This document shows positions 1-64,000 of a stretch of 64,000 nucleotides of DNA, one piece after another (within the stretch, counting starts at the first letter, position 1; each line of letters begins with the position of its first letter). The stretch is from contig NZ_SOZD01000002.1 in assembly GCF_004519335.1 (NCBI RefSeq), positions 992,001 to 1,056,000 on the forward strand, in the 5' to 3' direction. Under the pieces are notes generated by a model. That model was not told the DNA's origin, made no database searches, and saw only the letters and a program-made list of their open reading frames with translations. Origin of the DNA: Jiella endophytica (lineage in GTDB: Bacteria; Pseudomonadota; Alphaproteobacteria; Rhizobiales; Rhizobiaceae). The translations under genes and the position numbers were made by a program.

Positions 1-550
1 TGCCCACGGCGATACCCGACGAGCCGTTGGCGAGAAGGTTCGGAAAGGCGCCGGGCAGGACGACCGGTTCTTTGTCCTCCTCGTTATAGGTCGGACGGAA
101 GTCGACAGCGTCCTCGTCGATGCCCCGCAGAAGCAGCGTCGCGACGTCGGTCATCCGCGCTTCGGTGTAGCGCATGGCCGCGGCACTGTCGCCGTCGACA
201 TTGCCGAAATTGCCCTGACCGTCGATCAGCGGGTAGCGGACAGAGAAATCCTGGGCGAGGCGGACGAGCGCGTCGTAGATCGCCGCGTCGCCATGGGGAT
301 GGAACTTGCCCATCACGTCGCCGACGATGCGGGCGCATTTCTTGTAGGCGTCGCCCGGATCGAGCCTCAGGATGCGCATGGCATGGACGATGCGCCGGTG
401 GACCGGCTTCAGCCCGTCGCGCACGTCCGGCAACGCACGGCCCATGATGGTCGACAGCGCATAGGCGAGATAGCGCTCCTCGAGCGCCGTCTTGAGGTCG
501 ATCGGTTCGATGTCGCCGCCGTCTGATGGCGGTTCCGCTGCCTTGCCCAT
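1..550 (-). CDS. parC: DNA topoisomerase IV subunit A, N-terminal part (gene runs off the window edge)
   Basis: ParC is the DNA-cutting subunit of topoisomerase IV, which decatenates daughter chromosomes with ParE. About 183 N-terminal residues are visible. They include the winged-helix CAP-type DNA-binding region, the quinolone-determining segment [11 protein letters not shown] at about residues 84-94, and the catalytic tyrosine in AAMRYTEAR. The position equivalent to E. coli Ser80 is Ala, which in this group is usual and does not by itself imply acquired resistance. The start chosen is the ATG at 550, which gives [11 protein letters not shown] before the conserved [20 protein letters not shown]. 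The gene continues beyond base 1. It is divergent from the secreted-protein gene at 824. Parologue confusion with GyrA is possible, but the short N-terminus and the sequence around [12 protein letters not shown] favour ParC. Confidence 0.93.
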
Positions 551-823
551 GGCACGCGTCTAGCGAAGGTCAAGGCATGGAACAAGACCGGAACGGAACC
601 ATCCTCAGCTTTTTGTGCCGCCGAGAACGCGGAGGCCTCTTCGACCATCCGGTCCGGTCAGTCTCCCTGGCGCTCGGCCGGGCAAGCCGGGAGAGAAGCG
701 CTACGATGTCTTCTCCCTGCCTGATTTCTCCATAGATTGGCCGCCGTCATCGCGCTAAGTCTCGCGCGGGGCATGACCCGCTCCGCGCCAGGCGCCGGGC
801 TCAACGCTGAAAGAAGGTACTGC

Positions 824-2017
824 ATGTTCGCCAAGACTTCCGTGTCCCTGACCACGACCGCCGTCGCGCTGATGTGCTCGACGGCCGCGTTCGCCGCCGA
901 CGCGAACGCCTTCGGCGAGCGCCTCAAGGCGGTCGCCGCCAGCCAGAACATGATGGTCGCGTATGACAGCGCCACCTCGGAAGGCGACAACGTCGTCCTG
1001 AAGGGCATGACCCTCGCGCCGAAGGGCGAGGACCCGGCAAAGCTCGGCGACATCACCTTCGAGGATGTCAGCGGCTCCACCGAAGAGGGCTGGAAGGTCG
1101 CGCGGGTGCCGATCGCCGATATCGACGTCACCGAGGGCGAGAGCCACACCGTGGTCACCGGCATGTCGATCGAGGGCGTCGAGCTCCTGCCGGCGGAGCG
1201 CAGCGGCCTGCCGGCGGTCAAGCAGCTGTCGGAGTTCTATTTCGACAAGGCCGGTCTCGACAAGATGACCGTCGAGAAGAACGGCGCCAAGGTCTTCGAC
1301 CTTTCCGGCGTCTCGGTGGAAAACACCATCAACGACGACGACACGCTCTCTTCGGACTTCAATTTCGGCACCTTCAATGCCGACTTCACCAAGGCCGATC
1401 CCGAGGCCGCGAAGACGATGACCGATCTCGGCTACGACACCCTGACCGGCAGCGTCGAGGGCAGCGCCGGCTGGGACCCGAAGACCGGCACGCTTTCGCT
1501 CGATCCCTTCGACATCAATGTCGAGAACGCCGGCAACCTGTCCTTCACCTACGAGATGGCGGGTTACACGCCGGCCTTCATCCAGTCGATGCAGCAGATC
1601 TCCAAGCAGATGGCCGAGAACCCGGAGGGCAACCAGAACGCCGGCATGGCGATGATGGGTCTGATGTCGCAGCTCTCGCTCGGCTCGGCGGACATCACCT
1701 TCACCGACGATTCGCTCACCGGCAAGCTGCTCGACTACTATGCCAAGAAGCAGGGCCAGACGGTGGACCAGCTGATCGCCCAGGTCGAGCAGATGGTGCC
1801 GGCGATGCTCGCCCAGCTGCAGAATCCGGACTTCCAGAAGCAGGTGAGCGATGCGGTCTCGACCTTCCTGAAGGATCCGAAGTCGCTGTCGATCTCGATC
1901 GACCCGGAGACCCCGGTGCCGGCCATGCAGATCGCCGGCGCGGCGATGGGCGCGCCGCAGACCCTGCCGCAGGTGCTGTCGCTGGAAGTGACGGCGAACG
2001 ACGCGACGGAGGACTGA
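824..2017 (+). CDS. Secreted/periplasmic protein of unknown function
   Basis: The product is about 397 residues and starts with a clear Sec signal peptide (MFAKTSVSL, a hydrophobic stretch, then AFA before ADANAF). I chose the ATG at 824 because it has AAGAAGG just upstream and places the signal peptide at the N-terminus. An in-frame start at 737 would bury the signal peptide. The mature part is rich in Asp, Thr, Ser and Gly and has no cysteines or catalytic motif I recognise. Near the middle there is a Met/Gln-rich helical stretch (around FIQSMQQISKQMAENPEG). It ends in charged residues. The gene stands alone between parC and a terminator. I cannot assign a family; a periplasmic or outer-membrane-associated role is inferred only from the signal peptide. 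Confidence 0.8.
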   Translation: MFAKTSVSLTTTAVALMCSTAAFAADANAFGERLKAVAASQNMMVAYDSATSEGDNVVLKGMTLAPKGEDPAKLGDITFEDVSGSTEEGWKVARVPIADIDVTEGESHTVVTGMSIEGVELLPAERSGLPAVKQLSEFYFDKAGLDKMTVEKNGAKVFDLSGVSVENTINDDDTLSSDFNFGTFNADFTKADPEAAKTMTDLGYDTLTGSVEGSAGWDPKTGTLSLDPFDINVENAGNLSFTYEMAGYTPAFIQSMQQISKQMAENPEGNQNAGMAMMGLMSQLSLGSADITFTDDSLTGKLLDYYAKKQGQTVDQLIAQVEQMVPAMLAQLQNPDFQKQVSDAVSTFLKDPKSLSISIDPETPVPAMQIAGAAMGAPQTLPQVLSLEVTANDATED

Positions 2018-2129
2018 CCTCGCGAGGCACCGGGCGCGGCTGAAGCGGGCTCCGCCGCTCCAGGGCGGGCCTCGCGCCGCTTCTCGATCACGTCGCGGCA
2101 GAACCCTTAGCCGCAACCTCAAATTCTTT

Positions 2130-2164
2130 CGCCGGCCGGGCTGCCCTGCCCGGCCGGCGTTTTA
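2130..2164 (+). terminator. Rho-independent terminator after the secreted-protein gene
   Basis: A perfect 12-bp GC-rich stem (CGCCGGCCGGGC paired with GCCCGGCCGGCG, six-base loop) is followed by TTTT. It lies about 110 bases after the stop at 2017 and ahead of the next gene on the same strand. Confidence 0.85.
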
Positions 2165-2222
2165 TCTGGCGGCTCGACAGAAGCTTTAGCGGCCATCAAG
2201 CCGCGGACGGAGGGAGGCCGCC

Positions 2223-2792
2223 ATCTTCGCGCAATCACCGATCCTCGACGCCGTCCTCGGCGGGATTTTCCTCGCCGCTATCGGGCTTTGCGTCGTCATC
2301 TTCCTCGTTCGGGTGATCGGGCTTCGCTCGTTCTCCAAGATGACGGCCTTCGACTTCGTCATCACGCTTGCCACCGGCTCGCTGCTCGCCTCCGCCGCGA
2401 CCACGTCGAGCTGGCCGGCCTTCCTGAAGGCGCTCGTCGCCATTGCTGCGCTGATGGCGATCCAGGTCGCTCTCGCCTTCGGCCGGCGCAACAGCCGGAT
2501 GGTGACCAGCGTGGTCGACAACGAACCGCTGCTTCTGATGCGCGACGGCGTCTTCATCGACGCGGCGATGGCGACAAGCCGGGTCTCGCCCGGCGACGTC
2601 TATGCCAAGCTCCGCGGCGCCAACATTCAGGCGATGGACGAGGTCCGCGCGGTCGTTCTGGAGACCACCGGCGACATTTCGGTGCTGCATGGCGAGAGCT
2701 TCGCGCCGGAGCTCTTGCGGCACGTGCGCGGCGCCGAGGCGGCCGGGATGGTCCCGGACGACAGTGCCCGCAGCGCCAGCCGCAAGGCCTGA
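2223..2792 (+). CDS. DUF421 (YetF-type) membrane protein, probable ATC start
   Basis: The product resembles small membrane proteins of the DUF421/YetF family: transmembrane helices followed by a soluble C-terminal domain. The signature LRSFSKMTAFDFVITLATGSLLA is preceded in frame by a hydrophobic helix (ILDAVLGGIFLAAIGLCVV). No ATG, GTG or TTG precedes that helix in the frame, which is open only from 2190. The first conventional start, GTG at 2313, would delete the first helix. A strong GGAGGGAGG ribosome site at 2209-2217 sits six bases before an ATC at 2223, so I place the start there (about 189 residues). Rare ATC/ATT starts are known in infC. A sequencing error changing ATG to ATC is the main alternative. 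The C-terminal part contains NEPLLLMRDGVFIDAAM, typical of the soluble domain. Function in cells is not established. Confidence 0.75.
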   Translation: MFAQSPILDAVLGGIFLAAIGLCVVIFLVRVIGLRSFSKMTAFDFVITLATGSLLASAATTSSWPAFLKALVAIAALMAIQVALAFGRRNSRMVTSVVDNEPLLLMRDGVFIDAAMATSRVSPGDVYAKLRGANIQAMDEVRAVVLETTGDISVLHGESFAPELLRHVRGAEAAGMVPDDSARSASRKA

Positions 2793-3052
2793 CCCGGCAG
2801 CGTCCGGGCACGACGTCGCCCGTCGCCAGCCGGGCCGGCGACGTTCCTCGTGATCGTCACAAGAGCGCCAAGAGCGACGAGTTGTCCGACTTTCGCGCCC
2901 TCTTCGAGCGCCCTATCAGTGAACGGCCGGCCGACCCGGGCTCGGGTCTCGCCCGGAAGACCGAGGCAGCGGCGCTGGCGGGCCGATCAGCCAATGTTCG
3001 TCACGATCACCGGCGATCCGACCGACAACCGCCCGCCGGGGGAGATCGCCGC

Positions 3053-3565
3053 ATGGCCGAGGCACCGCTGATCCTGACGCTGCGTTTCGACGAAGCGAGC
3101 TACGAATACTTCGAGGCGTTGCGCCGGCAGCACTTTCCGCCCGAGCGCAATGTCATCCCGGCGCATCTGACGCTGTTCCACCATCTGCCCGGCGAGAAAG
3201 CTCCCGAGATCGCCGCGACGCTCCGCGAGGCCGCCCGGCAGACGGCGCAGATCCCCCTCACCGTCACGGGCCTGCGTTTCCTCGGCCGCGGCACAGCCTT
3301 CGAGATCGCCGGCCCGCCCCTTGCCGCGCTCCGTCGCGATCTCGCCACCTGCTGGCAGGCCGATCTGACGCCGCAGGACGCGCAGGGCTTTCGCCCGCAT
3401 GTGACGATCCAGAACAAGATGCCGGCAGACGAGGCACGGGCGACCTACGAGGCGCTGCGTGCGGCGTTCATGCCTTTCGAGGCGACCGGCACCGGCCTTC
3501 TCCTGTGGCACTATCGCGGCGGACCGTGGGAGCCGGCGGGGACGTTCCCCTTCGAGGGCGGGTGA
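3053..3565 (+). CDS. 2'-5' RNA ligase-like 2H phosphoesterase family protein
   Basis: This 170-residue product carries the two H-x-(T/S)-x motifs of the 2H phosphoesterase/RNA ligase T superfamily: HLTLFHHL at about residues 37-44 and HVTIQNK at about 122-128. These enzymes act on 2',3'-cyclic or 2'-5' phosphodiester bonds in RNA or nucleotides; the substrate here is unknown. The start is the ATG at 3053, with GGGGGAG eight bases upstream, giving MAEAPLILTLRFD. Longer readings of the same frame run through the DUF421 gene in another frame and are not credible. The gene lies alone between the DUF421 gene and the convergent aspS. Confidence 0.8.
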   Translation: MAEAPLILTLRFDEASYEYFEALRRQHFPPERNVIPAHLTLFHHLPGEKAPEIAATLREAARQTAQIPLTVTGLRFLGRGTAFEIAGPPLAALRRDLATCWQADLTPQDAQGFRPHVTIQNKMPADEARATYEALRAAFMPFEATGTGLLLWHYRGGPWEPAGTFPFEGG

Positions 3566-3727
3566 AGCGCCAGCTAAGATTTGGACCGCAGGGGCGAGGC
3601 GGGCTCCAAAGTCCCGTCATTCCGATACAGGGCAGCCTCTCGGCAGGGTCGGGCCGAAGCAAGATCGGTCGGCGGGACGGCTGACAGGGCTCGTCTCGTC
3701 ATGCTCCGCCGCGAAGCCTTCCGCGCC

Positions 3728-5518
3728 TCACCCCTTCTTCTCTACCGGCGCCACCCTTAGCCCCAACTCCCGCAGCTGCGCCGGCGACGCCTCCGCCGGC
3801 GCGCCCATCAGCAGATCGAACGCCTGCTGGTTCATCGGGAACAGCGCGATCTCGCGGAGGTTCTTGGCGCCGCACAGAAGCATGACGATGCGGTCGATGC
3901 CGGCGGCCATTCCGCCATGGGGCGGGGCGCCGTACTGGAAGGCGCGGTAGAGGCCGCCGAAGCGCTCCTCGACGTCGGCGCGCGAATAACCGGCGAGTTC
4001 GAAGGCTTTCACCATGGTCTCGGGCAGCTGGTTGCGGATGCCGCCGGAGGCGATCTCGTAGCCGTTGCAGACGATGTCGTACTGGAACGCCTTGATCGAC
4101 AGGGGCTCCTGCGTCTCCAGCGCCTCGATCCCACCCTGGGGCATCGAGAACGGGTTGTGTGCGAAATCGATCTTCTTCTCGTCCTCGTCCCATTCGTAGA
4201 ACGGGAAGTCGATGATCCAGGCGAGCTCGTAGGCGTCGCGGTCGAGGAGGTTCAGCTCCTCGCCGACACGGGTGCGGGCGGCACCAGCAAACTGCACGAA
4301 CTTCTCCGGCCGGCCGGCGACGAAGAAGCAGGCGTCACCCGCCTCGAGGCCGAGTTGGTTGCGCACCGCCTCGGTGCGCTCCTCACCGATGTTCTTGGCG
4401 AGGGGGCCTGCGCCGGACACCGCGCCGTTCTCCTCGCGCCAGAAGATGTAGCCGAGGCCGGGCTGGCCCTCCCCTTGCGCCCAGGAGTTCATCCGGTCGC
4501 AGAAGGCGCGTGATCCGCCGGTCTTCGCCGGAATCGCCCAGACCTCGACCTTGTCGTCATTGGCGATCATGCCCGCGAAGACCTTGAAGCCCGAGCCGGC
4601 GAAATGCTCGGTCACCGCCTGCATCTCGATCGGATTGCGGAGATCCGGCTTGTCGGAGCCGTATTTCTTCATCGATTCCGCATAAGGGATGCGCCGGAAC
4701 GTTTCCGACACGCGCTTGCCGTCGGCGAACGTCTTGAAGACGTCGCGGATCACCGGCTCCATGGTCTGGAAGATGTCCTCCTGCTCGACGAAGCTCATCT
4801 CGACGTCGAGCTGGTAGAACTCGCCATAGAAGCGGTCGGCGCGCGGGTCCTCGTCGCGAAAGCACGGCGCGATCTGGAAATAGCGGTCGAAGCCCGACAT
4901 CATCAACAGCTGCTTGTACTGCTGCGGCGCCTGCGGGAGGGCGTAGAACATGCCGTTGTGAAGCCGCGACGGCACGAGGAAGTCGCGGGCGCCCTCGGGG
5001 CTCGATGCGGTGAGGATCGGCGTCTGGAACTCGGTGAAGCCGGTCTCCTGCATCAGCGAGCGGATCTTGGCGATGATCTGCGTGCGCCGCATGATGTTCC
5101 TGTGCAGCGTCTCGCGGCGGAGATCCAGAAAGCGGTATTTGAGGCGGATGTCCTCCGGGTAGTCGGGCTCGCCGAAGACCGGCAGCGGCAGCTCTTTCGC
5201 CGGCGACAGCACCTCGATCTCGCGAGCGAAGATCTCGATCTCGCCGGTCGGAAGCTTCGAATTGACGGTCTCTGCAGAGCGCGCCTTCACCTCGCCGTCG
5301 ACCCGGATCACCCATTCGCCGCGCACGGTCTCAGCGGTCTTGAAGGCCGGAGAGTCGGGATCGACCACAACCTGGGTCAGGCCGTAGTGATCGCGGAGGT
5401 CGATGAACAGGAGGCCGCCATGGTCGCGGATGCGGTGCGCCCAGCCGGACAGGCGCACGGTCTCGCCGACATTCTGCTTCGACAGGTCGGCGCAGCGATG
5501 GGTGCGGTAGCGGTGCAT
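3728..5518 (-). CDS. aspS: Aspartate--tRNA ligase
   Basis: AspRS charges tRNA-Asp in the cytoplasm. In many alphaproteobacteria that lack AsnRS it is nondiscriminating and also charges tRNA-Asn; I cannot tell which applies here. The 596-residue product has the N-terminal OB-fold anticodon-binding domain ([23 protein letters not shown]), class II motif 2 ([11 protein letters not shown] and following), the bacterial GAD insertion domain in the middle, and motif 3 near the C-terminus ([16 protein letters not shown]). Length is normal for bacterial AspRS. The start is the ATG at 5518 ([12 protein letters not shown]). It is divergent from the TPR-sulfotransferase gene, with a 402-base gap between them. 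Confidence 0.96.
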
Positions 5519-5920
5519 GGCGGTCTCGTCGCTTCATGGCAGCGCGCTTCGCCAGAGGCGAAACGCGCTGCAAAATCGTCGTGGAATCGGTGGCGGACAA
5601 GCGCATGGGCGCCGCGCGATGTCAAGGTCGCGCGGCGCCGCGCTTGGCCATAGGTCCGGCTCCCGGCGGACACATCGACGAAGCCCGGGGACCCCGCAAA
5701 GGACCCGCCGCGACGCCTCCCGGATGGCGACCCTCCGCACCGCTGGCGGACGGCGGCGCGCCTCCCCGCCGCGCGAAACCTGCTCCATCCTTCACTTCTG
5801 ATAGTAGTTTCACTCGACCCGCCGTTGTCCTACACAACGATATTGACGGAGCGGCCGCGCGTTCGGACCTTGCTTGGGCTTGAGCGTTTGCGGCCGCACT
5901 GTCGGAAGCGGGAGGAACTG
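5519..5920. promoter_or_regulatory. Divergent intergenic region aspS / TPR-sulfotransferase
   Basis: This 402-base gap holds no convincing gene and must contain both promoters. The only structure I see is an inverted repeat CGTTGT-CCTAC-ACAACG at 5823-5839, inside the less GC-rich part (about 5780-5850). Its role is unknown, and I could not identify -35/-10 boxes with confidence. Confidence 0.4.
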
Positions 5921-7744
5921 ATGGACGCCGTCAATGTCGCCTTCGGCGAGCGATCGCCCTGTCCCTGCAGGAGCGGCCTTTCCGCCATGTCCTGCTGCGA
6001 GATGGACCTGGAGGCGGCGCGGCGCGTCACGCCCACGCCAGGCATGCGGCAGGCGGTGGCGAACGCCGCGGCGAAGCTGAAGTCGGGCCATCTGGAACGG
6101 GCGGTGCATTTTGCGACGGCCGTCCTCGAACGGGCGCCGCTCGACATCCAGGCGCTTCGCACGCTGGCCAGCGTGCGCCTCGAACAGAACCGCCAGCATC
6201 CCGCCGCGATCCTCCTCGAGCGGATCGCCATCGAGGATCCTTTCAATTTCTGGGCGGTCAGCAAGCTGGCGCTGCTGGAGCTCTCCCGGCAGCATTATTT
6301 CAAGGCCGAGCAATTCGCCCGCCAGGCGCTGCGGCTTTCGCCGACGAGCCCGCAATCGCACAATCTGATGGGCGTCGCGCTGACCAATATCGGCAAGGCG
6401 GCGGCCGGCGAATATCACCACCGCAAGGCCCTGGAGCTGACCGGAAGGCGGGTGCCGCTGGTGCTGGCCAATCTCGCCCTCAGCCTGAAGAACCAGGGCC
6501 GCATGGAGGAAGCCCGCGAGCTTTACCGCGAGGCTCACATGGCGGAAAAGCGCAACCGGCAGACGCTGCTCGCCTGGGCGCAGCTCGAGGAGGCCGACCG
6601 CAATCTCGATGCCGCCAAGGAACTGCTCGACAAGGTCGAGGCAATCAGCGCGCCCTCGCCGGCGACGCGGCAGACCCGTGCGGCGATCCTCGGCCGCGAA
6701 GGCCGGCTGGAGGAAGCGCTCGCCGTCCTCGACCTCGACGACCCGCGGACGCTGCGGCCGATCGAGCTTCTGGAACGCGGCCGGCTGCTCGACCGGATGG
6801 AGCGCTACGACGAGGCGTGGCAGGCCTTCCTCGCCGGCAAGGCGATGGCCATCAGGATGGGCGGGCGGCGCTACCTGCAGGCGGAGGCAAAAGCGCTTGC
6901 CGAACAGCTGTCGGATTTCTTCTCGCCGGAGCGCGTCGCCATCCTGCCGCGGGCCAGGGTCAGGCAGGACGTCGCCCAGCCGATCTTCATTCTCGGCTTT
7001 CCAAGATCCGGAACGACGCTGCTCGAGCAGTCTCTGTCGGTCAGCCCGGACATCGTCGCCGGCGACGAACTGACGACCATCCACGAGATCGTCGCGGCCA
7101 TGCCGCGGCTGCTGGCGAGCCCGAATGAATATCCCGGCGCACTCGCGGAAGTCTGGATGGGGGACAAGCGCGAGGAACTCGACAGCCTGCGCGACTACTA
7201 TCTCCAGCGGGCCCGCCAGCTGAACCTGCTCGCCCCCGGGGCCCGCTTCTTCACCGACAAGATGCCGCTGAACGAAATGCATCTCGGGCTGATCGGGCTG
7301 ATCTTTCCGAAGGCGCCGCTCATCCACATGATCCGCCATCCGCTCGACATCATGGTCTCGGCGATGTCGAACTTCTTCACCCATGGCGGCTTCTGCGGAT
7401 CGGAACTCGAGACCGCCGCCGAGCATCTCGTCCGCTCGACCTCGCTCGTCGTCCACTACCGCTCGGTCATGGAGCTGAACTACAAGGCAGTGCGCTACGA
7501 GGATGTCGTCGGGGCCCAGGAGGCGACGATGCGCGGCGTCTTCGACTTCATCGAAACGCCGTTCGACAGGCGCTCGCTCAGCTTCGAGGAGAATGTCCGC
7601 TTCGCGCGCACCGCCAGCTATGCGCAGGTGACCGAGCGGCTCTACGATCGCTCGCGCTACCGCTACCGCCACTATCTGCGCCACCTGGAACCGGTGCTGC
7701 CGGTCCTCGAGCCGTTGATCGCGGCATGGGGCTATGACGTCTGA
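5921..7744 (+). CDS. TPR-repeat sulfotransferase with an SEC-C-like N-terminal motif
   Basis: The product is about 607 residues. The ATG at 5921 is chosen because GGGAGGAA lies just upstream. Residues about 13-26 read PCPCRSGLSAMSCC, which resembles the zinc-binding SEC-C motif. Several TPR-like helical pairs follow (about 45-330; for example NLMGVALTNIGKAAAGEYHHRKAL). The C-terminal part has a sulfotransferase PAPS-binding loop, FILGFPRSGTTLLEQ, near residues 356-370, and the second nucleotide contact IHMIRHPLDIMVS near 467. The fold predicts transfer of a sulfo group from PAPS to a carbohydrate, lipid or peptide; the acceptor is unknown. The TPRs may bind a protein partner. A rho-independent terminator lies about 180 bases downstream. 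Confidence 0.85.
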   Translation: MDAVNVAFGERSPCPCRSGLSAMSCCEMDLEAARRVTPTPGMRQAVANAAAKLKSGHLERAVHFATAVLERAPLDIQALRTLASVRLEQNRQHPAAILLERIAIEDPFNFWAVSKLALLELSRQHYFKAEQFARQALRLSPTSPQSHNLMGVALTNIGKAAAGEYHHRKALELTGRRVPLVLANLALSLKNQGRMEEARELYREAHMAEKRNRQTLLAWAQLEEADRNLDAAKELLDKVEAISAPSPATRQTRAAILGREGRLEEALAVLDLDDPRTLRPIELLERGRLLDRMERYDEAWQAFLAGKAMAIRMGGRRYLQAEAKALAEQLSDFFSPERVAILPRARVRQDVAQPIFILGFPRSGTTLLEQSLSVSPDIVAGDELTTIHEIVAAMPRLLASPNEYPGALAEVWMGDKREELDSLRDYYLQRARQLNLLAPGARFFTDKMPLNEMHLGLIGLIFPKAPLIHMIRHPLDIMVSAMSNFFTHGGFCGSELETAAEHLVRSTSLVVHYRSVMELNYKAVRYEDVVGAQEATMRGVFDFIETPFDRRSLSFEENVRFARTASYAQVTERLYDRSRYRYRHYLRHLEPVLPVLEPLIAAWGYDV

Positions 7745-8098
7745 AACCGCAGGAAATCGCGCCTCGTCTTTATGAGGATCTCCGACCGAGTGCCTTTGCG
7801 GCACCGTGCGGCCCGCCGGGGATCAAGCCATGCAATTTCCGCTGGACTAACGCAGCAAACCATACTAAATTTCTTGTGAAGATAAGAGGTATTGCAACGT
7901 TCTCTTATAAGGTACCTTGACCGTTGCTTTTCGCAACGGATTTTTTGACCGAAGCGTGAGATCGCCCGCGTTTTTTGGGCGCAAGACCGACCTGACCGCG
8001 CTGCGATGCTGATAGTTTGCGCGCCGTGACCATGTCGTCTCATGATCATGCCTGACTGACGACCAACAGATCATCCCTCGAGCGACGACAAGGACATC
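7745..8098. other. AT-richer gap before the Hint-domain gene
   Basis: This 354-base gap is visibly less GC-rich than its surroundings. It contains the terminator at 7921-7946 and presumably the Hint gene promoter. Open frames here are short and show no family resemblance. Confidence 0.5.
7921..7946 (+). terminator. Rho-independent terminator downstream of the TPR-sulfotransferase gene
   Basis: The stem CCGTTGC/GCAACGG with a short T-rich loop is followed by ATTTTTT. Confidence 0.75.
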
Positions 8099-9040
8099 AT
8101 GGCGACCTCAAATCCGCTTCAGTTTTGGCGAGTCACCAAGAATTCCCAGTACAATTACACCGTCGTCAGTGATACGGGGTCGGTCTATACGGTTACCGAC
8201 GACGGCACCGATCCGGGCGACAATCCCAACATTCTCGGCGATGTCGATCCGGACAATTTCCAGGACTCCGGCGGTTTGTCGGACATCTACCGCAGCGCGC
8301 TCCAGAACGGCCGCGGCTTCATCGCCTACAGCCCCACCTACGGCTACTATCTCTTCCAGTATGCCGCCTATTACACCGCCGGCGCCACCATCACGACGGT
8401 GAATGCCGACTTCGCCATCTGCTTTGCGAGCGGCACGCGGATCGAGACGGCCCGCGGCCCGGTCGCGGTCGAGGATCTTGAGATCGGCGACATGGCGGTG
8501 ACGGCCAGCGGCGCCGAGCGGCCGATCCGCTGGATCGGCCGGCGGGTTGCCGACTGCACCGGCAAGCATGCCGACGAGGCTCCCGTCAGGGTCCGCGCCG
8601 GCGCCTTTGCCGACGGCGTACCCGCTCGCGACGTCCTGCTGTCGCCGGGCCACCCGGTGCTGGCGCGGCGCGGCGGGCGCGAATTCCTCGTGCCGATCAA
8701 GCAGCTGGTCAACGGGACGAGCATCACGCGCAGCCGTATCGGCCGGGTCACCTACTGGCATGTCGAGCTCGACGAGCACGACATCCTTCTTGCCGAGGGC
8801 CTGCCCGCCGAAAGCTTCTTCGAACGGGGCGGACGCAACTGGTTCGGCGCCGTCGATCTCGACGAGGTCGCCGCCAATCCCGGCCTCGTCCCGGAGGGCG
8901 AGCGCCGTCGCTGCCGTCCGGTGGCCTTCCAGGGACCACTGGTCGAAGCCGAGCGGCAGCGGCTTGCCGCCCGCGTCGAGGCCGGGCAGGTCGACCTCAT
9001 CGAGAAGGACGCGCAGTTGCCCGAGCGCCGCGTCGCCTGA
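8099..9040 (+). CDS. Hint-domain protein (Hedgehog/intein-type autoprocessing fold)
   Basis: This 313-residue protein has about 107 N-terminal residues rich in Tyr, Asp and Thr with no known domain. A Hint module follows and begins CFASGTRIETARGPVAVEDL at Cys108. Further Hint blocks are visible: RPIRWIGRR at about 141-149, LLSPGHPVLARRG around His185, and YWHVELDEHDILLAEGLPAESF at about 219-240. In intein/Hedgehog relatives the first Cys makes an N-S acyl shift that cleaves the chain. Standalone bacterial Hint proteins like this one are often attached to secreted or calcium-binding repeat proteins, and whether they self-cleave is unproven. There is no classical signal peptide, so any export would be by another route. 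The start ATG at 8099 has AAGGA upstream. Two tandem hairpins follow the stop. Confidence 0.85.
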   Translation: MATSNPLQFWRVTKNSQYNYTVVSDTGSVYTVTDDGTDPGDNPNILGDVDPDNFQDSGGLSDIYRSALQNGRGFIAYSPTYGYYLFQYAAYYTAGATITTVNADFAICFASGTRIETARGPVAVEDLEIGDMAVTASGAERPIRWIGRRVADCTGKHADEAPVRVRAGAFADGVPARDVLLSPGHPVLARRGGREFLVPIKQLVNGTSITRSRIGRVTYWHVELDEHDILLAEGLPAESFFERGGRNWFGAVDLDEVAANPGLVPEGERRRCRPVAFQGPLVEAERQRLAARVEAGQVDLIEKDAQLPERRVA

Positions 9041-9666
9041 CATCCCCATGCAAGCCCGGCTCTCGCCGGAGAGCCGCGCAGGCTTCGCCGGCGTTATTGC
9101 GTCCTCCGGCGAAGCCTGGGCGCTGCGTTCCCGTTCGTCGCATGCAGTTGCGGTATCGCAAGGTCTCCCGCGCTGCGACGGGCCGCCAGATCGGCTCAGA
9201 GCGCCGAGCGTCCGAATGGACGCACGCGCTCTGAGTTATTGAATCACCGCATCGTGCTTTCCAAAAATCGATTCCAATTTCGGGCTGATGCTGTCGCTCG
9301 AATCGGTCCGTCGTATTGGCTGCCTTGCCGTCAGTCGCCTTGCTGCAGCCGCCAGCAGTTTCCTCTGAGTGTCGGTTCTCCGGCAGCTTTCCCCGACGAG
9401 GCTTTTATACCCTGCGCGTCGGGGAATCCCTTCCCATGGAGCGACAGCGTCGGCGCGAAACCACAATCGATTTTCCCAAGACACGACGTTTCGATTCAAT
9501 GGGGTAGAGCGTGCCCTTGCGCGTGCCATCGAGAGCGCCGCGCTCCGGCGGGCTGCCGCGTCGCGACGTGACGAAGCTGTCGCTGATCGACTGCCCTCCG
9601 GCGAATTCATGGCTCGCCGCCCGGAATCGCTTTCGCGCGGAGCTTTCTTCGGTCTAAAGAAGAATC
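9041..9666. other. Gap between the Hint-domain gene and rnd: hairpins plus a dispersed repeat
   Basis: No gene is supported in these 626 bases. Two hairpins follow the Hint gene: a seven-base stem GGCTCTC/GAGAGCC at 9058-9075, and a perfect 13-bp stem CAGGCTTCGCCGG/CCGGCGAAGCCTG at 9079-9118. Neither has a T-run, so they may be weak terminators. A dispersed repeat copy occupies 9201-9296. The remainder to 9666 presumably holds the rnd promoter. Confidence 0.5.
9201..9296 (+). repeat. Dispersed intergenic repeat, copy 1
   Basis: About 100 bases, clearly similar to 10883-10984 and 51710-51815. Shared landmarks are GCGTCCGAATGGACGC-like, ATCACCGCATCGTGCTTTCC, and a CGATTCC...TTTCGGGC hairpin ending in GATGCTGTCG. 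I recall similar elements as widespread between genes in rhizobial genomes. Confidence 0.8.
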
Positions 9667-10821
9667 ATGCGCCTTATCACCACCACGGCGGAACTCGCCG
9701 AAACCTGCCGATCCTTCGCCAAGTTCGAATTCGTCACCGTCGACACCGAGTTCATCCGCGAGACGACGTTCTGGCCGGAGCTCTGCCTGATCCAGATGGC
9801 GTCGCCCGATGAGGGCGTCATCGTCGATCCTTTGGCAGGCGGCATCGATCTTACGCCGCTGTTCGAGCTGATGGCGGACAGCTCGGTGCTGAAGGTGTTC
9901 CATGCAGCGCGGCAGGACATCGAGATCCTCTACAAGCTGGCCGGGCAGGTGCCCGAGCCGCTGTTCGATACCCAGATCGCGGCGATGGTCTGCGGCTTCG
10001 GCGAATCCATCGCCTATGACCAGCTGGTGGCGCGGCTGACCGAGGCGCGGATCGACAAGACCTCCCGCTTCACCGACTGGCGCCGCCGTCCGCTCACCGA
10101 GAAGCAGCTCGACTATGCGCTCGCCGACGTCACGCATCTGCGCGACGTCTATCGGGCGCTGGCAGCGCAGATCGAGGCGAGCGGCCGCAAGAGCTGGCTC
10201 GACGAGGAAATGGCGCTGCTCGCCAATCCCGACACCTACGATCTTCATCCGGACGAAGCCTGGACGCGGCTGAAGCTGCGGGTCAGGAAGCCGATCGAGC
10301 TGCAGGTGATGAAGGAGGTCGCCGCCTGGCGCGAGCGCGAAGCGCGCGATGCCGACAAGCCGCGCGGCCGCATCCTGAAGGACGAGGCGATCTACGAGAT
10401 CGCCCAGCAGCAGCCGCGCGACGAGCAGGCGCTGTCGCGGCTGCGGACGCTGTCGAAGGGGTTCGAGCGCAGCGCCGCCGGCCGCGAGATCATCGCTGCG
10501 GTGAACCGCGCCCTGGCTTTACCGAAATCCGAGCTGCCGCCGGTGCCGCGCCCGCAGGCGCTGCCCGAGGGCACCGCGGCCGCCGTCGAGTTCCTCAAGG
10601 TGCTTTTGAAGATCGTCGTCGAGGAAGAGGGTGTCGCCGCCAAGCTGATCACCTCCTCCTCCGACCTCGAACAGCTCGCCTGGAAGGGCGAGGAGGCCGA
10701 GGTCGCGGCGCTGACCGGCTGGCGGCGGGAGATCTTCGGCGAAAGGGCGCTCGAGCTTCTCTCCGGCAAGGCCGGCCTCGTTTATCGCAACCGCCGGGTC
10801 GAAGTCCTGCCGATCGGGTAA
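9667..10821 (+). CDS. rnd: Ribonuclease D
   Basis: RNase D is a 3'-5' exoribonuclease that trims tRNA and other structured RNA ends. The 384-residue product has the DEDDy catalytic set: Asp26 and Glu28 in VDTEF, Asp84 in HAARQDIE, and the Tyr150/Asp154 pair in LDYALADV. A helical HRDC nucleic-acid-binding domain follows at about residues 205-285. Length matches bacterial RNase D. The start ATG at 9667 follows AAGAAGAATC. It is transcribed towards ilvA; a dispersed repeat fills the space between the two convergent genes. Confidence 0.95.
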   Translation: MRLITTTAELAETCRSFAKFEFVTVDTEFIRETTFWPELCLIQMASPDEGVIVDPLAGGIDLTPLFELMADSSVLKVFHAARQDIEILYKLAGQVPEPLFDTQIAAMVCGFGESIAYDQLVARLTEARIDKTSRFTDWRRRPLTEKQLDYALADVTHLRDVYRALAAQIEASGRKSWLDEEMALLANPDTYDLHPDEAWTRLKLRVRKPIELQVMKEVAAWREREARDADKPRGRILKDEAIYEIAQQQPRDEQALSRLRTLSKGFERSAAGREIIAAVNRALALPKSELPPVPRPQALPEGTAAAVEFLKVLLKIVVEEEGVAAKLITSSSDLEQLAWKGEEAEVAALTGWRREIFGERALELLSGKAGLVYRNRRVEVLPIG

Positions 10822-10882
10822 CGGCGAGGCAGCCGCGGGGCGTTGACGCCCGCGCCCGCCCGGCTCCCCGGCGATGCCCAAA

Positions 10883-10984
10883 GCGCCGTGCGTCTGAACG
10901 GACCCACAAAGGACGCTCTGAGTTCTCGAATCACCGCATCGTGCCTTCCGACAATCGATTCCGATCTTCGGGCCGATGCTGTCG
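10883..10984 (+). repeat. Dispersed intergenic repeat, copy 2
   Basis: Same family as 9201-9296 and 51710-51815. This copy lies between the convergent rnd and ilvA genes, and its last base touches the ilvA stop codon. Confidence 0.8.
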
Positions 10985-12238
10985 TCAGATCAAGAGGTCG
11001 GCGACGATCTGGTCCTCGGTGATGTCCTGGTAGCGGATGCCGTCGCGCTCGAAGCGTTCGAGCAGCGCCGGGAAGTTCGCCGGATCCTTGGTCTCGATAC
11101 CGAGCAGGATCGAGCCGAAGTCCCGGGCCGATTTCTTCAGATATTCGAAGCGCGCGATATCGTCGTCCGGGCCGAGCAGGTTCAGAAAGTCCTTCAGCGC
11201 GCCGGGACGCTGGGCGAGCCGCAGGATGAAGTACTTCTTCATCCCGGTGAAGCGCAGCGCCCGCTCCTTGACGTCCGGAAGCCGCTCGAAGTCGAAATTG
11301 CCGCCGGAGACGACGAGGACGACGCTCTTGCCGCGCACCTCGTCCTTGAGGCTTTCGAGCGCATCGATCGCCAGGGCGCCCGCGGGTTCCAGCACGATGC
11401 CCTCGACGTTCAGCATCTCCAGCATGGTGTTGCAGAGCCGGCCTTCCGGCGCGAGGATCACGTCGTCCGGTCCGAAGCGCCGCAGCGTCTCGAAGGGGAT
11501 CATGCCGATCTGTGCCACCGCCGCTCCGTCGACGAAACCGTCGATCTGCGGCATACGGGTGAGCGCGCCGTTTTGAAGACTCGAACGCAGGCTCGGCGCG
11601 CCGAGCGGCTCGACGAATTTCAGCCGAGGGCGGGCCTGATCGTCGAAATAGCGCGTCATGCCGGAGGCGAGCCCGCCGCCGCCGACCGGCATCACCACGA
11701 GGTCGAGGGGCTCGTCCCCCAGCTGCTCGCGGATCTCCCGGGCGACGCTCGCCTGGCCTTCGACGATGTCCTCATGGTCGAAGGGCGGCACGAATTCCGC
11801 GTTCGCCGCCTCCGAATAGGCCTTGGCCGCGGCATAGCAGTCGTCGAAGAAGTCGCCGGTGAGCTCGATCTCGACGGCATCGCCGCCGAACACGCGGGTC
11901 TTGTCGATCTTCTGCTGCGGCGTCGTCACCGGCATGAACACCCGGCCCTTCACGCCGAAATGCTTGCAGGCGAAAGCAAAACCCTGGGCGTGATTGCCGG
12001 CCGAGGCACAGCTGAAGCGGCCGCCAGCGCCGCCGGAAGCCATCTTCTTGCGCATGAAGTTGAAGGCGCCGCGGATCTTGTAGGAGCGCACCGGCGTCAG
12101 GTCTTCGCGCTTCAGATGGATGCGGGCGCCGTATTTCGCCGAAAGGTGCTCGTTGAGCTGCAGCGGCGTTGCGGGAAAGAGATCGCGCAGCGCGTCCTGC
12201 GCGGTCGCGACACGGGTGGAAAAGGTTTCTTCGCTCAT
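10985..12238 (-). CDS. ilvA: Threonine ammonia-lyase (threonine dehydratase)
   Basis: The enzyme deaminates L-threonine to 2-oxobutanoate, the first committed step to isoleucine, using PLP. The 417-residue product has the PLP lysine Lys54 in RSYKIRGAF, SAGNHAQG at about 79-86, and the phosphate-binding glycine loop PVGGGGLASG. A single ACT-like domain at about 335-417 (KKYFILRLAQRPGALKDFL) suggests allosteric control by isoleucine. E. coli IlvA has a longer double regulatory domain, so this is the shorter form. A GTG directly precedes the ATG; I use the ATG at 12238 (MSEETFSTR). The gene sits alone, convergent with rnd. Confidence 0.93.
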   Translation of the reverse strand: MSEETFSTRVATAQDALRDLFPATPLQLNEHLSAKYGARIHLKREDLTPVRSYKIRGAFNFMRKKMASGGAGGRFSCASAGNHAQGFAFACKHFGVKGRVFMPVTTPQQKIDKTRVFGGDAVEIELTGDFFDDCYAAAKAYSEAANAEFVPPFDHEDIVEGQASVAREIREQLGDEPLDLVVMPVGGGGLASGMTRYFDDQARPRLKFVEPLGAPSLRSSLQNGALTRMPQIDGFVDGAAVAQIGMIPFETLRRFGPDDVILAPEGRLCNTMLEMLNVEGIVLEPAGALAIDALESLKDEVRGKSVVLVVSGGNFDFERLPDVKERALRFTGMKKYFILRLAQRPGALKDFLNLLGPDDDIARFEYLKKSARDFGSILLGIETKDPANFPALLERFERDGIRYQDITEDQIVADLLI

Positions 12239-12241
12239 CAC

Positions 12242-12662
12242 TCGTCGAATGTCTCGTCTTGGTCCGGCTTCGGAGTGGCCGCGTCTGCCGCAGCGCCGAC
12301 GCCTCGGAAGGCTGCGGCGCGAAGGCGGCCTGGCTGCGGGCGCTCAGTGGCTGCGCCTGCCGGAATCTTGCCGCGGCAAACGCGGCGGAAAATCGTGGGT
12401 CGTCGGCGGGGCGCGCTCGGCGCCGCGCAGAACGGCCGGTCGCGGCCGGAGGCTCAGTTCGCGGTGGAACCGGCACTCCCGGCGGCGCCGGCGCCGATAA
12501 TCGGAATGAAGCGGCCAGCGATGATGATCTGGAGCGAAACCTCGTTCGCGAGCCGATCGATCGTCATCTCAAAGCGCTCCTTCTTCTCAAATAGCCGACT
12601 GTCCGGGCGTCATGCGCCAGCCCGGCGGATTTGTCAAAATCTGCAGTACCGGGCCCGAGCTG
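12242..12662. other. Gap between ilvA and ccmB
   Basis: These 421 bases contain only the short reading frame listed at 12454-12567. No strong terminator or promoter is evident to me. Confidence 0.4.
12454..12567 (-). CDS. Possible 37-residue small protein, or remnant of a larger gene
   Basis: An ATG at 12567 is preceded by AGAAGGAG at good spacing and opens a 37-codon frame: MTIDRLANEVSLQIIIAGR, then a hydrophobic Gly/Ala-rich tail (FIPIIGAGAAGSAGSTAN). The tail faintly recalls the C-terminal PxxGAxxGAxxN pattern of EcsC-family proteins, so this could be a truncated relic rather than an independent peptide. The frame also stays open upstream for about 14 codons. Evidence is limited to the ribosome site and the composition. 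Confidence 0.3.
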   Translation of the reverse strand: MTIDRLANEVSLQIIIAGRFIPIIGAGAAGSAGSTAN

Positions 12663-13322
12663 CTAATCGCCGCTCGCCCGCAGGGCCGCGCCGGCCGCCA
12701 CTGGGCCCAGCGCCCCGAAAAACAGAGTGAGCGCGCACAGGATCATGAAGGGCGGCCAGAAAGGGTCGGGCTCGTTGACCGCGGCATAGGTCGCCGAAAC
12801 GCCGAAGATCAGGACGGGAATCGCCAGCGGCAGCACCAGCACCGAGACGAGCAGCCCGCCGCGCGGCAGCGCAACGGCGACGGCCGCACCGACGGCGCCG
12901 ATGAAGACGATCGCCGGGGTGCCGACGAACAGCGTCGCCATCACCGCGAAGAGGGCGGCCGGCTGAAGGGCGAGGAACAGGCCGAGCACCGGCGAGGCGA
13001 GCACCAGCGGCAGGCAGGACGCCGCCCACAGGGCGAGGCATTTCGACAGGACCACCAGCGGCATCGGCAGCGGCCCGGCGATCAGGAGATCGAGCGTGCC
13101 GTCCTCCCTGTCGGCCTGGAACAGCCGGTCGAGGGTCAGAAGCGCCGACAGGAGAGCGCCGATCCAGAGGATCGCCGGGCCGATGCGCGAGAGAAGGTTG
13201 AGGTCCGGCCCGACGCCGAAGGGGATCGTCGCGACGACGGCGAGGAAGAAGATGACGCCGGTGGTCGCCCCGCCACCGCCGGAAAAGACGAGCTTCAGGT
13301 CGCGGAAGAAGAGTGTCGTCAC
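12663..13322 (-). CDS. ccmB: Heme exporter protein B, membrane subunit of the CcmAB transporter
   Basis: CcmB is the inner-membrane subunit that works with the ATPase CcmA in System I cytochrome c maturation, releasing holo-CcmE from CcmCD. The 219-residue product has about six hydrophobic helices and the family motifs near LFQADREDGTLDLLIAGPLP and VSATYAAV. Length is normal. The start is the ATG at 13322 (MTTLFFRDLKLVFSGG). Its partner ccmA lies upstream on the same strand but is separated by 379 bases of repeats instead of the usual tight junction. ccmC and ccmD are not downstream; ilvA is. Confidence 0.93.
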   Translation of the reverse strand: MTTLFFRDLKLVFSGGGGATTGVIFFLAVVATIPFGVGPDLNLLSRIGPAILWIGALLSALLTLDRLFQADREDGTLDLLIAGPLPMPLVVLSKCLALWAASCLPLVLASPVLGLFLALQPAALFAVMATLFVGTPAIVFIGAVGAAVAVALPRGGLLVSVLVLPLAIPVLIFGVSATYAAVNEPDPFWPPFMILCALTLFFGALGPVAAGAALRASGD

Positions 13323-13383
13323 GGGCGGAACTCGGCGCGAGATTGCAATAAGGTTCCGGGGATAGGTGCCGGCCTCTCCGTTT

Positions 13384-13418
13384 CGTCATTCTCGGGCCCC
13401 GTCCCGAGAATCCAGGGG
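13384..13418 (+). repeat. Palindromic repeat (TCTCGGG...CCCGAGA type), forward copy
   Basis: CATTCTCGGGCCCCGTCCC and following bases form a self-complementary unit (TTCTCGGG/CCCGAGAA). The same unit occurs inverted at 13480-13513 and again at 36491-36530. Confidence 0.85.
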
Positions 13419-13479
13419 CGACCGCCGCAACATCGGCAACCTCCTTCTTTGGCAGCTGACGCGGACGGCGCCCGATGAT

Positions 13480-13513
13480 CTCTGGATTCTCGGGACGGGG
13501 CCCGAGAATGACG
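13480..13513 (-). repeat. Palindromic repeat (TCTCGGG...CCCGAGA type), inverted copy
   Basis: Reverse complement of the unit at 13384-13418, about 60 bases away. Together the two could form a long hairpin in a ccmA-ccmB transcript. Confidence 0.85.
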
Positions 13514-13701
13514 GCGCTTTGGACAGGGGTGCCGCGCTGCTTCGACAGGCTCCGGCGGCATCGCACGATGCGGAGCTTCATCCTGCCAACTGTGGCTAGT
13601 CGAAAGGCCGAACGGTCCAATAGGCAGAAGCGAGCACCGCCCTTTTCGGCAACGACCACCGAAAGGGGTACACCAGTACCTGCTCCTCGCCATCGGTGCG
13701 C

Positions 13702-14442
13702 TCACAACCAGCCCTCGGCTTCGGCCAATGCGGCGTCGTCGATTGCGGGCGCTGCCTCGCCATCCGGGCCCGGCACGTCACCGCTTCCGGAGCGCGGCGG
13801 GATGTGCAGCGTCGTCGCGCCGTCGAGGCCGAGCGGCTGGTGAGTCGCCGCGATCGCCATGCCGCCGGCGGCAAGGTGGTTCGCGACGAGGGCGGCGAAG
13901 CGCTGCTGCGAGGCAGCGTCGAGGGCCGATGTCGGCTCGTCGAGGATCCAGACCGGCCGCCATGCGACGAGAAGCCGCGCAAGGCTCGCCCGCCGTTGCT
14001 GGCCGGCGGAGAGATAGCCGAAGGGGATCGCCTCGAGCCCTGGCAGGCCGACGGCAGCGAGCGCCTCTGCCGGCGACAGCGGAGCGCCGCCGGGCCTGCC
14101 GGCACCCGCCGCACCGGCGCCGAGATAGCGCGCCCAGAAGGCGAGGTTGTCGCCGGCGGCGATCTGGCTCTTCATGCCGTGGCGATGGCCGACATAGTGG
14201 GCGACTTCGGCGATCCGCTCGGCCGGCTCGCCGTCGATGGCAAGGCCCGAAAGGCGAATCGCCCCGCCGAGCGGCGGCAACAGGCTGGCAAGCGTGCGCA
14301 GCAGGGTCGACTTGCCGGCGCCGTTCGGCCCGGTGACGACCAGCGCCTCGCCGGCGGCGAGCGCCGCATCGAACGGCCCGGCGACGACCGCACGCCCCCT
14401 GCCGACGACGAGGCCTTCGAGGGCGATCACGCCGGCGCTCAA
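13702..14442 (-). CDS. ccmA: Heme ABC exporter ATP-binding protein CcmA
   Basis: CcmA is the ATPase of the CcmAB complex in cytochrome c biogenesis. The 246-residue product has Walker [14 protein letters not shown] at about residues 37-49, an ABC signature [13 protein letters not shown], Walker [12 protein letters not shown] and a switch histidine in ATHQPL. The C-terminus is a longer acidic tail than usual (around [20 protein letters not shown]). The start is a TTG at 14442, supported by AAGG seven bases upstream; no ATG fits the beginning of the domain. A GTG a few codons later is an alternative. Confidence 0.92.
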
Positions 14443-14801
14443 GCCGCCACCTTCGCTCTTGCCGCCACTTTCGCACCCAACGTCGTCGTCACGCTCGCGG
14501 CCCCGCCTGTCTTCGGCGCCGGGCCGCCGGCCGGCATTTCGCGCCGCGTCATATTTTGTCGCCTTCGTCCCGGATAGGCCTTTATAGCCATTACAAACTT
14601 GCCTATAACGCCCTCAACCACTCCAGCGACCGGCGTGGAAACATCAAGCGCCGATCTCATGGCGCCCGCACGGCACCGACGGGCGTCAGGGCGGACAGCG
14701 GAAATGGTCGTACCCGCATCTTCGAGCGCGCTGATCCGCGGCGCATGAAGGCCGTTCGCCCTTCGGACTATTTCATCGGTTCGAGAAGGAATGTGAGCCT
14801 C
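14443..14801. promoter_or_regulatory. Divergent region ccmA / acnA
   Basis: These 359 bases separate two divergent genes and must hold promoters. A weak candidate for acnA is TATAAC at 14604-14609, with TTTATA 17 bases upstream. I see no riboswitch or clear operator. Confidence 0.35.
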
Positions 14802-17561
<2,760 letters not shown>

Positions 17562-17574
17562 GGCAGCGTCTCTT

Positions 17575-17601
17575 CGGCCGGGCGCCTGGCGCGCCCGGCC
17601 G
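17575..17601 (+). terminator. Hairpin after acnA, possible terminator
   Basis: A perfect 11-bp stem CGGCCGGGCGC/GCGCCCGGCCG with a five-base loop starts 14 bases after the acnA stop. There is no T-run, so intrinsic termination is uncertain. A second stem, GCCAGAGG/CCTCTGGC, spans about 17616-17651. Nothing else is evident up to the next gene at 17870. Confidence 0.5.
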
Positions 17602-17869
17602 TCGCCATCCGACACGCCAGAGGCATCGGCGCCTGCCGCCGGCCCTCTGGCGATCAACGGAAAACTCACGTTTCACCCGCAATTGACTAGCCCGTGTGAT
17701 GGCCGATCCCTTAGGGTCCGGCGCGAATAGGGCACGAACCCATGCATTGCTATCCATCCGCCAACCCCACCCTTCGACGGGACGGGCCAATCTCTCGCGT
17801 ATCCCTCGGTCTTCAGGCCGCTTGCCGGCCGTGCGGGGCGGCCCCGGCGAAGCGATCGGACAGTTTCTG

Positions 17870-18667
17870 ATGCGGCATTGGCCGATCCGCCCATGGCTGC
17901 GCCGCGCGATGCCCTGCGCCCTCATTGCGGCGATCGTCGTCCTGCCGGCGCGGGTTGTCTGCGCCGAGCGGGTGAAGAACCAGATCACCCATGTGCTCGA
18001 ACTCTTCACCAGCCAGGGATGCTCGTCCTGTCCGCCGGCGGACAGGCTTCTGGCGACTTTCGCCGACAAGCCGCATGTCCTCGCTTTGTCCTATCATGTC
18101 GACTACTGGGACTATATCGGCTGGCGGGACACCTTCGGCTCCGGCCACAACGGCGAGCGCCAGCGATCCTATGCCAGGGCCTTCGCCAACAAGATGATCT
18201 ACACGCCGCAGCTGGTGATCAACGGCCTCTACGACATCGTCGGATCGCACGCCGAGAAGATCGGCCATCTGATGGCGAAGACGAAGCTGCCCGGCAGCGC
18301 CACGCCGCCCCAGGTGACGATCCGGCGGGCCGGCGACAGCCTGCACATCAGCGCCAGCGGCGTCACCATCGAGCCGGGCCAGCGCCGGCCGATGCTGCTG
18401 CTCGTCAACTTCGCCGACAGTGCCAAGGTCAAGGTGGATCGCGGCGAGAACCGCGGCGAGACGCTCGTCACCACCCACCCCGTGCGCGGCTGGCAGCTGA
18501 TGGGCATGGTCGGCGAGGATGGCATCAATATCGACATGCCGGTCTCCTCCGTCACCCCCGACGGCGAGGAGACCTATGGCTGTGCGGCGATCCTCCAGGC
18601 GGTGCGCCCCGACGGCTCGCCCGGCGCGATCCTCGCCGCGACCCAGATGGAAATCGATCCGGACTGA
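17870..18667 (+). CDS. DUF1223 family protein, thioredoxin-like fold, exported
   Basis: The 265-residue product starts with a basic-hydrophobic signal-like segment (RPWLRRAMPCALIAAIVVLPA), then HVLELFTSQGCSSCPPADRLL, with a CxxC pair at Cys51/Cys54, as is typical of DUF1223 proteins. A conserved WDYIGWRDTFG and the YTPQLVINGLYDIVGS block follow, consistent with a thioredoxin-like fold. A periplasmic redox role is plausible but unproven. The ATG at 17870 is chosen because it puts the signal segment first; a longer in-frame reading from 17696 would add about 58 low-complexity residues. It is a single gene after acnA. Confidence 0.88.
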   Translation: MRHWPIRPWLRRAMPCALIAAIVVLPARVVCAERVKNQITHVLELFTSQGCSSCPPADRLLATFADKPHVLALSYHVDYWDYIGWRDTFGSGHNGERQRSYARAFANKMIYTPQLVINGLYDIVGSHAEKIGHLMAKTKLPGSATPPQVTIRRAGDSLHISASGVTIEPGQRRPMLLLVNFADSAKVKVDRGENRGETLVTTHPVRGWQLMGMVGEDGINIDMPVSSVTPDGEETYGCAAILQAVRPDGSPGAILAATQMEIDPD

Positions 18668-18709
18668 GCGGCTGGCTGCCGCCTCGCCGCAGACGAGCCA
18701 GGTGCTGGG

Positions 18710-19711
18710 TCAGTGCCCGCCCGGCAGGATCCGGTCCGGAGGCCGGTGACCGTCCATCAGCGTGCGGATGTTGATGATCACCTTCTCGCCCATCTCGATG
18801 CGCCCTTCCAGCGTCGCCGAGCCCATATGCGGCAACAGGACGACGCGGTTCTCCTCGGCCAGCCGCAACAGCTTCTTCGACACCGTCGGCTCCTCCTCGA
18901 AGACGTCGAGGCCGGCGCCGGCGATCCTCTCCGCCTCGATCGCCGCGATCAGCGCCTTTTCGTCGATGATCTCGCCGCGGGCGGTGTTGACGATGAAGGC
19001 ATGGGGCTGGACGAGGCCGAGGCGGCGCGCCGACAGGAGGTGATAGGTCGCCGGCGTCGACGGGCAGTTGACCGAGATGATGTCCATGCGGGCGAGCATC
19101 TGGTCGAGGCTCTCCCAATAGGTGGCGCCGAGCGCGGCCTCGGTCTTCGGGCTGACCCGGCGGCGATTGTGATAGTGGATCTCGAGACCGAAGGCCTTCG
19201 CCCGCCGCGCCACCGCCGTGCCGATGCGGCCCATGCCGACGATGCCGAGCTTCTTGCCCCAGATCCGCCGGCCGAGCATCCAGGTCGGCGACCAGCCGGG
19301 CCAGCGCCCGCCGGCGACGAGCCGGGTTCCACCCTCGACGAGGCGGCGCGGCACGGCAAGGATCAGCGCCATCGTCATGTCGGCGGTATCCTCGTTGAGG
19401 ACGTTCGGCGTGTTGGTGACGTAGAGATTGCGCGACAGCGCCGTCTCGACGTCGATATTGTCGACGCCGTTGCCGTAATTGGCGATCAGCTTCAGCCGCT
19501 CGCCCGCCTGCTCGATCACCGCCCGGTCGATGCGATCCGTCACCGTCGGCACCAGCACGTCTGCCTCGCGCACGGCGGCGACGAGCTCGGGCTGGGTCAT
19601 CGGCCGGTCGGCTTCGTTGACGCGCGTGTCGAAGAGCTCGCGCATGCGATCTTCGACCGGCTCGGGCAGCTTGCGGGTGAGGATCACGAGAGGCTTCCTG
19701 CGCTCGTCCAT
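18710..19711 (-). CDS. 2-hydroxyacid dehydrogenase (glyoxylate/hydroxypyruvate reductase type)
   Basis: An NAD(P)-dependent D-isomer-specific 2-hydroxyacid dehydrogenase of about 333 residues. It shows the substrate-side NYGNGVDNIDV, the dinucleotide motif LGIVGMGRIGTAVARRAKAFG near residues 155-175, the catalytic Arg in VNTARGEIIDE, the Glu in AGAGLDVFEEEP, and the His in LLPHMGSAT. The closest functional classes are glyoxylate or D-glycerate dehydrogenases; substrate is not certain. I use the ATG at 19711, which has GGAAAGG six bases upstream; the GTG just before it is an alternative. It is divergent from the SH3-domain gene. Confidence 0.88.
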   Translation of the reverse strand: MDERRKPLVILTRKLPEPVEDRMRELFDTRVNEADRPMTQPELVAAVREADVLVPTVTDRIDRAVIEQAGERLKLIANYGNGVDNIDVETALSRNLYVTNTPNVLNEDTADMTMALILAVPRRLVEGGTRLVAGGRWPGWSPTWMLGRRIWGKKLGIVGMGRIGTAVARRAKAFGLEIHYHNRRRVSPKTEAALGATYWESLDQMLARMDIISVNCPSTPATYHLLSARRLGLVQPHAFIVNTARGEIIDEKALIAAIEAERIAGAGLDVFEEEPTVSKKLLRLAEENRVVLLPHMGSATLEGRIEMGEKVIINIRTLMDGHRPPDRILPGGH

Positions 19712-19891
19712 CACCGGCCTTTCCTGCCTGCTTTCAAGAGGTTGTTAACCGAAACGGCCGAATATTCGGGCAATGCCGGTGGCCATCAGTAGCAGCCGGG
19801 CCGCGGGAGGAAAAGTTCCGCCGGCCCGTCTCGGCCATTTCGCCGGCGCGATTGCATCGGCCGCAGAGCGGCCGCGATGGAGAGTGCCCCC

Positions 19892-20443
19892 ATGTCGTTT
19901 TCCGACATCCGCCCCCGCCTGAGCCGCGGCCTGCTGGCGGCGCTGGCCGTCCTGGCCGCTTCGCCCGCTCTTGCCCCGGCGCCGGCCGCCGCGGTGGAGC
20001 TCGGCCCGGTCTCGAAGCTGCCGCTGCCGCGCTATGTCAGCCTCAAGTCGTCACGGGTCAATGCGCGAATCGGCCCGGGCCGCGACTACCCGGTCACCTG
20101 GCTCTATCTGAAGCCGGGCCTGCCGGTGGAGATCATCCAGGAATTCGGCCTGTGGCGGCGGATCCGCGATTCCGAGGGTGCCGAGGGCTGGGTCTATCAC
20201 TCGCTCCTGTCGGGCGAGCGGACGTCGATCGCCGCGCCCTGGCTGAAGGGCAAGGCGACGATGATCGACGTCCATGGCAGTCCGGCCCTCGACGCGCCGC
20301 TGGTGGCACGGCTCGAGCCCGGCGTCGTCTCCAAGGTCAGGGAATGCGCCACCGGCTGGTGCGAGATCGAGGCGTCGAGCCGCGAAGGCTATGTGCGCCA
20401 GGAGGACATCTGGGGCGTCTATCCCGACGAGAGTTTTGACTGA
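19892..20443 (+). CDS. Secreted SH3-domain protein
   Basis: The product is about 183 residues with a signal peptide (hydrophobic segment LLAALAVLAASPALA, then an Ala-rich cleavage region). One clear bacterial SH3 domain follows (LKSSRVNARIGPGRDYPVTW through GWVYHSLLSG) and a second, weaker SH3-like repeat (MIDVHGSPALDAPLVARLEPGV ... CEIEASSREGYVRQEDIWGVYP). Such proteins usually act in the periplasm, probably on the cell wall. ATG at 19892 has GGAGAG seven bases upstream; ATG at 19877 adds five residues and is the alternative. A strong hairpin follows at 20509. Confidence 0.87.
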   Translation: MSFSDIRPRLSRGLLAALAVLAASPALAPAPAAAVELGPVSKLPLPRYVSLKSSRVNARIGPGRDYPVTWLYLKPGLPVEIIQEFGLWRRIRDSEGAEGWVYHSLLSGERTSIAAPWLKGKATMIDVHGSPALDAPLVARLEPGVVSKVRECATGWCEIEASSREGYVRQEDIWGVYPDESFD

Positions 20444-20508
20444 CGGGGAGCTAGAGACAGCGCCTTTCGCGCATTTTCGCTCCATCGCAGCACGACTTAT
20501 GGAAATAT

Positions 20509-20538
20509 CGGCCCGCAGATCGGCAGATCTGCGGGCCG
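20509..20538 (+). terminator. Long hairpin after the SH3-domain gene
   Basis: A perfect 13-bp stem CGGCCCGCAGATC/GATCTGCGGGCCG with loop GGCA, followed a few bases later by TTTT. It lies about 65 bases after the stop. The symmetric stem could act on both strands. Confidence 0.65.
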
Positions 20539-20808
20539 ACGGCGTTTTGGCTGATGATCGTCGCGGGTGGTTCGGAGAGAGTTCAGCGAGATGGCGCGGC
20601 TTGCCTTGAGCGCGGCAGCGCGGGACCGACGGGAAACGCCAAGCACCAAGCGCCGCGGACATCAGCGGTCAGCGGCTCGGTCTCCGCCTCGATGCGGTCG
20701 CGCTGGGGATTTGTCGCATCGTCTTACAAAGCCCGACCAGAAATAGCTCGGCGATGATAAAGCGGGGCGGCAGGAGCGGCGGTCCCTGAACAAGGGGCCA
20801 AAACAATT

Positions 20809-20838
20809 GGCCCGGCGCTGTTTGAACACCGGGCCTTT
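20809..20838. terminator. Hairpin 3' of the chemoreceptor gene
   Basis: GGCCCGG/CCGGGCC with a 13-base loop. It is followed by TTT on the plus strand and AATTGTTTT on the minus strand. It is placed to terminate the minus-strand chemoreceptor transcript. Confidence 0.45.
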
Positions 20839-20894
20839 CCGTGTTTCCAGCCAGATGCCTTTCGGCGCCCGGCAGAGCCGATCGGCTCTCGCGA

Positions 20895-23199
<2,305 letters not shown>

Positions 23200-24261
23200 T
23201 CAGATCCGCTTTTCGGTCTTCTGGTCGAAGAGATGGACGTTGGCGGGATCGATGACGAAGCCGATCTCCGTCCCGGGCCTTGCCTGGATGCGCTCCTTGA
23301 CGATCGCGTCGATGAGGTCGTGGCCGGACCGCGCGAAGACCTGCGTCTCCGATCCGGTCGGCTCGACGACGACCACCTGCATCGCGATGCCGCCGGGCCC
23401 GATCTCGATGTGCTCCGGCCGGATGCCGTAGGTCACCTCCTGGCCTTCGGCGGCGTTCGTCCGGGGGATCGGCAGCACCAGGCCGCCATTCGAGACGAAC
23501 CGCTTGGTCCCGCCTTCCGAGGCGATCCTGCCCTTGACGAAGTTCATCGAGGGCGAGCCGATGAAGCCGGCGACGAAGACGTTTTCGGGCCGGTCGTAGA
23601 GGTCGAGGGGGGCGCCGATCTGCTCGACCCGGCCGTCGCGCATGACGACGATCTTGTCGGCCATGGTCATGGCTTCGATCTGGTCATGGGTGACGTAGAC
23701 GATGGTGGTCTTCAGCCGCTGGTGCAGTTCCTTGATCTCGACCCGCATGGTGACGCGCAGCTTGGCGTCGAGGTTCGACAGAGGCTCGTCGAACAGGAAG
23801 ACCTGCGGATCGCGGACGATCGCCCGGCCCATCGCCACACGCTGGCGCTGGCCGCCCGACAGCGCCTTCGGATAGCGGTTCAGATATTTGGTGAGGTCGA
23901 GGATCTCGGCGGCCTTGCCAACCTTCTCGGCGATCTCCGCCTTCGGCCGCTTGGCGACCTTCAGCGGAAAGCCCATGTTCTCCGCCACCGTCTTGTGAGG
24001 ATAGAGCGCGTAGGACTGGAACACCATGGCGATGTCACGCTCTTTCGGCAAGACGTCGTTCACCACCTTGCCGCCGATCGAGATCGTTCCCTCGCTGACC
24101 TTTTCGAGACCGGCCAGCATCCGCAGCAGGGTCGATTTCCCGCAGCCGGACGGGCCGACAAGGACGACGAATTCGCCGTCGTCGATGTCGACGCTGACGC
24201 CGTGCATGACCTGCGCAGAGCCGTAGCGTTTGATCACATTGTCGATTTGGACGCCTGCCAC
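23200..24261 (-). CDS. ABC transporter ATP-binding protein (MalK/UgpC type) of the polyol importer
   Basis: This 353-residue ATPase powers the carbohydrate importer encoded upstream. It shows Walker [10 protein letters not shown] at 36-44, the Q-loop FQSYALYPH, the signature [14 protein letters not shown], Walker [13 protein letters not shown] and the H-loop [10 protein letters not shown]. The C-terminal TOBE/MalK-type regulatory domain includes [13 protein letters not shown]. It is the last gene of a minus-strand run: solute-binding protein, permease, permease, small membrane protein, dehydrogenase, ATPase. The start is the ATG at 24261 ([14 protein letters not shown]), 12 bases after the dehydrogenase stop. 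The neighbours suggest a polyol substrate rather than glycerol 3-phosphate, although automated names for this family are often UgpC. Confidence 0.93.
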
Positions 24262-24273
24262 TGTCTTTGCCCT

Positions 24274-25323
24274 CTATTGCGGAAGTTCGATCTGCATCTT
24301 GACGTCCGCCGGCGGCGCCGAGGCGGCGATCTCGAACGCCCTGACACTCTCGTCGAAAGAGAATGTCCGGGTGATCAGCGGCTTCACGTCGATGGCGCCG
24401 GAGGCGAGCATCGCCACACAGCGCGGGAAGACGTGGGCGTAGCGGAAGATGTTCTCGACGCGCGCCTCACGGATCATCGCCGCGCCGGCGTCATAGCTGA
24501 TCGGATCGGGCTGGCCGCCGATCATCACCACGCAGCCGCCGGGGGCCAGCGGCTCGAAGACCTGCGCCGCCGCCTTGGGCGAGCCGGTCGCCTCGAAGAC
24601 GACGTCGCAGCCCCAGCCGTCGGTGTCCGCCTTGATCTTCTCGACGATGCTCTCCTTGGCGGCGTCGACGCCAGTGATCGCCGGGCTGAGGCTCTCGGCG
24701 ATCTGAAGCTTCTTCTCGGCGAGATCGGTGACGTAGACGCGGGCGCAGCCGCCGGCGAGCGCCGACAGCGCGGTGACGAGGCCGATCGGGCCGGCGCCCA
24801 TGACGACGGCGATGTCGCCGGGCTTGATCATCGCCTTGGTCGCGGCGTGAACGCCGACGGCCAGCGGCTCGACCATCGCCGCCTCGGCGAAGGACACGCT
24901 GTCCGGCAGCTTGAAGGTGAAGGCCTCGGGATGGACGCAGGTCGGCCTCAAGATGCCGTGGACCGGCGGCGTCGCCCAGAAGCGCACCGCCGGATCGACA
25001 TTGTACATTCCGAGGCGGGTGGCCCTGGAATTCGGGTCGGGGATGCCCGGCTCCATGCAGACCCTGTCCCCCACCTTCAGGCTCGCCACCTCGGCGCCGG
25101 TCTCGATGACGGTGCCGGAGGCCTCGTGGCCGAGGATCATCGGTTCGTTGACGACGAAGGGGCCGATCCGGCCATGGGTGTAGTAGTGGACGTCCGACCC
25201 GCAGATGCCGACGGTGTGGAGCTTGATGCGGACGTCGCGAGGGCCGAGCGTCTCCTCCTGCCGCTCGATCGGGAAATCGCGCAGCGAGAGTTCGTCTTGC
25301 TTTTCGAGGACCAGGGATTTCAT
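24274..25323 (-). CDS. Zinc-dependent polyol dehydrogenase (xylitol/sorbitol dehydrogenase type)
   Basis: A 349-residue medium-chain dehydrogenase that oxidises a polyol to a ketose with NAD(P). Catalytic zinc ligands Cys41 ([10 protein letters not shown]) and His66-Glu67 (MILGHEASG) are present. The Rossmann motif is [14 protein letters not shown]. The four cysteines of the structural zinc site are missing, as in many sorbitol/xylitol dehydrogenases (the segment reads [18 protein letters not shown]). Xylitol, sorbitol, galactitol or altritol are all possible substrates. A zinc enzyme as D-altritol 5-dehydrogenase is reported for a comparable Agrobacterium locus, which is recalled knowledge. 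It lies three bases after the small membrane protein gene. Confidence 0.9.
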
Positions 25324-25326
25324 CGG

Positions 25327-25596
25327 TCAGCCTTTCCAGATGATGTAGACGGCAAGCGCGATGGAAATGGCGTTCGAGATCATCAGCGGCAAACCGGCAG
25401 GCTCGAGAAAACGGAGCCAGAACAGCGACATCGCGACCCAGATGACGACCGAGATGAACAGCCTGTCGAACCAGTTGGTCTCGATCGGCAGGAAGCCGCC
25501 GCCCGGCGCCTCGTCGAAGGCCGACTTTCGGCTCTCCTCCTCGAACTCGGCAAGGTCGAGCGGCGTCTCGATGTCTTCGGGTCGGGCACGGGTCAT
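25327..25596 (-). CDS. Small two-helix membrane protein inside the polyol ABC operon
   Basis: This 89-residue protein has an acidic cytosolic-type N-terminus (residues 1-42, TPLDLAEFEEESRKS) and two predicted membrane helices (about 46-63, LFISVVIWVAMSLFWLRF, and 68-87, ending AVYIIWKG). It lies between the MalG-type permease and the dehydrogenase with a four-base gap on one side and three on the other, so it is almost certainly co-transcribed. I do not recognise the family with certainty. DUF2160-like small proteins occur in some polyol/glycerol ABC operons. It may be an accessory subunit of the permease; this is inferred only from position and topology. Confidence 0.8.
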   Translation of the reverse strand: MTRARPEDIETPLDLAEFEEESRKSAFDEAPGGGFLPIETNWFDRLFISVVIWVAMSLFWLRFLEPAGLPLMISNAISIALAVYIIWKG

Positions 25597-25600
25597 CGCC

Positions 25601-26437
<837 letters not shown>

Positions 26438-26442
26438 GGCGC

Positions 26443-27318
26443 TCAGCCCTTCGTGTTGCGCGGCGCGATCAGCGAGACGTAGAGCAGCCAGCAGGCGACG
26501 ATCGTCAGATAAAGGACGATGATCGAGATCGCCGAGCCGTAGCCGTAATTCGTTCGCGGGAAGACTTCCTTGAAGATGTGGACGCCGAGATAGCGGGTCG
26601 CAGAGCCCGGCCCGCCGCCCGTCAGCATCAGCACCTCGTCGACGGTGCGCAGCGCGTCCATCAGCCGGATGAAGACGGTGGCGAGCACCGCCGGCATGAT
26701 CATCGGAAGCGTGATGTGCCAGAAGATCTGGCGCTTGTTCGCCCCGTCGATCTGCGCCTGCTCGAACGGATCGCTCGGCAGCGAGACCAGCGCCGCGATC
26801 AGCGTCAGCGTGACCAGCGGCGTCCAGTGCCAGATGTCCATGACGACAGTCACGGTGAAGGCCGCGACGGCGCTGGTGCCGATGTTGAGGTCGTAGCCGA
26901 ACCAGGAGCGCAAGAGCGACGGGATGATGCCGATCGACGGCGTCGTCATCAGCTTCCAGATCGAGCCGACGATGATCGGCGCCATGATCAGCGGCAGGGT
27001 GTGGATCGTCCGGAAGATCGCCTTGCCCGGAAAGTCCTTCAGGAAGGCCTGGGCGAGCGCGTAGCCGATGACGAGTTCGGAGAGGACGGCGAAGAACACG
27101 AAGGCGATGGTGACGCCGAGCGAGGAGAGAAAGCCGTTGTCGAAGACCAGCGCGCGGAAATTGTCGGCGCCGTTGAAGATGACGTTCGGGTCGGCGGCGA
27201 ACGGGTTCCACTGGTGGAACGACAGCCAGAGCACGTAGAAGAACGGCACCACCCCGAAGAAGAACAGGATCACCAGGGTCGGCGCCAGGAGGATCCAGCC
27301 AAGTCTATTGGATTGCAT
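26443..27318 (-). CDS. Carbohydrate ABC transporter permease (MalF type)
   Basis: A 291-residue inner-membrane permease that pairs with the downstream MalG-type protein. It begins MQSNRLGWILLAPTLVILFFF and has six or so helices and an EAA loop (FEQAQIDGANKRQIFWHITLPMIMPA, about residues 188-213). The start is the ATG at 27318, supported by AAGGGGAG four bases upstream; an upstream in-frame ATG adds 11 polar residues. A 230-base gap with no visible gene separates it from the solute-binding protein gene, which is a common place for an attenuating hairpin. Confidence 0.92.
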   Translation of the reverse strand: MQSNRLGWILLAPTLVILFFFGVVPFFYVLWLSFHQWNPFAADPNVIFNGADNFRALVFDNGFLSSLGVTIAFVFFAVLSELVIGYALAQAFLKDFPGKAIFRTIHTLPLIMAPIIVGSIWKLMTTPSIGIIPSLLRSWFGYDLNIGTSAVAAFTVTVVMDIWHWTPLVTLTLIAALVSLPSDPFEQAQIDGANKRQIFWHITLPMIMPAVLATVFIRLMDALRTVDEVLMLTGGGPGSATRYLGVHIFKEVFPRTNYGYGSAISIIVLYLTIVACWLLYVSLIAPRNTKG

Positions 27319-27548
27319 CGAACTCCCCTTCGCCGAGGCGCGGTGTTTCATGCTCGGTCATGGCATCCGCCCGGCATCTCACGGCCCACCTGTCGGAGCC
27401 CCGCGTCGGGACGCCGCGAGGGCGATCGCCGGACAGCGGGTGGTGGAGCCGCCAGCCGCGACGATCCGGCGATCGAGCGTGATGTGGCAAGGACTGCCGG
27501 CGAGACCGCGGGCCGCCCGAAGGCGGCCCGCGTCGCAAGGGCGATGCC

Positions 27549-29000
27549 CTACTTGCGATAGCCGAGGGACTTCAGCTCTTCCTCGGTCTTTTCCGCCATC
27601 TGGTCGAGGCCGTCGTCGACGCTGATTCCGCCGGTCAGGATCTGATAGAAGGTCGGCGTCGTCGCCTCGATCACCTGCCGGTGGAACGGGTATTCCGGAG
27701 CGCCCTTGAAGAGCTTTCCGTCGTCGCGCAGCATCGTGTAGTAGCCGCCGAGTTCCTCGTCGATCTCCTTCACCTTGGGGGTGTCGTAGGTCGAGGTCAG
27801 GGTGATGCGCGAACCGGCCGCGGCCCAGTCCTCCTGGACCTCTGGCAGCGCCATGAACTGCAGGAAGAGCAGCGAGGCCTCCTGGTTCTTCGAGGTCACC
27901 GGCAGGCCGAAGGCGCCGCCGTCATAATAGCCGATATAGCCTTTGCCGCTCTCGGCATCCTCCATGACGCCCTTTTCGAGCGGAGGCAGCGCGACGCCGA
28001 CCTTGCCGACGACCCGCGACTTCGATTCGTCGGTGGCGATCCAGGCGGCGTTCTCGCCATAGACGAGCCCCTGGGCGGCACGGCCGGCGGCGAAGGTGGT
28101 GGCGACTTCCGTCCAGGTCGACTGCACCGATTCCGGCGGCGCGATGTCGCGCATGGACAGCCACCACTTCAGCGCCTTCTTCGCCTCGGGCGAGTTCATC
28201 GTGCCGCCATGCTCGACGGTCGCCGCATAGTTGTTGTCGGCATCGATGCCCCAGTTGTAGACGCCGAAGGTCGGCGCGACCGACTCGTAATATTCGTACC
28301 AGGAGGCCGGATGGCCGGTATGGGCCTGGGCCGTGGTGCCCCAGAGGTCCATGCCCTTTTCCTTGCCGTAGTCGGTGAAGAACTGGGCAATCTCGGCATA
28401 GTCCTCGTGGGTGGTCGCCGGCTTCAGCTCCTTGCCGGTCTTCTCCTTGAAGGCGGCCTTGATGTCGGGGTCGTCGAAGAGGTCCTTCCGGTAGAGATAG
28501 ACCTTGATGAAGGCCTCCATCGGAAGGCCGTAGAGATCGCCGTCCTTGCCGCGGAAATTGTCGGCGAAGGTGGTGAAGTTGTCCTCGGAATATTCGGGGG
28601 CGTTGAGGCCCTCATTCTCCTTCAGCGCCTTGGTGACATCGACGAGGAAGTTGCGGGCGAGATAGGCGTAGACGATGTCCTGCTCGATATAGACCATGTC
28701 ATAGATGCCGGTCTTGGCCTCCATGTCCTTGATGGCCTTGTCGTACATCTGGTCCCAGGACGTCGTCTCGATCTGGACCGAGATGCCGGTCAGATCCTCG
28801 AATTTCGGCGCCAGCACGTCGGAGATGTAGTTCGAGGCGGGCGTCGATTCGGTGACGCCGTGCAGCGTCACGCCCTCGAACTGCTTGCCGGCCTCCTGCC
28901 ACCATTCCGGATTCTTGACGTCGATTTCCTGCGCGAAGGCCGCCCCTGCGATCATCGACAGGGCGACCACGGATGCACTGAGTTTGAGGTTGAGCTTCAT
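27549..29000 (-). CDS. Extracellular solute-binding protein of the polyol ABC importer
   Basis: A 483-residue periplasmic binding protein with a signal peptide (MKLNLKLSASVVALSMIAGAAFA, cut before QEIDVKN). The mature part has the family-1 fold pattern: TLHGVTESTPASNYI, the hinge region FEDLTGISVQIETTSWDQMYDK, and GGAFGLPVTSKNQEASLLFL. It delivers the ligand to the two permeases encoded next. The ATG at 29000 has GGGAGGAACC upstream. It is divergent from the SorC regulator, so it is probably the first gene of the regulated minus-strand operon. The ligand is inferred to be a polyol from the locus content, not from the protein itself. Confidence 0.92.
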   Translation of the reverse strand: MKLNLKLSASVVALSMIAGAAFAQEIDVKNPEWWQEAGKQFEGVTLHGVTESTPASNYISDVLAPKFEDLTGISVQIETTSWDQMYDKAIKDMEAKTGIYDMVYIEQDIVYAYLARNFLVDVTKALKENEGLNAPEYSEDNFTTFADNFRGKDGDLYGLPMEAFIKVYLYRKDLFDDPDIKAAFKEKTGKELKPATTHEDYAEIAQFFTDYGKEKGMDLWGTTAQAHTGHPASWYEYYESVAPTFGVYNWGIDADNNYAATVEHGGTMNSPEAKKALKWWLSMRDIAPPESVQSTWTEVATTFAAGRAAQGLVYGENAAWIATDESKSRVVGKVGVALPPLEKGVMEDAESGKGYIGYYDGGAFGLPVTSKNQEASLLFLQFMALPEVQEDWAAAGSRITLTSTYDTPKVKEIDEELGGYYTMLRDDGKLFKGAPEYPFHRQVIEATTPTFYQILTGGISVDDGLDQMAEKTEEELKSLGYRK

Positions 29001-29083
29001 CGGTTCCTCCCGTTCGAACACTGGGGCCGCTCCAGACGATGGCCTCGCCCCCTCGCTGCAGCAGCTTCTCCCGCGGCAACCAT

Positions 29084-29148
29084 GCAAATGTATGGGCCTC
29101 AATGCAAGTGAATTTTTTACAGATGTATATATTGCCTTCCATTTGTAA
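29084..29148. promoter_or_regulatory. Candidate operator for the SorC-family regulator
   Basis: Between the divergent transport and regulator genes, TTACAGATG (29117-29125) and CATTTGTAA (29140-29148) form an inverted repeat with 14-base spacing. A related half-site, TGCAAATGTAT, starts at 29083. The area is AT-rich, as expected for promoters. The link to the regulator is inferred from position. Confidence 0.55.
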
Positions 29149-29193
29149 CATATGCCAGTGTCACGAACGGAAGTCGGAGATCGGAAGACGCCA

Positions 29194-30183
29194 ATGGTTC
29201 GGGAGGCAAGCGACGAGACGGAGGCGTTCACCGTCGAGGTCTGCTGGCACTACTACGTCAACGGAATGACGCAGGCAGAGATCGCCGGCCATCTCGACAC
29301 CACCCGGCTGCGGGTCAACCAGGCGATCCAGAAGGCGAAATCGCTGGGAATCGTGAAGGTGCAGATCGACTCGCCCTTCTCGGCGCGGATCGAGCTGCAG
29401 GAGCGGGTGCGCAGCCATCTCGGCATCGAGAGGGTGCAGATCGGACCGGCAAGGCGCGACGAATACAACTACCACACCGCCGTCGGGGCGGCGCTGGCGA
29501 GCTTTGTCGCCGAGCGGATCCGCTCGAAGACCTGGAAGACCGTCGGCGTCTCGTGGGGCATGACGCTGGAGGCGGCGATCCAGAAGCTGCCGCCGATGTC
29601 TGCGCCGGATCTGGAAATCGTCTCGATGCTTGGCGGCACCATGCAGGGTGCCTCGTTCAATTCCTTCAGCATCGCCTCGGGCTTTGCCGCCTGCCTCGGT
29701 GCGAACTATTCCCTGCTGGCGGCGCCGATCTTCCTGTCGGAGGGCGTCGATCGAGAGATCTTCCTGTCCCAGGAGATCTTTGCCGACCATTTCGCCAAGT
29801 TCGAGACCCTCGATGCGGCGATCCTGACCTGCGCCGACGTCTCGCCGCGCTCGTTCCTCGTCGCCAACGGCATGCCGAAGGAATTCTCCGCCGAGGCGCT
29901 GATCGAAGCCGGAGCCATCGGCGACGTGCTCGGCCGGTTTCTCGACGAGAGCGGCCGGTCGATCGGCCATCCCCTCGACCAGCGGACGATCGGCGTCGAC
30001 ATCGCCGTGGTCGAGAAGATTCCGGAAAAGATCCTGGCGGCCGCCGGCCCGCACAAGATCGACATCATCCGCGCGGCGGCGCGGCGGGGCCTCGTCGACA
30101 CGCTGGTCACCGACGACGTGACGGCCGAACTGCTCATCGCGTCCGGGGAGCAACGCGCGACCAGGCGATCCGCCGCCGGGTAA
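29194..30183 (+). CDS. Sugar-binding transcriptional regulator, SorC/DeoR family
   Basis: A 329-residue regulator with an N-terminal helix-turn-helix (YYVNGMTQAEIAGHLDTTRLRVNQAI, about residues 18-43) and a SorC-type sugar-binding domain (TVGVSWGMTLEAAIQKLPP, IVSMLGGTMQGASFNSF, VDTLVTDDVTAELLI). It probably senses a phosphorylated or free ketose and controls both divergent transcripts through the operator at 29084-29148. The ATG at 29194 has GGAAG upstream; an ATG at 29152 without a ribosome site would overlap the operator region and seems less likely. The epimerase gene starts 67 bases downstream. Confidence 0.9.
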   Translation: MVREASDETEAFTVEVCWHYYVNGMTQAEIAGHLDTTRLRVNQAIQKAKSLGIVKVQIDSPFSARIELQERVRSHLGIERVQIGPARRDEYNYHTAVGAALASFVAERIRSKTWKTVGVSWGMTLEAAIQKLPPMSAPDLEIVSMLGGTMQGASFNSFSIASGFAACLGANYSLLAAPIFLSEGVDREIFLSQEIFADHFAKFETLDAAILTCADVSPRSFLVANGMPKEFSAEALIEAGAIGDVLGRFLDESGRSIGHPLDQRTIGVDIAVVEKIPEKILAAAGPHKIDIIRAAARRGLVDTLVTDDVTAELLIASGEQRATRRSAAG

Positions 30184-30250
30184 CCGCCGGGAAAATCGGC
30201 GCAATCTGCCGCGCCCTTTGCGCGGCAGTCATTTCTGGGAGGAAAACCGC

Positions 30251-31135
30251 ATGCGACGCCTCGGCATACACTCGTTCGTCTGGACCGACGGCAGGACCCA
30301 GGAGGGCCTGGAAACGGCCCTCGAGAAATCCGCCGAGCACGGCTACCGGATGGTCGAGCTCGCTTATCTCTTTCCCGGCCGCTACGACCTCGACCGCATC
30401 GCGACGAGGGCCCGCGCCCTCGACCTCGACATCGTCGTCACCATGGGTCTGCCGGCCGACTGCGACGTCTCCAGCGAAGACGGCGACATCGTCGCGCGCG
30501 GCCGCAGCCTCCTTTCCGACGTCGTCCACGCCGTGCGCGACGTCGGTGGCATCCGCCTCGGCGGCATCCTCTATTCCAAGCACGGCAAATACGACCGGAT
30601 GCCGAGCCGCGACGGCTGGATGAACAGCGCCGAGGCGATCGCCGCCGCGGCAGGGGTCGCCAAGGAGAGCGGCGTCGAAATCGTGCTCGAGATCGTCAAT
30701 CGCTTCGAATCCAACCTGCTCAACACCACGGCGCAAGGGCTGCGCTTCATCGCCGACACCGGCCGGGACGACATCTTCCTGCATCTCGACACCTTTCACA
30801 TGAATATCGAGGAGGCAGATCCCGCCGCGGCAATCCGGCTCGCCGGCGACAAGCTCGGCTATTTCCATATCGGCGAGAGCTATCGCGGCTTCCTCGGCAC
30901 CGGCACGGTCGACTTTGCGGCGAGCTTCCGGGCGCTCGCCGACATCGGCTTTTCCCGCGACATCACCTTCGAGAGCTTCTCCGGGGCGATCGTCGACGAG
31001 GCGCTGTCGGTCGCCTGCGGCATCTGGCGCGACACCTGGACCGACAGCGACGCGCTCGCCGCCCATGCCAGGACCTTCATCGAGGAACACTGGCGGGAAG
31101 CGGCGATCACCCGGCAGATCAACGCGGCGGGCTAG
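30251..31135 (+). CDS. Ketose 3-epimerase (D-tagatose/D-psicose 3-epimerase family)
   Basis: A 294-residue TIM-barrel enzyme interconverting ketohexoses at C3. The metal ligands Glu147 (LEIVNRFE), Asp180 ([11 protein letters not shown]), His206 (YFHIGES) and Glu241 (ITFESF) sit exactly three positions below Glu150, Asp183, His209 and Glu244 recalled for the Agrobacterium D-psicose 3-epimerase. The substrate contacts His183 and Arg212 are also kept. This is strong support for the family but not for a particular ketose. The ATG at 30251 has GGGAGGAAAA upstream. The kinase gene starts two bases after its stop. Confidence 0.88.
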
Positions 31136-31137
31136 CC

Positions 31138-32109
31138 ATGGCGCTCGCACCGGATCAGCTCGGGCCGACGGTCGCGGTCGGCGAGATTCTCGTCGAGATC
31201 ATGGCGACGAGCGTCGGCGACGGGTTCTGCGAGCCGATCGCGCTCGTCGGCCCCTATCCGAGCGGCGCGCCGGCGATCTTCATCGATCAATGCGCCAGGA
31301 TCGGCGGCGCGGCGGCGATGATCGGCGCCGTCGGCAGCGACGATTTCGGGCGGCTCAACGTCGGTCGCCTCGCGGCCGACGGCGCCGACGTCTCGGCGAT
31401 CCGGGTCGACCCGGACTATCCGACCGGCAGCGCCTTCGTTCGCTACCGCGCCGGTGGCTCGCGCGATTTCGTCTATAATATCGCGACGTCGGCAGCCGCG
31501 CGCTTCGGCTGGAGCGCCGAGGTTGAAGCCCTCGTCGGCCGTGCCGGCCACCTCCACGTGATGGGCTCGGCCCTGTCGATGAAAAGCGCGGTCGAGGTGA
31601 TCGAGCGCGCGCTTCCGATCGTCAAGGCGCGGGGCGGGACGCTCTCGCTCGATCCGAATCTGCGCAAGGAGATCGTCTACGACGCGGCGACGGAGCGCCG
31701 CTTCCGCGATCTGGTCGCGGCGGCCGACCTGATCCTGCCCTCCGGCGACGAATTGGCGCGCGCAGCCGGTGTCGACGGCGAGGCGGCGGCGGTCGCTCGG
31801 CTTCTCGAGACCGGCGTGAAGGAAATCGCCCTGAAGCGCGGGGCGGCCGGCGCCACGGTGTTCACGCGGCATACCCCACCGGTCTTCGCGCCGGCCTTTC
31901 AGGTCGAGGAGGTCGACCCGACGGGTGCCGGCGACTGTTTCGGCGGCGCCTATGTCGCCTGCCGGCGCCTCGGCATGGGGATCGAGGCCGCCCTCACCTA
32001 TGCCAGTGCCGCCGGCGCCCGCAACGTCACCCGCCGCGGCCCGATGGAGGGCGCCGGCAGCCGTGCGGAACTCGACGCCTTCATCGCCGAAACCGCGAGG
32101 CACGCCTGA
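31138..32109 (+). CDS. PfkB-family sugar kinase, probable tagatose kinase
   Basis: A 323-residue ribokinase-family kinase. The PfkB signature [13 protein letters not shown] at about 260-272 includes the catalytic base Asp266 and the anion hole GAGD. It also shows the N-terminal GEILVEIMA and [12 protein letters not shown]. It would phosphorylate a ketohexose at O6 or O1. Its place between a ketose 3-epimerase and a GatZ/KbaZ protein matches the tagatose kinase of the Agrobacterium galactitol/altritol pathway, so D-tagatose to D-tagatose 6-phosphate is the leading inference. The start ATG at 31138 follows the epimerase stop at once; the end overlaps the next start (TGATG). Confidence 0.85.
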
Positions 32110-33404
32110 TGGTCGCCGTTCTCGACGCCCTTGCCGAAACGCGCCGGGCGAAACGCCCGCGGGGGATCGCCTCGGTCTGCTCGGCCCATCCCCTGGTGCT
32201 GCGCGCCGCGCTCCGCCATGCCCGCGAAAGGGCGGGGCCGGTGCTGGTCGAGGCGACCTGCAACCAGGTCAACCACCGAGGCGGCTATACCGGGATGACG
32301 CCGGCGGGTTTCGTCGACCTCGTCGGGCGGATCGCCCGCGAAGAGCGCTGCCCGCCTAAGCAGATTCTCCTTGGCGGCGATCATCTGGGGCCCAATCCGT
32401 GGCGCGCGCGCCCCGCCGAGGAGGCGATGGCCGAAGCGGAGACGATGGTCGCGGCCTATGCCGGAGCCGGTTTTCGCAAGCTCCATCTCGACTGTTCGAT
32501 GGGATGCGCCGGCGAGCCGCCGGCCCTCGACGACGAGACCACCGCCCGGCGGGCCGCAAGGCTGGCAAAGATCGCTGACGACGTCTGCCGGGAAGCCGGC
32601 GGGGCGATGCCGCGCTTCATCCTCGGCACCGAGGTGCCGCCGCCCGGCGGCGCCGACCATGTTCTCGACGGCGTCGAGCCGACCGCCCCGGACGCCGCCC
32701 GCGAGACCATCGCGGTGCATCGCAGGGTCTTTCAGGTGGCCGGTCTCGGCGAGGCCTTCGACCGCGTCACCGGCATCGTCGTCCAGCCGGGCGTCGAATT
32801 CGGCAACCGCAATGTCGTCCGCTATGACCGGGAGAAGGCCGCCGACCTCTGCAGGGTCCTGGACGAGGAGCCGGGGCTCGTCTTCGAGGCGCATTCGACC
32901 GACTATCAGGGCGCCGCACCGCTCGGCGCCCTCGTCGAGGACGGCTTCCTTATCCTCAAGGTCGGCCCGGAACTCAACTTCGTCCTGCGCGAGGCGCTCT
33001 ACGCCCTCGACCTCATCGCCTCCGACCTTCTGCCCGGCTATGGCGACCGGCCGCTGATGCGGGCGATGGAAGCGGCGATGCAGGCTGATCCCGCCGGCTG
33101 GCAGCGTCACTACAAAGGCGACGGCGCCGAAGCGCGATTCCTGCGCCACTATTCGCTGTCGGACCGCATCCGCTACTACTGGCCCTCACCCGAAGCGGAA
33201 GCCGCCGTCGAGAGGCTGACGGCGGCGCTTACCGGCGTGAAGCTGCCGCTGCCGCTCCTCTGGCAGCACATGCCTGCTGCCGAGCACTTCGCCGATCGGC
33301 CGCTCGATCCGCAGGAGCTCCTGATCTGGCGCGTGATGCGGAGCCTCGACGTCTATCAGGCGGCGGCGGACGGCGATGCGACGCCCCGCGCCGCATGTTC
33401 ATGA
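32109..33404 (+). CDS. GatZ/KbaZ family protein, probable D-tagatose 6-phosphate 4-epimerase
   Basis: A 431-residue protein of the GatZ/KbaZ family, with VLVEATCNQVNHRGGYTGMTPAGF, ILLGGDHLGPNPW, LHLDCSMGCAGEP, FEAHSTDYQ and LKVGPELNF as hallmarks. In enteric bacteria it is called the non-catalytic subunit of tagatose-bisphosphate aldolase. No GatY/KbaY catalytic partner is in this window. In Agrobacterium a family member is reported to be D-tagatose 6-phosphate 4-epimerase, giving fructose 6-phosphate (recalled EC 5.1.3.40). That fits the adjacent kinase better. The start overlaps the kinase stop by one base. Confidence 0.88.
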   Translation: MVAVLDALAETRRAKRPRGIASVCSAHPLVLRAALRHARERAGPVLVEATCNQVNHRGGYTGMTPAGFVDLVGRIAREERCPPKQILLGGDHLGPNPWRARPAEEAMAEAETMVAAYAGAGFRKLHLDCSMGCAGEPPALDDETTARRAARLAKIADDVCREAGGAMPRFILGTEVPPPGGADHVLDGVEPTAPDAARETIAVHRRVFQVAGLGEAFDRVTGIVVQPGVEFGNRNVVRYDREKAADLCRVLDEEPGLVFEAHSTDYQGAAPLGALVEDGFLILKVGPELNFVLREALYALDLIASDLLPGYGDRPLMRAMEAAMQADPAGWQRHYKGDGAEARFLRHYSLSDRIRYYWPSPEAEAAVERLTAALTGVKLPLPLLWQHMPAAEHFADRPLDPQELLIWRVMRSLDVYQAAADGDATPRAACS

Positions 33405-33511
33405 GGTGGAGAATGGCTGTTTCGCCGCCGGATATTCGCCGCCGCCGCGTCATCGCCCGGCTTGGCCGCGCCAGAGACTGAAACGCCTGAAGGCAAGGGA
33501 GGAACGCGACA

Positions 33512-34243
33512 ATGGCACAGGATTTCGCCGGACAGACGGTCATCGTCACCGGTGCCGGCAAGGGCATCGGCCGCGCGACGACGGCAATGCTGGCAGCGCG
33601 GGGCGCGGCGGTCGTCGCGATCGCCCGGACCGAGGCGGATCTGTCGAGCCTCGCTTCGGCCACCGGCTGCCGCACGATCAGCGCCGATCTCCTCGACAGC
33701 GCCGCCGCGCGGGCCGCGATGAAGGAGGCCGGCACCGCCGATCACCTCGTCAACTGCGCCGGCACGAACGTCCTCGAGAGCGTGATCGACATGACCGAGG
33801 AGGGCTACGAGGCCGTCCTCGGCATCAATCTGCGGGCCGCGCTGATCTGCTCGCAGGAATTTGCCAGAGCGCGGATCGCGGCGGGGGGTGGCGGCTCGAT
33901 CCTCAACGTCACCTCGATCGCCGGGCATCGCGGCTTTCCCAACCACCTCTGCTACGCCGCCTCGAAGGCGGGGCTCGAGGGCGCCACCCGCGTCCTTGCC
34001 AAGGAGCTCGGGCCGCACGGCATCCGCGTCAATGCCGTCGCCCCCGGCATCACCCTGACCGAACTTGCCGCGGCGGCCTGGAGCGATCCCGCCAAGAGCG
34101 AGCCGATGATGGTGCGAACGCCGATGCAGCGCTTCTGCGAGGTCGAGGATGTCGCCTCGACCATCGTGATGATGATCTCCGGCGACGCGGCCATGGTGAC
34201 CGGCGCCGTGATGCCGATCGACGGCGGCTTCCTCGCCGTCTGA
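33512..34243 (+). CDS. SDR-family oxidoreductase 1 (L-xylulose-reductase-like)
   Basis: A 243-residue classical short-chain dehydrogenase with TGAGKGIGRATTAML (cofactor motif TGxxxGxG, about 13-20), CAGTNVLESV, the catalytic Ser in LNVTSIAGH, and the YAASK catalytic pair. The sequence resembles dicarbonyl/L-xylulose reductases. It may oxidise a polyol or reduce a ketose in this locus; the direction and substrate are unknown. ATG at 33512 has AGGGAGGAA upstream. It is the first of three consecutive SDR genes. Confidence 0.88.
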   Translation: MAQDFAGQTVIVTGAGKGIGRATTAMLAARGAAVVAIARTEADLSSLASATGCRTISADLLDSAAARAAMKEAGTADHLVNCAGTNVLESVIDMTEEGYEAVLGINLRAALICSQEFARARIAAGGGGSILNVTSIAGHRGFPNHLCYAASKAGLEGATRVLAKELGPHGIRVNAVAPGITLTELAAAAWSDPAKSEPMMVRTPMQRFCEVEDVASTIVMMISGDAAMVTGAVMPIDGGFLAV

Positions 34244-34275
34244 CCTCTTTCCCAATCGCTTTTCGGAGAACCAAC

Positions 34276-35004
34276 ATGGCTGAAACGCTGAACGGCAAGA
34301 TCGCCGCGGTGACGGGCGCAGCCTCCGGCATCGGGCTTGCAACGACGGAGGCGCTGATCGCAGCGGGCGCGACGGTGGTGATGGTCGATCGCGACGAAAG
34401 GGCGCTCGGCGAGATCACCGCCCGCCTCGGCGACAGGGCGATCGCCCAGACCACCGACCTACTCGACACGGAAAGCTGCGCGCAGATGGTGCCGGAGATC
34501 CTGGCGAAGACCGGCAGGATCGACATTCTCCACTGCAACGCCGGCACCTATATCGGCGGCGATCTCACCGAGTCCGACACGGCGACGATCGACCGGATGC
34601 TGACCCTCAACGTCAATGTCGTGATGAAGAACGTCCGCGACGTCATCCCGCACATGATCGAGCGCGGCAGCGGCGACATCGTCGTCACGGCCTCCGTCGC
34701 CGGGCACATGCCGATCCAGTGGGAGCCGGTCTATTCGGGTTCGAAATGGGCGATCACCTGCTTCGTCCAGACCATGCGCCGCCAGCTGAACAAGCACGGC
34801 ATCCGCGTCGGCCAGGTGTCGCCGGGCCCGGTGATCTCGGCGCTGCTTGCCGACTGGCCGCCCGAGCGGCTTCAGGCGGCCAAGGATTCCGGCAGCCTGA
34901 TCGAGCCGAGCGAGGTGTCAGACGCGGTCGTCTACATGCTGACGCGATCGCGCAACGTGACGATCCGCGACATGATCGTGCTACCGACGAATTTCGACAT
35001 CTGA
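34276..35004 (+). CDS. SDR-family oxidoreductase 2 (ribitol 2-dehydrogenase-like)
   Basis: A 242-residue short-chain dehydrogenase. Cofactor motif TGAASGIGLATT is followed by an Asp after the second strand (VVMVDRDE), favouring NAD. The catalytic Ser is in VVTASVAGHMP and the Tyr/Lys pair in YSGSK. Characteristic segments such as WEPVYSGSKWAITCFVQT and GSLIEPSEVSDAV resemble ribitol 2-dehydrogenases. It ends NVTIRDMIVLPTNFDI. It lies 32 bases after SDR 1, so is co-transcribed. It probably oxidises a polyol at C2; ribitol itself is only one candidate. Confidence 0.88.
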   Translation: MAETLNGKIAAVTGAASGIGLATTEALIAAGATVVMVDRDERALGEITARLGDRAIAQTTDLLDTESCAQMVPEILAKTGRIDILHCNAGTYIGGDLTESDTATIDRMLTLNVNVVMKNVRDVIPHMIERGSGDIVVTASVAGHMPIQWEPVYSGSKWAITCFVQTMRRQLNKHGIRVGQVSPGPVISALLADWPPERLQAAKDSGSLIEPSEVSDAVVYMLTRSRNVTIRDMIVLPTNFDI

Positions 35005-35105
35005 GGGCGGCAAGTAGCAGCCCTGCAGCACACGGGGGCCCGGCCGATCCGGCGCCGGCTCGAAGCGCCGAGAGCTGGAAAGCCGTGGGGGGAGAGGAAG
35101 ATATC

Positions 35106-35837
35106 ATGAGCGATCTGTCCGGGCTGACGGCCCTGATCACCGGCGCCGCCGGCGGCATCGGCACCGCGATGGCCGAAGCCTTCGCGAAGGCCGGCGCACG
35201 GCTCGTCCTCGTCGACATCACCGATGCGTCGGAGCTTGCGGCGCGCCTCGGGCCGGAGCATCGCCACGCCGTCGTCGATCTGGAAGACCCGGCGGCGATC
35301 GCGGCGGGCGTCGAGGCGATCGGCCGCGAGACCGGCATCGACATCCTCGTCAACAATGCCGGCTTCGGCATCGTCTTTCCGGCCGACACGACCGAGATCG
35401 AGGCATGGGACCGCACCATGCGGATCAACCTGCGGGCGCCCTGGCTGATGGCCGCCTCAGCCCTGCCCTTCCTCAACGCATCCGGGCGCGGGCGCGTCGT
35501 CAACGTCTCGTCCCAGGCCGGCGTCATCGCCATCGAGGAACACGCCGCCTACGGCGCCAGCAAGGCGGGGCTGATCAGCCTGACCAAGGTGATGGCGATC
35601 GAATGGGCGCAATACGGCATCACCGCCAACGCCATCGCCCCGACGGTGGTCGAAACGCCGATGGCGCTGGTCGGCTGGTCCGGCGAAAAGGGCGAAAAGG
35701 CCCGCCGCGACATTCCCGTCGGCCGCTTCGCCCGCCCCTCCGAGATCGCGGCGGCGGCGCTCTACCTCGCCTCGGGCGAGGCGGGGATCATCAACGGCGC
35801 GACGCTGATGGCCGACGGCGGCTATTCGGTGCGGTGA
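35106..35837 (+). CDS. SDR-family oxidoreductase 3 (polyol dehydrogenase candidate)
   Basis: A 243-residue short-chain dehydrogenase with TGAAGGIGTAMAEAF, an Asp in LVLVDITDASE (NAD preference), NNAGFGI, the catalytic Ser in VVNVSSQAGV, and YGASK. The C-terminal half (WAQYGITANAIAPTVVETPM) is typical of galactitol/threitol-type SDRs. ATG at 35106 has GAGGAAGATATC upstream. It is the last gene of the plus-strand operon and is followed by the repeat island. The three SDRs share only the family fold and motifs, so they are not a recent tandem duplication. Confidence 0.88.
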   Translation: MSDLSGLTALITGAAGGIGTAMAEAFAKAGARLVLVDITDASELAARLGPEHRHAVVDLEDPAAIAAGVEAIGRETGIDILVNNAGFGIVFPADTTEIEAWDRTMRINLRAPWLMAASALPFLNASGRGRVVNVSSQAGVIAIEEHAAYGASKAGLISLTKVMAIEWAQYGITANAIAPTVVETPMALVGWSGEKGEKARRDIPVGRFARPSEIAAAALYLASGEAGIINGATLMADGGYSVR

Positions 35838-35903
35838 GATCTCGGCCCCGCAGCTTCTCTCTGTGAGACGATGGGGAATTTGACGCGAGAACTCGCACCG
35901 TCG

Positions 35904-35970
35904 CCCTCATCCTGAGGTGCGAGCGCAGCGAGCCTCGAAGGGCGAGGGCTACACAGGGCGCGACCGTCTG
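35904..35970 (+). repeat. Repeat A, copy 1
   Basis: CCTCATCCTGAGGTGCGAGC through GCGAGGGCTACACAGGGCG. It matches 36611-36676 in the same orientation and the first part recurs inverted at 36038-36096. Confidence 0.8.
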
Positions 35971-36037
35971 ATCATCATGACACCGTTGGCCGTTGCCAGA
36001 GCCGCAAAGAGGATCGCGGCAGGCGATGCTGCGAAGC

Positions 36038-36096
36038 CCCCTCGCCCTTCGAGGCTCCGCCGGGCTTCGCCCGGCATCGCACCTCAGGATGAGGGC
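36038..36096 (-). repeat. Repeat A, inverted copy with a GC-rich insert
   Basis: CCTCGCCCTTCGAGGCTCCG through ACCTCAGGATGAGGGC is the reverse complement of repeat A. It has extra bases CCGGGCTTCGCCCGG in the middle, themselves a small hairpin. Confidence 0.8.
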
Positions 36097-36149
36097 GCTT
36101 CCCGGCGGTCTGACCCCGCTGGCATTCTGGTCTACCTCGTCGGCCCAGC

Positions 36150-36237
36150 ATCCGATATCACGCCGGCGATGCCTGAGCCTTCATGCGGCGGAGTTCCCGC
36201 CGTCCAGGCGCTCCAAAGGTTTGGCCGAAACGTCCCT
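36150..36237 (+). repeat. Repeat B, copy 1
   Basis: About 88 bases from GCATCCGATATCACGCCGGC to GGCCGAAACGTCCC. It is repeated with few differences at 36700-36790. Confidence 0.85.
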
Positions 36238-36240
36238 CCA

Positions 36241-36271
36241 GGTCGTCATCCTCGGGCTTGTCCCGAGGATC
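36241..36271 (+). repeat. Palindromic repeat (CCTCGGG...CCCGAGG type), forward copy
   Basis: GTCATCCTCGGGCTTGTCCC followed by GAGGATC. An inverted copy lies at 36346-36375. Confidence 0.85.
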
Positions 36272-36345
36272 TCCTGTCGGCTGATCAGCGGGCTATCCGG
36301 ATGCGGAAGGGCGTTCTGCCGAGGTTCTGATGTTGCTCGGGCAGT

Positions 36346-36375
36346 GGATCCTCGGGACAAGCCCGAGGATGACGG
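36346..36375 (-). repeat. Palindromic repeat (CCTCGGG...CCCGAGG type), inverted copy
   Basis: GGATCCTCGGGACAAGCCCG followed by AGGATGACG, the reverse complement of 36241-36271. Confidence 0.85.
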
Positions 36376-36490
36376 CGCGTTGGTGTTGGCGCTCGTCCTG
36401 AACCGTCTTTGGCAGCCCAGACGACGCGAGCGGTGGCAACTTCCCGCCCGGCCGTCAGTCCACCCTGCCAGTAGTCAATCGGCCTGTCGG

Positions 36491-36530
36491 GTCGTCATTC
36501 TCGGGCCCCGTCCCGAGAATCCAGGGGATC
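36491..36530 (+). repeat. Palindromic repeat (TCTCGGG...CCCGAGA type)
   Basis: The same unit as at 13384-13418, including the CCAGGGG tail. Confidence 0.85.
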
Positions 36531-36610
36531 GAAGGACTCGGGGCGATCGACAGGCAACCGGGCGGTTGGCTCGGAACCGCAGGTAGGTAGCTGAGGAAAA
36601 ACGCCAGAGC

Positions 36611-36676
36611 CCGCATCCTGAGGTGCGAGCGCAGCGAGCCTCGAAGGGCGAGGGCGACACAGGGCGCAACCGTCTC
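36611..36676 (+). repeat. Repeat A, copy 2
   Basis: Near-identical to 35904-35970, including the flank ACACAGGGCGC-ACCGTCT. Confidence 0.8.
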
Positions 36677-36699
36677 TTCCCTCATGCTTTGGTGGGCGG

Positions 36700-36790
36700 G
36701 CATCCGATATCACGCCGGCGATGGCCGGGCCTTCAGGCGGCGGTGTTCCCGCCACCCAGGCGCTCCAGAGGTTCGGCCGAAACGTCCCGG
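36700..36790 (+). repeat. Repeat B, copy 2
   Basis: Near-identical to 36150-36237. Together with repeat A copy 2 it indicates duplication of an A-B unit; it stops just before the rhaS stop codon. Confidence 0.85.
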
Positions 36791-36809
36791 ACGTTCCGGC
36801 CATCAGACC

Positions 36810-37913
36810 TCAAAAGTCGAAGTCGTTGATGTCGTCCTTGGTGAAGACCTTGGGCGCGCCGAGCAGGACCTGGCTCTGGTTGACGATCTGCAATTCGCCG
36901 AGCCGCCCGGCCTTGACGGTGGTGTCGCCCGGCTTCAGCGTGCCGTCGACGACCTGCCGCATCACCTCGGCCGCGGCATAGCCGAGATCGACGGTGTTCC
37001 ACAGGATCGTCGACTTGATGCAGTCGCCGTTGATGTAGGGCTTCATCGCATTCGGCAGAGCGAGGCCGACGACCGAGACCTTGCCGCAGAGGCCGTTCTG
37101 CTGGACCGCCTCGGCGGCGGCCGGCGTCGCGACAGAAGTCATGCCGAGAATGCCCTTCAGCTCGTCGCCATATTTGTTGATCAGCGTCTGGGCCTGGTTG
37201 AAGGACAGGATGTTGTCCTCCTGCGCTTCCACCGTCTCGAGGAATTTCAGCTTCGGGTGGCACTTCTCGGTATAGGCCTGCATCTCCGAGATCCACCGCG
37301 CCTGGTTCGGCGTGGTGAAGGTCGAGGTGACGATGGCGAAGCTGCCCTCTTCGCCGATCTCGGAGGCGAGCTGGTCCATCATCGACTTGGCGACGCCGTT
37401 CGGCAGTGCCTGATTGACGAACCACTGGCGGGCGTCGGCCTGGGCATCGGCGTCGTAGCCGACGACGTTGATGCCGGCGGCGAGCGCCTTCTTCAGCACC
37501 GGCGCGATGGCCACTGGGTCGTTGGCGGCAAACAGGATGCCGTCGACGCCCGAGGTGATGTAGTTGTCGACGAAGGTGATCTGCTCGTCGATATTGGCGC
37601 GGGTCGGCCCGTCGGTGTTGATGGTGATGTTGCCGAGTTCCTTCGCCGCCTCCTGCATGCCCGAGGCGGTGCTGGCGAAATAGCCGACGCCGACGAGCTT
37701 CGGAATGTCGACGACGGTGATGTCCTTGCCCTTGCGGTCGGGCGCATTCTCGGGCGCGCCGCCGTTGTATTCGCCGGGCTCGGGGGCCGGCGACTCGCCC
37801 GAACAGGCGAGCGGGCTGGTCGGCTGGTCGTCGCCGCCGGTCCAGGCCGATTGCGCGGCCACCGGCGTCGACAGCAGGCTGGCGCCAAGCAGCGCCGTCA
37901 TCAGTTTCTTCAT
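36810..37913 (-). CDS. rhaS: Rhamnose ABC transporter substrate-binding protein
   Basis: A 367-residue periplasmic binding protein of the ribose/autoinducer-2 type with a signal peptide (MKKLMTALLGASLLSTPVAAQ). The mature part begins with a Pro/Gly-rich acidic linker, then DITVVDIPKLVGVGYFAS, GVDGILFAANDPVAIAPVL and GINVVGYDADAQ. It captures the sugar for RhaT/RhaP/RhaQ. Its place in a locus with rhaD, rhaI, rhaK and rhaM makes L-rhamnose the likely ligand. It is the last gene on the minus-strand run; in Rhizobium leguminosarum rhaS is near the front (rhaRSTPQUK), so the order differs here. ATG at 37913 has GAGGAGGAG upstream. Confidence 0.9.
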   Translation of the reverse strand: MKKLMTALLGASLLSTPVAAQSAWTGGDDQPTSPLACSGESPAPEPGEYNGGAPENAPDRKGKDITVVDIPKLVGVGYFASTASGMQEAAKELGNITINTDGPTRANIDEQITFVDNYITSGVDGILFAANDPVAIAPVLKKALAAGINVVGYDADAQADARQWFVNQALPNGVAKSMMDQLASEIGEEGSFAIVTSTFTTPNQARWISEMQAYTEKCHPKLKFLETVEAQEDNILSFNQAQTLINKYGDELKGILGMTSVATPAAAEAVQQNGLCGKVSVVGLALPNAMKPYINGDCIKSTILWNTVDLGYAAAEVMRQVVDGTLKPGDTTVKAGRLGELQIVNQSQVLLGAPKVFTKDDINDFDF

Positions 37914-37961
37914 CGGTTCTCCTCCTCAAGTCGGGCGCCCTCCCGGCGCCCCTCCCAACCC

Positions 37962-38903
37962 TCAGTCGTTCGAGAAACGGCCGAGAATATTGCTGATCAG
38001 AACGGCGACGATCAGGACCGCGCCGATGACGACGGTGGTGCCGTCGCCGCGCACGCCCGAGAGCGACAGGCCGTTCTGCAGGATCTGCATCAGGCAGAGG
38101 CCGATCAGCGTGCCGATGACCATGCCGCGGCCGCCGAAGATCGAGGTGCCGCCGAGGACGACGGCGGTGATCACCTCGAGCTCGATGCCGTTGCCCATGT
38201 CCGAGCGGGTGGTCGAGACGCGCGAGACGAAGACGATCGCCGCCAGTGCCGAGACGAAGCCCGAGGCCGTGTAGATCAGGAGCTTCGTGCGCTCGACCGG
38301 CAGGCCGGAGAATTCCGCCGCCGCTTCGCTGTTGCCGATTGCATAGGTGGTGCGGCCGAAGGCGGTGAAGCGCAGGAGAAAGATGCCGGCCAGCGCGACG
38401 AGGGCGAACAGCCAGAGCTGCGTCGGAATGCCCAGGAATTCGCCCCGGCCGAGCACCGCGAACCATTCCGGATAGCCCCGCACCGAGCGGGCCTGGCTGA
38501 TGCCCTCGGCGAGCCCGCGATAGAGCGCGAGCGTTGCCAACGTCGCGATCAAGGGCGGCACCCGGAACCGGGTGATGATGAGGCCGTTGGCAAAGCCCGC
38601 CGCAGTGCCGGCAAGGAGTGACAGGCCGATCGCCGCGGGCAGCGGCAGGCCGGCATTCTGCCAGAACACCCCGACGAGGATGGCGCAGAGGCCGAGGATC
38701 GAGCCGACCGACAGGTCGATGCCGCCGGTGACGATGACGAAGGTCATCGGGATCGCGATCAGGCCGACCTCGGTCATCAGCCGGGCCTGGTTCAAAAGGT
38801 TGGCGGTGGTCAGGAACCGGTCCGACTGGGCGGCCATCACGAACAGGGCGACGGCGAAGAGAATGCCGAGGATGGCTTCGTGGCGGATGAGGATGCGGGT
38901 CAT
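37962..38903 (-). CDS. rhaQ: Rhamnose ABC transporter permease
   Basis: A 313-residue inner-membrane permease of the RbsC/AraH type, with 8-10 hydrophobic helices. Landmarks are FVIVTGGIDLSVGSILGLCA, GFANGLIITRFRVPPLIATLATLALYRGL and GGTSIFGGRGMVIGTLIGL. It forms the channel with the other permease (rhaP). ATG at 38903 has GAGGAGGAGAAG upstream, 14 bases after the rhaP stop. Which of the two permeases is called rhaP and which rhaQ is by convention. Confidence 0.88.
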   Translation of the reverse strand: MTRILIRHEAILGILFAVALFVMAAQSDRFLTTANLLNQARLMTEVGLIAIPMTFVIVTGGIDLSVGSILGLCAILVGVFWQNAGLPLPAAIGLSLLAGTAAGFANGLIITRFRVPPLIATLATLALYRGLAEGISQARSVRGYPEWFAVLGRGEFLGIPTQLWLFALVALAGIFLLRFTAFGRTTYAIGNSEAAAEFSGLPVERTKLLIYTASGFVSALAAIVFVSRVSTTRSDMGNGIELEVITAVVLGGTSIFGGRGMVIGTLIGLCLMQILQNGLSLSGVRGDGTTVVIGAVLIVAVLISNILGRFSND

Positions 38904-38917
38904 GGCTCTTCTCCTCC

Positions 38918-39868
38918 TCAGCCGGTTCGCCTGCGCCGCGCCATGTCGGCGAGCACCGTTGCCAGAATGAGGACGCCCTGGACGGCTCGCAGCCAGTAGG
39001 CCGAGACGTTGAGGAAGATCAGCGAGGAGCCGATCGCCGCAAAGAGGATCGCCGCGAGGGTCGAGCCGACCACCGTTCCAACGCCGCCGAGGATCGACAC
39101 GCCGCCGACCACCGAGGCGGTGATGATGACGAGTTCGAGCCCGACCGGCGTCGTCGACTGGATGACCTGCAGCTGCGTTGCGAAGAGCACGGCGGCGACG
39201 CCGGCGATCGCCCCGTGGATCGCGAAGACCCGCACCACCACCGAACTCGGGCTGATGCCGCTCGCCCTTGCCGCTTCCGGATTGCTGCCGACGGCGTAGA
39301 CCGAGCGGCCGAAGGCCGTGTAGCGCATCAGCAGAGCCGCGACGATGGTCATGCCGACCATGAACCAGACCGGCGAGGGAACCCCGAGCAGGCGAAACTG
39401 GGCGAGCTGGTAGCCTGCCGGCAGGCCGCTGATCCAGCGCCCGCCGGTGAAGGTGATCAGCCCGCCCGAAAGGATCGACAGCATGGCCAGCGTCGCGATG
39501 ATCGAGGGGACCCGGGCGAAGGCGATGAGGCAGCCGACCAGCGCGTTGATCGCCGATCCGATGAGGAGCGGCGCCAGCCAGGCGACCCAGATCGGATAGC
39601 CGCTGGTGACCAGCAGGCCCGAGATCACCGCCAGGACGCCGATCAGCGCACCGATGGAGACGTCGATATTGCCGGAAACGATGACCAGCGACATGCCGAT
39701 CGCCGCGACGGCGATATAGGCGTTGCCGACGAAGATGCTGGTCAGGTTGTTTTCCGAGACGAAGCGCGGATTGACCGCGCCGACGAAGGCGAACAGCGCC
39801 AGGATCACCACGACCAGGAGGATCTCCTGGCCGAGCGAGCTGACGGCATGGAAGGACCGGCGGCTCAT
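38918..39868 (-). CDS. rhaP: Rhamnose ABC transporter permease
   Basis: A 316-residue RbsC-type permease paralogous to the adjacent rhaQ product: SLVIVSGNIDVSIGALIGVL, FARVPSIIATLAMLSILSGG and VVGGVSILGGVGTVVGSTL line up with it. It begins MSRRSFHAVSSLGQEILLVV. The start overlaps the rhaT stop (ATGA), indicating translational coupling with the ATPase. Confidence 0.88.
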   Translation of the reverse strand: MSRRSFHAVSSLGQEILLVVVILALFAFVGAVNPRFVSENNLTSIFVGNAYIAVAAIGMSLVIVSGNIDVSIGALIGVLAVISGLLVTSGYPIWVAWLAPLLIGSAINALVGCLIAFARVPSIIATLAMLSILSGGLITFTGGRWISGLPAGYQLAQFRLLGVPSPVWFMVGMTIVAALLMRYTAFGRSVYAVGSNPEAARASGISPSSVVVRVFAIHGAIAGVAAVLFATQLQVIQSTTPVGLELVIITASVVGGVSILGGVGTVVGSTLAAILFAAIGSSLIFLNVSAYWLRAVQGVLILATVLADMARRRRTG

Positions 39869-41385
39869 CGGGCTCCGCCCGCGGCGGCCGGCTCGCGCCG
39901 GGTCTGCATCATCGCGGCGCCGACGCTGTCGGGCGTCGCGTCCTTGCGATCGACGATCGCCGAAAGCCGCCCCTCCCGCATCACCAGGATGCGGTCGCTC
40001 ATGCCGAGGACCTCGGGCAGTTCGGAGGATATCATCAGGATGGCGAGCCCCTTTCTGGCCAGTTCGCCCATCAGCCGGTGGATCTCGGTCTTGGCACCGA
40101 TGTCAATGCCGCGCGTCGGCTCGTCGAGGATCAGCACCTTCGGGTCGGTGGCGAGCCATTTCGCCAGGACGACCTTCTGCTGGTTGCCGCCGGAAAGCTG
40201 GCCGACCCGCTGGCGGGCGTCCCTCGCCCGGATCGAGAAGCGCTCGATCGCCTCGCTCGCGAGGCGCTGCTCGCGGCCGGTATCGACCACGGCGTAGCGG
40301 GTCAGCCGGTCGAGGATCGCCATCGAGACGTTCTCGCGCAGCGGCTGCGGGCGGACGAGGCCGTGCAGGCCGCGGTCTTCCGGCACATAGGCGATGCCCG
40401 CCGCGATCGCGTCGCGGACGCTGGCGATCCTGCGGGGCGCGCCGTCGACGCGGATCTCGCCGGCCGTCGCGGGAGTGACGCCGAAGATCGTCTGGGCAAG
40501 CTCGGTGCGGCCGGAGCCGACGAGGCCGGCAATGCCGAGGATCTCGCCGGCATGAAGGTCGAAGGAAATGTCCTCGATCACGCCGGCCAGCGACAGGCCG
40601 CTGACCTCCAGCCGCGTCTCGCCGCGCGGAATGTCGACCTTCGGGAAAAGCTGGTGGATGTCGCGGCCGACCATCATCGACACGAGCGAGCCTTCGGTCA
40701 CGTCCGCGACCTTGCTCGTGCCGATCGAGCGACCGTCGCGCAGCACCGTGACGCGGTCGGCGATCTCGAAGATCTCGTTCATCCGGTGCGAGACATAGAC
40801 GATGCCGACGCCATCGGCCCGAAGCCGACGGATCACCTCCAGAAGCCGCCGGACATCGGCCTCGGCGAGCGCCGCCGTCGGCTCGTCCATGATCAGCACG
40901 CGGGCGTTGCGCGACAGGGCGCGGGCGATCTCCACCCGCTGGCGGTCGGCGACGGAGAGCTTGCTAACCCGCTGGTCGACGTCGAGATTGGGGCAGTCGA
41001 GGCGGTCGAGCAGCTCGCGCGCCTCCCGCCGCATCCTCGCCCAGTCGACGAAACCGCCGGCAGTCTTCGGCTGATGGCCGAGAAAGACGTTCTCCGCGAC
41101 GCTCAAGGCCGGAAAGAGCAGAAGCTCCTGATGGACGACGGCGATGCCTTCGGCTTGCGCCTCGCGCGGCCCGGCAAAGCGGCGCGGCTCGCCGTCGAGG
41201 CGGATCTCGCCCTCGTCGGCCCGATGGTCACCCGATGCGATGCGGATCATCGTCGACTTGCCGGCGCCGTTCTCGCCCATCAGGGCGTGCACCTCGCCGG
41301 CGTAAAGATCGAAGTCGACGCCGGTGAGCACCTTCACCGGGCCGAACGCCTTCGAGATATTCTTCAGTTCGAGGATCGGCGTCAT
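39865..41385 (-). CDS. rhaT: Rhamnose ABC transporter ATP-binding protein
   Basis: A 506-residue tandem ATPase of the RbsA type. The first half has Walker A GENGAGKSTMIR (about 38-49), the signature LSVADRQRVEIARALS and Walker B VLIMDEPTAAL. The second half has a degenerate P-loop GLVGSGRTEL, the signature LSGGNQQKVVLAKWL and LILDEPTRGID. ATG at 41385 (MTPILELKNISKAFG) has GAGG upstream; the frame stays open further but there is no homology before this point. It lies 52 bases after rhaK. Confidence 0.92.
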   Translation of the reverse strand: MTPILELKNISKAFGPVKVLTGVDFDLYAGEVHALMGENGAGKSTMIRIASGDHRADEGEIRLDGEPRRFAGPREAQAEGIAVVHQELLLFPALSVAENVFLGHQPKTAGGFVDWARMRREARELLDRLDCPNLDVDQRVSKLSVADRQRVEIARALSRNARVLIMDEPTAALAEADVRRLLEVIRRLRADGVGIVYVSHRMNEIFEIADRVTVLRDGRSIGTSKVADVTEGSLVSMMVGRDIHQLFPKVDIPRGETRLEVSGLSLAGVIEDISFDLHAGEILGIAGLVGSGRTELAQTIFGVTPATAGEIRVDGAPRRIASVRDAIAAGIAYVPEDRGLHGLVRPQPLRENVSMAILDRLTRYAVVDTGREQRLASEAIERFSIRARDARQRVGQLSGGNQQKVVLAKWLATDPKVLILDEPTRGIDIGAKTEIHRLMGELARKGLAILMISSELPEVLGMSDRILVMREGRLSAIVDRKDATPDSVGAAMMQTRREPAAAGGAR

Positions 41386-41437
41386 CAGCGCCTCGTCCGG
41401 CGCTCTTTCGCGCCGCACGCTCCCCCCAGATACGCTG

Positions 41438-42868
41438 TCACCTGCTCGCTCCCATCGAAATTTCCGGCGTTTCGCGGCGCCGGGGCTCCTCCACCCGGCG
41501 CCGCCAGGCCTCGGCATAGAACGACAGCCCGCGCATCGTCCTGCCAGCCCCGCCCTCCGTGGCGGCGTCGCCGGCCGGCGTGACCGGCGGGTCGGAACCC
41601 CGCGCCAGCAGCGCGGCGCCCGCCGCTGTGCCCGACAGACCAGGCTCGGCGAGGACGGGCCGTCCGGCGATTGCTGCGAGGGCGTCGCAGAAGACGGCGT
41701 TTCGCCCGAACGGGCCCTCGACGACGATCGGGCCGGCAGCCCCGGCGAGATCGAGGCAGACCGAGGTCGTCAGCGCCAGAGCGAGGCTTGCCGCGGCCGT
41801 CCGCTCGGCCTGCGGAAGCCGTTCCGGATCGACCGTCCACTCGCCGCGCCGGCCCGGAAAAGGACCGGTTCCGCTCACGAAGCTCGGCAGCGCCATGATG
41901 CCCTTTTTGATCACCGCCTCGGCGGCGTCGTGCTCGGCCTCGCCCGGCGTCTCGCCCGCCATCGCGGCGAATTCGCGCCCCGCCATGAAGCGCGCCGAGG
42001 GAACCGGCCGGCCGAAGGCGTCGATATTGGCAAGCGTGTCGCGCGCGGGGTCGAGCTCTGCCTTGCTGCTGCCGATGGCAAAGACGATCGCCCAGGTGCC
42101 GGTCGAGACCACCGCGAAGGGGGCTTTCCGCCCGATCAGATGCGGCAGCAGCGAGGCGTTGGAATCATGGATGCCGCAGAACACCGGGATCGCCGCATTG
42201 CCGCCCATCGTCCGGCGGATTTCGGGCTTCAGGTCGCCGAGCTGGTCGAAGGCGGAGCGCAGGGGCGCAAATTTCGCCGTCCATCCCCTTGCCTCGACCA
42301 GCGACGAGAAGCGCCTCTCCGCAGGGCACCAGAGGTCCGTATGGGCGCCGAGTTGTGTCACCTCGCAGGCGGCAACGCCGCTGAGCTTCATTGCCCAGTA
42401 TTGCGGATAGGTGAGGATCCTCGCCGCCGCGAAGCGTTCCGGAAAGTGCCGCTCGAGGAAGAGCAGCTGGGCGCCGACGTTCAGCCCGGCGGGGAGCGCC
42501 GGCGACTGCGTCTCGGAAAAATCCGGCCGGATCGCGCGGTAGGCCGCGTGCGTCGCCTCGTCGAGGGCGAACTCGTAGTCGATCACCGGAAGCGCAAGAT
42601 CGTCCGCGCCGACCAATGCGATGGAGGCGCCATGGGTGGTCACCGAGATCGCGTCGACCGGCATCTCGCCCGACAGCTCGGCGAGTGAGGCGAGAATGAA
42701 GCGCCAGAGCGCGTCGGTATCGAAATGCGGATAGGGACCGTGGGCGACGACGCGGTTCGGCGTCGTCAGGGCGCTGACCTCGCAATGCTCCGCCAGGTCG
42801 TAGAGCACGACCTTGGCGTTGGTCTTGCCGATGTCGATGACGGCGACGTTGCGGACCTTGCCCTCCAT
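41438..42868 (-). CDS. rhaK: Rhamnulokinase-type FGGY carbohydrate kinase
   Basis: A 476-residue FGGY-family kinase. N-terminal VAVIDIGKTNAKVVLYDL is the phosphate-1 region, GIHDSNASLLPHL includes a catalytic-type Asp, and VVSTGTWAIVFAIG is the adenosine-side motif. In R. leguminosarum RhaK is reported to be needed for both rhamnose phosphorylation and ABC transport. The protein ends in an Arg-rich tail. ATG at 42868 (MEGKVRNVAVIDIG) is four bases after the rhaM stop. Confidence 0.9.
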   Translation of the reverse strand: MEGKVRNVAVIDIGKTNAKVVLYDLAEHCEVSALTTPNRVVAHGPYPHFDTDALWRFILASLAELSGEMPVDAISVTTHGASIALVGADDLALPVIDYEFALDEATHAAYRAIRPDFSETQSPALPAGLNVGAQLLFLERHFPERFAAARILTYPQYWAMKLSGVAACEVTQLGAHTDLWCPAERRFSSLVEARGWTAKFAPLRSAFDQLGDLKPEIRRTMGGNAAIPVFCGIHDSNASLLPHLIGRKAPFAVVSTGTWAIVFAIGSSKAELDPARDTLANIDAFGRPVPSARFMAGREFAAMAGETPGEAEHDAAEAVIKKGIMALPSFVSGTGPFPGRRGEWTVDPERLPQAERTAAASLALALTTSVCLDLAGAAGPIVVEGPFGRNAVFCDALAAIAGRPVLAEPGLSGTAAGAALLARGSDPPVTPAGDAATEGGAGRTMRGLSFYAEAWRRRVEEPRRRETPEISMGASR

Positions 42869-42872
42869 CCGA

Positions 42873-43232
42873 TCACTCCATCCGGAACATCGGCTGCAGG
42901 GGCACGGAGACAGGCTCGTTGCCGGCCTTGGTCTCCATGATGTCGGCCATCATCGCCCACCATCGCTGCATCACCGGATGGTTCGGCAGGTCGTCCATGG
43001 CGTGGCCGCGCCGGCGCTCGAGCACGGCGAAGAGCGCGTCGGTCTCGGGATCGAGAAAGATCGAATAGTCGCGGATCCCCGCCGCTGAGAGGAGATCGAC
43101 CAGCTCCGGCCAGATCGTATCGTGGCGACGGCGGTATTCCTCGGCCTTGCCTGGAAAGAGCCGCATCCGGAAGGCGACGCGCTCGAAGCCGTCGCTCTGC
43201 CCAGTGCCCGGGAGATCGGCCTCACGCGACAT
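42873..43232 (-). CDS. rhaM: L-rhamnose mutarotase
   Basis: RhaM (called RhaU in rhizobia) interconverts rhamnose anomers. The 119-residue product has [24 protein letters not shown] with the catalytic-type His, [18 protein letters not shown], and [13 protein letters not shown]. The usual length is about 104, so there is a 15-residue N-terminal extension from MSREADLPG. The ATG at 43232 overlaps the end of rhaR by 11 bases. A start further in (GFERVAFRM) is possible but no ATG/GTG is nearby with a clear ribosome site. Confidence 0.9.
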
Positions 43233-44025
43233 CGCGCTCACTCCCCTCGTCTGAAAGCGCCGCGACGACGAGGCGAACGCCGGCCGCCTCGACCATCGCC
43301 GCGTCCCTGTCGGCAATCGCCTCGTCGGTGATCAGAACGTCCGCGCGCTCGAGCGGCGCGATGATCATGCTCGACGGCTTGTGGAACTTCGAGGAATCGA
43401 CCAGCAGCACCAGCTCGTCGGCCTGGCGCATCAGCCGCTGCTCGGACTGGATGATCAAGGGATCGGTCTCGGCGATGCCGTAGGTCGAGACGCCCTGCGC
43501 CCCCATGAACATCCGCCGTGCCCTGAAATGCGCAATCCCGTCCTCCTCGAAGGGCGAAAGGATCAGCGCCTGGTCGCGGTAGATCGCGCCGGCCGGCAGC
43601 ATCACCGTGCATTCGGAATGCTCGATCAGATGGGTGGCGATGGAAAAGGAATTGGTCAGCACCTGCAGCCGCGCACCGGCGAAATGATGGACCATCTGGA
43701 AGGTCGTGGTGCCTCCATTGAGGATGATCGCGTCGCCATCCTCGCAGAGCCTCGCGGCCTCGCGGGCGATGCCGCGCTTCTGGCTCTCGTTGATCGTCCG
43801 CGCCGTCTCGAAGGGGAGGCTCGAAATCTCCCCGAAGGCAGCCGCCTTCAGCGCCTCGGCGCCGCCGCGCACCCGCTTCAGCTTCTTCTGCAGCGCAAGG
43901 GCCGCGATGTCGCGGCGGGTCGTCGCCTCCGAGGCTTCGGTCAGCCGCGACAGCTCCTGCACGGTCGCGACCGAGCGGGCCTGAACAACCGAGAGGATGA
44001 TCCTCTGTCTCTCGCGTTCATGCAT
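43222..44025 (-). CDS. rhaR: DeoR-family transcriptional regulator of the rhamnose locus
   Basis: A 267-residue DeoR-type repressor with an N-terminal winged helix ([20 protein letters not shown] ... [21 protein letters not shown]) and a C-terminal sugar-phosphate sensor ([39 protein letters not shown]). It is at the head of the minus-strand operon and divergent from rhaD; it probably represses both through the dyads at 44065-44100. The ATG at 44025 has GGGAGA upstream. Naming follows the rhizobial locus (RhaR of the DeoR family), not the AraC-type E. coli RhaR. Confidence 0.88.
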
Positions 44026-44064
44026 TTTGGCGTTTCTCCCAGGCTTGGATGCTGATGGATGGAC

Positions 44065-44100
44065 GATTGATTGTCAATCATCTTCGATCAAGTTCAATCA
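44065..44100. promoter_or_regulatory. Candidate operator between rhaR and rhaD
   Basis: A perfect dyad GATTGA-TTG-TCAATC at 44065-44079 is followed by an imperfect second one (GATCAAGTTCAATC near 44085-44098). The region is AT-rich. DeoR-family regulators commonly bind repeated short dyads; binding by RhaR here is inferred. Confidence 0.55.
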
Positions 44101-44285
44101 TATTGCATTGCAGCATGAGCGTATATGATCGTTCTGATTGACGTTCGAGCGGTTTTGGCCAATGCTGGCGCCAAACCAGTCCGCTGTGTCGGGACGTCGA
44201 TCCGGGCAGGCGGGGGCATCCATCGCATGGGAGGGCCGCGCCGGAGGCCGGCTCTGCCCGTGGCGGTCAAAAATCGAGGTCGATC

Positions 44286-46397
44286 ATGCCGACAGATCCG
44301 CAGACCAGCGGAGCGGGTCTCCTGCCTTCGCTCTGGGACGAGGCCCATGCCGCTTCGCTCGACGAGCCGGGGCGCCTGCTCTATCGCTCGAACCTTCTCG
44401 GCGCCGACAAGCGGATCACCAACTATGGCGGCGGCAACACCTCGGCGAAGGTGGTCGAGAAGGATCCGCTGACCGGCAAGGACGTGACGGTGCTGTGGGT
44501 AAAGGGCTCCGGCGGCGACGTTGGCACGATGAAGCGCGACGGTTTCGCAACGCTTTACCAGGACAAGCTGGAAGCCCTGAAGAGCCTTTATCGCGGCGTC
44601 GAGCACGAGGACGAGATGGTCGGCTATCTGCCGCACTGCACCTTCGCCCTCAATCCGCGCGCGGCCTCGATCGACACGCCGCTGCACGCCTATCTACCCT
44701 ATCCCCATGTCGACCACATGCATCCCGACGCGGTCATCGCCATTGCCGCGACGGCGACCAGCCGGGAGCTCACCCGCGAGATCTTCGGCGAGGAGATCGG
44801 CTGGCTGCCCTGGCGCCGGCCCGGCTTCCAGCTCGGCCTCGACCTGTCGGACTTCGCCCGCCGCCATCCGGACGCCAAGGGCGTCGTCCTGGAGAGCCAC
44901 GGCCTCTTCACCTGGGGCGAGACGGCGCGCGACTGCTACGAGACGACGCTGAGGATCATCAACCGGGCGATTTCCCATCTTGCCGACCGGACCGCCGGCA
45001 TGGCGGCCTTCGGCGGCGTCCGGACCGGCGCGATGGAGGCTGAAGCCCGGCGCGCCGCTGCGGCGCGGCTGATGCCGGAGATCCGCGCCCGCATCGGCCA
45101 GGACGAGCGCAAGATCGGCCATTTCGACGATTCCGCCGCAGTCCTCGAATTCGTCGGCTCGGCCGAGCTCGGACGTCTCGCGCCGCTCGGAACCTCCTGC
45201 CCGGACCATTTCCTGCGCACCAAGATCCGCCCGCTGGTGCTCGATTTCGACCCGGCGAGCGGAAACATCGATCGGGTGGTTTCTGGGCTCAACGAGGCGA
45301 TCGCCGCCTACCGCGCCGACTATGCCCGCTACTACGAGAGCTGCCGGCGGCCGGACAGTCCGGCGATGCGCGATCCCAATCCGGTGGTCTATCTCGTTCC
45401 CGGCGTCGGCATGATCACCTTCGCCAGGGACAAGGCGACGGCGCGGATCGCCGGCGAATTCTACGTCAATGCGATCAACGTCATGCGCGGTGCCGAGGCG
45501 ATCGGCAGCTATCAGGGTCTTCCCGAGCAGGAGGCCTTCGACATCGAATACTGGCTGCTCGAGGAGGCCAAGCTCCAGCGCATGCCGAAACCGAAGGCGA
45601 TGGCTGGCCGCGTCGCCTTCATCACCGGCGGCGGCGGCGGCATCGGCCGGGCGACCGCCGAGCGGCTCGCCGGTGATGGCGCCTGCGTCGTTCTCGCCGA
45701 TATCGACGCTGAGGCACTGGAAGCCGCCAGAAGCGACCTTGCCGGGCGGTTCACCGCGGACATGGTGCGCACCGTCTCGCTCGACGTCACCGACGAGGCG
45801 GCGGTCCTGAAGGGCTTTGCCGACGCCAGCGTCGAATATGGCGGGCTCGACATTCTCGTCTCCAATGCCGGCATCTCCTCATCGGCGCCGATCGAGACGA
45901 CCGAATTGTCGATGTGGAACCGCAATGTCGACATCCTCGCGACCGGCTACTTCCTGGTCTCGCGCGAGGCTTTCCGGCTGTTCCGGCGCCAGCAGCTTGG
46001 CGGCGCAGTCGTCTTCATCGCTTCCAAGAACGGCCTCGCCGCCTCGCCGAACGCCGCCGCCTACTGCACCGCCAAGGCCGCCGAGATCCATCTCGCCCGC
46101 TGCCTTGCCCTCGAAGGCGCCGACGCCGGCATCAGGGTCAACGTCGTCAACCCCGACGCGGTGCTGCAGGGCTCGAAGATCTGGACGGGCGAATGGCGCG
46201 AGCAGCGCGCCGCCGCCTACAACATGGCGCCGGACGAGCTCGAGGAGCACTATCGCAAGCGCTCGATGCTGAAGCGCTCCGTCCTGCCGTCGGACGTCGC
46301 CGAGGCGGTCGCCTTCCTTGCCGGCGACGCATCGGCGAAGTCGACCGGCAACATCGTCAATGTCGACGCCGGCAACGCCCAGTCCTTCACCCGCTAG
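44286..46397 (+). CDS. rhaD: Bifunctional rhamnulose-1-phosphate aldolase / short-chain dehydrogenase
   Basis: This 703-residue protein joins a class II aldolase domain (about residues 1-420) to an SDR domain (about 430-703). The aldolase part has NYGGGNTSAKV, zinc histidines in YPHVDHMHPD, and VLESHGLFTWGE. The SDR part has FITGGGGGIGRATAERL, SNAGISSSAP, and YCTAKAAEIHLARCLALEG. It cleaves rhamnulose 1-phosphate to DHAP and L-lactaldehyde, and the SDR domain presumably oxidises lactaldehyde. This fusion is characteristic of rhizobial rhaD. The ATG at 44286 has GAGG upstream. It is the first gene of the plus-strand operon. Confidence 0.94.
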   Translation: MPTDPQTSGAGLLPSLWDEAHAASLDEPGRLLYRSNLLGADKRITNYGGGNTSAKVVEKDPLTGKDVTVLWVKGSGGDVGTMKRDGFATLYQDKLEALKSLYRGVEHEDEMVGYLPHCTFALNPRAASIDTPLHAYLPYPHVDHMHPDAVIAIAATATSRELTREIFGEEIGWLPWRRPGFQLGLDLSDFARRHPDAKGVVLESHGLFTWGETARDCYETTLRIINRAISHLADRTAGMAAFGGVRTGAMEAEARRAAAARLMPEIRARIGQDERKIGHFDDSAAVLEFVGSAELGRLAPLGTSCPDHFLRTKIRPLVLDFDPASGNIDRVVSGLNEAIAAYRADYARYYESCRRPDSPAMRDPNPVVYLVPGVGMITFARDKATARIAGEFYVNAINVMRGAEAIGSYQGLPEQEAFDIEYWLLEEAKLQRMPKPKAMAGRVAFITGGGGGIGRATAERLAGDGACVVLADIDAEALEAARSDLAGRFTADMVRTVSLDVTDEAAVLKGFADASVEYGGLDILVSNAGISSSAPIETTELSMWNRNVDILATGYFLVSREAFRLFRRQQLGGAVVFIASKNGLAASPNAAAYCTAKAAEIHLARCLALEGADAGIRVNVVNPDAVLQGSKIWTGEWREQRAAAYNMAPDELEEHYRKRSMLKRSVLPSDVAEAVAFLAGDASAKSTGNIVNVDAGNAQSFTR

Positions 46398-46502
46398 CAA
46401 GCGGCGAGGCAGGCCTCGGGAGGAGGCCGGCGGGCAATTTCGCGACGACGGCACGACGAGGAACGGGCTTTCGCCATCCGGCCAATCTGGGAGGAACGGG
46501 CC

Positions 46503-47801
46503 ATGAGCGACCAACCGATCGATCCGTCGGTGATCGAGACGGCCAACGAACGACAGAGCGGCGACCTTGCGAGCGACTTGGCCGCGCTCGGCGAGCAGCT
46601 CGACCGGCGCGGCATTTCCATCGACAGGATTGTCGAGGCCGTCAGGGGCTTCACCGTCGCGGTGCCGTCCTGGGGCGTCGGCACCGGCGGCACGCGCTTT
46701 GCCCGCTTTCCAGGCCCCGGCGAGCCCCGCGGCATCATGGAAAAGCTCGACGACTGCGCGGTGATCCACCAACTTGGCCGGGCAACGCCGTCGGTCTCGC
46801 TACACATTCCGTGGGACCGCGACGATCCGGCGGCCCTGAAGGACAAGGCTACGAGCCTCGACCTTGCCTTCGACGCGATGAATTCCAACACGTTCCAGGA
46901 CCATCCGGACGATCCGAAGCAGCCGCTGTCCTACAAGTTCGGATCGCTCAGCCATGCCGATCCGGCGGTGCGCGCCCAGGCGGTGGAGCACAATCTCGAC
47001 GTCGTCGAATTCGGCCGTGCCGTCGGATCGAAGGCGATCACCGTCTGGGTCGGCGACGGATCGAACTTCGCCGGCCAGTCCGACCTTTCCCGCAGCTTCG
47101 AGCGCTATCTGGAATCGGCGCGGACGATCTATGCCGGGCTGCCGGACGACTTTCGGCTCTTTACCGAACACAAGATGTACGAGCCGGCCTTCTATTCGAC
47201 GGTGGTGCAGGACTGGGGCACCAACCTCCTGATCGCCCAGGAACTCGGACCGAAGGCCTTCTGCCTCGTCGATCTCGGCCATCACGCGCCGAACGCCAAT
47301 ATCGAGCAGATCGTCGCGCGGCTGATCTTTGCCAGGAAACTCGGCGGCTTCCACTTCAACGATTCGAAATATGGCGACGACGATCTCGACGCCGGTTCGA
47401 TCGATCCGTTCCGGCTGTTCCTCGTCTTCAACGAACTGGTGGAAGCCGGCGAAACGCTGGAGCGGCTTCACCCGGCCCACATGATCGACCAGTCCCACAA
47501 CGTCACCGACCCGATCGAAAGCCTGCTGCGCTCGGCTGACGAGATCCGCCGTGCCTATGCCCAGGCGCTGCTCGTCGACCGTGCGGCGCTGCGCGGCCTG
47601 CAGGACGACAACGACGCGCTGATGGCATCGCAATGCCTGAAGCAGGCGTTCCGCACCGACGTGACGCCGATCCTTGCCGAAGCACGGCGTCGCGATGGCG
47701 GGGCGATCGATCCGATCGCCGCCTACCGGGCGAGCGGCTACCGCGAAAGGGTGGCTGCCGCGCGGCCGGCCAGCCGCGGCTCCGGCGGCGGCATCGTCTG
47801 A
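46503..47801 (+). CDS. rhaI: L-rhamnose isomerase (rhizobial type)
   Basis: A 432-residue TIM-barrel isomerase converting L-rhamnose to L-rhamnulose. Metal-site segments include LFTEHKMYEPAFYSTVVQDW, VDLGHHAPNANIEQI, and GFHFNDSKYGDDDLDAGSID. The VSLHIPWD near residue 100 is typical of the family. This is the alphaproteobacterial form, not E. coli RhaA. ATG at 46503 has GGGAGGAA upstream. The SIS-domain gene follows 48 bases later in the same direction. Confidence 0.93.
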   Translation: MSDQPIDPSVIETANERQSGDLASDLAALGEQLDRRGISIDRIVEAVRGFTVAVPSWGVGTGGTRFARFPGPGEPRGIMEKLDDCAVIHQLGRATPSVSLHIPWDRDDPAALKDKATSLDLAFDAMNSNTFQDHPDDPKQPLSYKFGSLSHADPAVRAQAVEHNLDVVEFGRAVGSKAITVWVGDGSNFAGQSDLSRSFERYLESARTIYAGLPDDFRLFTEHKMYEPAFYSTVVQDWGTNLLIAQELGPKAFCLVDLGHHAPNANIEQIVARLIFARKLGGFHFNDSKYGDDDLDAGSIDPFRLFLVFNELVEAGETLERLHPAHMIDQSHNVTDPIESLLRSADEIRRAYAQALLVDRAALRGLQDDNDALMASQCLKQAFRTDVTPILAEARRRDGGAIDPIAAYRASGYRERVAAARPASRGSGGGIV

Positions 47802-47849
47802 CCCGGTTTCGGGCGACAAGCGGGAATTCACGAGGGTGGAGGAAACAAC

Positions 47850-48404
47850 ATGAGCGATCTTTATCGAATCGCACTCGCCGAACTCGGCACGGTGATGGAC
47901 GGGGTCGACGACGGCGCCGTCGACACGGCCTGCCGGATGATCGCCGATGCGCGGCGCGTCGGCACCTATGCCGGCGGACGCGAGGGCCTGCAGATCAAGG
48001 GCTTTGCCATGCGGCTCTTCCACCTCGGCTGCCATGTCGGCGTGGTCGCCGACATGACGATGCCGGCGCTCGGGGACGGCGATCTCTTCGTCGTCTCCGT
48101 CGGGCCGGGGGAGATTTCCACGGCGCTCGCCTTGATGGGCGTCGCGAAGGACGCCGGCGCGAAGATCCTGTTCCTCACCGCCCAGCCGAATGGCCGCTGC
48201 GCCGAGCTTGCCGACTTCGTGCTGACGGTTCCCGCCCAGACCATGGCGAACGACCAGGGCGCCTCGGCGACCTCCGTCCTGCCGATGGGCTCGCTCTACG
48301 AAGGCGCGCTGTTCGTCCTCTTCGAGGTGATGGTGCTGAAGCTGCGGGACATCATGGCCGTCTCACCGGAGACCATGCGCGGCAACCACACCAACATGGA
48401 GTGA
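47850..48404 (+). CDS. SIS-domain sugar isomerase (6-phospho-3-hexuloisomerase-like)
   Basis: A 184-residue single SIS-domain protein. GTYAGGREGLQIKGFAMRL, DLFVVSVGPGEISTALALMG, AKILFLTAQPNGRCAELADF and VLPMGSLYEGALFVLFEVMV match the SIS fold, close to 6-phospho-3-hexuloisomerases (HxlB). Such enzymes move the carbonyl of a hexulose phosphate between C2 and C3. ATG at 47850 has GGAGGAAACAAC upstream, and it follows rhaI directly, so it is probably co-regulated by rhamnose. It is not part of the standard rhizobial rha locus as I know it; substrate unknown. Confidence 0.85.
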   Translation: MSDLYRIALAELGTVMDGVDDGAVDTACRMIADARRVGTYAGGREGLQIKGFAMRLFHLGCHVGVVADMTMPALGDGDLFVVSVGPGEISTALALMGVAKDAGAKILFLTAQPNGRCAELADFVLTVPAQTMANDQGASATSVLPMGSLYEGALFVLFEVMVLKLRDIMAVSPETMRGNHTNME

Positions 48405-48493
48405 CAGCCGGCGAAAACATGCCGCGACACGGGAACTGTCACCGATGTCTCGGGAACGGCGGCCGGTTCAAGTCGTATCGAAGAAAGGAAAAT

Positions 48494-48568
48494 TGGAGCG
48501 GGCGAAGGGATTCGAACCCTCGACCCCAACCTTGGCAAGGTTGTGCTCTACCCCTGAGCTACACCCGC
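48494..48568 (-). tRNA. tRNA-Gly (anticodon GCC)
   Basis: Minus strand. A complete cloverleaf is visible: acceptor GCGGGTG/CGCCCGC, D arm GCTC-AGGGGT-AGAGC, anticodon arm CAACC-TTGCCAA-GGTTG with GCC, T arm GAGGG-TTCGAAT-CCCTT, and discriminator T followed by an encoded CCA. One G-T pair is in the acceptor stem. It decodes GGC and GGU. Confidence 0.97.
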
Positions 48569-48770
48569 CCGCTCCCAGCGGCGATCCGTTTCCGGCGCCG
48601 CGAACGGGCGCTATATGGCCGAAAGAATCGGACAATGCAACAGCCAAATTTCCCGCTGGACAAAATCGCCCGGCCGGGCGAGGCCCGATCCCAGCACCCC
48701 GGGGCGCTGGGTCCGTCCGGCTCTCGGCACGGATCGCCTGATTTTGCGGCGACAGCGACGGAGGCGGGCC

Positions 48771-49298
48771 TTGCCGGCGACACGTGACGAACTGATGACG
48801 TATCTGGACGAGCTCGGCATCGCCGTCTCGACCATCGAACACCCGCCGCTCTTTACCGTCGCGCAGTCGCAGGAGCTGCGCGGCGAGATCTCCGGCGGCC
48901 ACACCAAGAATCTCTTCGTCAAGGACAAGAAGGGCCGGCACTTTCTCGTCGTCGCGGAGGAGAGCACCCTTGTCGACCTGAAGTCGCTGCACCGGCTGAT
49001 CGGCGCCCAGGGTCGCCTGTCCTTCGCCGGCCCCGACGCGATGATGGCGATGCTCGGCGTCGAGCCCGGCTCGGTGACCGCCTTCGGCGTTCTCAACGAT
49101 CGCGACGGCCGGGTGACCGTGGTGCTTGATGAGGCATTGCTCATGCACGATATGGTGAACTGCCATCCGTTGACGAACACCGCGACCACGACGATCGGCG
49201 TCGACGGATTGATGGAATTCTTCAGATCGACCGGGCACGAACCAATCGTCACCCGGCCGGGCGGCGAAACGGTTGAGGGCGACGGGCAGGACGGATGA
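48771..49298 (+). CDS. ProX-type prolyl-tRNA editing protein (YbaK family)
   Basis: A 175-residue trans-editing deacylase of the YbaK/ProX family, which hydrolyses mischarged Ala-tRNA-Pro (or a related error). Landmarks are IEHPPLFTVAQSQEL, GGHTKNLFVKDKKGRHFLVV and VTAFGVLNDRDGRVTVVLDE. I choose the TTG at 48771, which has GGAGG six bases upstream and yields PATRDELMTYLDELGI; longer in-frame starts run antisense-like through low-complexity sequence. The stop overlaps the next start (ATGA), so the pair is coupled. Confidence 0.88.
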   Translation: MPATRDELMTYLDELGIAVSTIEHPPLFTVAQSQELRGEISGGHTKNLFVKDKKGRHFLVVAEESTLVDLKSLHRLIGAQGRLSFAGPDAMMAMLGVEPGSVTAFGVLNDRDGRVTVVLDEALLMHDMVNCHPLTNTATTTIGVDGLMEFFRSTGHEPIVTRPGGETVEGDGQDG

Positions 49299-50335
49299 GC
49301 GACAACCCCTACGGCAATCCTTATGGCGCTTCCCAGGGCGGCTTCGGGCAGCAGACGGTCGGCCTCGGATCGGCCGCAGGTGGCCAGCCGCGGCAGCCGG
49401 CAGGCACCACCCCGCCGGCGGGCCTCTCCGGCTTCGGCGAGACGACTGCCGGGCCGGCCCCGGCCGACCTGATCAAGGACACCACCACGGCGACCTTCTC
49501 GGCGGACGTCATCCAGGAATCGCGGCGCCAGCCGGTGCTCGTCGATTTCTGGGCGCCATGGTGCGGGCCGTGCAAGCAGCTGACGCCGATCCTCGAAAAG
49601 GCGGTGCAGGCGGCCGGTGGCAAGGTAAAGCTGGTCAAGATGAACATCGACCAGCATCCCTCGATCGCCGGGCAGCTTGGCGTCCAGTCGATTCCGGCGG
49701 TCTTCGCCTTCGTCGGCGGCCAGCCGGTCGACGGCTTCATGGGCGCTCTGCCGGAAAGCGAGGTGAAGGCCTTCATCGCGCGGCTCACCTCGGGCCAGCC
49801 GGGCGGCGATCCGATCGCCGAAGCGCTGGAGGAGGCGAACACGCTGCTCGCCAGCGGCGACGTCGGCAATGCCGCCCAGCTCTTCGGCGCCGTGCTTCAG
49901 CACGAGCCCGGCCATGCCGGCGCCAGTGCCGGCCTTGCCGAGTGCTACCTCGCTTCGGGCGATGCCGAGCGCGCCAAGGCCGTCATCGACCAGCTGGCCG
50001 CGGACAAGGCCGAGGATCCGGCCGTGGCGGCAGTGAAGGCCAAGCTGAAGCTGAAGGAAGAAATCGCCAGGCTCGGCGATCCGGTGCAGCTCCAGGCGCG
50101 CATCGAGGGCGATCCCGACGATCATCAGGCTCGATTCGATCTCGCGCTCATCGCCAATGCCAAGGGCGACCGGCAGACGGCGGCGGGCCATCTCCTCGAG
50201 ATCATGCGCCGCGACCGCAGCTTTGGCGAGGACGCCGCGCGGCTGAAGCTTCTGGAATTCTTCGCCGCCTGGGGCCCGACCGACCCGGCCACCAAGGAGG
50301 CGCGGCGGCGGCTTTCCTCGCTGCTCTTCGCCTGA
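49295..50335 (+). CDS. Thioredoxin-TPR co-chaperone (CnoX/YbbN-like)
   Basis: A 346-residue protein: a Gly/Pro/Gln-rich N-terminal tail (1-55), a thioredoxin domain with active site WCGPC (Cys90/Cys93) in VLVDFWAPWCGPCKQLTP, and C-terminal TPR-like helices (about 170-345, DPIAEALEEANTLLASGDVG onwards). E. coli CnoX holds damaged proteins and passes them to GroEL/DnaK; its active site lacks the redox pair, whereas here both cysteines are kept, so it may also be redox active. Its start overlaps the editing-deacylase stop by four bases. Confidence 0.9.
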   Translation: MSDNPYGNPYGASQGGFGQQTVGLGSAAGGQPRQPAGTTPPAGLSGFGETTAGPAPADLIKDTTTATFSADVIQESRRQPVLVDFWAPWCGPCKQLTPILEKAVQAAGGKVKLVKMNIDQHPSIAGQLGVQSIPAVFAFVGGQPVDGFMGALPESEVKAFIARLTSGQPGGDPIAEALEEANTLLASGDVGNAAQLFGAVLQHEPGHAGASAGLAECYLASGDAERAKAVIDQLAADKAEDPAVAAVKAKLKLKEEIARLGDPVQLQARIEGDPDDHQARFDLALIANAKGDRQTAAGHLLEIMRRDRSFGEDAARLKLLEFFAAWGPTDPATKEARRRLSSLLFA

Positions 50336-50559
50336 GCCGGCGGGCGGCGCCTTCGGCTGCCGCCTCCCCTCCCGCCGCCGCGACGGTCGTGCGCCATCGC
50401 TCTTTGCGCCGACGGACCGGCCACCGACGAAAACGCGGCGTCGAAACAATCGCTTGGCACCGCCGCACGGGCCGTCCCGCGAATCGGCCGTGGCCGGTCG
50501 CAGGCCTTGAGATCGCCGACCCGCGTTCCACATCGCAAGGAGGTCGACGGAGGCGCTCT

Positions 50560-51237
50560 TTGGTTCAGGCGGGCAATATCACTTATGCGGACGAATCGGA
50601 TCTGCCGACCACGATCGCGGTGTTTCCGCTGACCGGGGCGCTGCTTCTGCCCGCCGGCCAGCTGCCGCTCAACATCTTCGAGCCGCGCTATATCGAGATG
50701 ATCGACGATGCGATGGCGGGGTCGCGGATCATCGGCATGGTGCAGCCGAGCCTCGACGGCGCCATGCGCGACAACCGCGATCCGAAGCTCTGCGAGGTCG
50801 GCTGCATGGGCCGGATCACCTCGCTCGCCGAGTCCGGCGATGGCCGCTACATCATCAGCCTGCAGGGCATTGCGCGCTTCCGCATCGCCGAGGAATTGGC
50901 GGTGCGCACCCCCTATCGCAGCTGCCGCGTCACCGCCTTTCTCGGTGATCTCGATGCCGGCATGGGCGAGGAGGCGGTCGACCGCGAGGGGCTGCTGCGG
51001 GCGTTCCGCCGCTTCTTCGAGGCGAACCAGATGGAAGCCGACTGGGACTCGATCGACCGCGCCTCCAACGAGACGCTGGTCAACGCGCTGGCGATGATGT
51101 CGCCCTATGGCGCCGCCGAGAAGCAGGCGCTGCTCGAGGCGAACGACCTGAAATCCCGGGCGGAGACGCTGATCGCCATCACCGAGATTTCGCTTGCCGG
51201 CGAGGGAGGCGAAGACGGTTCGCCAACGCTGCAGTGA
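50560..51237 (+). CDS. Lon N-terminal-domain protein (LonNTD family)
   Basis: A 225-residue protein equivalent to the substrate-recognition domain of Lon without the ATPase or protease: [64 protein letters not shown]. It may bind unfolded proteins; the role is not established. I choose a TTG at 50560 with GGAGG six bases upstream, giving (M)[15 protein letters not shown]; no ATG fits. It follows the co-chaperone gene in the same direction, and the Trm112-like gene comes next, an arrangement I recall as common in rhizobia. Confidence 0.87.
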
Positions 51238-51305
51238 GCACTCGCCCTGACTTGCCGGCCCATGCTATTGCCCGCCGCACGACACGCCAAGCGGACGGAA
51301 CTGCC

Positions 51306-51497
51306 ATGAGCGAGCGCATGAACGACGGTCAGCCGGATCCGAAACTCCTCGAGCTGCTCGTCTGTCCGCTGACCAAGACGCCGCTGGTCTACGACCGCGA
51401 GCACAACGAGCTGATCTCCAAGGCGGCCAGGCTGGCCTTCCCGATCCGCGACGGCATTCCGATCATGCTGCCGTCGGAAGCCCGGGAGATCGAATAG
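51306..51497 (+). CDS. Trm112-like zinc-ribbon-related small protein (UPF0434)
   Basis: A 63-residue protein with [20 protein letters not shown] and [18 protein letters not shown], typical of Trm112/YcaR proteins. One of the usual zinc cysteines is present (VCPLTK); the second pair is absent, as in many bacterial members. Eukaryotic and archaeal Trm112 activates methyltransferases; the bacterial role is unclear. ATG at 51306 gives the normal length; a GTG at 51234 overlapping the previous stop would add 24 residues and is less likely. Confidence 0.85.
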
Positions 51498-51664
51498 GGC
51501 CAGCTCGTCTACGGAGCCTGACGCGCGCGGCGCGTGGCCGCCCCGACGCGACACCTGACAATCCTGCCGGACGGCCAGCGTAGCACAGACGAGGATCGCG
51601 CCACTGTTTCCGGCGGGGCGCGAGTCCGCGACATGAATCGTCCCGCAACGCAACCGAAGCCTTT

Positions 51665-51702
51665 CGGTATGAAAAAAGCGGCCCTCCCAAGGGCAGCGCC
51701 GC
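51665..51702 (-). terminator. Probable terminator of the cytochrome c gene
   Basis: Read on the minus strand, a GC-rich imperfect hairpin (GCGG...CCGC around CCCT/AGGG) is followed by TTTTTT. It is about 130 bases past the stop. The rest of the 51498-51832 gap holds a dispersed repeat and nothing else I can identify. Confidence 0.55.
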
Positions 51703-51709
51703 TTCCTGG

Positions 51710-51815
51710 AGCGCCGTGCGTCGGAATGGACGTACAAAGGACGCGCTCAATCATTGAATCGCCGCATCTTGCTTTCCGAAAATCGTTTGCGATTTTCGGG
51801 CCGATGCTGTCGCTC
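51710..51815 (+). repeat. Dispersed intergenic repeat, copy 3
   Basis: Same family as 9201-9296 and 10883-10984. This copy contains a perfect 10-bp hairpin CCGAAAATCG-TTTG-CGATTTTCGG (51776-51799). Like copy 2 it lies right after the stop of a minus-strand gene. Confidence 0.85.
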
Positions 51816-51832
51816 GGCGATGGCGCGAAAGC

Positions 51833-52279
51833 CTATTTCGACGCTGCAGCCTTCAGCACCTCGGCAGGATCCTGGCTGGCGCCCTCTTCGTTGAAGCTGG
51901 CGAGATAGGCGATGACGTTCTTCAGGTCGTCGGGCTTCTTGAGGCCGGCAAAGGCCATCTTGGTGCCCTTGACGGTGCCGCGCGGGTCGGAAAGCCAGGT
52001 GGTCAGCAGTTCCTCGTTCCAGGCGGTCTTGTCCGCCGACCAGTCCTGGAACGGCTTGGAGAACTTGTAGCCGCCGCGGTCGGCGCCCGGCTTGTCGCCG
52101 ACGATGCCGTTGAGTTCCGGTCCGATCTTGTTCTTGGCGCCCTCGCCGATGGCGTGGCAAGCCTTGCACTTGTTGAACACCTTCTCGCCGGCCGCGGGAT
52201 CGCCGACCTCCTGGGCAGAGGCCGCCCCGGCAGCGAAAGCAAGCGCCGCGCCGGCGATAACGAGGCTGAATTTATGCAT
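51833..52279 (-). CDS. Class I c-type cytochrome, secreted
   Basis: A 148-residue periplasmic cytochrome c. It has a signal peptide (MHKFSLVIAGAALAFAAGAASA, cut near QEVGD), a single heme site CKACH (Cys38, Cys41, His42), and a distal Met ligand around Met108 in GTKMAFAGL. The body (NKIGPELNGIVGDKPGADRG) is typical of mitochondrial-like cytochrome c550/c2. It probably carries electrons between bc1 and terminal oxidases. ATG at 52279 has GGGAGGATCC upstream. Maturation would use the ccm genes seen at 12.7-14.4 kb. Confidence 0.93.
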   Translation of the reverse strand: MHKFSLVIAGAALAFAAGAASAQEVGDPAAGEKVFNKCKACHAIGEGAKNKIGPELNGIVGDKPGADRGGYKFSKPFQDWSADKTAWNEELLTTWLSDPRGTVKGTKMAFAGLKKPDDLKNVIAYLASFNEEGASQDPAEVLKAAASK

Positions 52280-52783
52280 GGATCCTCCCTTTCGTGAAAT
52301 CTCGGGTTCGATCGTCCAAGTGCCCACTGCCGCGATCATATTGGGCGCTGCCCGGGCTTGGCAACGAAGCTGAGAACGAATCCAAAGTCGCCTGCAGAGC
52401 CCGGCGGCGTGATGCCTGCCCGGCAGGGCCTTCACGCGGAAGATTTGCCTGCGAGGCCGAGTGTCACCTTACCCTTGGGAATATTCTCCCCACACTTTCG
52501 CCACACTCGTAAACGCATGAGACGATTACGGAAATTTCCATCAACTTTGAATTTTAATCAATTTTCAACGCTTCGAACCAACGATTGGGGCATCGAAAGC
52601 GCGGCGACGGAGCCGAGTGAGGCCCTTCTGCAACACTCAAAATAAGACCGAATTCCTGCCACGATTCAGCCAACCAATCTGATCAGGGATCGTTGTCGAA
52701 TTCGGAACTTATCCGGATCCGCAACGCGCAGAGGTCCCGACCTGCTGCCATCCGTCGCGCTTCGCGACAAAGGAGAAATACGC
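52280..52783. promoter_or_regulatory. Divergent region cytochrome c / outer-membrane protein
   Basis: These 504 bases hold no gene I can support. The part 52480-52640 is clearly AT-richer (AAATTTCCATCAACTTTGAA and following) and most likely contains the porin promoter and a long leader. I could not assign -35/-10 boxes. Confidence 0.4.
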
Positions 52784-53572
52784 ATGAAACGCTTTGCACT
52801 GCTTCTCGCCACCGCAGCGTTCGCCACCCCCGCAATGGCCGCCGACATCCTTGCTCCCGAGCCGCCGGCACCGGCGCCGATGGCGATCGAGCCGATCGCT
52901 CAGACCACCACCTGGACCGGCATCAATCTCGGCGTCCAGGCCGGTGCGGCGATGGGCGGGCACGCCGGCGAGGCGAGCTTCGATCCCGGCACCACCCCGG
53001 CTTTCGGTGGCGGCGACGTCAACTACGACCTCGACGGCAACTTCATCGGCGGCGCCAACATCGGCTACGACTACCAGTTCCAGAACAACGTCGTTCTGGG
53101 TGCAACGGCCGACTTCAGCTACATCGACCGGACCAAGGAGACGACCTACTCGACGCCGGGTGGTTCGAACTTCACCGACGAGACCAAGCTGAACTATCTC
53201 GGCACGGTCCGCGCCAAGCTCGGCTATGCGATGGACAACGTGATGGTCTACGGCACCGGCGGTCTCGCCTATGCCGACGTCAAGCAGGACGCCTCGGCGC
53301 CCTCGACGGCAGCCGGTTCGGAATTTGCCGGCTACAACTTCGACACCAGCAACGACAAGTCCTCGGTCGGCTACGCCGTCGGCGCCGGCGTCGACTACAT
53401 GGCGACCCAGAACCTCTCCTTCGGCGTCGAGTATCTCTACACCAATCTCGGCAAGAACGAGCAGACGATCTCCGGGACCAACGGCGTCAACGACGTCGAG
53501 TTCAAGAGCAACGACGACAACGACCTCGACTTCCACACCGTGTGGGCCAAGGCGGCCTATCACTTCAACTGA
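52784..53572 (+). CDS. Omp25/31-type outer-membrane beta-barrel protein
   Basis: A 262-residue outer-membrane protein with a signal peptide (MKRFALLLATAAFATPAMA, cut before ADILAPEP), a Pro/Ala-rich linker, and alternating beta-strand pattern rich in Gly, Asn, Tyr and Asp (WTGINLGVQAGAAMGGHAGE, FIGGANIGYDYQFQNNVVLG, VGYAVGAGVDYMATQNLSFG). It ends AKAAYHFN, close to the aromatic C-terminus usual for barrels. Eight strands are likely. GGAGAAATACGC precedes the ATG. A strong terminator follows. Brucella Omp25/Omp31 relatives are abundant surface proteins; a pore role is uncertain. Confidence 0.9.
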   Translation: MKRFALLLATAAFATPAMAADILAPEPPAPAPMAIEPIAQTTTWTGINLGVQAGAAMGGHAGEASFDPGTTPAFGGGDVNYDLDGNFIGGANIGYDYQFQNNVVLGATADFSYIDRTKETTYSTPGGSNFTDETKLNYLGTVRAKLGYAMDNVMVYGTGGLAYADVKQDASAPSTAAGSEFAGYNFDTSNDKSSVGYAVGAGVDYMATQNLSFGVEYLYTNLGKNEQTISGTNGVNDVEFKSNDDNDLDFHTVWAKAAYHFN

Positions 53573-53619
53573 TCGGGATTGCCGGGCGGCGAAAGCCGCC
53601 CCGTCTCCGAGCGTTCGGC

Positions 53620-53656
53620 AAAAGGCCGGCGGATATTTCCATCCGCCGGCCTTTTC
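53620..53656 (+). terminator. Rho-independent terminator after the outer-membrane protein gene
   Basis: A perfect stem AAAAGGCCGGCGGAT/ATCCGCCGGCCTTTT with a six-base loop, ending in TTTT. The A-run on the other side makes it bidirectional, so it can also serve the convergent kinase gene. Confidence 0.92.
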
Positions 53657-53710
53657 GTTTCGATCAGGGCTTCGAAAGCCGGGCCTGGCACTCGATACGC
53701 CCGGTTGGAA

Positions 53711-54661
53711 TCATCCGAGCGGCGGCAGGCCGAGGTCGCTCCGCCGAGGCAGGTCGGCGCCCTTGCGGGTGCAGGTGACCGCCGCGGCCTCGACGGCAAA
53801 ACCGAGCAGCGCCTCGACATCGTCCTGCGAAAACCCCGCGATGGCAGGCCGCGACAGGCTCAAACGCTCCTTCAGCCCGGCAAGAAGCGCCGCCTGGAAG
53901 GTGTCGCCCGCCCCGACCGTATCGACCACCGCGACCGAGCGGCCGGCGACCCTGGCGGACACGCCGCTCGCCGTCGCGGCGATGGCGCCCTGCTCGCCGA
54001 GGGTGACGACGGCGATTTCCGCTCCAGCGGCCACCCATTCCGCAACGACGCTGTCGACGGCGCGGCCGGGATAGAGCTGGGCAATGTCCTCTTCGCTGGC
54101 CTTGACCATCGCCGCCAGCGGCACGAGTTCGGAAACCTTCTGCCGCCAGACATCGAGATCCGGCTCGATCGAGGCGCGGATGTTCGGATCGTAGGAGATG
54201 AAGCGGTTTGGCGCTTCCTGGCGCAGCAGCCGGGCGAGCGCCGTCGCGGTCGGTTCGGTCACGGTCGAATAGGAGGCGACATGGATCGCCTCGACATCGG
54301 CCGGCAGCGCGCTCGGCACCTCCTCCGGCTCGATCGAGCGGTCGGCGGTCCCCTCGATGTAGAAGGCGTAGCTCGCCGAGCCGTCCGGGCCGAGCGAAAC
54401 CATGGCGAGCGTCGTGTTGCGCTCGGTCGGAATCAGGAAGCGCTGGTCGATCCGCTCGCGCTCCATGAAGCCGCGGATGCGCTCGCCGAAGAGATCGCCC
54501 GACATCTTGGTGAAATAGCCGGAATGATGCCCCAGCCGCGACAGGCCCAGCGCGACATTGAGCGGCGAGCCGCCGACCCGGCCGGATAGACCGACCGTCG
54601 CCACATCCTCTTGGGGCATGGCGAAGAGATCGAACAGGCAATCCCCACAGCTGAGAAACAT
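53711..54661 (-). CDS. PfkB-family carbohydrate kinase (fructokinase-like)
   Basis: A 316-residue ribokinase-family kinase. It begins MFLSCGDCLFDLFAMPQED, has GGSPLNVALGLSRLG, FISYDPNIRASIEPD, and the signature DTVGAGDTFQAALLAGL with the catalytic Asp in GAGD. The N-terminus resembles fructokinases. ATG at 54661 has GGGAGG upstream; the same frame is open further upstream but that part has no kinase homology. It is convergent with the outer-membrane protein gene and divergent from pcaD. Substrate is unproven. Confidence 0.87.
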   Translation of the reverse strand: MFLSCGDCLFDLFAMPQEDVATVGLSGRVGGSPLNVALGLSRLGHHSGYFTKMSGDLFGERIRGFMERERIDQRFLIPTERNTTLAMVSLGPDGSASYAFYIEGTADRSIEPEEVPSALPADVEAIHVASYSTVTEPTATALARLLRQEAPNRFISYDPNIRASIEPDLDVWRQKVSELVPLAAMVKASEEDIAQLYPGRAVDSVVAEWVAAGAEIAVVTLGEQGAIAATASGVSARVAGRSVAVVDTVGAGDTFQAALLAGLKERLSLSRPAIAGFSQDDVEALLGFAVEAAAVTCTRKGADLPRRSDLGLPPLG

Positions 54662-54793
54662 CCGCGGCCCTCCCTTCAATGTTGGAAAAGCCGCTAGCAG
54701 GAATGCGCAGCCGGGAAAAGACCATCCCGCCCCGGGGCTTCCTTCGGCGCCGCCTGCCTCTATCATGCCGGGAAAGCGAAATCGGACCCCGCC

Positions 54794-55600
54794 ATGCCCT
54801 TCGACCGCCTCAACGACGTCGTCCTCCATCACCGCGCCGACGGGCCTAAGGGCGCGCCGGTCCTCGTCCTGATCAATTCCCTTGGGACCGACGACCGGAT
54901 CTGGGACGACGTCGTGACCCGGCTTGCCGGAGATTTCCGAATCATCCGCTACGACAAGCGCGGCCACGGGCTCTCCGAGGTGCTGCCGGCGCCCTATCGC
55001 ATGGCGGATCACTCGGCCGATCTCGCCGCCCTTCTCGATCATCACGGGATCGCCCGGGCCCTCGTCGTCGGCCTCTCCATCGGCGGCCAGATCGCCCTCG
55101 GCCTTGCGGCGGAGACGCCGGAGCGCCTTGCCGGCCTCGTCCTGATGGACACCGCCCACAAGATCGGCGACGCCGACAGCTGGAACGCCCGTATCGCCGC
55201 AATCGCAAAGGACGGCATCGCGGCGATCGGCGATCAGATCCTCTCGCGCTGGTTCACGCCGGCCTTCCGCAGGCCGGACAACGCCGCTTTCACCGGCTAT
55301 TCGAACATGCTTTTAAATTCACCGGTGGAAGGCTATCTCGGCTCCTGCGCCGCGCTGCGCGACGCCGATCACACCGAGACCGCCCGCAATCTCGCCGTTC
55401 CCACACTCTGCATGGTCGGCGATCAGGACGGCTCGACGCCACCGGAGCTGGTGAAGCAATGCGCCGGGCTGATCGGCGGGGCCCGCTTCGAGATCGTCGC
55501 CGGCGCCGGTCACCTGCCCTGTATCGAGCAGCCGGAAGCTACGGCGAAGCTGATTGCCGACTTTGCCGGCGAAGTCTTCGGCAAGGACGCCTCCCGGTGA
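54794..55600 (+). CDS. pcaD: 3-oxoadipate enol-lactonase
   Basis: A 268-residue alpha/beta hydrolase that opens 3-oxoadipate enol-lactone in the protocatechuate branch of the beta-ketoadipate pathway. The nucleophile elbow is GLSIGG (Ser95); VGDQDGSTP carries the acid and GAGHLPCIEQP the His. FRIIRYDKRGHGLSEVL is typical of PcaD. The stop overlaps the start of pcaB (GTGA). pcaC, pcaH and pcaG are not adjacent, so only part of the pathway is here. Confidence 0.9.
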   Translation: MPFDRLNDVVLHHRADGPKGAPVLVLINSLGTDDRIWDDVVTRLAGDFRIIRYDKRGHGLSEVLPAPYRMADHSADLAALLDHHGIARALVVGLSIGGQIALGLAAETPERLAGLVLMDTAHKIGDADSWNARIAAIAKDGIAAIGDQILSRWFTPAFRRPDNAAFTGYSNMLLNSPVEGYLGSCAALRDADHTETARNLAVPTLCMVGDQDGSTPPELVKQCAGLIGGARFEIVAGAGHLPCIEQPEATAKLIADFAGEVFGKDASR

Positions 55601-56661
55601 CGGCTTCGGTCTTTGGTCATCCGTTTCTCGGCCGGCTTTTCGGCGACGAGGAGATCGCCAGCTATTTTTCCGCCGGCGCCGATATCGAGGCGATGGTGGC
55701 CTTCGAGCTGGCGCTCGCCGAGGCGCAAGCGGAGGCGGGCCTGATCGATCCGCGCCACGCCGAGGCGATCCGGGCCTCCACATCGGACTTCACGCCGGAT
55801 CTCGCCGCCCTCGCCGAAGGGACAGCGCGCGACGGCGTCGTCGTGCCGAGCCTCCTCAAGCAGCTTCGCGGCGGAATTCCCGAGGACGCCGCCAAGGCGC
55901 TCCACAAGGGCGCGACCAGCCAGGACGTGATCGACGCGTCGCTGGCGATGCGCCTGCAGGGCGTTTCGCTGGTCCTCGACCGGCGGCTCGCGCAGATCAC
56001 CGACGCCTTCACCGCCTGGAATCTGGCTGCGGGCCAGAAGACCGTGATGGCCCATACCCGCATGCAGGCGGCGAAGGAGACGCGCTTTTCGCGCAAGATC
56101 GCCGCATGGTCCGACCCGCTGCTGCGCTGCCGCCTCCGACGCGAGGAGATCGCCCCGCGGGCCTTCGCGCTGCGGATCGGCGGCGCCGTCGGCGACCGGG
56201 CGGGCTTTGGCGACAGGGCCGACGCGATCGCGTCCGCGGCTGCTGCCAAGCTCGGGCTCCATCGTGCCCCGACCTCGCTCCATTCCGAGCGGGACGGCCT
56301 CGCCGAATTCGCCGGCTGGCTCTCGCTGATCACTGGGGCGCTCGGCAAGCTTGGTCAGGATGTCGTCCTGTCCATCCAGAACGAAGTCGGCGAACTGAAG
56401 CTTGCCGGCGGCGGCGGCTCGTCTGCGATGCCGCACAAGAACAATCCGGTCGGGGCGGAGATCCTGGTCACCTTCGCCCGGTTCAACGCCACCCTCGTTT
56501 CCGGCATGCATCAGGCGCTCGTCCACGAGAATGAGCGCTCCGGTGCGGCATGGTCGCTGGAATGGATGATCCTGCCGCAGACGGCGATGGCGGCCGGCGC
56601 CGCGACGCGCACGGCGCTCGAACTCCTCGACAAGCTGTCGCTCGCCGAAGACGACGGCTGA
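55597..56661 (+). CDS. pcaB: 3-carboxy-cis,cis-muconate cycloisomerase
   Basis: A 354-residue member of the fumarase/aspartase superfamily. The signature GGSSAMPHKNNPVGAEILV is at about 272-290, HKGATSQDVIDASLAMRLQG is the second conserved block and GQKTVMAHTRMQAAKETRF the first His region. It cyclises 3-carboxymuconate to 4-carboxymuconolactone. The start is a GTG at 55597 overlapping the pcaD stop; the family N-terminus (SVFGHPFLGRLFGDEEI) begins there. Length is near the shorter alphaproteobacterial form (the 450-residue form has a longer C-terminus). Confidence 0.9.
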   Translation: MTASVFGHPFLGRLFGDEEIASYFSAGADIEAMVAFELALAEAQAEAGLIDPRHAEAIRASTSDFTPDLAALAEGTARDGVVVPSLLKQLRGGIPEDAAKALHKGATSQDVIDASLAMRLQGVSLVLDRRLAQITDAFTAWNLAAGQKTVMAHTRMQAAKETRFSRKIAAWSDPLLRCRLRREEIAPRAFALRIGGAVGDRAGFGDRADAIASAAAAKLGLHRAPTSLHSERDGLAEFAGWLSLITGALGKLGQDVVLSIQNEVGELKLAGGGGSSAMPHKNNPVGAEILVTFARFNATLVSGMHQALVHENERSGAAWSLEWMILPQTAMAAGAATRTALELLDKLSLAEDDG

Positions 56662-56662
56662 G

Positions 56663-57757
56663 TCAGGCGGCCCGCGCGGCGGTCACGCGGTTGCGGCCGG
56701 CCTTCTTCGCCCGGTAGAGCGCCGCATCTGCCCGGTCGAAGGCCTCCTGGAACGACCGGCCGTCATCGGCGATCGTCTCGATCCCGATGCTGACGGTGAC
56801 TTCAACCGTCGCACTCCCGACATCATGGCTGGCGCCGGCGATCTCGCCACGCAGGCGCTCGGCCTTGCGCCTGGCGGAGACTTCGTCGACCCCCGGCAAG
56901 AGGACGGCGAATTCCTCGCCCCCGAGCCTTGCCGTCATGCCCGAGATGCCCGCTCGCGCACTCAGGATGTCGGCGACGGAGCGCAGCACCGCATCACCCG
57001 CCGGATGGCCATAGGTATCGTTGACCCGCTTGAAATGGTCGACGTCGAGGAGGAACAGCGAACTCGGCCTGCCCTGCCCTTTCGCCTTGGCGACCATCTG
57101 CGGTGCACGGCGATCGAAGCTGCGGCGATTGACGAGACCTGTCAGAGGATCGCGCATCGCATCCTCGGCCAGCGCCTGCTCGCGCAATACGCGCCCCTGC
57201 TCGCGGTCGAGCATCTTGGCCGTCAGGATGACGCCGAGGAGATTGGCGATGACGAAGGTCGGACCGACCTGAAGAAGCACCGCGGCGGCGGTCGAGAACG
57301 GCAGCAGAGCCAGGGCGGCGAGGCACAGCGAGGCGCAGAGGCCCATCAGTGCGAGCCGTCTCAACGGCGTCGGACCGCCGATCGTGTTCCATCGCGCGAT
57401 CGCGATCCCGACGAAGGTGGAAATGAGGATGCCGAGGACACCGGCCAGCATCCCGGAACCGCCGACGAAGAACCGGTAAGCGGAGGTAACCGCGGCCATC
57501 AGTATGGCGGCAGGCAAACCGCCATAGGTCGCGGCGAGGACGAGGAAGACGTGTCGCATGTCGAAGATGAGACCGTCGGCTAGCGTGACCGGAACCATCA
57601 TCGAGCCGAGCGCGCAGGCCGTCAGCACCAAGCCGGACACCATGCGGCGCCCTGCCAGGCCCTTCACCCGCGTCAGCACCATCTCGTAGGGCAGGGTCGC
57701 GAGAAAGACGATCCCGAGGCTTTGCAGGAAGGCGGCAATGAGGAGCTCGAATTTCAT
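56663..57757 (-). CDS. Membrane-bound diguanylate cyclase
   Basis: A 364-residue protein with a 5-6 helix N-terminal membrane domain resembling 5TM-5TMR_LYT (MVPVTLADGLIFDMRHVFLV, FVGGSGMLAGVLGILISTFV) followed by a GGDEF domain (about 200-360). The active-site loop is GGEEF at 279-283, with DPLTGLVNRR and FLLDVDHFKRVNDTYGH upstream. The RxxD inhibitory site expected a few residues before GGEEF is missing (ISGM), so feedback by c-di-GMP at that site is unlikely. It should make c-di-GMP in response to a membrane signal. ATG at 57757. It is convergent with pcaB, two bases apart. Confidence 0.92.
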   Translation of the reverse strand: MKFELLIAAFLQSLGIVFLATLPYEMVLTRVKGLAGRRMVSGLVLTACALGSMMVPVTLADGLIFDMRHVFLVLAATYGGLPAAILMAAVTSAYRFFVGGSGMLAGVLGILISTFVGIAIARWNTIGGPTPLRRLALMGLCASLCLAALALLPFSTAAAVLLQVGPTFVIANLLGVILTAKMLDREQGRVLREQALAEDAMRDPLTGLVNRRSFDRRAPQMVAKAKGQGRPSSLFLLDVDHFKRVNDTYGHPAGDAVLRSVADILSARAGISGMTARLGGEEFAVLLPGVDEVSARRKAERLRGEIAGASHDVGSATVEVTVSIGIETIADDGRSFQEAFDRADAALYRAKKAGRNRVTAARAA

Positions 57758-57960
57758 CCCTGTCCTGCGGCAAGATCTGTTCGCGCGATGTCGGGCATCC
57801 CGGCAGCGAATGCGCTCCGAGGGCTACGCGTGCCATCCGGGCGCAGCGTCCGGGCTTTGATAATACGCGCTTAATTGCCGGCTAAAGGTTACCGCGGCCG
57901 AGGCGAATCGCTGTCTTCACGGACATGTGAGGGAAGCTGCGGCGTTCGGGACAACCGCTT

Positions 57961-58611
57961 CTAGAACTCGATGCCCTTCTGCGCCTTCACGCCGGAGCGG
58001 AACGGGTGCTTCACCATCTCCATCTCGGTGACGAGGTCGGCGATGTCGATCAGTTCGTCCTTGGCGTTGCGACCGGTGACGATCACATGCTTGTTTTCCG
58101 GCTTACCCTTCAGAAAGCCGATCACCTCGCCGAGGTCGAGATAGTCGTAGCGCAGGACGATATTCATCTCGTCGAGCAGCACCATGTCGTGCTCCTCGTC
58201 CATGATCAGCGCCTTTGCCCGCTCCCACGCCGCCTTTGCCGCCTGGATGTCGCGCTGACGGTCCTGGGTCTCCCAGGTGAAGCCGTCGCCCATCGCCGTC
58301 ATCGTCACCTGATCGGGAAAATGCTCGAGGATCTTCCGCTCGCCGGTCTCCCACTTGCCTTTGACGAACTGGACGACGCCGACCTTCATGCCGTTGCCGA
58401 GGGCGCGGAAGACGAGGCCGAAGGCGGCGGTCGACTTGCCCTTGCCCTTGCCGGTATGAACGATCAGCAGCCCCTTCTCGATGGTCTTGGTGGCGAGGAT
58501 CTTGTCGCGGGCCGCCTTCTTCTTCCGCATCTTCTCGGCATGGCGGGCGTCGAGTTCGGCCTCGCTCATCCCGTCGGTGATCTTGCTGCGCTCTTGCGGC
58601 CCGTCGCTCAT
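57961..58611 (-). CDS. cobO: Cob(I)yrinic acid a,c-diamide adenosyltransferase
   Basis: A 216-residue adenosyltransferase (CobO/BtuR type) that adds the 5'-deoxyadenosyl group to cobalt in aerobic B12 synthesis. The P-loop is HTGKGKGKST at about 52-61; VGVVQFVKGKWETGE, MVLLDEMNIVLRYDYLD and HVIVTGRNAKDELIDIADLV are the other conserved blocks. The end KHPFRSGVKAQKGIEF is typical. Its start overlaps the GNAT stop by four bases, so it is coupled to the cobN-side genes. Confidence 0.95.
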   Translation of the reverse strand: MSDGPQERSKITDGMSEAELDARHAEKMRKKKAARDKILATKTIEKGLLIVHTGKGKGKSTAAFGLVFRALGNGMKVGVVQFVKGKWETGERKILEHFPDQVTMTAMGDGFTWETQDRQRDIQAAKAAWERAKALIMDEEHDMVLLDEMNIVLRYDYLDLGEVIGFLKGKPENKHVIVTGRNAKDELIDIADLVTEMEMVKHPFRSGVKAQKGIEF

Positions 58612-59060
58612 GCGGCCTTCTCCGGTTGGCTCGGTGTGTCTTGGGAGAGCATCTTGGCGAAGAAGATGCGGCTCTCGCCCTTCGGATAGTCCGGCAGGCG
58701 GCCAAAGGGCCGGTAGCCGAGCTTTTCGTAAAATCCCGGCGACTGGAAGGAATAGGTGTCGACCCAGATGCCGGTGCAGCCTTCTTCCCTGCCGATCGCC
58801 TCCGCCATCTCCATCAGCTGCCGGCCGAGGCCCCGGCCGCGCCAGCGCTCCGGCACCGCGAGGATCTCGATATGCATCCAGTCCCAGTAGAGCTGGGCGA
58901 TCAGGCCGCCATCGGCGCCTATCTCGTCCGTCAGCGCCAGGGTGACGAAGCGCGGCGCGAAGGCGAAATCCTTCTTGGTGGAGAACTCGGCGAGCGGCCC
59001 GACGATGCGGGCGCGAAGGTCGAGATCGGGCAGGGTCAGGCGTTCGATGGTCGGCGTCAT
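58608..59060 (-). CDS. GNAT-family N-acetyltransferase
   Basis: A 150-residue acetyltransferase. The acetyl-CoA loop is VPERWRGRGLGRQLMEMAEA at about 73-92, and SPGFYEKLGYRPFGRLPDYP is the C-terminal motif. It begins MTPTIERLTLPDLDL from the ATG at 59060; the same frame continues upstream but overlaps cobN. It sits between cobN and cobO and overlaps cobO by four bases. There is no known B12 step for it; substrate unknown. Confidence 0.87.
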   Translation of the reverse strand: MTPTIERLTLPDLDLRARIVGPLAEFSTKKDFAFAPRFVTLALTDEIGADGGLIAQLYWDWMHIEILAVPERWRGRGLGRQLMEMAEAIGREEGCTGIWVDTYSFQSPGFYEKLGYRPFGRLPDYPKGESRIFFAKMLSQDTPSQPEKAA

Positions 59061-59091
59061 GAAAGCGTCATGGCGCGGTCGCTGTGCCGCT

Positions 59092-62000
59092 TCAAGTGCG
59101 AAGTTCCGCCCGGGCAGAATTCGAGCGCGGCGACCAGAGGCCGCGCTCGATCGCCTCGGCGAAGCGATCACGGATTTCGCCGAGCGCGGCGGGATTGTTC
59201 GCTTCAAGGAAAGCGCGGACATGATCGTCCATCACGAATGCGTTCCAGGCCGCCTCGAAATGATGGTCGCGCACCGCCCCGGTGGTCGCGGCGAAGGCGA
59301 ACATGTAGTCGACCGTCGCGGCGATCTCGAAGGCGCCCTTGTAGCCGTGGCGCATGACGCCGGCGATCCATTTCGGATTGACGACCCGGGCCCGGACGAC
59401 CCGGCCGATCTCCTCTTCCAGCGTTCGCACCACCGGCCGCTCGGGCCGCGAATGGTCGTTGTGATAGACCACCGGTCGCGCGCCCGAGAGATGTTCGACC
59501 GCAGCCGTCATGCCGCCCTCGAACTGGTAGTAGTCGTCGGAGTCCAGCAGATCGTGCTCGCGGTTGTCCTGGTTCTGGACCACCGCCTCGATGCCGGAGA
59601 GCCGTTCCTCGAACATGCCTCGCTCGGCAGTGCCCTCCGCATCCGCCCCGTAGGCGTAGCTGCCCCAGACGAGATAGCTTTCCGCAAGATCGGCCTTGTC
59701 GTCCCAGCCCTTCTCGTCGATCAGCGCCTGCAGCCCTGCGCCATAGGCGCCGGGCTTCGAGCCGAACACCCGGAAGCCGGCGCGCCGCTCCGCTTCGCTT
59801 TCGTCAGCTCCCGCCTCGATCAGCGCCGCCCTCTCCCGGCGCATGCGCGCGGCGATCGGGTTGTCGGCCTCGTCCTCCTCGAGAGCACCGACGGCGCGAA
59901 CCGCCCGGTCGAAGAGGGCGATCTGATCCGGGAAGGCATCGCGGAAGAAGCCGGAGATCCGCAAGGTGACGTCGATGCGCGGCCGTCCGAGCTCGGCAAG
60001 GGTGACGATCTCGTAGCCGGTGACCCTTCGCGAGGCGCGGTCCCAGACCGGCTTCGCCCCAACCAGCGCCAAGCCTTGCGCGATATCATCGCCGCCGGTG
60101 CGCATGTTGGAGGTGCCCCAGGCCGTCAACCCGAGCGATGTCGGCCACTCGCCCTGGTCCTGCAGGTGCCGGGTGACGAGGAGCTCAGCCGACTTCCTAC
60201 CGAGGCGCCAGGCGGTCTCGGTCGGCACGGCCCGGGTGTCGACGGAATAGAAGTTCCGCCCCGTCGGCAGGACGTCCGGCCGACCCCGCGTCGGTGCGCC
60301 TGACGGGCCGGGCGCGACGAAGCGGCCTGCGAGCCCTTCGAGGAGGCCGGCGATCTCGGCCGGGCCGGAGCCGATCACCGCCGGCTTCAGCTCCGTTTCG
60401 ACCGCGTCGAGAACCGGCCTTGTGGATATCCAGTGAACATCCGGGGGTATTTCACCGGCGATCAGCCTGACTGCCAGGCTCTCCAGTCGCTCGACCGTAT
60501 CGCCCACCGTGCGCCACGGGCTTGTGGACAGATCCGCCAGACGCTGTGGACGAGGTCCTTCCCACGGTGCTGCCATGTCGCAGTCGAGGGGATCGAAGGA
60601 CTTGCTGTCGTCACCAGCTGCGCCGTTACCCCCCTCTGTCCTGCCGGACATCTCCCCCTCAAGGGGGGAGATCGACCCTGGTCCGGCGGAATCGCCCCGT
60701 TCGGATGTTGCCGTGAAGTCTGTAACCTCGGCGCCGCTACCCCCCTCTGCCCTGCCGGGCATCTCCCCCTCAAGGGGGGAGATCGGACCTCGTTCGGCGG
60801 CATCGCCAATACTGCTGACGTCGGCTGGTGCGTTTTCCCAGCTATCAGTTGCGGCCAAAGGCTTTTCAGAAGAAACGCCGCCATCCCCGCCGCCTGATCT
60901 CCCCCCTTGAGGGGGAGATGTCCGGCAGGACAGAGGGGGGTGCCCAGCCGCCACGCCAGAAGGCAGTCCACACAGCCCCAGATCCGCCGCCAGTGCCCGC
61001 ATCAGCGAGGCATCGCCGGGACGCGAGCCGCGAGGAAGCCGCGCCAGCGCCGCCACGAGGTCATGCAGGAGCCTGCCGTCCGGCGAGACGCCGAAGACGT
61101 GCAGCCCGTCGCGGATCTGCATTTCCTTCAGATCGCAGAGATAGGCGTCGAGCTTGGTCAGCGCGCTGTCGTCGGCCTCGCCCGAAACGATGCCGGCGTC
61201 CTGGTCGAGACCGATGTCCCGGACGAGATCGAGGATCTCGGTCTTCAGGAGCGCGAGGCGCCGCGGATCGCCGCCCGCCGCCTCGTAATATTCATCGACC
61301 AGCGCCTCGAGATCCTTCAGCGGCCCGTAGGTCTCGGCCCGCGTCAGCGGCGGTGTCAGATGATCGATGATGACCGCCGACGTCCGGCGCTTGGCCTGCG
61401 TCCCCTCGCCCGGATCGTTGACGATGAAGGGGTAGAGATGCGGCATCGGCCCGAACACCGCCTCGGGAAAGCAGCGCTCCGACAGCGCCAGTGCCTTACC
61501 GGGCAGCCATTCGAGATTGCCATGCTTGCCCATATGGACGACGGCGTCGCAGGTCTCGCGGAGAAAGGCATAAAGCGCCAGATAGTTGTGCGGCGGCACG
61601 AGATCCGGCGAATGGTAGGTCTCCTTGGGGTCGATGTTGTAGCCTCGGGCCGGCTGGATCCCAACAAGGGTATCGCCGAAGCGGGCGAGCGGCAGCGCAA
61701 AAGCCGGCTTACCATCTGCCGCGACGACGAACGGATCGCCCTCCGGCGGCCCCCAGCGGTCAGTCACCGCGCTGCGAAGCTCTTCCGGCAGGCTGTCGAA
61801 AAACCGGCGATAGGTGTCGAGCGGCATCACCTCGCGTATCTCGCGTGCGGCGGTGCCGGCATTGGTCGGCCCGGCCATCAGATAGTCGATCAGGGCGTTG
61901 CCGTTTTCCGGCAGCGTTTCGACCGGATAGCCCGCCGCCTGCATTGCCCTCAGGACCTCGACGGTTCCTGCCGGCGTGTCGAGACCGACGCCGTTGCCGA

Positions 62001-63672
62001 GCCGGCCGTCGCGGTTCGGATAGTTGGCAAGCAATATGGCAACGCGCTTTTGCGGGTTTGGCTTCCGCCGCAGCCGCGCCCAGCGAGTGGCGAGTTCGGC
62101 GACGAAGCGGACACGGCCTGCGACGGCGCGATGGGCGACGATGTCGGTCTCGGTCAGCGCGTCCCAGTCCCCGGCCGACTTGAAGGCGATGGCGCGGGTA
62201 AGGACGCGGCCGTCGAGTTCCGGCAGCGCGACGTTCATGGCGAGGTCCCGCGCCGACAGCCCCTGGCTCGACCCGTTCCAGCCCTCCTCGGAGCCGGAAG
62301 CCAGCACCCCCTGGAGAACGACGGCACCGGTTTCCTCCAGAACGGTCGCCACCCTCTCGGCGCCGGCCCCCGCTGCCGGAGACGAGACGGCAAAGCCGGT
62401 GAGATTGACGACGACATCCGGCGGTCGGCGGGAAAAGAGGCCGCGCAGGGTCTCGACCGAGACGGGGTCCTTCAGGCTCGAGACATAGACGGGCAGAACG
62501 TCGAGGCCGCATTCAGCCATGGCCCTTGCCAAGGCCTCTATAGGCCCCGTCTGGCCGCTCTGGACGAGCGCGCGATAGCAGACGATGGCGGCGAGAGGCC
62601 TTTCGGCGGCGGCGGCGTCCCGGGCCGCAGCCTCCTCACCCCGGGCCTGACCCGGTTCGTCATCCCCTTCTTGGCAAAGGTCGTCATCCCGGGCTTGACC
62701 CGGGATCCATTCCAAACCGTCCTCGCCGCGGCGAGCGTCGCCGGGACCCCCCTCTGCCCCGCCGGACATCTCCCCCTCAAGCGGGGAGATCGGACCTTGT
62801 TCGGCGGCACCGGTCCGCCGCCCGACCGTCGCGACGGGGTTTGAGACCTTGGCGCTGTTACCCCCATCTGCCCTGCCGGGCATCTCCCCCTCAAGGGGGG
62901 AGATCGGACCTTGCTCGGCGCGTGCACCCTCAATTGAAGCGTCGGCAGGCTGCTCAAACCCCTTTTCAGGTAGCTTCAACCTTTCAGAACGGAGGCCGAC
63001 ATTGCCTGCTGCTGATCTCCCCCCTTGAGGGGGAGATGGCTGGCAAGCCAGAGGGGGGTGCTCGTCCGCTGCGGAAGCCAAAAACGCACCACCGTCCCGC
63101 GTAGGGTACCCCGCCTGCTCCGAGAGAGCCGACGGCACCACCCCCGCTTTCAGGAGCGGTGCCGCAGCGCCCGGCCATTCGCCTGTTCCAAGCACCGCGC
63201 GGCAGCCGAGCAAGAACCCCTCGGCATTTGCCGGCCCGCCTTCGATCAGGAACCGCCAGAGCCGGTCACGCTGGTCGAGCGGAATGGTGGTATAGGCATC
63301 CAGCCCCGGATCCGGCTTGTCGTCGCCGGGGATCACCGCCAGCAGGCCTCCCGTCCCTTGCGCATTGGCGAGCAGCGCGTCGAGCCCATAGGGCCAGTAG
63401 GCGGCGCCGCCGAGAAGCCGCACCACCACCAGCTTCGCCCGGCCAAGCGTGCGGGAGACGTAGGTGTCGACCGACATCGGATGCTTGAGCCGCAGGAGAT
63501 TGGCGAGCCGAAGCTCGCGCGGCCCGAGATCCAGGCGGTGCGCCGCCGCCGCCAGCGCGGCGATTTCCGTATCCGCCGCGGACAGAAACACGATCTCCCC
63601 CGGCGACTGGCCGAGATCCACCGCCTCGCCGCCGTCGTCGATCGTTCCCTTCTGGGCGAGAAGAAGATGCAA
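59092..63672 (-). CDS. cobN: Cobaltochelatase subunit CobN, with two in-frame repeat insertions
   Basis: CobN is the large subunit of the aerobic CobNST chelatase, which inserts cobalt into hydrogenobyrinic acid a,c-diamide. The product is 1526 residues; the usual length is about 1250-1280. Typical segments are present: KLVVVRLLGGAAYWPYGLDA, FYSVDTRAVPTETAWRLGRK, SNMRTGGDDIAQGLALVGAK. The excess lies in two low-homology blocks, about 62.6-63.1 kb and 60.6-60.95 kb, built from repeat elements translated as ISPLEGEMSGR or PSPPQGGRS. The frame is intact through both. The start is a TTG at 63672 with AAGGGCG upstream, ten bases after the cobW stop. Confidence 0.93.
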   Translation of the reverse strand: MHLLLAQKGTIDDGGEAVDLGQSPGEIVFLSAADTEIAALAAAAHRLDLGPRELRLANLLRLKHPMSVDTYVSRTLGRAKLVVVRLLGGAAYWPYGLDALLANAQGTGGLLAVIPGDDKPDPGLDAYTTIPLDQRDRLWRFLIEGGPANAEGFLLGCRAVLGTGEWPGAAAPLLKAGVVPSALSEQAGYPTRDGGAFLASAADEHPPLACQPSPPQGGRSAAGNVGLRSERLKLPEKGFEQPADASIEGARAEQGPISPLEGEMPGRADGGNSAKVSNPVATVGRRTGAAEQGPISPLEGEMSGGAEGGPGDARRGEDGLEWIPGQARDDDLCQEGDDEPGQARGEEAAARDAAAAERPLAAIVCYRALVQSGQTGPIEALARAMAECGLDVLPVYVSSLKDPVSVETLRGLFSRRPPDVVVNLTGFAVSSPAAGAGAERVATVLEETGAVVLQGVLASGSEEGWNGSSQGLSARDLAMNVALPELDGRVLTRAIAFKSAGDWDALTETDIVAHRAVAGRVRFVAELATRWARLRRKPNPQKRVAILLANYPNRDGRLGNGVGLDTPAGTVEVLRAMQAAGYPVETLPENGNALIDYLMAGPTNAGTAAREIREVMPLDTYRRFFDSLPEELRSAVTDRWGPPEGDPFVVAADGKPAFALPLARFGDTLVGIQPARGYNIDPKETYHSPDLVPPHNYLALYAFLRETCDAVVHMGKHGNLEWLPGKALALSERCFPEAVFGPMPHLYPFIVNDPGEGTQAKRRTSAVIIDHLTPPLTRAETYGPLKDLEALVDEYYEAAGGDPRRLALLKTEILDLVRDIGLDQDAGIVSGEADDSALTKLDAYLCDLKEMQIRDGLHVFGVSPDGRLLHDLVAALARLPRGSRPGDASLMRALAADLGLCGLPSGVAAGHPPLSCRTSPPQGGRSGGGDGGVSSEKPLAATDSWENAPADVSSIGDAAERGPISPLEGEMPGRAEGGSGAEVTDFTATSERGDSAGPGSISPLEGEMSGRTEGGNGAAGDDSKSFDPLDCDMAAPWEGPRPQRLADLSTSPWRTVGDTVERLESLAVRLIAGEIPPDVHWISTRPVLDAVETELKPAVIGSGPAEIAGLLEGLAGRFVAPGPSGAPTRGRPDVLPTGRNFYSVDTRAVPTETAWRLGRKSAELLVTRHLQDQGEWPTSLGLTAWGTSNMRTGGDDIAQGLALVGAKPVWDRASRRVTGYEIVTLAELGRPRIDVTLRISGFFRDAFPDQIALFDRAVRAVGALEEDEADNPIAARMRRERAALIEAGADESEAERRAGFRVFGSKPGAYGAGLQALIDEKGWDDKADLAESYLVWGSYAYGADAEGTAERGMFEERLSGIEAVVQNQDNREHDLLDSDDYYQFEGGMTAAVEHLSGARPVVYHNDHSRPERPVVRTLEEEIGRVVRARVVNPKWIAGVMRHGYKGAFEIAATVDYMFAFAATTGAVRDHHFEAAWNAFVMDDHVRAFLEANNPAALGEIRDRFAEAIERGLWSPRSNSARAELRT
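60627..60942 (-). repeat. Composite repeat module inside cobN, copy 1
   Basis: Three related units: 60627-60690 and 60738-60801 in one orientation, and 60893-60942 inverted. The core is ACATCTCCCCCTCAAGGGGG or close variants, with an internal hairpin. The unit spacing (111 and 155 bases between unit starts) nearly equals that of the second module. On the cobN strand it is translated in frame. Confidence 0.9.
62681..62711 (+). repeat. Palindromic repeat (ATCCCGGG...CCCGGGAT type) inside cobN
   Basis: CGTCATCCCGGGCTTGACCC followed by GGGATCC; on the cobN strand it reads WIPGQARDD. It is the same palindromic class as 36241-36271. A degraded relative lies at about 62640-62666. Confidence 0.85.
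62745..63061 (-). repeat. Composite repeat module inside cobN, copy 2
   Basis: Units at 62745-62808 and 62858-62920 in one orientation, and 63013-63061 inverted. Unit starts are 113 and 155 bases apart. The spacers also resemble those of copy 1 (for example ACCTTGGCGCTGTTACCCCC against ACCTCGGCGCCGCTACCCCC), so the two modules are paralogous. Confidence 0.9.
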
Positions 63673-63682
63673 GTCCGCGCCC

Positions 63683-64000
63683 TTATTCGGCTGCGGTGTG
63701 GGGGACCGCAGGGGCCTCGCCCGCCGCCAGCGAACGGATGCGTCCGTCGATCGCCGTGCAGACCGCGTCGATCAGCCCGTCATGGAGGCCGATGACGACG
63801 AGCCGCGTCGCCCGTTTCTCGTCTTTGCCCCAGGGCCGGTCGAAATAGGTCTCGATGCGCTGGCCGACCGCCTGGACGACGAGGCGCATCGGCTTGCCGG
63901 GAATGTCGGCAAATCCCTTAAGGCGAAGGATGTCGTGCTCGCCGATCAGATCCTTCAGCCCGTCGACGAAGGCGGTCTGGTCGAGGACCGGGCCGGCATT
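63683..64000 (-). CDS. cobW: CobW, C-terminal part (gene runs off the window edge)
   Basis: The last 105 residues of a CobW-type G3E GTPase/metallochaperone are visible: LIGEHDILRLKGFADIPGKP and RLVVQAVGQRIETYFDRPWG, ending PAVPHTAAE. CobW is thought to supply cobalt for cobalamin synthesis. The P-loop end lies outside the window. It is just upstream of cobN, ten bases away, so the two are probably one operon. Confidence 0.93.
   Translation of the reverse strand, partial: NAGPVLDQTAFVDGLKDLIGEHDILRLKGFADIPGKPMRLVVQAVGQRIETYFDRPWGKDEKRATRLVVIGLHDGLIDAVCTAIDGRIRSLAAGEAPAVPHTAAE

Follow-up and report, generated by a model that had tools for sequence, protein, structure and literature searches.

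Palindromic elements in frame at two repeatedly filled sites of CobN in Jiella endophytica and related bacteria

Two blocks of added sequence in cobN

We analysed a window of 64 kb from the Jiella endophytica genome (5.25 Mb in 28 contigs), in which cobN was read as one uninterrupted open frame. Its product belongs to CobN by profile search, with 1603.5 bits against the TIGR02257 profile (cut-off 822) and 1247 bits against Pfam PF02514. As the reference for excess length we used the solved CobN 9uk9 (1263 aa), which has neither an S1 nor an S2 block. Residues 1-178, 350-900 and 1024-1525 of the Jiella protein aligned with residues 1-177, 191-743 and 745-1246 of 9uk9, and the extra residues are confined to two points, S1 (about 158) and S2 (about 122). 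A preliminary description of this DNA had proposed an uninterrupted cobN frame with about 270 excess residues in two blocks, and both parts of this proposal were borne out; the boundaries, which it suggested should be marked by aligning CobN sequences, fall at S1 and S2 both against 9uk9 and against the orthologues. The features are as follows.

59092-63672, minus strand: cobN, cobaltochelatase subunit, 1526 codons, TTG start (open reading frame, profiles and 9uk9 alignment)
62626-63138, minus strand: S1 insert, residues 179-349 (171 residues), replacing 13 residues of 9uk9 (9uk9 alignment, residues converted to window coordinates)
60604-60972, minus strand: S2 insert, residues 901-1023 (123 residues), replacing 1 residue of 9uk9 (9uk9 alignment, residues converted to window coordinates)
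62746-63059, minus strand: S1 module, 314 bp, three 46-nt units
60628-60941, minus strand: S2 module, 314 bp, three 46-nt units
63014-63059, minus strand: S1 unit C, residues 205-220
62860-62905, plus strand: S1 unit B, cobN residues 256-271
62746-62791, plus strand: S1 unit A, cobN residues 294-309
60896-60941, minus strand: S2 unit C, residues 911-926
60739-60784, plus strand: S2 unit B, cobN residues 963-978
60628-60673, plus strand: S2 unit A, cobN residues 1000-1015
62683-62709, plus strand: second, unlike palindrome inside S1, GTCATCCCGGG type

The gene thus holds six 46-nt units, four direct and two inverted, each with two hairpins. The 23-nt core of the unit (up to 3 mismatches) was found six times in the window, always inside cobN, compared to a mean of 0.00 in 100 shuffles. 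As had been proposed, the units follow the same order in both modules and are all in frame, with identical codon phases at S1 and S2. The proposed module lengths of 316 and 317 bases were correctly near-equal, but both modules measure 314 bp; likewise, the unit spacings given as 111/155 and 113/155 were right to within a few bases, the measured distances between unit starts being 111/157 in one module and 114/154 in the other. The view that the blocks are made of palindromic elements holds for the three-unit module in each, whereas the S1 block also contains a different palindrome (62683-62709) and other added sequence. This unlike palindrome (GTCATCCCGGGCTTGACCCGGGATCCA) occurs once in the window, within S1, and its peptide PGQARDD is also present at S1 of two congeners (L112 and L004).

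Inserts recur at S1 and S2 across the family

We searched 151 genomes of the family, a group that probably includes species of Rhizobium, Ensifer, Phyllobacterium and Pararhizobium, with the repeat-free CobN residues 360-895 as the query. A CobN match was present in 100 of them. In 80 (the Jiella genome included) it was at least 57% identical over the match, and the other 79 CobN sequences, four of them cut by contig ends, were aligned with the window as the orthologue set. The remaining 20 matches, 40-45% identical and in frames of 1112-1185 aa, were taken as another CobN subfamily and left out. All internal inserts of at least 12 aa among the 79 lie at S1 or S2, with the exception of one 25-aa insert at residue 606 in a single sequence. 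S1 is at least 35 aa long in 19/79 CobN and S2 at least 20 aa long in 23/79; one or the other is long in 27 (both in 15, S1 only in 4, S2 only in 8), and neither in 52. This joint occupancy gives a Fisher p of 2e-7 with kinship ignored. The preliminary description had left room for repeat-free orthologues of the same length; instead, we found orthologues that lack the blocks at exactly S1 and S2.

The CTCCC..GGGAG core is present at S1 or S2 in 21/79 CobN and absent from six of the 27 length-positive sequences. Its density was 3.6 per kb at S1 and 5.5 at S2, whereas the remainder of the frames had 0.03 and the flanking DNA 0.06. Nine cores had been counted in this remainder; on inspection, five of them precede the start, two border S2 and two belong to an S1 cut by a contig end, so that of the 71 cores in the frames of the 79 CobN none lay elsewhere inside CobN. 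On a tree of the CobN core with 80 rows, occupancy changed at least 12 times at S1 and at least 14 times at S2, gains and losses being counted together. The peptides at the two sites represent several palindrome families by eye: ISPLVGEMSGRTEGG with PPSVLPDISPTRGEI, SPRLRGEGARRADEG, PSPTPPHKGEGL and PGLEPGS..WIPAQGRDD. S1 and S2 are therefore two sites of CobN that have been filled repeatedly, and by more than one family of palindromes. In each of the 79 family CobN the best frame spans both sites, and no second piece exceeded 60 bits. In an order-wide sample, 124/150 genomes had a CobN match, with frames mostly of about 1230-1280 aa or in a shorter group near 1100-1150 aa, and some longer.

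We also inspected 80 named CobN loci. As they are the 80 best matches to a query that itself contained the repeats, prevalence was estimated without them. The frame is broken at S1, S2 or both in three of them (L091, L052 and L098); in L091 and L052 the breaks fall inside the element, where a sequencing error in G/C runs is possible. In a fourth locus with a broken cobN frame (L100) the break lies away from S1 and S2. In one congener, cobN (G001:C1:1940792-1944675) is split into several frames, possibly from errors, as this genome is 84% complete in 3 contigs. In cobN of Jiella sp. LLJ827 (L031), S1 and S2 share another repeat peptide, HPGLEPGS..WIPAQGRDD.

Was one module copied between S1 and S2?

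We asked whether the two modules arose by copying within the gene, as the preliminary description had suggested from the likeness of their spacers. The spacers are indeed alike, with 41/65 (z 5.7) and 70/102 (z 7.1) identical positions over letter shuffles, whereas the 60-nt outer flanks show no likeness (z 0.6 and 1.0). Among 17 other site sequences the best match of the S1 site was its own S2 (74% over 357 columns), and among 41 other interiors the best match of each was its partner (z 7.4 and 7.2). However, a z of at least 7.2 was also reached by at least 8/780 other element pairs of the genome, and BLAST at E 0.1 did not pair the S1 and S2 interiors. Their likeness is therefore diffuse, as it appears in global alignment versus shuffles alone and not in BLAST. 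In six aligned congeners S2 has a two-unit form, while S1 lacks this element in three and has a two-unit form in three; the order of one unit followed by two opposite units was absent from S1 and S2 of the aligned congeners, although L041 and L115 have other multi-unit arrays.

One copying event of the module within the gene is probably the simplest account of these sequences, although it is not proven: the mutual best matches and the differing flanks stand for it, the equally similar genomic pairs and the lack of a BLAST pairing against it. The three-unit module would then have been copied between S2 and S1 in the Jiella lineage; taking S2 as the source is guesswork, prompted by its being occupied more widely in congeners. 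The alternative, that the modules are independent insertions or grew independently from one genomic element, is possible, if the less probable of the two. It draws on the genomic pairs with equal z, on congeners in which S1 or S2 carries other two-unit elements whose ends are similar, and on Phyllobacterium leguminum, where the interior identity between S1 and S2 (0.74) falls in the range of identities with copies in the genome (up to 0.70 for S1 and 0.79 for S2). It does not readily explain why both three-unit modules agree in length, order and phase, with spacers that align and flanks that do not, nor why this three-unit order was unseen at S1 or S2 of the aligned congeners. Across genes, own S2 ranked first in 5/14 (permutation test, 0/20000 as high), and we do not generalise the copying within the gene, since kinship and genome-specific element types confound this test.

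Architecture of the element and its genomic copies

The Jiella genome contains 130 cores at up to 2 mismatches, that is 124 beyond cobN, while the reversed core pattern had no match in this genome at the same threshold. Together with the orthologues that lack the blocks at S1 and S2, these further copies support the earlier view of an in-frame insertion resembling Rickettsia palindromic elements (RPEs). We took 53 stretches around the first 100 of the 130 cores, and these and the window yielded 115 units (up to 3 mismatches) in 60 clusters, of which four lay too close to a contig end to judge. Facing units are usual, with core starts about 105-116 bases apart, so that the element in this genome consists of a unit, mostly 80-90 bases (range 27-146) and an inverted unit. 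In P. leguminum (L042, G308; 3.7 Mb) the element has undergone a strong expansion, with 276 exact cores versus 5 to 66 in four other genomes; the R. leguminosarum genome of L036 has 5. There, 20/20 copies consist of a unit, 65-69 bases and an inverted unit; the units are near-identical and the interiors have a mean identity of 67%. Two Jiella elements about 645 bp apart (L225:2160-2320 and 2805-2965, G000:C23) have interiors 98% identical and different flanks, and look like a recent local copy.

With 46-nt terminal inverted units, a typical length of about 157-180 bp and no transposase gene, the element shares these features with MITEs. RAYT (Y1_Tnp, PF01797) had 0 matches in the Jiella genome, which is 97% complete, and the control was positive in 5/14 genomes. 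Neither GTAG nor CGTC was seen as a tetranucleotide at the unit ends in the unit alignment, judged by eye. Rfam returned no match on the modules at E 0.1 (positions 58000-64000); a sub-threshold match to RF01681 lies outside them, at 63527-63598.

The element inside other genes

Most copies in the Jiella genome lie outside any gene confirmed by profile. We tested ten candidate genic clusters by profile and found the element in frame inside a PcrA/UvrD helicase (L200), GlyS (L213, where it separates the catalytic part from DALR), BchB (L215) and IleS (L238). With the two cobN clusters included, at least 6/60 clusters lie in frame inside profile-confirmed genes, which answers the earlier call to count genic units across the genome. 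At L235:2195-5584 (G000:C25) the element lies between OppC and OppD domains in one stop-free open frame, and the two genes may therefore be fused through it. Five candidates were left out as unproven: L197, L208, L225 and L242 had no family match (the L225 frame looks non-coding by eye), and L233 had GcrA matches below the cut-off only.

Frame lengths in the family range from about 700 to 1062 aa for GlyS and from about 750 to 1130 for UvrD, with cut and fragmented frames excluded. In a hand-picked GlyS set of 14 long and 6 short frames, which speaks to recurrence and not to prevalence, palindromic inserts (by eye) follow residue 345 in 7/14 long frames, residue 477 in 7/14 and residue 633 in 11/14, and none was seen in the six short frames. 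Inserts that seem to follow residue 598 were left uncounted, as they resemble ordinary protein or a misalignment. The copies in other enzymes and the recurrent sites of GlyS suggest that CobN is one case of a wider habit.

The units are conserved while the interiors drift

Eight Rhizobium CobN with one common S2 element served as the sample for selection. Synonymous sites differed little in the units (pS 0.076 and 0.09), whereas pS reached 0.43 in the interior and 0.44-0.52 in flanking cobN; dN/dS was 0.57 in the interior versus 0.03-0.07 in flanking cobN. Thus, even though they lie in a coding gene, the units accept few changes, synonymous ones included, and the interiors drift.

The stem of hairpin 1 was compared in 114 full-length units from the stretches taken from the Jiella and P. 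leguminum genomes. The commonest forms were TG-CCC/GGG-CA (44), TCC/GGA (32) and GCT/AGC (12), followed by GGC/GCC (7), CCT/AGG (5), GGT/ACC (3), GCC/GGC (1) and otherwise single variants. In the 42 distinct units used for covariation, 98.4% of cells are paired. Both sides have changed in 33 cells (10 in the best slid version), and the paired share, this count and the covariation score all exceeded 500/500 shuffles; two of the five measures lay within the shuffles, at 273/500 for the number of pairs changed on both sides and 428/500 for that of further pair types. The pairing and the compensatory changes indicate that the hairpin structure is kept, as DNA or as RNA. Helix 2 is fixed by the search pattern, and its constancy is therefore not evidence. 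Template-switch correction between the arms could yield the same compensatory picture without selection.

Across 145 distinct CobN (of 160), the inverted unit is read in the ISPLVGEM-type frame in 94 cases versus 2 in the other open frame, and it avoids the stop-containing frame; the direct unit uses its frames 60, 28 and 1 times. An account by element insertion leaves this uneven use of frames unaccounted for.

Predicted structure of the inserts

Residues 1-640 and 561-1240 were modelled with AlphaFold2 from 47 aligned rows each, at a mean pLDDT of 73 and 67, respectively. Residues 188-317 and 903-1022 have a pLDDT <50 and no helix or strand, and lie between better modelled elements; other stretches, e.g. 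750-782, are also low, and a low pLDDT at columns common to few aligned rows is no proof of disorder. The first structural match of the 561-1240 model was Mycobacterium tuberculosis CobN 7c6o (E 1.3e-26, TM 0.45). As RNA, the modules are predicted to fold very stably (z -10.8 and -5.4, 0/100 shuffles each).

Proposed origin of the blocks and its alternatives

We consider it likely that the blocks are a MITE/REP-like, non-autonomous palindromic element that was inserted repeatedly and in frame into two permissive loops of CobN. The element would have the 46-nt two-hairpin unit at one end and its inverted copy at the other, around a variable interior of mostly about 65-110 nt, and a genic copy would be tolerated where the frame is kept and the loop can take extra residues. 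The S1 and S2 loops would have been filled repeatedly in the family, by this element and by other palindrome families, and the insert peptides are probably translated and retained as unstructured linkers in an active CobN. The units may stay palindromic because the element can move only if a hairpin forms, or through template-switch correction between the arms, with homogenisation among copies. A bolder and quite tentative extension is that fixed permissive loops in large enzymes of the family, those of CobN and GlyS and possibly also of UvrD and IleS, serve as standing ports for palindromic elements. A DNA-level process without RAYT (hairpin-dependent copying, or conversion between copies, within one gene too) would hold the hairpin units constant. 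If so, conserved enzymes would receive near-neutral, unstructured segments at the same positions time and again from a hairpin-based system.

Alternatively, the inserts could have been co-opted: the peptides or the mRNA hairpins would have a role in CobN or in regulating cobN, for example as targets of RNase III, and selection would maintain the inserts at the sites. The very stable RNA folds, the joint filling of S1 and S2 (kinship ignored), the biased frame use and the conservation of units at synonymous sites would all fit. Nevertheless, we regard co-option as unlikely, since most of the 79 family orthologues have no inserts, the interior dN/dS is high, and the units are conserved also in copies elsewhere in the P. 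leguminum genome. Removal or skipping of the blocks at the level of RNA or the ribosome, leaving them absent from the protein, is suggested by the long perfect inverted repeats in the mRNA and by the three frames broken at S1/S2 among the best 80 named loci (possibly sequencing errors), and appears very improbable: skipping would free the frame and permit stops, yet the 79 family CobN read across the sites and the inverted unit avoids its stop-containing frame. Error-prone G/C runs and the frame breaks in some relatives might speak for a gene in decay or for an artefact of sequencing or assembly. This reading can hardly be entertained, because the frame is intact, about a quarter of the positions differ between the S1 and S2 modules, like inserts occur in independent assemblies, and identity to the nearest family members is 69-83% over the core that separates the sites.

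Relation to known palindromic elements

Rickettsia is the best known source of in-frame palindromic insertions. RPEs are described as short palindromic elements that lie in frame in conserved protein genes and also between genes (PMC10969869, PMC2229807). The element inserted into CobN is like them in both respects and in being read as an unstructured extra peptide, with many genomic copies of which some are in frame in protein genes. It probably differs in its sequence, and it differs in its free-living hosts and in that paired 46-nt units fill the same two points of one enzyme across a family. GTAG/CGTC REPs are likewise reported as paired palindromes, some within open reading frames that include UvrD/REP helicase and tRNA synthetases, a likeness of the REP/REPtron system to our element (PMC3733652); here, however, the units end in neither tetranucleotide and the genome is without RAYT. 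MITEs, as described, have terminal inverted repeats, no transposase of their own and a length of 70-300 bp (PMC10969869, PMC2229807). Our element shares the inverted ends, the shortness and the lack of a transposase, and is set apart from MITEs in general by near-identical ends with interiors that diverge to about 67%. RIME of Rhizobium and Bru-RS1/2 of Brucella are named as palindromic repeats of the same bacterial order, RIME as intergenic.

The kind of element is therefore known from the RPEs, and what is new is its recurrence at fixed sites of CobN across a family. Recurrence at one site was foreshadowed by recB, which is reported to carry REPs at about the same site in two Xanthomonas (PMC3733652). 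In the literature searched (PMC2267715 and PMC2245857 included; subscription papers were mostly beyond reach), we found no description of palindromic elements in CobN, of the unit core or its commonest peptides, or of insertion sites fixed across a family. The loci amount to a replicated natural experiment, in which two loops of a 1250-residue enzyme were filled many times by unlike elements in free-living relatives, and as these bacteria can be grown, two questions become testable: how the palindromes are kept perfect, and whether the extra peptides are produced and have any effect. For annotation, CobN and GlyS length outliers may be products of insertion.

The Jiella genome also encodes a distant CobN/BchH-like paralogue (G000:C22:55552-58422; 33-37% identity, frame of 1279 aa), and this BchH-like protein and BchB (L215) suggest that the organism may make bacteriochlorophyll.
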